Below are positions 1 through 27,452 of a stretch of 27,452 nucleotides of DNA, in pieces (position 1 is the first letter of the stretch; every line of letters starts with the position of its first letter). The translations under genes and the position numbers were made by a program. The notes beneath the pieces are model-generated. The model was not told the DNA's origin and ran no database searches. It worked only from the letters and a program-made list of their open reading frames with translations. Origin of the DNA: a virus; the IMG/VR virus record IMGVR_UViG_3300025727_000043, positions 1 to 27,452 of that record; one strand, given 5' to 3'.

Positions 1-2
1 AT

Positions 3-833
3 GTCCAAGTAGGAAGTAGATTTGAAGAAACAGATACTAGAAAGATGTATCATTATGAAGAACAAGTTCCTGATTATGATTATACTATGACCACAGATCC
101 TAGAACTAATACGTTTAATTCCAGTCTCTGCACAATTACTCATGCAAATTCTACGTTACAAATGAATCAAATAACTAATGGTGGAGCAGGTGGATCTGCT
201 ACATATATTGATTTAGGATCAAATTTATCAACTAAATGGGTAATGAGGTTTAAAACAAAACAAACTGCCTATACAAGTTATGCTGGTAATAGTCAATTCC
301 AAGTAGGAATGTCCTCAGTTGCACCAACAAGTACAGCATACCAAATATCCTCTAGTCTTAATTGGATAGGAATCAGGTGGTATTTTGGAACTCAAATATG
401 GTCAGGTGGTAGTAGAGTGGGAGTTGAACCAAGAATCAATCAAAATGCTGGAGATAATGATCATAACAATTCAACTTGGAATGGTAGTGGAAATGATCAG
501 AGATTATATGGTAGTCCAAGAGAAGTAAGTGATACAACTACACCATATTACCATGAAATTATTTGGAATGTTGATACTTTCACATATAATCTATATGATA
601 ATGCAAATTATACTGGAACTAAATTAGCAACTGCAACAATGTCATCATCAACTAATACTCAATGGGTAACAGGAACACCGTCAAGTATATCAGGATTACG
701 ATATTTTGTATTCAAAGAGGGAGGAGATTCAAGTATGGGAGTTTGGGTAAATCAACTAGATGATGTTGAAATTTGGGATAATGTAACTTCTGTTCCAACA
801 GCTACTCATTCATGGAGTGAGGAAGGAACATGA
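3..833 (+). CDS. LamG-like jelly-roll tail/adhesin protein (5' partial)
   Basis: The reading frame is open to the left edge, so the true start lies outside the window and the first ATG at 45 is internal. The visible N-terminus contains FEETDTRKMYHYEE, a form of the F-x-E-T-D-T-x-x-x-Y module that also occurs in the next gene (near residue 240) and at the C-terminus of the 4181-4780 protein; such modules are common in phage tail and fibre proteins. The rest is rich in Ser, Thr, Asn and Gly with alternating beta pattern and ends with a G-L-R-Y-F-V-F ... D-D-V-E-I-W-D-N-V-T signature. That ending is shared with both jelly-roll units of the next protein, so this is read as a concanavalin-like/LamG-type domain, probably binding host surface glycans. 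It overlaps the next gene by ATGA at 830. The fold assignment is inferred from pattern; the repeat relationship is seen directly. Confidence 0.7.
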   Translation, partial: VQVGSRFEETDTRKMYHYEEQVPDYDYTMTTDPRTNTFNSSLCTITHANSTLQMNQITNGGAGGSATYIDLGSNLSTKWVMRFKTKQTAYTSYAGNSQFQVGMSSVAPTSTAYQISSSLNWIGIRWYFGTQIWSGGSRVGVEPRINQNAGDNDHNNSTWNGSGNDQRLYGSPREVSDTTTPYYHEIIWNVDTFTYNLYDNANYTGTKLATATMSSSTNTQWVTGTPSSISGLRYFVFKEGGDSSMGVWVNQLDDVEIWDNVTSVPTATHSWSEEGT

Positions 834-2863
834 CCATAGAATACAAAGATTCAAAACGAATTGTAGGATTATCAACTGATACTGTAGAAACATTGTCCTT
901 TGAAGATGATTCTTTCTCAAGTGGGTGGACTCAAGCTGGAACTACAATAGTAGCAACAGGTGGACAAGCAGTAATTACAGCAGTTCCAAGAAATGCTGAA
1001 CATAGAATTTACAAATCATTAGGATTAACAGTTGATAACACAAAGTTTATTCTTGACTTTAAGATAAATATATCTGCCATGACTTCACAATGGGGTGGTA
1101 TTTGGGTAGGACTTACAGATGATACTACTTGGGTTGGTTCAAACTCAAATGACTTTTTAGGATTTAATATACATGATAATAGTGGTGGTACAACTGGAAA
1201 GATGAGAACAACTTATTCAAATGAGGGAACAAAGAATGTAGCAGGAAACTCAACTACAACAATTAGTTTTAATACAGATTATTATGTTAGAGTAATTAGA
1301 ACAAGTGCAACAAATACAGATTGTTATGTATATTCTGATTCTGCAAGAACAACATTAGTAGAAAAACTACCATCATTAACAACATTACCATCTGGAGTAG
1401 ATGGTCTTACACATATTCAGGTAACTTCTGATAATGGTGGTATATCTGCCACAGTAACAGGTGTAGTAGATGATATTAAATTATGGAGTGGAGTAACATC
1501 ATTAACATCTAAACCAACTGACGTACAAGACAACTCCATCTTTGTAGAAACTGATACTGCTAGAAGATATTGGTTTGATGAAACAGGAACAACAATTAAC
1601 TTTCCACCTGAAACAACAGTAACAGAATTTACAACTCAAGGAACACCTGATGATATGGTATTTTCACAAGATGGATTGCATTTATACACAGTAGATGGAT
1701 CAGGTGCTTTAAGTTTAGGGGAATATACACTTCAAACAGCATGGGATATATCAACTGCAAGTCATACTAGAAATAAATCATTTTCATACGGTAGTTTATC
1801 AGGTGTATCAATTAACAATGATGGAACTAAAATTTATGTTGTTGATTATACAACTCAAAAATGCCATGAATTAGATTTAGGAACTGCTTATAATATTTCA
1901 ACAGCAGTAGATAACGGTGTTTTTAAAAGTATAGGTGGTAGTGTTCCAACAGGGATTCACTTTAAACCTGATGGAACTAAAGCTTATGTTGTTGACCAAA
2001 ACCCTGATCAACTTTATCAGTATTCTTTATCAACAGCATGGAATTTATCAACTTTGAATACTACAGCAGTTGCAACTAAATCATTATCTTCACAAAACCC
2101 AGAAGGAATGATTATGAATTATGCAGGAACTAAAATTTGGGTATTATACAACAGTAATGATACAGCAGAAGAATGGACACTTCAAACAGCATGGGATTTG
2201 TCCACAGCAACAGCAGGAACTACTTGGGATTTTAGTGGTGTTGCAAATACATTAAGTGGTGGAGATACAAACCCAGATGATAGTACAATTTATTTCCTTA
2301 ATTCAACAGGAAAAGTATTAGAATATCCACCAACACCTGCTACTTGGACTATGCAACCAACATTTGAAGATGGGTTAACAAATTATTCAAGTACAAGTAG
2401 TTCTGTTGATTTAACAGGTTCTACATTATCAGATTCTTGGGTTTTTAGATTTAAACTAACAATGACAGCAAAGTCTAATGGTATTGTGTTCATGGTTCAG
2501 GATAATACATCTACAACAGTAACAACTCCTAGAGATGGTATAGGATTAAGACAAACTGATACTACAAACTATTATGATTTTGAAGGTTCAAACAATGTGG
2601 GTGGTAATGCTGGACAGTATGACCATAGGTTTTCTTCAACAGCACCTGCACTTGACACAAAATATATTCAGATAACAAGAATATCAGCAACTCAGGCAAA
2701 GATTGAATTTTATGATTCAACATACACAACAGTATCAGAAACATCAGGGGATATTACAATAGCAAATATTGATAACCTTAGATACTTTGTTGTATCAAGT
2801 AACACTTCAACATTCTCAATAGATGATGTTGAATTTTACAACGGAGTGACCACGATAAATTGA
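830..2863 (+). CDS. Jelly-roll / beta-propeller / jelly-roll fusion, putative tail adhesin
   Basis: This 677-residue protein has three parts. Residues about 20-225 form a LamG-like unit ending V-V-D-D-I-K-L-W-S-G-V-T. A linker carries NSIFVETDTARRYWFDETG (about 235-252). Residues about 265-505 hold repeated blades of about 45 residues with the signature D-G-T-K-x-Y-V-V-D followed by L-x-T-A-W-x-x-S-T, typical of beta-propellers in phage fibre proteins. Residues about 515-677 form a second LamG-like unit ending I-D-D-V-E-F-Y-N-G-V-T. Both jelly-roll units resemble the preceding gene, so the three units are duplicates. The start codon ATG overlaps the upstream stop as ATGA. The likely role is receptor binding at the virion tail; this rests on domain architecture and on its place in a fibre gene block. 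Confidence 0.7.
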   Translation: MTIEYKDSKRIVGLSTDTVETLSFEDDSFSSGWTQAGTTIVATGGQAVITAVPRNAEHRIYKSLGLTVDNTKFILDFKINISAMTSQWGGIWVGLTDDTTWVGSNSNDFLGFNIHDNSGGTTGKMRTTYSNEGTKNVAGNSTTTISFNTDYYVRVIRTSATNTDCYVYSDSARTTLVEKLPSLTTLPSGVDGLTHIQVTSDNGGISATVTGVVDDIKLWSGVTSLTSKPTDVQDNSIFVETDTARRYWFDETGTTINFPPETTVTEFTTQGTPDDMVFSQDGLHLYTVDGSGALSLGEYTLQTAWDISTASHTRNKSFSYGSLSGVSINNDGTKIYVVDYTTQKCHELDLGTAYNISTAVDNGVFKSIGGSVPTGIHFKPDGTKAYVVDQNPDQLYQYSLSTAWNLSTLNTTAVATKSLSSQNPEGMIMNYAGTKIWVLYNSNDTAEEWTLQTAWDLSTATAGTTWDFSGVANTLSGGDTNPDDSTIYFLNSTGKVLEYPPTPATWTMQPTFEDGLTNYSSTSSSVDLTGSTLSDSWVFRFKLTMTAKSNGIVFMVQDNTSTTVTTPRDGIGLRQTDTTNYYDFEGSNNVGGNAGQYDHRFSSTAPALDTKYIQITRISATQAKIEFYDSTYTTVSETSGDITIANIDNLRYFVVSSNTSTFSIDDVEFYNGVTTIN

Positions 2864-3114
2864 GCCAAGAATACTATGACCACTTAAACGAGGGGGAGAA
2901 ATACTCATGCGACAAGTGCAACGTGGCAACCCTATCTGGTATAGAATATGACCAATATATCATCAATCAGTATCACTACTGCGAGGGTTGCTGGAACTAT
3001 GTGCATCTCAAAAGGGGAACTTGCACTTGTGGAAACACCATGACCAACAGGAACGAGTATGCTAGTATCTTTATTAACTGTAGTTGTGGAAAAGAGGTAG
3101 AGTTAAAATGGTAG
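2860..3114 (+). CDS. Small cysteine-rich zinc-ribbon protein
   Basis: An 84-residue protein with four cysteine groups: YSCDKC near residue 17, a single CEGC pair near 42, CTCG near 53 and NCSCG near 71. This spacing suggests two zinc-binding knuckles. The start is a TTG whose last bases overlap the upstream stop (TTGA at 2860-2863); no in-frame ATG lies nearby. The codon use is distinctly richer in C-ending codons (AAC, GAC, TAC, TGC) than the two flanking structural genes, which favour AAT and GAT. This hints at a different origin or expression level. It lies within the adhesin block, so it may be a chaperone or a structural zinc protein, but no family is recognised and the role is unknown. 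Confidence 0.6.
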   Translation: MSQEYYDHLNEGEKYSCDKCNVATLSGIEYDQYIINQYHYCEGCWNYVHLKRGTCTCGNTMTNRNEYASIFINCSCGKEVELKW

Positions 3115-4181
3115 ATTGGTTAGCAGGTAATAGGGTAAGAGGAACAAGTGCTGAACGTACCACATCAGCAGGATTTAATGATGTGGCAGCAATATCAGGT
3201 GGCTGGGTGGAACTTGGAAGAACTACATTAGGAAGTGCAAATGCAACCATTGACGTTACTTCATTAGCAGACAAAAGGTATCTTATGATGTTATGTACGT
3301 CAACTGGACAATCAGCAGGAGCTAATACAGGAAGTCAATTTAATGCTGATACAGGTTCTAGTTATTCTACAAGACGGTCAAATAATGGTGGAGCAGATTA
3401 TACAGATATAAATTTTTCAGATATGGAAGCAGCTTCAACGGGTACAACTCCATACTTTCAAGTGGCATACGCTTCTAATCTAGCAAGTAAAGAAAAACTA
3501 TTGCAATCATGGTTGATAGCACAAACAACAGCAGGGGCAGGAACAGCACCATTCAGAAATGAATCAGTTGGAAAATGGGCTAATACATCTAACGCAGTTT
3601 CATCTTATCAATGGATTACATCTACCTCTGCAACTTTTGACAGTGGTTCAGAAGTTGTCGTACTTGGCTGGGATCCAGCAGATACTCATACTACAAACTT
3701 TTGGGAAGAATTGGCTAGTGTTGAATTAGGAGTTGCAGGGAACGATCTTTCAAGTGGCACAATATCTGCTAAGAAATATTTATGGGTTCAAGCGTATGCC
3801 AAAGCAACAGGTGGAAACATCAATAATGGATTTAGATTTAATTCTGACACAGGTTCTAATTATGCAAATAGACGTAGTGTAGATGGAGCAACTGATGCAA
3901 CACAAATAAATACTTCATCAGCGTGTGATGATGCAAATTTAGATAGTGCCTATGAAAGATTTTATAATATGTTTATTGTAAATAATTCATCAAATGAAAA
4001 ATTATCTATCTGTCATGTTGTACAACAAAACGCATCAGGAGCAGCAAATGCCCCACGAAGGGGAGAATATGTTGGTAAATGGGCTAATACAAGCAACCAA
4101 ATAACAGATATAACTTTACATAATTTTTCAGGTGGAAATCTTGATACAGGTTCAATAATAAAGGTATGGGGTAGCGACTAA
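3108..4181 (+). CDS. Structural protein with two copies of a beta-rich domain
   Basis: A 357-residue protein starting at ATG 3108. A Shine-Dalgarno-like GAGGT at 3094-3098 sits 9 bases upstream and supports this start over the in-frame TTG at 3084. The protein contains two tandem units of about 165 residues. Each has a D-T-G-S-x-Y-x-x-R-R-S core followed about 40 residues later by E-K-L and then G-K-W-A-N-T-S-N. A third copy makes up most of the next gene. The composition (Ser, Thr, Gly, Asn rich, few charges) and the location suggest an extracellular virion protein, perhaps a fibre or decoration protein. It overlaps the upstream gene by 7 bases and the downstream gene by one base (TAATG). 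No named family is recognised. Confidence 0.65.
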   Translation: MVDWLAGNRVRGTSAERTTSAGFNDVAAISGGWVELGRTTLGSANATIDVTSLADKRYLMMLCTSTGQSAGANTGSQFNADTGSSYSTRRSNNGGADYTDINFSDMEAASTGTTPYFQVAYASNLASKEKLLQSWLIAQTTAGAGTAPFRNESVGKWANTSNAVSSYQWITSTSATFDSGSEVVVLGWDPADTHTTNFWEELASVELGVAGNDLSSGTISAKKYLWVQAYAKATGGNINNGFRFNSDTGSNYANRRSVDGATDATQINTSSACDDANLDSAYERFYNMFIVNNSSNEKLSICHVVQQNASGAANAPRRGEYVGKWANTSNQITDITLHNFSGGNLDTGSIIKVWGSD

Positions 4182-4780
4182 TGGCTTGGTCAAAGAACGG
4201 AACACCTGATACATTAACAACATCAGGAGATACTTTAACAATATCTGATTTAACTTCAACCAAATTTAATGTTGTTTTAACATATTTAACTGCATCTGGA
4301 CAGATACAAACTGGTTATAGATTTGGCAAAACAACAATAGACACAGGCAGTAATTATGCTAGAAGAAGAAGTTATCAAGGTACAGCCGATTCAACATCTG
4401 TATCTCAAAGTGCATTAAATTATTTTGATGCTGCTAATCCTATATTTTCAGTTGTATATGTTGTAAATATTAGTTCTGAGGAAAAATTACTTATGGGCAG
4501 TTTGATAGGACAAAGATCAGCAGGAGCTGCCAACGCTCCTTCAAGAGATGAGATAACTGGTAAATGGGCTAATACTAGTAACCAATTTGACAACATTCAA
4601 AATTTTAATGCACAAACAGGAGACTATAACACAGATTCAAACCTTTCAGCATTAGGCTCAGATATGACACCAGCAGCGGTAGTACCTGCAACAATACTAG
4701 ACGGACTAATCTTTGAGGAAACTGACACTAACAAACATTACATTTACACAGCATCAACTGACACATGGACAGAGATATGA
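4181..4780 (+). CDS. Structural protein, third copy of the G-K-W-A-N-T-S-N domain with ETDT tail
   Basis: A 199-residue protein. Residues about 1-160 repeat the domain of the preceding gene: DTGSNYARRRS, then E-E-K-L-L, then GKWANTSN. The C-terminus, ILDGLIFEETDTNKHYIYT followed by W-T-E-I, is the same module seen at the left end of the window and inside the propeller protein. The start ATG shares its A with the upstream stop (TAATG at 4179-4183), so translation is probably coupled. The layout suggests gene duplication followed by fission, leaving two copies in one polypeptide and one in the next. It is probably part of the same virion appendage; no enzymatic motif is visible. Confidence 0.65.
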   Translation: MAWSKNGTPDTLTTSGDTLTISDLTSTKFNVVLTYLTASGQIQTGYRFGKTTIDTGSNYARRRSYQGTADSTSVSQSALNYFDAANPIFSVVYVVNISSEEKLLMGSLIGQRSAGAANAPSRDEITGKWANTSNQFDNIQNFNAQTGDYNTDSNLSALGSDMTPAAVVPATILDGLIFEETDTNKHYIYTASTDTWTEI

Positions 4781-4783
4781 AAA

Positions 4784-4793
4784 TTTATATAAA
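4784..4793 (+). promoter_or_regulatory. TATA box, leaderless promoter of the fibre gene at 4815
   Basis: TTTATATAAA is centred about 27 bases before the ATG at 4815, right after the upstream stop, in the position expected for an archaeal TATA box giving a nearly leaderless mRNA. Confidence 0.7.
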
Positions 4794-4814
4794 CAATGAG
4801 GATAATGGTAAATA

Positions 4815-5483
4815 ATGGCAATTAAACACACCAAAGTAGCCACAACAGCAGATGATGGCACTAGTGAGGTAGGCACAAACGAGTGGAATGACAATCACAC
4901 GATAGATAATGGCACTATTTCAAATGATCATTTGGCAGGAAGTATAGCACAAAGTAAAATTACCAATTTAACATCAGATTTGGCACTTAAATCACCACTA
5001 GCCTCTCCAACATTTACAGGCACAGTAGCAATACCAAACTATGCAGATGTAGAGTCTACCCTAGATGGAATAGCAACTAATGCTACAGCAGTTGCTTTAA
5101 AATCTCCTTTAGCTAGCCCAACATTCACAGGCACAGTCACCACAGCAGCAGTAGATGTGGCAGGTAATAATATAGATAATATTCAAAACTTAATACATGA
5201 TACATCGGCAACTACAACAGCATTAGATTTTAGTGGAGACCAACTTCAAACTATTTCTATATCTGCAAATACTACATTTACCACATCTAACAGGGCAATA
5301 GGCAAGTCTAAAACAATTAAAATAACCACAGATGCTACTTTGAGAACTTTAACATTCCCAGCATGGAAATTTGTAGGAGCAAAACCTTCTGACCAAGCAG
5401 CTAGTAAAATAGGAATATTAACAATTACAGCATTTGGTTCAGCAGATACGGATATTGTAGCAGCTTACGCAGTTGAGGAATAA
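4815..5483 (+). CDS. Tail fibre protein with ALKSPLASPTFTGTV repeats
   Basis: A 222-residue protein. Two copies of A-L-K-S-P-L-A-S-P-T-F-T-G-T-V (about residues 57-71 and 92-107) match a repeat that is widespread in tail fibres of bacterial and archaeal tailed viruses. The N-terminus (KHTKVATTADDGTSEVGTNE followed by W-N-D-N-H) resembles the start of many phage fibre proteins. The C-terminal half is beta-rich (T-F-T-T-S-N-R-A, I-K-I-T-T-D-A-T-L-R-T-L-T-F-P) as in fibre-tip domains. It starts a new transcription unit at its own TATA box and is followed after 5 bases by the glycine-rich gene. A role in host attachment is likely, by family resemblance. Confidence 0.75.
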   Translation: MAIKHTKVATTADDGTSEVGTNEWNDNHTIDNGTISNDHLAGSIAQSKITNLTSDLALKSPLASPTFTGTVAIPNYADVESTLDGIATNATAVALKSPLASPTFTGTVTTAAVDVAGNNIDNIQNLIHDTSATTTALDFSGDQLQTISISANTTFTTSNRAIGKSKTIKITTDATLRTLTFPAWKFVGAKPSDQAASKIGILTITAFGSADTDIVAAYAVEE

Positions 5484-5488
5484 TTAAA

Positions 5489-6415
5489 ATGACTTCTTTA
5501 AAGAAGATTAAGGAATTTAAAAAACCGATGGATTTAATGAATATTGGATTTATTGGAGTAGTAGGAAATGCAAGTTCACCATTTATAGAAGCTACAGGTG
5601 GAACTATTGTAGAAGATGGAGATTATAAAGTTCATACATTTAATTCAAGTGGAAACTTTGATGTTACAAATCAGGGCGAATCACCTGATAATGGTTTAGA
5701 ATATTTAATTATAGCAGGAGGAGGTGGAGGTAATGGCTCTACAGGGGGATCAGATGCAGGAGGAGGAGCAGGAGCAGGAGGAATGAAAACAGGAACTTTC
5801 ACAGATATAATAGTTCAAAATTACACAATAACAGTTGGAGCAGGAGGAGCAGGAAGTAATTCAGCAGTTAATAATGGTGGTAATTCTACATTCAATTCAA
5901 CTTCATCTACAGGAGGAGGTGGAGGAGGGCGTGGAGGTGTAGGAGGTTCAGGAGCAACAGGAGGAACCGGAGGTTCAGGAGGAGGAGCAGGAGGCTATCA
6001 AGGAACAGCAGGTTCAGGAACAGGTGGAGAGGGTAGTGCAGGAGGAAATGACCTTAATGGAGCAGGAGGAGGAGGTGGTGGTAAAACTCAAGCAGGATCT
6101 AACGCTCATGGTGGAACAGGTGGTAATGCAGGTAACGGAGGAGATGGAGGAGATGGTGGATCTTCATCTATTACAGGTTCTAGTATTATTTATGCAGGTG
6201 GTGGAGGAGGTGGAGGAGATTCTCGATTTGGTGGAGTTACAGGTGGAACAGGTGGAACAGGTGGAGGAGGAGATGGAGTTCCATATAATGGAACAGGTGG
6301 TAATGGTGTTGCTAATAAAGGTGGAGGAGGAGGAGGAGGTGGAGGTGGAGGAGCTTCCGGAACAGGAGGTAATGGAGGTTCTGGAGTTATAATTTTGAGG
6401 TATAAATTTCAATGA
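5489..6415 (+). CDS. Glycine-rich tail adhesin
   Basis: A 308-residue protein. Residues about 30-75 form a short beta-rich lead (Y-K-V-H-T-F-N-S-S-G-N-F) followed by LEYLIIAGGGGGNGSTGG. From about 75 to 300 it is dominated by GG, GGG and GGxGG runs, ending in G-S-G-V-I-I-L-R-Y-K-F-Q. The lead plus glycine sheet plus V-I-I-L-R-Y ending is the usual form of glycine-rich tail or receptor-binding domains in phages. In such proteins the polyglycine segments form a compact tip, as in T-even gp38-type adhesins. A GAGG motif lies 10 bases before the ATG. The gene is coupled to the preceding fibre gene. The long GGA/GGT runs create spurious open frames on both strands that are not genes. Confidence 0.7.
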   Translation: MTSLKKIKEFKKPMDLMNIGFIGVVGNASSPFIEATGGTIVEDGDYKVHTFNSSGNFDVTNQGESPDNGLEYLIIAGGGGGNGSTGGSDAGGGAGAGGMKTGTFTDIIVQNYTITVGAGGAGSNSAVNNGGNSTFNSTSSTGGGGGGRGGVGGSGATGGTGGSGGGAGGYQGTAGSGTGGEGSAGGNDLNGAGGGGGGKTQAGSNAHGGTGGNAGNGGDGGDGGSSSITGSSIIYAGGGGGGGDSRFGGVTGGTGGTGGGGDGVPYNGTGGNGVANKGGGGGGGGGGGASGTGGNGGSGVIILRYKFQ

Positions 6416-6455
6416 GTTCTACCTACTAAATTTTAAAAACATACAATAAACACGA

Positions 6456-6467
6456 AATTTATAAATA
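6456..6467 (+). promoter_or_regulatory. TATA box for the 20-residue repeat protein
   Basis: AATTTATAAATA lies in the 75-base gap after the glycine-rich gene, centred about 28 bases before the ATG at 6491. No Shine-Dalgarno sequence is obvious, which fits a leaderless transcript. Confidence 0.65.
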
Positions 6468-6490
6468 ATAACAGATAATAATACTTATAT

Positions 6491-8296
6491 ATGGCTAAAA
6501 TCGCACGAGTATTTCAGGACAATGTGTTCCAAGACAACTCATTTCAGGAGACATGGGGTCTGTCACCGTTCCAAAAGAATGTATTTCAGGGTGAAAGCAT
6601 TGTTAAAATATTTCAGGATGACGTTTTTCAACTTGATGGATTATTTCAGAAACTAGAATATAGTGGATTTTTATATGATGTACCAGATATAGTAAACTTG
6701 GTAAAGATATTCAACGAGACATTACAACAAAGTGAAGCATTATTAAACAGTAGAGACAGATCGTTGTCAGTCAACGAGTCGTTGTCTATAGCAGAATTTG
6801 ACGGGTTGGTAAGGGCAATCTTGTTGGCAATAAATGAGACATTGCAAACCACAGAAGGTGAGCAGCATAACATGACAATGTTCCGTTCAATTACAGACTC
6901 ACTTCAATTAAACGAATCAAGTGCTAGAATAAAAGACATGGCTAGAATGATTAACGAGACAGAGAGTTTGGGTGAGGGTATAGATAGAATAAAGAACCTT
7001 GTAAAACTTATCACAGAGACACAAAGTTTGGGAGAAGCCAAGAATATGTTCAGAGAACTATTCCGTCATGTCAACGAGACAGAACAGTCATCAGAATCAT
7101 TCAACAGGTTAATGGATATGGTCAAACTGTTCAACGAGACAGTACAGGAAACAGAAACCAACAACAGATACAGAGACATGACCAGAAGGTTAGATGAGAC
7201 AATTCAGGAGACAGAGAATGTAAGCAGACTTGGTGGCATATTGCGTTCAATTGGTGATACATTATCACTTAGTGAATCACTTCTCAACCCAAGAGTTATG
7301 TATAGGACACTAAACGAGAGTGAATCTGTTGCAGAGTTTGATGGTAATGCAAGAGCAATGTTTAGAACTATAAATGAAATATTGAGATTAAGTGAGTCTG
7401 TATCAAGAGTTGGAGGAATAATAAGATCAATGAATGAAACGGTACAGACATCAGAATCATTCAATAGATTGATGGATATGGTTAGAGTATTCTCGTCATC
7501 TATTTCTCTCTCAGAGGTTACATCATCACCACGAACCATGTTCAGAATAAGCAACGACAACCTAAGTCTCAGTGAATTGATAAGCAGATTACAGAACCAA
7601 AGCAGATACATTGATGAATCAATATCTCTCTCAGAGGCAAACAACAGGCTTCAAGACATGGTAAGATATGTTAATGAATCACTTTCAATCAGTGAGTCAC
7701 TTGCAAGATTCCAAGCAAAACTTAGAATATTCAATGAGACAATATCAGTTGCAGAGTTTGATGGTAAGGCTAGAATCATGTTCCGTGTTATAGATGAAAC
7801 CTTACAGATAACCAAATCAATAAGCAGATTAAAAGGAATGTTCAGATACTCCAACGATGAACTACAGTCAACAGAATCAGAGAATCACAACATGGACATG
7901 TTCAGGGTCAGTAACGAGTCATTGTCACTATCTGAAACAAATAACAGGTTGATGAATATGGTTAGATATATTAATGAATCACTCTCATTATCAGAATCAT
8001 TCAATAGACTAATGAACATGAGTAGATATGTGAACGAGAATGAGTCACTTGTAGAATTATCAAGTAAGTTTATGGTAATTATCAAGAGAGTCCTTGAATC
8101 AATGTCTATCATAGAATTTGAAGGTAAATATAGAAACCTTGTAAGAATAATCAGTGAAGTATTACGACTAAATGAAGTATCACAAAAGATTAGATGGGCT
8201 GTAGTAACTGTAACTAGAAGTGCTAGAATTAGAACTACATCAACCACAGCCAAACTATCTAAGGGTGAAGACACTACAAAGGGTGATGATAGATAA
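6491..8296 (+). CDS. Virion-associated protein with F-Q repeats and 25 exact 20-residue repeats
   Basis: A 601-residue protein in three parts. Residues 1-54 hold eight Phe-Gln pairs (at 8, 13, 18, 27, 32, 41, 46 and 52), a pattern resembling short repeats in phage minor virion proteins. Residues 75-574 are 25 tandem units of exactly 20 residues with no insertion or deletion, consensus N-E-[ST]-L-S-L-S-E-S-x-x-R-x-x-x-M-x-R-x-[IV]. The last 27 residues are basic and then Lys/Asp-rich. The repeats alternate a Ser/Glu half with an Arg/Met half, so either a helical rod or a beta-solenoid is possible. A length-setting rod, tail spike shaft or tape-measure-like role is plausible but inferred. Similar SLSLSES repeats occur in large secreted proteins of thaumarchaea as I recall them. 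It has its own TATA box. Confidence 0.6.
   Translation: MAKIARVFQDNVFQDNSFQETWGLSPFQKNVFQGESIVKIFQDDVFQLDGLFQKLEYSGFLYDVPDIVNLVKIFNETLQQSEALLNSRDRSLSVNESLSIAEFDGLVRAILLAINETLQTTEGEQHNMTMFRSITDSLQLNESSARIKDMARMINETESLGEGIDRIKNLVKLITETQSLGEAKNMFRELFRHVNETEQSSESFNRLMDMVKLFNETVQETETNNRYRDMTRRLDETIQETENVSRLGGILRSIGDTLSLSESLLNPRVMYRTLNESESVAEFDGNARAMFRTINEILRLSESVSRVGGIIRSMNETVQTSESFNRLMDMVRVFSSSISLSEVTSSPRTMFRISNDNLSLSELISRLQNQSRYIDESISLSEANNRLQDMVRYVNESLSISESLARFQAKLRIFNETISVAEFDGKARIMFRVIDETLQITKSISRLKGMFRYSNDELQSTESENHNMDMFRVSNESLSLSETNNRLMNMVRYINESLSLSESFNRLMNMSRYVNENESLVELSSKFMVIIKRVLESMSIIEFEGKYRNLVRIISEVLRLNEVSQKIRWAVVTVTRSARIRTTSTTAKLSKGEDTTKGDDR
6713..8212 (+). repeat. 25 tandem 60-bp in-frame repeats
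   Basis: Each 60-base unit encodes one 20-residue repeat, beginning near the AACGAG/AATGAA (Asn-Glu) codons. The period is kept without any indel over 1500 bases. Nucleotide identity between units is moderate, while protein register is strict. Early units use AACGAGAC and later units use AATGAATC. Confidence 0.9.
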
Positions 8297-8298
8297 TC

Positions 8299-8308
8299 TT
8301 TTTAAATA
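8299..8308 (+). promoter_or_regulatory. TATA box for the BppU-like gene
   Basis: TTTTTAAATA is centred about 24 bases before ATG 8328. A GAGGGT motif at 8311-8316 could also serve as a Shine-Dalgarno sequence. Confidence 0.6.
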
Positions 8309-8327
8309 GTGAGGGTAATTATAAATC

Positions 8328-8681
8328 ATGTCAATGAATCTTACTGGTAGAAACATAGAATACCTAGTAAAAGTAGGTGCTAGGTCACAAGTTGTTCTTA
8401 ATATAACAGATTCTGTAGGAGTAATTAAGGATTTATCAGATACTAGTACATATGCCACAGCTACTTGGAAAGTATGGCAACCAGATGGTACTTTGTTAAT
8501 TAATGGTAGTGCAACATATAGTAATAGATCAGCAGGAGAAATATCATACCTCTTAACAGCAACTGATACAGTCATAGCAAATAGTGGTATCTGGGAAGGA
8601 GAAGTCGAACTGTTTAACACAAGTGGGGTTATGACAGAACAATCGGAAACTTTTAATTTTACCATTGAGGAGAGTTACTAA
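8328..8681 (+). CDS. Small beta-sandwich protein, BppU N-terminal-like
   Basis: A 117-residue protein of almost entirely alternating beta pattern. The core A-T-A-T-W-K-V-W-Q-P-D-G-T-L-L-I-N-G followed by G-I-W-E-G-E-V-E-L-F-N-T-S-G resembles the N-terminal domain of phage baseplate upper proteins (BppU family), which attaches receptor-binding parts to the baseplate. The ATG at 8328 is followed two codons later by another ATG; the first is favoured by GAGGGT 11 bases upstream and by the TATA spacing. It is coupled to the next small gene by TAATG. Location after the adhesin and rod genes suits a baseplate or fibre-adaptor role. Assignment is by pattern only. Confidence 0.5.
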   Translation: MSMNLTGRNIEYLVKVGARSQVVLNITDSVGVIKDLSDTSTYATATWKVWQPDGTLLINGSATYSNRSAGEISYLLTATDTVIANSGIWEGEVELFNTSGVMTEQSETFNFTIEESY

Positions 8682-8839
8682 TGGGTTCTATAAAGATTCT
8701 AGTAGGTGGAGAATGTAAATTCTGTGGACATTCACAACAAACACATGAAGAAAATACAGGTTGTACACACCCAATACCTGAAACTGGTGAATCATCAGGT
8801 GATGGTGTATGTGGCTGTGAAAGAATAGGCTCATACTAA
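8681..8839 (+). CDS. 52-residue zinc-binding microprotein
   Basis: The protein reads ECKFCGHSQQTHEENTGCTH in its first part and GVCGCERIGSY at the end. The C-x2-C-x-H ... C-x-H and C-x-C groups look like a compact zinc knuckle, a form common in tiny virus proteins. The start shares one base with the stop of the preceding gene (TAATG), with GAGGAG 8 bases upstream. The stop is at 8837-8839, followed at once by the TATA box of the next gene. Function unknown. Confidence 0.65.
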   Translation: MGSIKILVGGECKFCGHSQQTHEENTGCTHPIPETGESSGDGVCGCERIGSY

Positions 8840-8840
8840 A

Positions 8841-8850
8841 CATATATATA
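8841..8850 (+). promoter_or_regulatory. TATA box for the Cas4-like nuclease gene
   Basis: CATATATATA is centred about 26 bases before ATG 8872. Confidence 0.65.
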
Positions 8851-8871
8851 GTACAATCATTAATTCAACAT

Positions 8872-9636
8872 ATGTTAAAGATAGACGACATAAATGAGGA
8901 AGTCTATTTCCAGTTTAGAAGGTCTCAGATGGAGGCTATGCATACTGAAAGGCTTGGAGTAATTCACGTCAGTGACATAATCAAGCCATGTATGAGAAAC
9001 GTAATTTATAAGAAGACCATGCCTGAAACTGGAATGAATACAGAAAATACAAAGTCATTATATTTTGGACAGGTTGTTCATAGCAATTCACAGGTGGCAA
9101 AGGATGAAAAATATCATGAAATGTTCTTTGCCTATGATTATGTAAGGGATGTATCACTAACCAGAGAGGAAGCCTTGGAGATACCAATAGAGGATGAGAG
9201 ACATCTAGATATTATTTATGGAAGTGCTGATGATGTGTTGAAAATAGGTGGTAAATGGGTGATTTGTGACAAGAAGACAACAGGAAGTATTGACTATTTC
9301 AACAAGGCAACAGGAAAGGCTAGTGATTCTCACAAGGATCAGATCAACAGGTATAGGGTACTATTAAAGAAATGTTATGATATAGATGCAGAGTTTGGAT
9401 GTGTAATTTACATTAGCAATAGAATAGAGAAAGACAAGAGGGACAAGCCAGCAATATTGTCATTCAAGTTAAGACCTGTTGAAGAGACGTTGGAAGACAT
9501 GATTAACAAAAGTAGTATTATCAAAGATGCAATAAATAATAAAATATTACCTGAGAGAACAAAATGTTTCCTATGTGACGGTATGTGTGATTATGCAAGT
9601 ATGTGTTTCACAGATGAAAGGTCAACATTCGATTGA
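8872..9636 (+). CDS. Cas4-like / RecB-family PD-(D/E)XK nuclease with Fe-S cysteines
   Basis: A 254-residue protein of about the usual Cas4/AddB-C-terminal size. Visible motifs in order: Cys40 in HVSDIIKPCMR; His70 in GQVVH; Asp120/121 in YGSADD; the D-x-K core C-D-K-K-T-T (Asp133, Lys135); Q-x-x-x-Y (Gln157, Tyr161); and a C-terminal cluster CFLCDGMCDYASMC (Cys232, 235, 239, 245). Cys40 with three of the C-terminal cysteines would hold a 4Fe-4S cluster as in Cas4 and AddB. Such enzymes cut or resect single-stranded ends. No CRISPR or cas1/cas2 lies nearby, and it precedes the terminase genes. A role in virus recombination or DNA-end processing linked to packaging is therefore more likely than spacer acquisition. 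It has its own TATA box. Confidence 0.8.
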   Translation: MLKIDDINEEVYFQFRRSQMEAMHTERLGVIHVSDIIKPCMRNVIYKKTMPETGMNTENTKSLYFGQVVHSNSQVAKDEKYHEMFFAYDYVRDVSLTREEALEIPIEDERHLDIIYGSADDVLKIGGKWVICDKKTTGSIDYFNKATGKASDSHKDQINRYRVLLKKCYDIDAEFGCVIYISNRIEKDKRDKPAILSFKLRPVEETLEDMINKSSIIKDAINNKILPERTKCFLCDGMCDYASMCFTDERSTFD

Positions 9637-9643
9637 AAAAAAT

Positions 9644-9653
9644 CTTTAAATAA
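9644..9653 (+). promoter_or_regulatory. TATA box for the putative small terminase
   Basis: CTTTAAATAA is centred about 28 bases before ATG 9677 but only 8 bases before the in-frame GTG at 9656. This supports ATG 9677 as the start. Confidence 0.6.
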
Positions 9654-9676
9654 TAGTGTATAAGAACTGTTATATA

Positions 9677-10201
9677 ATGGACAAAAATGATAAAATTTTC
9701 AAAATTAAACCCATAGGTAACAAGAACATAGTCGTGGAAGACAAGAGAAAAACCATCTCACCATTTAACAGTGCCAAACATTTTAAGGATGCAAACATAC
9801 CAGCACTTTGTGATCAATGTGCTTACAGATCGATTGACGGTGGTGGAAATGGCAAATGTCCTAAGTATGAAGAGGGAGCTGTTTGTGGGATTAGGAAGGA
9901 TTTTATTAGTTTCATTAACGAGTTAGATACCAGAAATCCAGAAGACCTTAAAGGTATGATTGACATGGTTGCAAAACTTACATTTGAAAACGTGTTGATG
10001 ACATTAACCCAAGCCAAGTTTGATGGCAATGTACCAGACAGAAACAGTAAGAGTGAAATTAATACTTTGTTAAATATTGTAAAATCCATGAATGACTTGA
10101 ATAGTAAGATTACCATAACAGAGAAAAAAGAGTTCACAAAGGAGGGGGATATTAGCAATATATTCAGACAGATAAAAGCACAGAAATCAGGTGACGACTA
10201 A
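9677..10201 (+). CDS. Putative terminase small subunit with zinc cluster
   Basis: A 174-residue protein directly upstream of the large terminase. Residues about 38-70 contain A-L-C-D-Q-C-A-Y-R-S, K-C-P-K-Y and V-C-G-I, a four-cysteine cluster. The following region is predicted helical (ELDTRNPEDLKGMIDMVAKL, then NTLLNIVKSMNDLNSKI), and the C-terminus is basic and acidic mixed. Small terminase subunits typically sit just before TerL and are 150-200 residues, mostly helical, with a DNA-binding part. Position and size fit, but no sequence family is recognised. ATG 9677 is chosen over GTG 9656 from TATA spacing. The gene ends TAATAG at 10199, beside the suspected unusual start of the next gene. 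Confidence 0.5.
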   Translation: MDKNDKIFKIKPIGNKNIVVEDKRKTISPFNSAKHFKDANIPALCDQCAYRSIDGGGNGKCPKYEEGAVCGIRKDFISFINELDTRNPEDLKGMIDMVAKLTFENVLMTLTQAKFDGNVPDRNSKSEINTLLNIVKSMNDLNSKITITEKKEFTKEGDISNIFRQIKAQKSGDD

Positions 10202-10203
10202 TA
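10189..10203 (+). promoter_or_regulatory. Shine-Dalgarno and possible ATA start codon of the terminase
   Basis: AGGTGA at 10189-10194, a good match to the archaeal Shine-Dalgarno sequence, lies 6 bases before ATA at 10201-10203. That ATA shares one base with the upstream stop (TAATA), exactly like the TAATG junctions at 4179, 8679, 15074, 24324 and 24713. The terminase frame is open from here to the first ATG at 10246, while no comparable motif precedes 10246. Confidence 0.45.
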
Positions 10204-10245
10204 GTTCGCCCAACAAACGAAGAGATAGAAGAACGACAGAATTTC

Positions 10246-11583
10246 ATGCAACAGATTGCAGATTGTGCCAAGAAGCCTAGTCTATTCAGCAAGATATTCT
10301 TAAACCATGACCTGTTTGATTATAATATAAAATATGTAGACTGTCAGGACAGATTCATAGTGTATAGAAGTGGAAGACAGGTGGGTAAAACCATGTCAAC
10401 TGCTGTAAAGGCAGTGCATTTTGCATTCTTTGCACCACTCATGCTAAAGACGGTAAAGAATGACTGTACAATAGTTATTGCTGCACCTACCCAAAATCAG
10501 GCAACAATCATGTTTGATAGGATTCGTTCATTGGTTATCAACAACGAGTTCCTCAAGGGGTATATTGTAAGAAACACACAAAGTGAACTTTGGCTTAACT
10601 TTTTAGACAATACTGGAATGAGCAAGATTATCACAAGGGCAACAGGTGAAACTGGTGTTGGATTGAGAGGTTACTCCCCACACGTTATTATCGCTGACGA
10701 ATGTTCCTTCATCAAGACTGACATACTTAGGGCATTTCTTCCGTCTGGTATGGCTACACAGGCAAAGGTATGGCTTACATCAACACCCTTCTCCAAGGCA
10801 GGCTACTTCTATGAGGCGTGTATGAACAGCAAGCCTAACAACCCCACTGGAATGTGGACAGAATTTCATGTTAAATCCATGATGAACCCACTCATTCAGG
10901 AAGATCCTGTATTCATAGAGGAAATTAAACGACTTACCAAGGAAGAGTATGTGCAAGAGGTAGAGGGAGAGTTCCTAGATATAGGAGATGCACTCATACC
11001 TAACTCACTAATAATGGAGGCACTTACAGATGGACACCCAAAGGGCAGGGTAAAATACTATATGGGTGTGGACGTTGCTAGAACAGGTCGTGATGAGACA
11101 GTGTTTACAATAATAGGTGTAGATGAGGATGATGTGGTATATCTTGAAGAAGTATATGCGGAATCACAAAGCAATGTGGTTGATGTAGCAGGTAGAATAG
11201 GAGACTTTGTACAACAATATCACCTAGAAACAGTATTTATAGACGAGACAGGACTTGGTGGTGGGTTGGTAGACTTGTGTCGTGAACGTGACATTCCAAC
11301 AAGAGGAGTCATGTTCTCATTGCAGGAAAAGGCAGACATGTACAAGAATCTCAGATTATTGTTTGAAAATCACAAGATTAAACTAAAGAATATTAACAAA
11401 ATGGTCTATCAACTGTCATATCTTAGAAGGGAGTATACAGAAAGTGGTATTATGAAGATTAAATCATATGAGCATGACGACTATCCTGACAGTCTTGTAC
11501 TTGCCTGTAGGGCAGTGAATACAGGTGAAGGTTGGTATGTTATGAGTATGGGTAAGGCTCTAAAAGAGTCACTATTCGGTTAA
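10246..11583 (+). CDS. terL: Terminase large subunit (DNA-packaging ATPase/nuclease)
   Basis: The motor protein that pumps viral DNA into procapsids and cuts concatemers. From the ATG at 10246 (445 residues) the ATPase domain shows Walker A R-S-G-R-Q-V-G-K-T (41-49), Walker B H-V-I-I-A-D-E (146-152) and the coupling motif L-T-S-T-P (177-181). The RNase H-like nuclease domain shows Asp276 in GVDVA, Asp333 in F-I-D-E-T-G and Asp415 in DDYPDSLVLA. The frame continues upstream without a stop to 10195, encoding V-R-P-T-N-E-E-I-E-E-R-Q-N-F. A start at ATA 10201 would give 460 residues. Length is normal for the family. It directly follows the putative small terminase, and its gene is the main evidence that this is a tailed virus. 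Confidence 0.93.
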   Translation: MQQIADCAKKPSLFSKIFLNHDLFDYNIKYVDCQDRFIVYRSGRQVGKTMSTAVKAVHFAFFAPLMLKTVKNDCTIVIAAPTQNQATIMFDRIRSLVINNEFLKGYIVRNTQSELWLNFLDNTGMSKIITRATGETGVGLRGYSPHVIIADECSFIKTDILRAFLPSGMATQAKVWLTSTPFSKAGYFYEACMNSKPNNPTGMWTEFHVKSMMNPLIQEDPVFIEEIKRLTKEEYVQEVEGEFLDIGDALIPNSLIMEALTDGHPKGRVKYYMGVDVARTGRDETVFTIIGVDEDDVVYLEEVYAESQSNVVDVAGRIGDFVQQYHLETVFIDETGLGGGLVDLCRERDIPTRGVMFSLQEKADMYKNLRLLFENHKIKLKNINKMVYQLSYLRREYTESGIMKIKSYEHDDYPDSLVLACRAVNTGEGWYVMSMGKALKESLFG

Positions 11584-11584
11584 A

Positions 11585-11594
11585 TTTATATAAT
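11585..11594 (+). promoter_or_regulatory. TATA box for the W-E-x-W-L-E-K protein
   Basis: TTTATATAAT directly after the terminase stop is centred about 25 bases before ATG 11614. Confidence 0.75.
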
Positions 11595-11613
11595 AATACA
11601 TAGTGGTTTATAT

Positions 11614-14040
11614 ATGGATTGGCGTGAATTTTTAGAAAAGGATGCTTTAGACGGTAAAGGTGCTAATGATAAGATTAAAGATCCAAAATGGCATGATGAT
11701 CCACCAGTAGAAGAAGGACATTATAAAGATATAAAAATAACTCCTAAAAAATTTTTAAGAACTGCAAGAAATGCAAGTACACCTACTAGACCAGAAGGAT
11801 CAAAAGATCCTTTAGCTCAAACAGAAGATAGTAAAAAACTTACTAGAAGACAAGTTAATGATGGTAAAACAACAGGATTAAATGATGCACACAGTAATCC
11901 AGAATTTGATGGCTCTAAACCAAGAAAAGGTCAATATGATATGAGAAGGGGTGATGAATTAGGTGCAGTTGAACATTATAAATATAGATTGAGACATGGT
12001 GGAACTGTAGCAAAACCAACTTTAGATACAGATCTTAAAAATAATAAAGTGGTAGGTCATGAAGGTAGACATAGGTCAAGAGCTGCAATGGAAGAAGGAC
12101 TTAAAAAAATACCAACAAAATTACTTAATAATAGATTTGATGATGAAAATAATAAAAAAAGAGATCTAAAAGGATTAAAATATGAACAAGATTTAACTGA
12201 AAGTTCTAAAGAATTACCAAAAACTAGTGGAAAAGACACTAGACACCCAATGTTAGGTAGAAAAAAATCATGGGAATCATGGTTAGAAAAGGATTCTTTA
12301 GATGGTAAACAAAGTGCAGGTGGATTACCAAAAGGTTCAAAAAACTCAGGCTTGACACCTAAACAAAGAAAAATACAACAATCTATTGATAAAGAGAATG
12401 ATTCTGATAATCAATATTATTTTACCAAAGCATGGGAATCATGGTTAGAGAAAAAAAATAGAACTATTAATGATGATTTTCCAAAAGGAAAACCTCCACA
12501 CATAGATTATAATAAAACACCAGATAAGACTATTCCTCGTACAAGAAGTGATTTTGATGATGAGACACATGAAGATCCATATGTTAATAACAGTATATCT
12601 TCAGTTGATTTATGGGAATCATGGCTAGAAAAAGCATGTAAGGGAGGTAATTGTGGAGATAGAAAAATGTGGGAAGCATTTAGAACACATCATAATGAAA
12701 ACAAGGATAGAAAAAGATCAAAGGAAGATCTTGATATTTTTGACTCAAATATTATAATTCATGATAACAATGGTGCTGGTAGCAAAGAATTAAAAAATAC
12801 AAATAGTGGTAGAAGATTAAATGATAGAATAAGAACTACTACACCAAAAGCAGGTGCTAAAAGAAATCAAATAGATGTTGAACTTGCACATGAAATGAAA
12901 TCATGGGAAGTATGGTTAGAAAAGAACAATGCCATAGAAACATCTCACAAAGAGGGTGAAAAAAAGGAAGAATGGAATGGTAAATTTGACAATTCTACTA
13001 CCAGAGATGATGCAGAAAATGACGATGATAAGGCTATTGGTGAGGAAGAATCACTAGAGGAATTAACTGACGGTAAGTTAGAAGAAGTAGAGAAATTAAA
13101 AGCATGGGAAGTATTCTTAGAAAAGAATCAATATCCAACAGATAATCGTAAAGAAATAACAGATAAAGATGGTGATACTATAATAGATGAAAGTGGAACT
13201 CAATTACAAACTTCAGGAGAAACTGGACAAGCAACATTAACTTCTGATGATAATAGAGATATGGAAAATGAAAATACTAGTAATAATTTGACTACACGTT
13301 ATGGTAAAGGTGGTGCAGGTAGAATAGCACAAAATACTGGAGCAGGTGGTAGAGGTAGACAAGGTGGAAATAAAAGAGGTGGAAGTGTAAAAACACCACA
13401 AGGTCAAAATATTTCACATGATGGTAGTGAATATAATGAAAGTACAGGAGATTATAATGCTACTCAATTTGGTACAGATAGAATATTAGCTAGATTTAAA
13501 GAAGAAGATCGAGTTGCTAAACTAAAACCAAAAAAACCAAGTAGTCCAAATGCTGTAAACTCAAAACAACCATCATCAAAAGATGATTATGCACTACATG
13601 ATACAGAAGATGTAGGTAGAAAAGTAACAGCAGGTATGCAATCATTGAAATCATGGGAATCATGGTTAGAAAAGAAAACAACTAAAGAGTCAAACGTAGG
13701 AATTCGTAATGGAATACCACATCCAGCAGCTAGAACTGCTAATGAAATAGAAGCATCCGCACAGCAAGCAGCATCAACAGGCGACGTGAACATAGGAACA
13801 TTAAATGCCGATATGAAGAAGAAAAAGTCATGGGAAGCATGGATAGAGAAGATGCAGGGAGCAGGCGATGCACGCTATGGTAATCAACATTTGACTGGAC
13901 TAGACCAAAAACCAGTAGACAATGAAGAGGATGAAGCCAATATTTTGCCTGAAAAAGACGAAAAAACTGACGATAAAGAAGAAAAACAAGAAAAAACTGA
14001 AGATAAGGAAGACAAAGATAATAAACCTTATAAAGCATAA
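11614..14040 (+). CDS. Low-complexity protein with eight W-E-x-W-L-E-K motifs and a ParB-like segment
   Basis: An 808-residue, highly charged protein, probably mostly disordered. Eight copies of [SA]-W-E-x-[WF]-[LI]-E-K begin at Trp 3 (as W-R-E-F-L-E-K), 220, 274, 334, 431, 498, 681 and 740; a degenerate M-W-E-A-F lies near 353. Between them are Lys/Asp/Asn/Gly-rich linkers of about 50-180 residues. Residues about 118-170 contain G-H-E-G-R-H-R-S-R-A-A-M-E-E-G with I-P-T-K-L-L after it, the pattern of ParB/sulfiredoxin-like folds found in some phage proteins. The C-terminal 40 residues are nearly all Lys, Glu and Asp. The motif also ends the next protein. Position after terL, where portal and head genes usually stand, suggests a head-assembly, scaffold or virion-core role, but no family is recognised. 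Codon use shifts near 13735 (see findings). Confidence 0.6.
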   Translation: MDWREFLEKDALDGKGANDKIKDPKWHDDPPVEEGHYKDIKITPKKFLRTARNASTPTRPEGSKDPLAQTEDSKKLTRRQVNDGKTTGLNDAHSNPEFDGSKPRKGQYDMRRGDELGAVEHYKYRLRHGGTVAKPTLDTDLKNNKVVGHEGRHRSRAAMEEGLKKIPTKLLNNRFDDENNKKRDLKGLKYEQDLTESSKELPKTSGKDTRHPMLGRKKSWESWLEKDSLDGKQSAGGLPKGSKNSGLTPKQRKIQQSIDKENDSDNQYYFTKAWESWLEKKNRTINDDFPKGKPPHIDYNKTPDKTIPRTRSDFDDETHEDPYVNNSISSVDLWESWLEKACKGGNCGDRKMWEAFRTHHNENKDRKRSKEDLDIFDSNIIIHDNNGAGSKELKNTNSGRRLNDRIRTTTPKAGAKRNQIDVELAHEMKSWEVWLEKNNAIETSHKEGEKKEEWNGKFDNSTTRDDAENDDDKAIGEEESLEELTDGKLEEVEKLKAWEVFLEKNQYPTDNRKEITDKDGDTIIDESGTQLQTSGETGQATLTSDDNRDMENENTSNNLTTRYGKGGAGRIAQNTGAGGRGRQGGNKRGGSVKTPQGQNISHDGSEYNESTGDYNATQFGTDRILARFKEEDRVAKLKPKKPSSPNAVNSKQPSSKDDYALHDTEDVGRKVTAGMQSLKSWESWLEKKTTKESNVGIRNGIPHPAARTANEIEASAQQAASTGDVNIGTLNADMKKKKSWEAWIEKMQGAGDARYGNQHLTGLDQKPVDNEEDEANILPEKDEKTDDKEEKQEKTEDKEDKDNKPYKA

Positions 14041-14905
14041 AGTAAGGAGTATTAATATGGAAGATCTCAACAAAATATCATCTACAAGAGTTGGGGATAA
14101 CATACATTTCTATGTAAACGGTCAGGAAGACAAGGGCGTTGTGGTCAAAATGGACACAGGATATGTAACTGTGCTCAAAGACAACGGAGATTTTCAAGAT
14201 ATTCACATCAATGACACATTCTTCATTAAAGATATACTAGTAAACAAGTCATGGAATGATATGACTATGGAAGAAAGAACTGTCAAACTTCATGAAATCA
14301 AGGCATATAGTCCTAGATTCCTAGCAAAATCATGGCAAGAACTTCCAAAAGAACTTAAAGATGTAATGTTAGAAAAAACAGATGATAGAGTAAAAATTAT
14401 TGAGGCAAATAAACCAAGTCCTTTGGATTCTGAAAAAGATGGATTTTTATCAGAAACAGATACTCCAGCAAGTAAAGAATTAAGACAACATTGGAGAGAT
14501 ACAAGAACAAAATCCAACGTAGAACAAGGACACCTTGGCAGTGCAGGTAGGGCAAGTCATGCACCTGAAACAAACATGGACATTGATGCTACAGAAGACT
14601 ATGAAGGTCAAACTGAAGATGAAAAGAAAGAACAATTTAAACATGAAGATAAAAAACCTCAAACTACTGATAAATCAACTAGAGCAGCAAGAGGTGGAAA
14701 TATGAATTCTGGAACAACATTAAGACCTAGTGACATAGAAGATTTAAAAAATTTAGATGGAAGTAATAATACACAGGCAACACCTACATCTGAGACAAAA
14801 TATTTTGGTGCTAATGGTAAACAAATAACAAGAGAAGAACATGAAAAAACAAAAACATATGGATCAATGCAGGAACAAATATGGGAAGATTGGTTAAACA
14901 AAGAA
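11617..14905 (+). repeat. Dispersed W-E-x-W-L-E-K coding repeats across two genes
   Basis: Copies start at about 11620, 12271, 12433, 12613, 12904, 13105, 13654 and 13831 in the first gene and at 14882 in the next (as W-E-D-W-L-N-K). The 19-base stretch CATGGGAATCATGGTTAGA is identical at 12269, 12431 and 13652, so recent duplication or recombination is likely. Confidence 0.8.
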
Positions 14906-15076
14906 ACCATGAGTGGTGGAGATAGTTCCCCAGCACAAACAGCTATAACTACTGGTACAACTGGTGTTTATAACGCTATTTATGGCAAAGATGGCAGAAT
15001 CAAAGGTCAAGAAAAAGATAAGGAAGAAGAAACAGAAAAAGACAAAGAAGATAAAGAAAAAGAAAGGAAAGGATAA
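14057..15076 (+). CDS. Hypothetical protein: beta-barrel-like N-terminus and disordered tail
   Basis: A 339-residue protein starting at ATG 14057, supported by AAGGAGT at 14044-14050. A longer frame from 13922 overlaps the preceding gene and is not used. Residues about 10-60 (VGDNIHFYVNGQEDKGVVVK, then G-Y-V-T-V-L-K-D-N-G-D-F-Q) look like a small beta-barrel. Residues 60-115 are helical with W-N-D-M-T-M-E-E-R and S-W-Q-E-L-P. From about 120 on the protein is hydrophilic and low-complexity, with one W-E-D-W-L-N-K motif near residue 276 and a Lys/Glu/Asp tail. The motif and tail tie it to the preceding protein, so the two probably act in the same particle or bind the same partner. Stop and next start overlap as TAATG. 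No family recognised. Confidence 0.6.
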   Translation: MEDLNKISSTRVGDNIHFYVNGQEDKGVVVKMDTGYVTVLKDNGDFQDIHINDTFFIKDILVNKSWNDMTMEERTVKLHEIKAYSPRFLAKSWQELPKELKDVMLEKTDDRVKIIEANKPSPLDSEKDGFLSETDTPASKELRQHWRDTRTKSNVEQGHLGSAGRASHAPETNMDIDATEDYEGQTEDEKKEQFKHEDKKPQTTDKSTRAARGGNMNSGTTLRPSDIEDLKNLDGSNNTQATPTSETKYFGANGKQITREEHEKTKTYGSMQEQIWEDWLNKETMSGGDSSPAQTAITTGTTGVYNAIYGKDGRIKGQEKDKEEETEKDKEDKEKERKG

Positions 15077-16413
15077 TGACCGTAGGTAAACCAGATTTTG
15101 ATTTGAACAGTTTTGGTGTAAAATACTTATCCAAAGATGAAATACAAGAATTTATAGATAAAAGAACACAGGGAGAATCAATAGGAACCAAAACAGAATT
15201 AGGTGATGCTAAACAAATGACAAGTAGAGGTACTACAAGTGGTAGAACCAATATATCATCAGTATCATCAACTAGTGGTATTGAATCTAGACCACATCCA
15301 AAACTGTTTGGTCAACATAGAGAAACAGTTGGTGAGGGTGGTGGAACTGGTTCTGTTGGTAGAAAATTTACTGAAAAGAAACCAGAACCAATAAAACCTA
15401 CAGAAAGTACAGTATCTGTTTTCAATTCACCATCATATGGAACTACTGAACGAATGAAAAAACCTAAAACCACAGATCCAAGTGAAGGTAAAATACCATC
15501 ACCTGAACAAGTTGGATCAAAAAGACCATATGAACATGTTGGTGCAAAAGGTGAAAAATATCTTAAAGAAACATCACCAAAAAAAGAAAGAACAGGTAAT
15601 ACAGATTCTGGTAGTAAAGAAGGGATTTTAAAACCATCAAAATTAGGTGATGCACCAAAAGACGTTAAAGGTAAGGAAACTAAAATAGGTCAAAAGAAAA
15701 TTAGAGTTGGTGTGGGAGAAAAGGCACATGAAAAATTAGAAGAAGTGGGTGGTGTAGGAGATAAAAGATATGCTGCTGATAAAAAAAGTCCTTATAGTGA
15801 AGCATCTGAAAGAAAAAGGGAACGAGAAAGTACACAAAGTAAAAAACTAGGTGCTGCACAATCAAAAGTACATGAATTAAAAAGAAGACGAGATATTGAA
15901 GCATTAGGAACTGCAAAAAAATCAGATGACATTATCATGGATATGAATATTCTAAAATTAGACTTGATGAATAAGAAAGAAGAATGGGATAAAAATGAAA
16001 GGAATAATGAAAAAAGAAGTCGTAGAGGTAGAGGTTCACCTGATAAGAGTAAATTACCATTCGGTGTAAAACAAGAAATGTTACATTCTCAAGGTGTTAG
16101 TCGAAGTGGTACAGGTCGTAAAGGAAGAAAAATAAACCCAAAGACACAAACATTTGGTGAAGATGTTGAAGAATATGGTGAAATTTATGATAGACAAAAT
16201 GAGGCATTAAAATCACAAGCTGAAGAAACAATTTTCAAGGCAATATCACTAAAATTAGACTTGAGTAAAATGGATTATAATACAGAAGGTCAATATCCTC
16301 ATGTAAATAAAGATCCAAAGAAAAAATTACCAACTGCTCCAAAAAATGATATACGAAGATTATCTGATAGATTTGACGAGTCTCATAATTATTCTGAAGA
16401 TGAAAAGACTTAA
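15076..16413 (+). CDS. Hypothetical basic low-complexity protein
   Basis: A 445-residue protein rich in Lys, Glu, Ser and Gly with almost no hydrophobic core, so mostly disordered. The N-terminus D-L-N-S-F-G-V-K-Y-L-S-K-D-E-I-Q-E-F-I is a likely helix. Two short hydrophobic motifs recur near the C-terminus: I-L-K-L-D-L-M-N-K and S-L-K-L-D-L-S-K-M, encoded by an identical 16-base stretch at 15952 and 16249. A very basic central stretch (A-S-E-R-K-R-E-R-E-S, then K-R-R-R-D-I-E) could bind nucleic acid. It is coupled to the preceding gene by TAATG and ends the transcription unit started at 11585. Its role is unknown; with its two neighbours it may be a virion-core or scaffold set. Confidence 0.55.
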   Translation: MTVGKPDFDLNSFGVKYLSKDEIQEFIDKRTQGESIGTKTELGDAKQMTSRGTTSGRTNISSVSSTSGIESRPHPKLFGQHRETVGEGGGTGSVGRKFTEKKPEPIKPTESTVSVFNSPSYGTTERMKKPKTTDPSEGKIPSPEQVGSKRPYEHVGAKGEKYLKETSPKKERTGNTDSGSKEGILKPSKLGDAPKDVKGKETKIGQKKIRVGVGEKAHEKLEEVGGVGDKRYAADKKSPYSEASERKRERESTQSKKLGAAQSKVHELKRRRDIEALGTAKKSDDIIMDMNILKLDLMNKKEEWDKNERNNEKRSRRGRGSPDKSKLPFGVKQEMLHSQGVSRSGTGRKGRKINPKTQTFGEDVEEYGEIYDRQNEALKSQAEETIFKAISLKLDLSKMDYNTEGQYPHVNKDPKKKLPTAPKNDIRRLSDRFDESHNYSEDEKT

Positions 16414-16418
16414 CAACC

Positions 16419-16428
16419 CTTAAATAAT
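16419..16428 (+). promoter_or_regulatory. TATA box for the small zinc-finger gene pair
   Basis: CTTAAATAAT is centred about 25 bases before ATG 16448, just after the preceding stop. Confidence 0.6.
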
Positions 16429-16447
16429 ACCCTTATAAGTTTTTAAT

Positions 16448-16585
16448 ATGGTAAGACGAGATACCGATCATTATTGTATAGAGTGTAACGCCATACTTCC
16501 TTGGAGATATAAGGGCAGACAACGTATATACTGTAGTAACACATGTAGGAATGAATATACAAAGAGGAAAAAGGATGAAGTATAG
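16448..16585 (+). CDS. 45-residue zinc-ribbon microprotein
   Basis: The protein contains H-Y-C-I-E-C-N-A-I-L-P-W and then R-I-Y-C-S-N-T-C-R-N-E-Y, a C-x2-C ... C-x3-C arrangement like treble-clef or FCS-type zinc fingers, followed by a basic tail K-R-K-K-D. It is preceded by a TATA box at the leaderless distance. Its end overlaps the next tiny gene by 11 bases. A nucleic-acid-binding role is likely from the fold and charge, but no family is named. Confidence 0.65.
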   Translation: MVRRDTDHYCIECNAILPWRYKGRQRIYCSNTCRNEYTKRKKDEV

Positions 16586-16676
16586 TTGTAAACAGTGTGA
16601 TTTTACCATAGAAAGCGATTATTTTAAATCAGAGTTAATGTTACAAATAACCATACATGAAAAAACCCACAATTAA
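16575..16676 (+). CDS. 33-residue C2H2-like zinc-finger microprotein
   Basis: The whole protein is one finger-like unit: Y-S-C-K-Q-C-D-F-T-I, then 19 residues, then H-E-K-T-H-N. The C-x2-C ... H-x3-H spacing matches a classical C2H2 finger. A GAGG motif lies about 8 bases upstream of the ATG. It overlaps the previous gene by 11 bases and the next by 20 bases, which is typical of this compact genome but also makes a chance ORF possible. The intact zinc ligands argue that it is real. Confidence 0.5.
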   Translation: MKYSCKQCDFTIESDYFKSELMLQITIHEKTHN

Positions 16677-17040
16677 GATATTCATAGACGGTGGAACCCA
16701 CATGAGCAGGATATGTCTTGTAGACAAGTATGCGGATAAAAACATAGTCAAAACAAGGGGGGTAAATCCAACAAACAACGAGCTGGAATATCTTGCCCTT
16801 CTATACTCGTTAAAATACATTCATAACAACTACAAAAGATGTGACGTTATAATATACAGCGACTCAATGTTAGTCGTAAATCAGATAAATGGTAAGTGGA
16901 GAGTTACAACACCAACACTTAAACCATTATGGGAAAAATGTATAAAGTTATTTAACGATAATATAAAAATAAAATGGGTTAGTAGGGATATAAATGAGGC
17001 TGGTTGGATTCTTGAAAAACTGTTAAAGTCTAAGATTTAG
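16657..17040 (+). CDS. RNase H-like protein lacking one catalytic aspartate
   Basis: A 127-residue protein of the RNase HI fold, which removes RNA from RNA-DNA hybrids such as primers. Conserved points: Asp11 in I-F-I-D-G-G-T, Glu44 in T-N-N-E-L-E-Y-L-A-L, and Asp69 in I-I-Y-S-D-S-M-L-V-V-N-Q-I. The fourth motif, usually R-x-x-N-x-x-A-D, reads R-D-I-N-E-A-G-W, so the last metal-binding Asp is missing or moved. Activity may be reduced, altered or supplied by Asp111. Length is short but normal for archaeal type 1 forms. The 3' end converges with the minus-strand gene and overlaps it by 11 bases. It may serve virus replication together with MCM downstream. Confidence 0.8.
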   Translation: MKKPTIKIFIDGGTHMSRICLVDKYADKNIVKTRGVNPTNNELEYLALLYSLKYIHNNYKRCDVIIYSDSMLVVNQINGKWRVTTPTLKPLWEKCIKLFNDNIKIKWVSRDINEAGWILEKLLKSKI

Positions 17041-17245
17041 ATGGATAAGTAGTGTTTGATACTTCACCTATAGTGTTATTGTCTTTAAAATGATTTAACA
17101 TCTTACCAAATAACACTGCATCACTTTCATATAGATTTCCAGTTCTTGTTTTTTTCACAAAACTTGCAAATTTTCTAAACAGTTCCTTGTCTTCCCACGT
17201 CACACAGATTGTTGTGTGAGAATTACCTATTTTACGCCTTGCCAT
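17030..17245 (-). CDS. Ribbon-helix-helix-like regulator candidate
   Basis: A 71-residue protein on the minus strand. The basic start M-A-R-R-K-I-G-N is followed by a strand-like T-T-I-C-V-T-W-E-D, a helix K-E-L-F-R-K-F-A-S-F-V-K and a second helix E-S-D-A-V-L-F-G-K-M-L-N-H-F. This order and length match ribbon-helix-helix DNA-binding proteins, which act as dimers on palindromic operators. It has its own TATA box at leaderless distance. It sits with the metalloprotease gene as the only leftward pair in the window, so it may be expressed at a different stage. The assignment comes from secondary-structure pattern, not a recognised family. Confidence 0.55.
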   Translation of the reverse strand: MARRKIGNSHTTICVTWEDKELFRKFASFVKKTRTGNLYESDAVLFGKMLNHFKDNNTIGEVSNTTYPSKS

Positions 17246-17265
17246 GATTAATCATTTATACAATA

Positions 17266-17274
17266 TTATATAAA
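17266..17274 (-). promoter_or_regulatory. TATA box for the minus-strand regulator
   Basis: On the minus strand the sequence reads TTTATATAA, centred about 25 bases before the start codon at 17245. Confidence 0.65.
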
Positions 17275-17277
17275 CCT

Positions 17278-17829
17278 TTAGATAGGGTAATCCTCTTTTG
17301 CCTGTTTGATAGGGATGAATGGGATAGTAATAGGTAGCCAAATCATATTCCATCTTATCCAAAACTTGATGGTTTTCTTGCTTCCATACCAGTTGTCATG
17401 TACAATAACTGTGGCTGCTGCCCCTCTAGTACCTGCTCTGCCTTCTGGTGAGTTATATTTTCTGGTAATATGAAAAGTTCCAACTGTATCCTGATAGATG
17501 GCATGTAGTAATTCATGTGCTAGTGGCATTATGTTACTTCGAAGCATGAATGGATTCTTACTATCATTGACAAACATGTAAATTACTTTATATCCTGTCA
17601 CACCCCATGCTATACCATCACTAACTTCAATATCTAGGTGATTGTAGAATGCCTTAAAATCTTCTTGTGATGTTACAGGAATGATATTAAGTGTCCAGTC
17701 CTTTCTGAACCTTTCAAGTGCCTCATAACTGCTTTTATGGTTACCATCATGACCGTTAAACATTATGGTTCGTTCAATGATGTCGGTATATGTTTTATGG
17801 TTTATATTTTTAGTAAAGAAATTAATCAT
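17278..17829 (-). CDS. HExxH metalloprotease candidate with hydrophobic C-terminus
   Basis: A 183-residue protein from the ATG at 17829. A GTG at 17841 is in frame but poorly placed relative to the TATA box. The zinc-protease signature H-E-L-L-H lies at residues 105-109 in M-P-L-A-H-E-L-L-H-A-I-Y, with His120, Glu129 and Asp145 as possible further ligands. Residues about 154-173 (I-K-F-W-I-R-W-N-M-I-W-L-P-I-T-I-P-F-I-P) are strongly hydrophobic and tryptophan-rich, suggesting membrane attachment. No signal peptide is clear. It could take part in entry or release through the host envelope, or be a regulatory protease. The single HExxH motif in a helix context makes catalysis likely, but the family is not recognised. 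Confidence 0.6.
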   Translation of the reverse strand: MINFFTKNINHKTYTDIIERTIMFNGHDGNHKSSYEALERFRKDWTLNIIPVTSQEDFKAFYNHLDIEVSDGIAWGVTGYKVIYMFVNDSKNPFMLRSNIMPLAHELLHAIYQDTVGTFHITRKYNSPEGRAGTRGAAATVIVHDNWYGSKKTIKFWIRWNMIWLPITIPFIPIKQAKEDYPI

Positions 17830-17851
17830 GAAAACATACACTATTCACAAC

Positions 17852-17861
17852 ATATAAATAT
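17852..17861. promoter_or_regulatory. Shared bidirectional TATA box
   Basis: ATATAAATAT lies in the 52-base gap between divergent genes. It is centred about 25 bases from the plus-strand ATG at 17882 and about 27 bases from the minus-strand ATG at 17829. Read on either strand it gives a TATA-like box (ATATAAATAT or ATATTTATAT), so a single element may serve both genes. Confidence 0.6.
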
Positions 17862-17881
17862 TGTGAAATATATATGTCATC

Positions 17882-18286
17882 ATGGGTACACGAATAAAGG
17901 GCAAGTTTGCAGGTCAGTGTAAGATATGTGGAAGCGACTGGAGAGTTGGTGACGACATATACTATCAAAAAGAACCTAAAGCAATATGTGCCGACAAGGA
18001 ATGTTTTGAGGAACAAGGTGGAACATTTACCCCATACAAACAGCAGGGTACATTAACCAATAGTGGTGGATGGGGAAAGACACCTATAATAACAAAACTA
18101 CCTGAAGTGGAAGTTAGTGATGATGTCAAGAAGATAACAGAATATTGGGATCAGTTTTTCCTTGTAGCACATCACAAAACAAAATCTATTTATCCTCAAG
18201 AGGATGTCAATGGAGACAGATTTGGTCAAATTAGGTCAAAGATGATGGATCAATTCATGGGATTGACAAACATGATAAACAAATAG
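17882..18286 (+). CDS. Zinc-finger protein with helical C-terminus
   Basis: A 134-residue protein. Residues 11-45 hold G-Q-C-K-I-C-G-S-D-W, then D-D-I-Y-Y, then A-I-C-A-D-K-E-C-F, a C-x2-C ... C-x4-C zinc ribbon of the kind seen at the start of many virus DNA-associated proteins. Residues 46-80 are a flexible linker (Gly/Thr/Pro). Residues 80-134 are predicted helical, with D-D-V-K-K-I-T-E-Y-W-D-Q-F-F and Q-I-R-S-K-M-M-D-Q-F-M. It is transcribed away from the metalloprotease gene from a shared TATA box. The role is probably DNA-related but unknown. Confidence 0.6.
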   Translation: MGTRIKGKFAGQCKICGSDWRVGDDIYYQKEPKAICADKECFEEQGGTFTPYKQQGTLTNSGGWGKTPIITKLPEVEVSDDVKKITEYWDQFFLVAHHKTKSIYPQEDVNGDRFGQIRSKMMDQFMGLTNMINK

Positions 18287-18287
18287 A

Positions 18288-18297
18288 TTTATATAAT
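18288..18297 (+). promoter_or_regulatory. TATA box for the gene at 18318
   Basis: TTTATATAAT is centred about 25 bases before ATG 18318. The T-run at 18299-18306 between them could also end the upstream transcript. Confidence 0.7.
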
Positions 18298-18317
18298 CCT
18301 TTTTTTATTATTATATT

Positions 18318-18650
18318 ATGAACGTAAGCGAAGTTCTAGACATCAAAGGTTCTACAACAAATTCCACAAAGTTAGTAGCTGGTGATAAAATTACCATACA
18401 GGGATTTCATATCAAGAACGTTGATGAAGTAGGTGCTGAAGTTGCAGAAATAAGTACGACAGAGGGATTGCGACATAGTTTCGGTAAAACAATCATTGGT
18501 CAAGCCAAGAGTGATTACTGGAAAGATGTTGTACAAAAATGTGTTGACAAAGATGCAGCAGACGGTTTGGATGCCTATGTAGTTGAGAGAGAAGCAGAGA
18601 AGACAGGCAGAATGATGTTATGTCTAAGTATGTTTCCACCAAAAAACTAA
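18318..18650 (+). CDS. Hypothetical protein, possibly OB-fold-like
   Basis: A 110-residue protein. Residues 18-55 (L-V-A-G-D-K-I-T-I-Q-G-F-H-I, then A-E-V-A-E-I-S-T-T-E-G) form alternating strands that resemble a small OB- or beta-barrel domain of virus single-strand-binding-like proteins. A helical middle Y-W-K-D-V-V-Q-K-C-V-D-K and a final strand R-M-M-L-C-L-S-M-F-P follow. It has a strong TATA box and lies upstream of the replication genes, which fits an early DNA-binding role, but this is a weak inference. No family recognised. Confidence 0.55.
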   Translation: MNVSEVLDIKGSTTNSTKLVAGDKITIQGFHIKNVDEVGAEVAEISTTEGLRHSFGKTIIGQAKSDYWKDVVQKCVDKDAADGLDAYVVEREAEKTGRMMLCLSMFPPKN

Positions 18651-18657
18651 TAAATAG
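18648..18657 (+). promoter_or_regulatory. TATA box for the small gene at 18677
   Basis: TAATAAATAG starts at the stop codon of the previous gene and is centred about 25 bases before ATG 18677. The pyrimidine-rich stretch CCTTTTTCTTTTT separates them. Confidence 0.5.
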
Positions 18658-18676
18658 ATCCTACCTTTTTCTTTTT

Positions 18677-18814
18677 ATGAATCCAGATGAACAACATGCC
18701 GAAGATTGGGCACATGTAAAATTATACAATGAAGATATGTTCAATGTTACAGGTGATAGAAAATATGAACATAGAATCAAAGCATGTGAAAGATTATTAG
18801 CAACAATTAAATAA
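18677..18814 (+). CDS. 45-residue acidic/basic hypothetical protein
   Basis: The protein begins MNPDEQHAEDWAHVKLYNED and ends R-I-K-A-C-E-R-L-L-A-T-I-K, and is probably two helices. The ATG at 18677 is preferred to an upstream in-frame ATG at 18620, which overlaps the preceding gene, because a TATA-like box lies about 25 bases before it. No motif is recognised. Confidence 0.5.
   Translation: MNPDEQHAEDWAHVKLYNEDMFNVTGDRKYEHRIKACERLLATIK
18805..18814 (+). promoter_or_regulatory. Possible TATA box for the zinc-finger gene at 18821/18836
   Basis: AATTAAATAA is centred about 26 bases before an in-frame GTG at 18836, but only about 11 bases before the GTG at 18821. Confidence 0.35.
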
Positions 18815-18820
18815 ACTAAA

Positions 18821-19189
18821 GTGTCACTACAATACGTGAAAACATGTAATAAATGTGGCAAGAGAGATCTTAGTTGGAATAAGACTTGGTATGATCACAG
18901 TGGCAAGTGGCAATTAGTCAATCATAAAAATAAGGATGGTGATTGGTGTGTCAATAATATTATAAAACCTAAAGAGACTAAAAGTACAAAAAAGGATTAT
19001 ACCATATGTCCACTATGTATAAAAACCAGTTTTGGTTATTGTAAAAATGATGAGTATGATTATCATAAAAAATTATATCATCCAAACAATGAAACATTAA
19101 GTGAGTTGGATTATGTTGGTAACTTTATGACAGCCTACACGATAAAGAAATTTTGGAAACATGATTCACATTATGCAAAATATGTATAA
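18821..19189 (+). CDS. Two-zinc-finger hypothetical protein
   Basis: A 122-residue protein. The first zinc group is T-C-N-K-C-G-K-R-D-L-S-W, paired with a later G-D-W-C. The second is I-C-P-L-C-I-K-T, then Y-C-K-N-D-E-Y-D-Y-H-K-K-L-Y-H-P, a C2H2-like finger. Two GTG starts are possible: 18821 (used here) and 18836, which removes five residues and gives better spacing to the TATA-like sequence. The C-terminus is helical with aromatic residues (F-M-T-A-Y-T-I-K-K-F-W-K-H-D). Function unknown; it is one of several zinc-binding proteins in this block. Confidence 0.55.
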   Translation: MSLQYVKTCNKCGKRDLSWNKTWYDHSGKWQLVNHKNKDGDWCVNNIIKPKETKSTKKDYTICPLCIKTSFGYCKNDEYDYHKKLYHPNNETLSELDYVGNFMTAYTIKKFWKHDSHYAKYV

Positions 19190-19190
19190 G

Positions 19191-19200
19191 TTTATATTTA
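19191..19200 (+). promoter_or_regulatory. TATA box for the metallophosphoesterase gene
   Basis: TTTATATTTA is centred about 27 bases before ATG 19222. The preceding bases AAG are the same as before the box at 20308. Confidence 0.65.
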
Positions 19201-19221
19201 AGTTTATTTTATAAATGTCGT

Positions 19222-20022
19222 ATGTTTTCAAAGAAAATTACAATTAATCTTGAGAAAAAAGACGATATAATTCATTTGGAACCTATAAGTGACATTCACA
19301 TAGGTCATGCTGGCTTTGATGAGGACTTGTACAATAAAAGATTGAAAGCAATATGCAGGGACAAGAACAGATATACATTTTTTGGAGGAGATGCACTTGA
19401 TGCAATTACAACATTTGATAAAAGATTCAATCCAGATATGTCATTAGAACATGACATAGACAATCAACGACAAAGGTGGCAAGACATGACACAGAAGTTA
19501 ATTGACATTCATAAGCAGCAAAAGAATGAAAAGGTGTGGGGGTTCTTCCATGGTAATCATGACTATAAGATACCTCAAATCACTAGGGCATACCTAGAAA
19601 ATACAATGTGTACTCCTAACAAACTTACATTTATGGGTAGTCGTGGTGTTCTTGGACTTGAAATAAAATATAATAAAAAAATATTATCACAATGGGCTAT
19701 ACTGTTTATACATGGAAGTGGTGGTGGCAAGCCTGAAAGAATGATGGAACAGATGAAACATAATGCATATTATGATGTGTTCCTTTGTGGACACCTGCAC
19801 CAAAAGAGATACCAACCAGAATTGGTGTATGATTTTGATTGGGACAGTGGTAAGACTTGGGAGAGAGACATACATCTGGGTAATACAGGTACATTCTGTA
19901 AGACTTTGATAGAAAACACTGATGGTTATATGGATAGAAAGAATGAGATTATAGGTTCACAACTTGGTACACTGACATTATCATTCAATGCAGAGAAGGG
20001 GATTATACATGGTCATATCTAA
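19222..20022 (+). CDS. Calcineurin-like metallophosphoesterase
   Basis: A 266-residue protein with all the usual metal-binding motifs in order: S-D-I-H-I-G (Asp24, His26), F-F-G-G-D-A-L-D (Asp57), F-F-H-G-N-H-D (Asn112, His113, Asp114), L-F-I-H-G-S-G (His164) and L-C-G-H-L-H (His191, His193). These coordinate two metal ions and hydrolyse phosphodiester or phosphomonoester bonds. Size and motif spacing resemble the Mre11/SbcD catalytic core without its capping and DNA-binding extensions. In this virus it may be a DNA nuclease or phosphatase linked to replication or host-DNA breakdown; substrate cannot be told from sequence. The 3' end overlaps the next gene by 14 bases. Confidence 0.85.
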   Translation: MFSKKITINLEKKDDIIHLEPISDIHIGHAGFDEDLYNKRLKAICRDKNRYTFFGGDALDAITTFDKRFNPDMSLEHDIDNQRQRWQDMTQKLIDIHKQQKNEKVWGFFHGNHDYKIPQITRAYLENTMCTPNKLTFMGSRGVLGLEIKYNKKILSQWAILFIHGSGGGKPERMMEQMKHNAYYDVFLCGHLHQKRYQPELVYDFDWDSGKTWERDIHLGNTGTFCKTLIENTDGYMDRKNEIIGSQLGTLTLSFNAEKGIIHGHI

Positions 20023-20287
20023 AGTAATCAGACCTAAAAAGAAAACATTGAAAAGTGTTATAGATACAGGTACAAAGGATGTAAAAATACCAACCAGAAC
20101 TAAAATAATCAATGTCTTAAAAGAACATGATAATGGATTGCCTATAATGGAATTAATGTTTATAGCTGGTGTCAGAAGTGGTGGAAACATACATCAATGT
20201 TTAAAGTTTATGGTAAAGGCAAAAGAGGTTATAAAAGAAACATGCCCTCATTGTAATAATACAGAACTATATAAACTGGTGTTATAA
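20009..20287 (+). CDS. Winged-helix-like DNA-binding protein with C-x2-C end
   Basis: A 92-residue protein from ATG 20009; AAGGGG lies about 8 bases upstream. An ATG at 19988 is in frame but lies deeper inside the preceding gene. Residues 1-30 are basic (V-I-R-P-K-K-K-T). Residues 30-75 read T-K-I-I-N-V-L-K-E-H-D-N-G-L-P-I-M-E-L, then C-L-K-F-M-V-K-A-K-E-V-I-K-E, the layout of a helix-turn-helix or winged helix. The end C-P-H-C-N-N-T is half of a zinc knuckle. It is translationally linked to the metallophosphoesterase and could regulate this block. Assignment by pattern only. Confidence 0.55.
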   Translation: MVISKVIRPKKKTLKSVIDTGTKDVKIPTRTKIINVLKEHDNGLPIMELMFIAGVRSGGNIHQCLKFMVKAKEVIKETCPHCNNTELYKLVL

Positions 20288-20307
20288 CTCTTGTATAATT
20301 AGACAAG

Positions 20308-20317
20308 TTTATATTTA
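20308..20317 (+). promoter_or_regulatory. TATA box for the small gene at 20337
   Basis: TTTATATTTA is centred about 25 bases before ATG 20337. Confidence 0.6.
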
Positions 20318-20336
20318 CAAAGAACCAAACGTCCAT

Positions 20337-20477
20337 ATGTTTATCAATATTTGCTGGATAAAAGATGGTCAAACTAAAAAATCTTTAATGGCAATCAACA
20401 AAGCAACACAGATGGTTCAAAAACTAGAGAATCAAGGAATTAGAACTTGGTTAGAATCAGAACAAGTTACTGTTTAA
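20337..20477 (+). CDS. 46-residue hypothetical protein
   Basis: The protein starts MFINICWIKDGQTKKSLMAI and continues with a helix T-Q-M-V-Q-K-L-E-N-Q-G, ending R-T-W-L-E-S-E-Q-V-T-V. It has a well-placed TATA box. Its stop codon lies inside an 18-base perfect palindrome that may end transcription. No motif is recognised; the beta-alpha-beta pattern could be a small independent domain. Confidence 0.5.
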   Translation: MFINICWIKDGQTKKSLMAINKATQMVQKLENQGIRTWLESEQVTV

Positions 20478-20508
20478 ACAGTAATAACAACTATATTTTT
20501 TATTTTTT
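20467..20508 (+). terminator. Palindrome plus T-tract, terminator-like
   Basis: TTACTGTTTAAACAGTAA (20467-20484) is a perfect 18-base palindrome containing the stop codon of the small gene. It is followed 11 bases later by two T-runs at 20496-20508. T-rich tracts end archaeal transcription. The palindrome could instead be a protein-binding site. Confidence 0.5.
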
Positions 20509-20529
20509 CCACTCTTACCGAAATTATAA

Positions 20530-20696
20530 GTTAAATAATTAAATAACTTTCTAGTCACGAATATGTTATATAACTTCATGTTTTCTAGTCACAACAATGT
20601 TATATAATTATATAACTTTATTTTTTCTGTACTACACTCTCTAAATATCCTTATTTTTTTCAGATACACATATATATCCTCAATGTTATATAACTT
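20530..20696. repeat. Cluster of GTTATATAAC palindromes upstream of the MCM operon
   Basis: Four related sites lie in the longest gene-free stretch (20478-20697): GTTAAATAATTAAATAAC at 20530-20547 (degenerate); GTTATATAAC at 20565-20574; GTTATATAATTATATAAC, a perfect 18-base palindrome, at 20599-20616; and GTTATATAAC at 20685-20694. Two of them sit in a longer direct repeat starting TTTCTAGTCAC at 20548 and 20582, 34 bases apart. The last site falls between the TATA box and the likely start codon of the next gene, an operator position. The cluster could also be a replication origin; the intervening DNA is very AT-rich with T-runs. Confidence 0.65.
20666..20679 (+). promoter_or_regulatory. TATA box of the MCM operon
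   Basis: ACACATATATATCC is centred about 25 bases before GTG 20698. The identical 14 bases occur at 25503-25516 before the secreted-protein gene. Confidence 0.6.
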
Positions 20697-20697
20697 T

Positions 20698-20997
20698 GTG
20701 AAGTTTTCAAAGATAACAGCAATATCAATCAGTCCAAGTACAAGACCAATATTTGAATCGTTTGATACTCTTAGACCAAAGCATACATCATTCAGTCTGT
20801 TTCTGGCAATAGCACTGGATGAATATGTAAAAAGTTATAAAAAAGTAAGTAACTCTAAATACCCTAGAGTCATGGACAGGATTGACTTGTGGCACGACTG
20901 TATCAAGGACATGTCAAATGACGACTTGATAAAAACAAACAAAAGAATATCACAACTTGCAAATAAATTGAGAATGGAGTTGGAGAGTAGGGTATGA
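20698..20997 (+). CDS. Ribbon-helix-helix-like protein at the head of the MCM operon
   Basis: A 99-residue protein. The start is taken as GTG 20698, because the TATA box at 20666-20679 is 25 bases away. An ATG at 20683 would lie inside the GTTATATAAC palindrome, too close to the box. The N-terminus reads V-K-F-S-K-I-T-A-I-S-I-S-P-S-T-R-P-I-F-E, then S-F-S-L-F-L-A-I-A-L-D-E-Y-V-K-S-Y, a strand-helix-helix order typical of ribbon-helix-helix regulators. The C-terminal half is helical. It overlaps the MCM gene by ATGA. Such proteins often repress their own operon by binding palindromes, so the adjacent sites are its natural candidate targets. This is an inference. Confidence 0.55.
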   Translation: MKFSKITAISISPSTRPIFESFDTLRPKHTSFSLFLAIALDEYVKSYKKVSNSKYPRVMDRIDLWHDCIKDMSNDDLIKTNKRISQLANKLRMELESRV

Positions 20998-22961
20998 CCG
21001 ATTATGAAAAATCAGTAGAGTATACTGACTCAGCAAAGATAGATGTTTTAAAACAAGCATTAATAGATAACAGATATACTGATGTTATAGATACTCTTAG
21101 ACCAAACAGTAAAATATCAATAAACCCTTCACAAAAAGGATTCATAGACATATATTTACAATATCCAAATGATTTTTTAGATTCATTACGTGAGGCTATT
21201 TATCATGTAAAGTCACATAAAGATGGTAATTTGGAATTAATTCGTTCCTCATTTGAAGCAGTTAAAATCAATCTTATTGGTGAACTGTTGATGAACATGC
21301 ATGATATTAACACCAAACATGAGAACACTACAGTTACATTTGAGTGTCAGGTATTGGCAACTGATTCACCAAAATCTTATATTAAAGAGGCTAAATTTGA
21401 CTGTCCTCTTTGTGGCAATGAATATGATGAGAAATGTACCATTGATAGAACTATAATTGTACCAGTATGTTCCAACCCATCATGTAAAAAGGCTAAAACA
21501 TTGATACGAACCAGCGAGATGATTACTGATGATATACAGACTATATTAATGCAGGAGCCTATGGATAAGAGTAAAAAGAGTTCACCAGTCATATTTACAG
21601 GTAAACTGGTAGGTAAATTGGTTAGAACATCATATGTAGGTCAAAAGAAGTTGATTACAGGTCTGTTTAGAACTGCTGTTGACTTTAAGAAAAATGAACA
21701 TGAAGTGTTTATAGACATTATGTCAGTTCAGGATATGGATGAAAACAAACCAACGTTGCCAGATGAGAGCGAGATTAAACAACTTAAAAGTGATTCAAAA
21801 CAGGATGGATTTATAGATAAAATAATAGGTTCATTCGCACCAGCAATATTTGGCTACAATGATATTAAGTTAAGCATACTGTTGCAGTTGGCAGGTGGAG
21901 TTAAGACTCAAAAGAGGGGGGATATTAACCTGTTTTTAATAGGTGATCCAAGTATGGCAAAGAGTGAGTTGTTAAAATTTGCAAGTAAGTTAGTTACAAA
22001 GTCAATCTACACCAGTGGCAGGGGTTCATCAGCAGCAGGATTAACCATAGGAATCGTAAAGATGAGTGATGGTAGAAGTATTGCACAAGCAGGGGTATTG
22101 CCAATGTGTGATGGTGGACTTGCATGTATAGACGAGTTTGATAAGATGGGTGAAGATGACAGAAGTGCAATGCATGAGGCAATGGAACAACAAACAGTAA
22201 GTATAGCAAAGGCAGGAATTGCAATGACATTACCAAGTCGTACAAGTGTACTTGCAGCAGCCAATCCAAAGTGGGGTATGTATGACAGTGACAACTCTCT
22301 AAGAGATAATATAAATATACCAGCACCACTCCTAAGCAGGTTTGACTTGATCTGGCTCATACAGGACAAGGTAAGTATGACAAGTGACCGTATGAAGGCA
22401 AACCATATCTTAAATTCATTTGAAATGTCTATGGATGGTGATTGTTATTTGAAACAGGATGACTTGTCAAAATATTTAAACTATGCAAAATCATTTAAAC
22501 CAAAACTTACTGAGGATGCCAAAAAATCATTATTAGATATTTATGAAAGGATGAGAAAAGTAAGTTCCAAGAGTGATATTCCAATCGGAACAAGACAACT
22601 TGAGGCAATAGTAAGACTTAGTATGGCATATGCAAAACTACATTTCAAGGAAGAGGTTGATGTAAGTGATATTAATATCATAAAATTATTACTTGAAAAA
22701 CAATATGAATCATTTGGTAGCAGTATTAGTCAAGGTGGTGTACAAACCCAAATATTTGTTGACGGCAAGTCGGTAAAGGAACATGATATACTAACTGTAT
22801 GGAACTCCTGCAAGAATGTAGAAGGTAATGTAAGACTTGGAGAGTTTGAGAAGGCACTGATTAATAGTGGTATGTCCAAGGAAAAGGCAGAGTCAACCAT
22901 ATCAAAATGGGAGACACAGGTGTTAAAACTCAACAGTGACGGCACACATACAAGAATGTAG
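20994..22961 (+). CDS. mcm: MCM replicative DNA helicase
   Basis: A 655-residue protein, full length for archaeal MCM. The N-terminal domain carries a zinc finger with Cys137 and Cys140 (C-P-L-C) and Cys159 and Cys164 (C-S-N-P-S-C). The AAA+ core shows Walker A G-D-P-S-M-A-K-S (317-324), Walker B C-I-D-E-F-D-K-M (Asp380, Glu381), sensor 1 Asn424 in A-A-A-N-P and the arginine finger Arg449 in L-L-S-R-F-D. A C-terminal winged helix spans about 590-655. MCM rings unwind DNA at archaeal forks. It is coupled by ATGA to the upstream regulator. Viral MCMs are usually captured from hosts, and this intact copy suggests that the virus starts its own replication, perhaps at the repeat cluster just upstream. 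Confidence 0.96.
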   Translation: MTDYEKSVEYTDSAKIDVLKQALIDNRYTDVIDTLRPNSKISINPSQKGFIDIYLQYPNDFLDSLREAIYHVKSHKDGNLELIRSSFEAVKINLIGELLMNMHDINTKHENTTVTFECQVLATDSPKSYIKEAKFDCPLCGNEYDEKCTIDRTIIVPVCSNPSCKKAKTLIRTSEMITDDIQTILMQEPMDKSKKSSPVIFTGKLVGKLVRTSYVGQKKLITGLFRTAVDFKKNEHEVFIDIMSVQDMDENKPTLPDESEIKQLKSDSKQDGFIDKIIGSFAPAIFGYNDIKLSILLQLAGGVKTQKRGDINLFLIGDPSMAKSELLKFASKLVTKSIYTSGRGSSAAGLTIGIVKMSDGRSIAQAGVLPMCDGGLACIDEFDKMGEDDRSAMHEAMEQQTVSIAKAGIAMTLPSRTSVLAAANPKWGMYDSDNSLRDNINIPAPLLSRFDLIWLIQDKVSMTSDRMKANHILNSFEMSMDGDCYLKQDDLSKYLNYAKSFKPKLTEDAKKSLLDIYERMRKVSSKSDIPIGTRQLEAIVRLSMAYAKLHFKEEVDVSDINIIKLLLEKQYESFGSSISQGGVQTQIFVDGKSVKEHDILTVWNSCKNVEGNVRLGEFEKALINSGMSKEKAESTISKWETQVLKLNSDGTHTRM

Positions 22962-22999
22962 TAAGATTAATATTGGAGTATGTTAGTTAGTATAATGTG

Positions 23000-24013
23000 A
23001 TGGTTATTGAAGACGACTCTAGTGAGTCAGAAGAAGCACTGGACGAAACTCAGACTCCAGTTGAAATGGGAGTAGACCAGCTTAAAGGTGTGGGTTCTGT
23101 AACTCAGAAAAAACTAGAGACCTTCGGTGTAACCTCACTCATAGACCTTTGTATTAGAGGTTCTCAGGAGATTAAAGAAATTACAGGTGTGGCAAAACCA
23201 ACCTGTGACTCTTGGGTATTTCAATCACAAAAGTTGTTGGAAGAAAACGGTCTTATCAGAAGAAGTGATATGAGTACCACTGACTTGTGGGAGTATCAAA
23301 AAGCATATCCTGTCATCTCAACAAAATGTGATGAGGTTGATAATCTTATCAGCGGTGGTGTTAGACCAGAAGCAACATATGAAGTCTATGGGGAGTTTGG
23401 AGCAGGTAAAACACAATTCTGTAACTCTCTTACAGTTGAGACTATCCATGATGGAAACAATGTAGTTTGGATAGACTGTGAAGACACGTTCAAGCCAAAC
23501 AGACTTGCTGAGATGTTAAAGGCAAGAGATTATGCAGAAGATGACGAAGAGATAGGTGGTTATCTTAATCAAATCACCTACCTATACTGCCCAAATACAG
23601 AACAACTTATGGGTACAATTAACGGATTAAGTAAAATTTTAGATAATAAGAAACCTAAACTAGTTATTTTAGATGGTGCAATAGGACAGTTTAGGGAAGA
23701 ATATTTAGGCAGAGGAACTTTAGCAGAAAGACAGATGCAGATAGCAAGGCTTATGAGTCATATCAAAAACATATCATTTTACTTTAGATGTGCTGTAGTA
23801 TTTACTAACCAAGTACAAAGTGATCCAAGTATGATGTTTGGTGATCCAATCAAACCAATAGGTGGTAACGTAGTGGCACATGCAAGTACATACAGGTTGT
23901 ACTTTAAGAAGAGTGGTAAGAAAAGACTTGCAAGAATGATAGACTCTCCTGAACATGCTATGGCAGATGCTGAATATATTTTGGATGCAAAAGGCATGTC
24001 CAATGTCGAGTAA
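23000..24013 (+). CDS. radA: RadA-type recombinase
   Basis: A 337-residue protein from ATG 23000; a GTG directly before it at 22997 is an equal alternative. Residues 1-20 are acidic. Residues about 24-65 form the helix-hairpin-helix domain (Q-L-K-G-V-G-S-V-T-Q-K-K-L, then I-K-E-I-T-G-V-A). The ATPase core has Walker A G-E-F-G-A-G-K-T (131-138), Walker B L-V-I-L-D (221-225), G-R-G-T-L-A-E-R-Q (237-245), T-N-Q-V (269-272) and the C-terminal G-D-P-I-K-P-I-G-G-N with R-M-I-D-S-P. These are the standard RadA/Rad51 features for strand exchange. Length is normal. The gene overlaps the next by 11 bases and forms a recombination cassette with three nuclease genes. A weak TATA-like TTAATATT lies about 28 bases upstream. 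Confidence 0.95.
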   Translation: MVIEDDSSESEEALDETQTPVEMGVDQLKGVGSVTQKKLETFGVTSLIDLCIRGSQEIKEITGVAKPTCDSWVFQSQKLLEENGLIRRSDMSTTDLWEYQKAYPVISTKCDEVDNLISGGVRPEATYEVYGEFGAGKTQFCNSLTVETIHDGNNVVWIDCEDTFKPNRLAEMLKARDYAEDDEEIGGYLNQITYLYCPNTEQLMGTINGLSKILDNKKPKLVILDGAIGQFREEYLGRGTLAERQMQIARLMSHIKNISFYFRCAVVFTNQVQSDPSMMFGDPIKPIGGNVVAHASTYRLYFKKSGKKRLARMIDSPEHAMADAEYILDAKGMSNVE

Positions 24014-24326
24014 GAAGGAAGAGAGTGACAATCTTAAGAGAAAGATAGCTGCAAAGAAGCAGTTTGATTTAAAATGTAAGGTATGTCATAAGAAATATGG
24101 CAAGTTTTTCACTTTTCATCACAAACGATACATTGAGGGGGAGAAAATATACAAGGATTTTAAAACCACTTACGACTACAATCTCTACATATTGCCAATA
24201 GTTGACAAAGATCCAAACCGTTTTGCCCTCCTTTGTAAGGGTCATCACACGCTTGTAGAGAAACTTAAACGATTCAAGTTGGATAAACTGGAAAGACTGT
24301 TCAAAGTGGTAAAGGAGAGTAAATAA
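24003..24326 (+). CDS. HNH-type endonuclease
   Basis: A 107-residue protein. The start at ATG 24003 lies within the last codons of radA; a longer frame from 23955 is rejected. The motif C-K-V-C-H-K-K-Y-G-K-F-F-T-F-H-H at residues about 25-40 is the first half of an HNH site (zinc cysteines plus catalytic His). F-A-L-L-C-K-G-H-H-T-L-V near 75-86 is the second half, with one expected cysteine replaced by His. HNH enzymes nick or cut DNA with one metal ion. Position directly after radA and before two other nuclease-like genes suggests recombination or repair rather than homing. Coupled to the next gene by TAATG. Confidence 0.75.
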   Translation: MSSKKEESDNLKRKIAAKKQFDLKCKVCHKKYGKFFTFHHKRYIEGEKIYKDFKTTYDYNLYILPIVDKDPNRFALLCKGHHTLVEKLKRFKLDKLERLFKVVKESK

Positions 24327-24715
24327 TGGAAATGATAGGACAGGGAGAGGTGGCTGCATTGGAGATAGTCAAGGATATGTTTGGTGGGGCTTGTGAATAT
24401 CTTACTCAGGTCAAATTATCAACCATGGTTACTGAAGAATACTTGGAAACATTTAGTGAGAGACAGTTGAAGGAAACAATAGATATAGTAGTGATTACAC
24501 CATTTGATTATCTAGCAATAAGGGTGCAGGACAAACATCACTCCAGTGCAAGAATGGCTACAATAGACAACATACAGAAACTTATGCTTGAATGGAATGG
24601 GTGGGTAGTGGTAGATGTTTGGCACTATGAATGCAAGGAACTTTGGAAGGACAAGGTAAACAAAAGGTCAAGATTGGAGCTGGAAATGGCAATAAAGGAG
24701 TCAAGTATAGAATAA
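24326..24715 (+). CDS. PD-(D/E)XK-like (DUF559/Vsr-type pattern) candidate
   Basis: A 129-residue protein. The core L-A-I-R-V-Q-D-K-H-H-S-S (about 63-74), then D-N-I-Q-K-L-M-L-E-W-N-G-W-V-V-V-D-V-W-H, follows the pattern of Vsr/DUF559-like small nucleases. In those, A-I-E-V-D-G-x-x-H precedes D-x-x-R-x-x-x-L-x-x-x-G-W. The first acidic residue may be Asp53 in T-I-D-I-V-V, with Gln-Asp-Lys in place of the usual E-x-K. So the active site is unusual and catalysis is uncertain. It is embedded between an HNH and a clear PD-(D/E)XK gene with one-base overlaps on both sides (TAATG at 24324 and 24713). Confidence 0.5.
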   Translation: MEMIGQGEVAALEIVKDMFGGACEYLTQVKLSTMVTEEYLETFSERQLKETIDIVVITPFDYLAIRVQDKHHSSARMATIDNIQKLMLEWNGWVVVDVWHYECKELWKDKVNKRSRLELEMAIKESSIE

Positions 24716-25197
24716 TGTTTAAAGAGATACAGATAACTCAACAAATGAAAGAAAATGCAACTATAAAATCAAATGATATGGGTGTAATTAAAGGAAGTGT
24801 CCGTGGGGGTGGTGGTAATATGATAGGATTTTTAGGTGAGGAGTTAGTAAAATCTTATTTTAATATTGGTGATTCCAATACATATCAATGGGATTTAAAA
24901 TATAATGATAACAAACTAGAAGTAAAGACTAAAGAGAGAAATGTATTGCCCAAGCCATTTTACAATGCAACAATATTCAACTGGAATACAAACCAAAAAT
25001 GTGATTATTATGTATTTTGTAGTGTGTTTAAAGATTTTTCAAAGGGTTATATTTGTGGTATAATTAAACCTCAAAATTTCTATAACAAGGCAAGTTTTGC
25101 AAGGAAAGGAGATCCTGATGGAAATTATTTTAAATTCTTTAGTGATTGTTATAATTTACCATATTCTGAATTAAATAATATAAATATATTAGATTAA
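24715..25197 (+). CDS. PD-(D/E)XK endonuclease-like protein
   Basis: A 160-residue protein starting at ATG 24715, which shares one base with the preceding stop. A longer frame from 24631 is rejected. Residues 37-46 read I-G-F-L-G-E-E-L-V-K with Glu42. The catalytic pair is Asp60 in Y-Q-W-D-L-K-Y-N-D and Glu69-x-Lys71 in K-L-E-V-K-T-K. This E ... D-x(8)-E-x-K layout is the typical PD-(D/E)XK signature of restriction-like and Holliday-junction nucleases. The C-terminal half carries C-D-Y-Y-V-F-C and K-G-Y-I-C-G-I-I strands. It closes the radA cassette, so a role in recombination or junction resolution fits; host-DNA degradation is an alternative. Confidence 0.7.
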   Translation: MFKEIQITQQMKENATIKSNDMGVIKGSVRGGGGNMIGFLGEELVKSYFNIGDSNTYQWDLKYNDNKLEVKTKERNVLPKPFYNATIFNWNTNQKCDYYVFCSVFKDFSKGYICGIIKPQNFYNKASFARKGDPDGNYFKFFSDCYNLPYSELNNINILD

Positions 25198-25207
25198 TTT
25201 ATATATA
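25198..25207 (+). promoter_or_regulatory. TATA box for the winged-helix regulator
   Basis: TTTATATATA is centred about 24 bases before ATG 25227. Confidence 0.7.
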
Positions 25208-25226
25208 AGTGTTATAAACGTTTACT

Positions 25227-25502
25227 ATGTATCGTAATTCATATCAGATAACAGAAGATATTTTGGATGTTGTATCATATAGTGGTATGCAAGGAGTATC
25301 AATAACACCACTCATTAGAAAATCTAATCTATCTCACAAAAGAATGATAGGGTTTATTAATAAATTAACACAATCAAACTTGGTTAATAAAATAGAAACA
25401 AATGGAAAATTTACATTTATCATAACAGATAAAGGTAGAGTTTATCTTGATGAATACAAAAAGTTTTCAACCATTGCAGATTCGTTTGGTTTGGAATTAT
25501 AA
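25227..25502 (+). CDS. Winged-helix transcriptional regulator
   Basis: A 91-residue protein. Residues 8-30 form the first helix (I-T-E-D-I-L-D-V-V-S-Y-S), followed by G-V-S-I-T-P-L-I-R-K-S-N-L-S-H-K-R-M as the helix-turn-helix. The wing is L-V-N-K-I-E-T-N-G-K-F-T-F-I-I-T-D-K-G-R-V-Y-L-D-E-Y. The order N-L-S ... L-T-Q-S-N-L-V ... T-D-K-G matches the small archaeal winged-helix regulators of the COG3432 kind, which many archaeal viruses carry. It has its own TATA box and sits between the recombination cassette and the secreted-protein gene, so it may control either. Confidence 0.75.
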   Translation: MYRNSYQITEDILDVVSYSGMQGVSITPLIRKSNLSHKRMIGFINKLTQSNLVNKIETNGKFTFIITDKGRVYLDEYKKFSTIADSFGLEL

Positions 25503-25516
25503 ACACATATATATCC
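25503..25516 (+). promoter_or_regulatory. TATA box for the secreted protein
   Basis: ACACATATATATCC, centred about 26 bases before ATG 25536, is identical to the MCM-operon box at 20666-20679 and unlike the TTTATATA boxes elsewhere. Confidence 0.6.
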
Positions 25517-25535
25517 AACAATTATAAGACATATA

Positions 25536-26489
25536 ATGAAAATACAATTCATAATAGCAATATTAGTAAGTGTAGCCCTTACTTCTGCTTATGCCGAAGA
25601 GGCAATTGTTCAAGTACCGTTTGACTATCATGGTCAACAATGTACTTTCAATGAAGTGGCAATTGAATATCAGTGCACATGGCAAGGAACTTATGACACA
25701 TTCACAGTAGAAGATTTGGAAGAATTCAAACATGTTCTAAGTGAAGAAGTGTATGAGGAAGAACTTGCTAGATTGACATATGTAGAGCCAATAGTTATAC
25801 CACAACTTAGTGCTGACGAAAAGACAATTCAAAAACTTGAATTACAGTTAGAACAGGGAGTCATTAAAACTCCTGAGGCTGTACTGTTACAGATGTTGAG
25901 AGACTTGGATGAATGCCAACAAGGATTGGACAATTCATCAGCAATACAAACAGAGAGAACGTTTGTAATATCTCAGTATGAACATCTTGAACTATTCAAT
26001 GTGCAGGCAACAGGTCAACTTGGTATTCTTTCTCTGGCAATAGAGGAGTGTAAGGCACAACAAGTATTAGAACATCAGATATTAACCGTTGCATACAAAC
26101 ACTTTGAAGATGCAAACAGAGCAGGTAACTTCCAACATTTGGAATCATTGAAAGGTATAAGTGCAATACCATACGAGCAGTACACAAAGTCTGACTTTAA
26201 GGTAAATACCAATGTGATATGTAACAGCCACGCATACCCACAATCCTACAAAGATACAATGGGTTGTCCACCTATACAGTATGATGGATTTACATACCCA
26301 GAGGGTAACGGTTTAATCAGTTACTACTCACCAATACTAGAGGAGTATACATTCTTCATGCAGGATTATGGCAACAAACAAGCAACATTACATGACAAGC
26401 AAGTACAGGCTAATATTGCAGAACCAATCGCAAAAGAATTGATAGAAGATAATCTATTCTATCAAAACAAAATCAAATATGGGGATTAA
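25536..26489 (+). CDS. Secreted protein of unknown function with signal peptide
   Basis: A 317-residue protein. Residues 1-20 are a signal peptide: a Lys at position 2, the hydrophobic run I-Q-F-I-I-A-I-L-V-S-V-A-L-T and a likely cut after S-A-Y-A. The mature part has about seven cysteines (near H-G-Q-Q-C, Y-Q-C-T-W, D-E-C-Q-Q, I-E-E-C-K, V-I-C-N-S and M-G-C-P-P), which may pair outside the cell. Residues about 95-200 are helical and acidic; residues 220-270 are Tyr/Pro-rich. It could coat the virion, alter the host surface or act in superinfection exclusion. No family recognised. Codon use is richer in C-ending codons than the two genes before it. Confidence 0.65.
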   Translation: MKIQFIIAILVSVALTSAYAEEAIVQVPFDYHGQQCTFNEVAIEYQCTWQGTYDTFTVEDLEEFKHVLSEEVYEEELARLTYVEPIVIPQLSADEKTIQKLELQLEQGVIKTPEAVLLQMLRDLDECQQGLDNSSAIQTERTFVISQYEHLELFNVQATGQLGILSLAIEECKAQQVLEHQILTVAYKHFEDANRAGNFQHLESLKGISAIPYEQYTKSDFKVNTNVICNSHAYPQSYKDTMGCPPIQYDGFTYPEGNGLISYYSPILEEYTFFMQDYGNKQATLHDKQVQANIAEPIAKELIEDNLFYQNKIKYGD

Positions 26490-26509
26490 CCTCCTTTTTA
26501 TTTTTAATT

Positions 26510-26665
26510 ATGACAGTATACACAGTATGCAAAGTATGTGACCATGGCATGCTGCTGCATGGATGTGTTGACGGTGTAGGATACTGTATGGAAGGTAATG
26601 GTGACTGGTGTGATTGCACTGAAAAGGGAAAGACTTATGAAGAAGAGATTGCTGAATTAAAGTAA
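26510..26665 (+). CDS. 51-residue cysteine-rich microprotein
   Basis: The protein starts M-T-V-Y-T-V-C-K-V-C-D-H-G, continues with H-G-C-V-D-G-V-G-Y-C and D-W-C-D-C, and ends in an acidic helix Y-E-E-E-I-A-E-L-K. Six cysteines and two histidines make one or two zinc sites likely. It is the first of a coupled run of tiny genes; its stop overlaps the next start as TAATG. A T-rich tract (26494-26507) precedes it, and no clear TATA box was found. Confidence 0.6.
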   Translation: MTVYTVCKVCDHGMLLHGCVDGVGYCMEGNGDWCDCTEKGKTYEEEIAELK

Positions 26666-26769
26666 TGATTTACCCTTCTTGTAAATATAAAAAACATTTT
26701 CAATGTCCCACTCAATATGCTGGTCTAGAACCATGTAGATGTATTTGTCATAAGATAGGTAATGGATAA
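26665..26769 (+). CDS. 34-residue cysteine-rich microprotein
   Basis: The protein contains P-S-C-K-Y-K-K-H-F-Q-C and E-P-C-R-C-I-C-H-K, giving five cysteines and two histidines in 34 residues, a probable single zinc site. Start and stop overlap both neighbours by one base (TAATG). Too short for a family call; the run of coupled zinc ORFs argues that it is translated. Confidence 0.5.
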   Translation: MIYPSCKYKKHFQCPTQYAGLEPCRCICHKIGNG

Positions 26770-26906
26770 TGAGATGCAAAAAATGTTCTAAAACATTCAA
26801 GTCATGTGGTTGTACAGGTAAACACTGCTGGGAATCATCACAACAATGTTTTTATTGTCATTATTTGGATATTAATCTAAATATGAGTAGAAGTATTAAG
26901 ATATGA
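26769..26906 (+). CDS. 45-residue cysteine-rich microprotein
   Basis: The protein reads M-R-C-K-K-C-S-K-T-F, S-C-G-C-T-G-K-H-C and Q-Q-C-F-Y-C-H-Y: three C-x1-2-C groups, enough for two zinc sites. It overlaps the previous stop (TAATG) and the next start (ATGA). The basic end R-S-I-K-I and the C-x2-C lead suggest nucleic-acid or protein binding, unknown which. Confidence 0.55.
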   Translation: MRCKKCSKTFKSCGCTGKHCWESSQQCFYCHYLDINLNMSRSIKI

Positions 26907-27010
26907 AATGTCAACGTTGTAATGAGGATATGGATAAAATGACTGTATGTCATCAAATATGTCCTAATTGTGGAGCAGTAGTAGATTGTTCTGATGGGGT
27001 ATTTGAGTAA
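26903..27010 (+). CDS. 35-residue zinc-ribbon microprotein
   Basis: M-K-C-Q-R-C-N-E-D at the start and H-Q-I-C-P-N-C-G-A-V-V-D-C in the middle form a standard C-x2-C ... C-x2-C zinc ribbon like those of transcription factors and ribosomal proteins. It overlaps the preceding gene as ATGA. Confidence 0.6.
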   Translation: MKCQRCNEDMDKMTVCHQICPNCGAVVDCSDGVFE

Positions 27011-27018
27011 GAAAAGTA

Positions 27019-27028
27019 TTAAATATTA
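27019..27028 (+). promoter_or_regulatory. Possible TATA box for the last small-gene group
   Basis: TTAAATATTA is centred about 24 bases before ATG 27047. Confidence 0.45.
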
Positions 27029-27046
27029 CATATATGTATATTTTAC

Positions 27047-27148
27047 ATGACAAGAACTATTAGAAAACGTAATAGTAAACACCCTACAAGGGATGGTAAT
27101 CATAATCCAGTATGTAAAGACCCTGATAATTGTGATGATTGTAAATGA
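27047..27148 (+). CDS. 33-residue basic microprotein with three cysteines
   Basis: The protein starts M-T-R-T-I-R-K-R-N-S-K-H-P-T-R and ends P-V-C-K-D-P-D-N-C-D-D-C-K. The basic half may bind nucleic acid; three cysteines plus His may bind zinc. It overlaps the next gene as ATGA. Confidence 0.45.
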   Translation: MTRTIRKRNSKHPTRDGNHNPVCKDPDNCDDCK

Positions 27149-27324
27149 AACTAACTAAGGATAGATTCACCAACTGGGAAGATATAGATGAGGATTATGA
27201 CATTCTATTAGATGATGAATTAATCATAAGTATAAAACCAGAAGAAAGGAGTAGGGATGTAGCAGATTACATCATGTCATGTCAAGAAAAAGCAGAGAAA
27301 TGGGATATGAAAGGAGATGAATAA
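27145..27324 (+). CDS. 59-residue acidic hypothetical protein
   Basis: An acidic protein (F-T-N-W-E-D-I-D-E-D-Y-D-I, then P-E-E-R-S-R-D-V-A-D-Y-I-M) with a helical C-terminus and a single cysteine. It is the one member of the run without zinc-ligand pairs. Coupled on both sides by overlaps (ATGA and TAATG). Confidence 0.5.
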   Translation: MKLTKDRFTNWEDIDEDYDILLDDELIISIKPEERSRDVADYIMSCQEKAEKWDMKGDE

Positions 27325-27443
27325 TGAAATTAACAGGCACACCAAGAAAGCACCCATATTGTTTAATCTGTAAAGAGATATACATGGATTTCTGTATGCT
27401 ACATGGTCACATTAAAGGCAGTTTTGAGATGAGAGATGTTTAA
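27324..27443 (+). CDS. 39-residue zinc-knuckle microprotein
   Basis: The protein contains H-P-Y-C-L-I-C-K-E-I and D-F-C-M-L-H-G-H, a C-x2-C ... C-x2-H knuckle. It starts on the last base of the preceding stop (TAATG) and ends nine bases before the window edge. Confidence 0.55.
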   Translation: MKLTGTPRKHPYCLICKEIYMDFCMLHGHIKGSFEMRDV

Positions 27444-27452
27444 ACATTTAAA

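Follow-up and report, generated by a model that had tools for sequence, protein, structure and literature searches.

Phage host-takeover modules, such as the early genes of SPO1 and T4, pack together tiny, variable genes that are non-structural and pass between viruses. The locus described here, in a virus record of 27,452 bases (the window, by which we mean the whole of this stretch), is likewise dense, tiny-gened, variable and exchanged between viruses. It differs from such modules in that the virus is archaeal, nearly all members carry Cys/His motifs and two have host counterparts. Anti-CRISPR and anti-defence loci offer a second comparison: they too combine an HTH regulator with small mobile genes next to it, but no known inhibitor family was matched here, and one member of the cluster, m4, has a near-universal host homologue.

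Two groups of small archaeal zinc proteins are also close. The HVO_2523 family consists of stand-alone proteins of ~35–45 amino acids, and the host gene of m4 is similarly a single-copy gene; m4 differs in having extra conserved CH and DCSD motifs and in being carried by viruses within a coupled chain. Deletion of HVO_2523 in Haloferax led to four phenotypes, including loss of swarming, gain of biofilm and altered growth on glycerol (PMC6562870). Furthermore, small zinc proteins that had gone unannotated have been recognised as ribosomal proteins of archaea (aS34, PMC11698992). Such ribosome-associated proteins, which include HVO_2753-like chains in solved structures, are small and were long unannotated; the host m4 gene resembles them in adjoining rpS6e-aIF2gamma, whereas m4 itself has no significant sequence match among PDB chains.

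Results

The window encodes a terminase, an MCM helicase and a RadA recombinase, a combination that fits the expectation for an archaeal head-tail virus, and its terminase large subunit (TerL) matched PF03237 (E 2.4e-12) and PF17289. Homologues of m4 and m5 were observed in Nitrososphaeria chromosomes, and virus-like m4 copies on two contigs of Nitrosopumilus MAGs (L155 and L157, of which L157 carries m5 as well). We read the window as part of the genome of a head-tail virus whose hosts are probably Nitrososphaeria, the ammonia-oxidising archaea. Among GenBank phages, TerL identity was at most ~30% (Halogranum virus HGTV-1), and no real match to m4 was found; Marthavirus has been described with radA and CobS (PMC7678222). 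Related contigs were gathered through TerL, RadA, p317 and m4. The 64–65 kb relatives 3300009103_000025 and 3300024261_000028 have direct repeats at their ends (119 and 127 bases), which suggests that these contigs are complete genomes; the window would then be less than half a genome. Elsewhere in the window, positions 17278–17841 on the opposite (minus) strand encode a protein that contains the zincin-like metallopeptidase motif AHELLHA and matches no Pfam family above cut-off. TATA-like TTTATATA lies ~25–35 bases ahead of many start codons (e.g. 4815, 11614, 18318 and 25227), and this spacing suggests leaderless transcripts.

The cluster lies on the plus strand, as do two genes upstream of it: p91 (25227–25502), a putative winged-helix (HTH_45) regulator scoring 43.1 bits against PF14947, and p317 (25536–26489), which has an N-terminal signal-like segment and is common to otherwise unrelated viruses. 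The original prediction placed seven head-to-tail ORFs of 33–59 residues at 26510–27443, and they were found as described. The first, m1 (26510–26665), encodes 51 aa with the pattern CxxCxHGx3HG...GYC...CxC; m2 (26665–26769), 34 aa with Cx4HxxC...CxCxCH; m3 (26769–26906), 45 aa with MRCKxC...GCTGxHCW...CxxCHY; and m4 (26903–27010), 35 aa with the predicted zinc ribbon CxxCx3Mx5CHxxCxNCGx3DCSD. They are followed by m5 (27047–27148), 33 aa with a basic N-terminus and the pattern MTRTxRxR..HPTRDGxHNPVC...C..C; m6 (27145–27324), an acidic protein of 59 aa coupled to m5 and m7; and m7 (27324–27443), 39 aa with a zinc-knuckle-like HxxCxxCx7CxxH. Six of the seven carry Cys/His clusters, as had been claimed, m6 being the exception without a zinc motif. 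Five of the six junctions overlap, again in line with the claim that all but one would: m1/m2, m2/m3 and m6/m7 as TAATG, and m3/m4 and m5/m6 as ATGA. The sole non-overlapping junction is m4/m5, with a gap of 36 nt. An eighth gene absent from that prediction, m8, starts at 27436 on the same strand (27436–27452, MFKHL...) and is truncated where the contig stops, so that the cluster extends beyond the window. It overlaps m7 by 8 bases (−8), an overlap kept in several relatives, where m8 has 47–49 aa; it is DUF6356-like, scoring 18.7 bits against PF19883, under the gathering cut-off of 24.4. A T-rich tract (e.g. CCTTTTTTTTATT) was noticed upstream of m1 (26490–26509) and of m4 in many relatives; it ends a few bases from the start codon, and could be the terminator of the preceding gene or part of a start signal.

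We compared the cluster, which has 7 ATG ORFs of at least 33 aa, 5 coupled junctions and 6 Cys/His-rich ORFs, with first-order Markov shuffles of its own 963 bases. None of 5000 shuffles matched any of the three counts (means 1.15, 0.01 and 0.23; maxima 5, 1 and 3, in the same order). Counted genome-wide by motif alone, zinc-like short ORFs were not above shuffled expectation; since the bare motif is not enriched, the case for genes rests on conservation.

Homologues of all seven ORFs are present in related contigs: m1 in 11 contigs, m2 in 34, m3 in 12 close contigs and one marginal, m4 in more than 80, m5 in 16, m6 in 13 and m7 in 14 (m8 in 12). All seven genes are under purifying selection, with dN/dS, pooled over disjoint closest pairs, of 0.50 for m1, 0.33 for m2, 0.21 for m3, 0.19 for m4, 0.21 for m5, 0.59 for m6 and 0.39 for m7, compared with 0.15 for the RadA control; m6 is the least constrained of them. 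The Cys/His columns are nearly all fixed while other columns vary: 7 of 8 are invariant in m1 (10/10 sequences), 7 of 7 in m2 (26/26), 8 of 9 in m3 (9/9), 7 of 7 in m4 (45/45), 5 of 5 in m5 and 5 of 6 in m7. Frameshifts and lost Cys codons in relatives, named beforehand as evidence against the prediction, were looked for, and the outcome favoured genes, with ligands nearly all invariant. Synteny and per-ORF dN/dS, one of the checks proposed, gave the same answer: values span 0.19–0.59, and overlaps and blocks recur in relatives. These results confirm that the seven ORFs are genuine, conserved, coupled microgenes.

Other zinc ORFs had been listed at 2860, 8681, 16448 and 16575, and these exist too, the last at ~16551/16575. 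They carry zinc motifs at 2860–3114, 8681–8839, 16448–16585 and 16551–16676, and their families are conserved across related contigs, that of 8681 in 46, that of 16448 in 51 and that of 16551 in 21. Across these viruses there are ~40 conserved short-ORF families averaging at least 3.5 Cys, some of which may be antisense artefacts.

No Pfam, PHROG, NCBIfam or PADLOC assignment was obtained for m1–m7, save for the HVO_2523-like m4. The latter matched NCBIfam NF041914 (HVO_2523) with E 3.2e-5 and 23.8 bits, under the cut-off of 60; the alignment is near full-length (positions 2–31 of 33), with conserved ligands. Host copies of m4 scored 20–22 bits, and NF041914 was above cut-off in 0 of 41 host genomes, with a positive Haloferax control. 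Relative to the libraries searched, the gene families are new. We considered and rejected a tandem duplication of a single zinc gene, as profile comparisons of m1/m2, m4/m3 and m5/m7 showed no similarity; m1 and the ORF at 8681 have a weak common pattern, CxxCxHx4H (E 0.0013).

AlphaFold predicted a small zinc ribbon for m4, with a mean pLDDT of 81, and the m1 model was unusable (pLDDT 58). The nearest Foldseek structures to m4 were ZifS, ribosomal eL43 and the TFS/RPA12 ribbons, all of them weak (best E 0.6) and of a kind general to zinc ribbons; in a search of PDB sequences for m4, no match was significant (best E 0.066). Among comparable zinc-motif proteins of Haloferax, 9 of the 14 tested bound zinc, and AlphaFold was no predictor of binding (PMC11241148). 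We infer from the sequences that the six motif-bearing proteins may bind zinc.

Bacterial and archaeal genomes were scanned with the m4 alignment, which gave 177 relatives; 80 were kept, and these are from Nitrososphaeria or from archaeal MAGs so labelled. A homologue was found in 101 of the 121 genomes of one host family, nearly always single-copy, and in 7/7 chosen genomes. The host gene encodes a predicted zinc ribbon of ~40 aa and is divergent from rpS6e in 74 of the 80 loci; rpS6e was followed by aIF2gamma in all four neighbourhoods read. A Lys follows CSD in 76/76 chromosomal copies, and virus copies are divided, 41 with it and 44 without. The m4 tree, built on 35 residues with little signal, needs at least three changes between virus and host, so that the direction of capture is suggested only by the near-universal host distribution. 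We read m4 as the virus-borne version of a microprotein encoded on host chromosomes.

The searches of 200 host genomes covered m1, m2, m3, m5 and m7. Of the 200, 20 carry m5 amid ordinary chromosomal genes; m1 and m2 were found in none, m3 gave only 2 marginal matches and m7 only 2 weak, stop-interrupted ones; m1 and m2 are thus virus-only in this sample, and m3 and m7 essentially so. These negatives are meaningful, since the same method detects m4 in hosts and m1 in viruses. One host contig (L368) has more zinc-motif microORFs near its m5 copy (190–294, 511–636 and 2000–2236), some of which show a CxxCxHx4H...CxC pattern like that of m1.

The genes occur in different arrangements among the viruses. 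In many relatives m2 stands alone, ~0.9–1.8 kb upstream of TerL, and in many m4 stands alone between TerL and MCM. In the window's clade, m2-m3-m4 form one overlapping chain. A second block is m5-m6-m7-m8, and in four relatives m1 directly follows p91 with a −4/−1 overlap. The m2-m3-m4 chain was also found in 3300037875_000390, which is distant in the RadA tree: compared with the window, identity is 77% for m2, 71% for m3 and 89% for m4, against 46% for MCM. The second block is similar between viruses whose MCM proteins are only 27–46% identical, with DNA identity of ~85–98% over m5–m8 and protein identity of mostly 70–100% over m5–m7; there m7 reaches 89–100% (32% in one divergent subgroup), and m6 ranges from 55% up to 95%. 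In a virus with an MCM 27% identical, 129 nt of m6 are 98.5% identical. An otherwise unrelated 36-kb contig, 3300022933_000013, has strong DNA matches only to p317 (76%) and m5–m8 (85% over 434 nt). In 3300025665_000038, m6-m7-m8 sit exactly between the HNH and nuclease genes, which in the window adjoin with a one-base overlap.

Overlap junctions also recur in new orders, namely m2-m1 as TAATG, m4-m2 as ATGA and m7-m5 as TAATG. Here only cases in which the upstream ORF ends at the overlap were used, because any second codon starting with A yields ATGA and inflates the raw count. By all these comparisons, the m2-m3-m4 and m5–m8 blocks behave like small mobile cassettes in which translational coupling stays tight. 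Like host-takeover modules, the locus consists of small accessory genes with variable content; m4 and m2 may be more than accessory, since they are lone genes near core modules in some viruses.

Discussion

Our results suggested that the cluster may be a mobile accessory module of candidate zinc microproteins that dock on the host gene-expression machinery, a reading to which we give a probability of roughly 45%. The module would be built from the sub-cassettes m2-m3-m4, m5-m6-m7-m8 and m1, with the microproteins of each translated in a coupled chain, and the overlapping starts and stops would lead to coupled, roughly equimolar synthesis from one transcript. Each protein would be a ribbon or knuckle with a single zinc, too small to be a catalyst, and would act by docking on a host macromolecule. 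For m4, docking on the translation machinery is the most likely role, although unproven: it would compete with or replace its host counterpart there, as suggested by the position of the host gene divergent from rpS6e-aIF2gamma together with a ribbon fold of the ribosome/RNA-polymerase type. Of these, the synteny with rpS6e bears on translation indirectly. The remaining members probably serve as small regulators of host takeover in the same style, and viruses would differ in which of them they use. The host-directed action proposed originally is plausible, given a module that is accessory and spreads horizontally, and given the homologues of m4 and m5 on host chromosomes. That the module is a toolkit which crosses virus lineages and reprograms host translation by mimicking a ribosome-associated m4 counterpart is a bolder version, and we consider it unlikely.

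Other explanations account for part of these observations. The cluster could be a counter-defence island, in which the microproteins would each block a different defence system of the host in an anti-CRISPR-like manner with p91 as HTH partner; anti-defence loci typically hold mobile, variable small genes, and p91 (HTH_45) adjoins m1 in four relatives. This is possible and yet improbable: chromosomal homologues of m4 and m5, the former near-universal and single-copy, are unusual for defence inhibitors, and many m4 and m2 copies are alone beside core genes. PADLOC gave no match either, though it lists defence proteins and not inhibitors, and the rpS6e-aIF2gamma neighbourhood of host m4 points to translation rather than defence. 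That neighbourhood, of translation and not replication genes, also speaks against the idea of accessories to replication, repair or packaging that assist MCM, RadA, nucleases or terminase. The lone m4 between TerL and MCM and m2 upstream of TerL in many relatives would fit such accessories, as would the insertion of m6-m7-m8 in a RadA-HNH-nuclease stretch in some; the module, however, moves independently of TerL, MCM and RadA lineage, and we regard this role as rather doubtful.

A comparably small chance is left to modulation of host or virus RNA polymerase by TFS-, TFB- or Elf1-like zinc ribbons. Small phage proteins of the TraR type act on RNA polymerase (PMC11323111), m4 is weakly similar to TFIIB/RpoP-type ribbons, and Foldseek lists TFS4 and RPA12; but the scores are all far under the family cut-offs, and ribosomal ribbons score equally well. 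Finally, chance ORFs or decaying remnants of larger zinc proteins would agree with motif counts that are no higher genome-wide than in shuffles, and this explanation is contradicted by the conservation, the purifying selection, the intact ligands, the kept overlaps and the absence of any comparable cluster in 5000 shuffles, which makes it highly improbable.

In summary, both mobile small-gene modules and zinc microproteins are already known kinds, and the new element is such a module, two members of which have counterparts in the hosts, in what are probably viruses of ammonia-oxidising archaea. Proteins of 33–59 residues, easily missed in annotation, are among the well conserved and the most mobile genes of these viruses. 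In the ocean, ammonia-oxidising archaea are major nitrifiers. That viruses carry copies of a near-universal zinc microprotein of the host flags an uncharacterised host gene that is worth study, and m4 provides a testable entry to viral takeover of cells that are hard to manipulate genetically.
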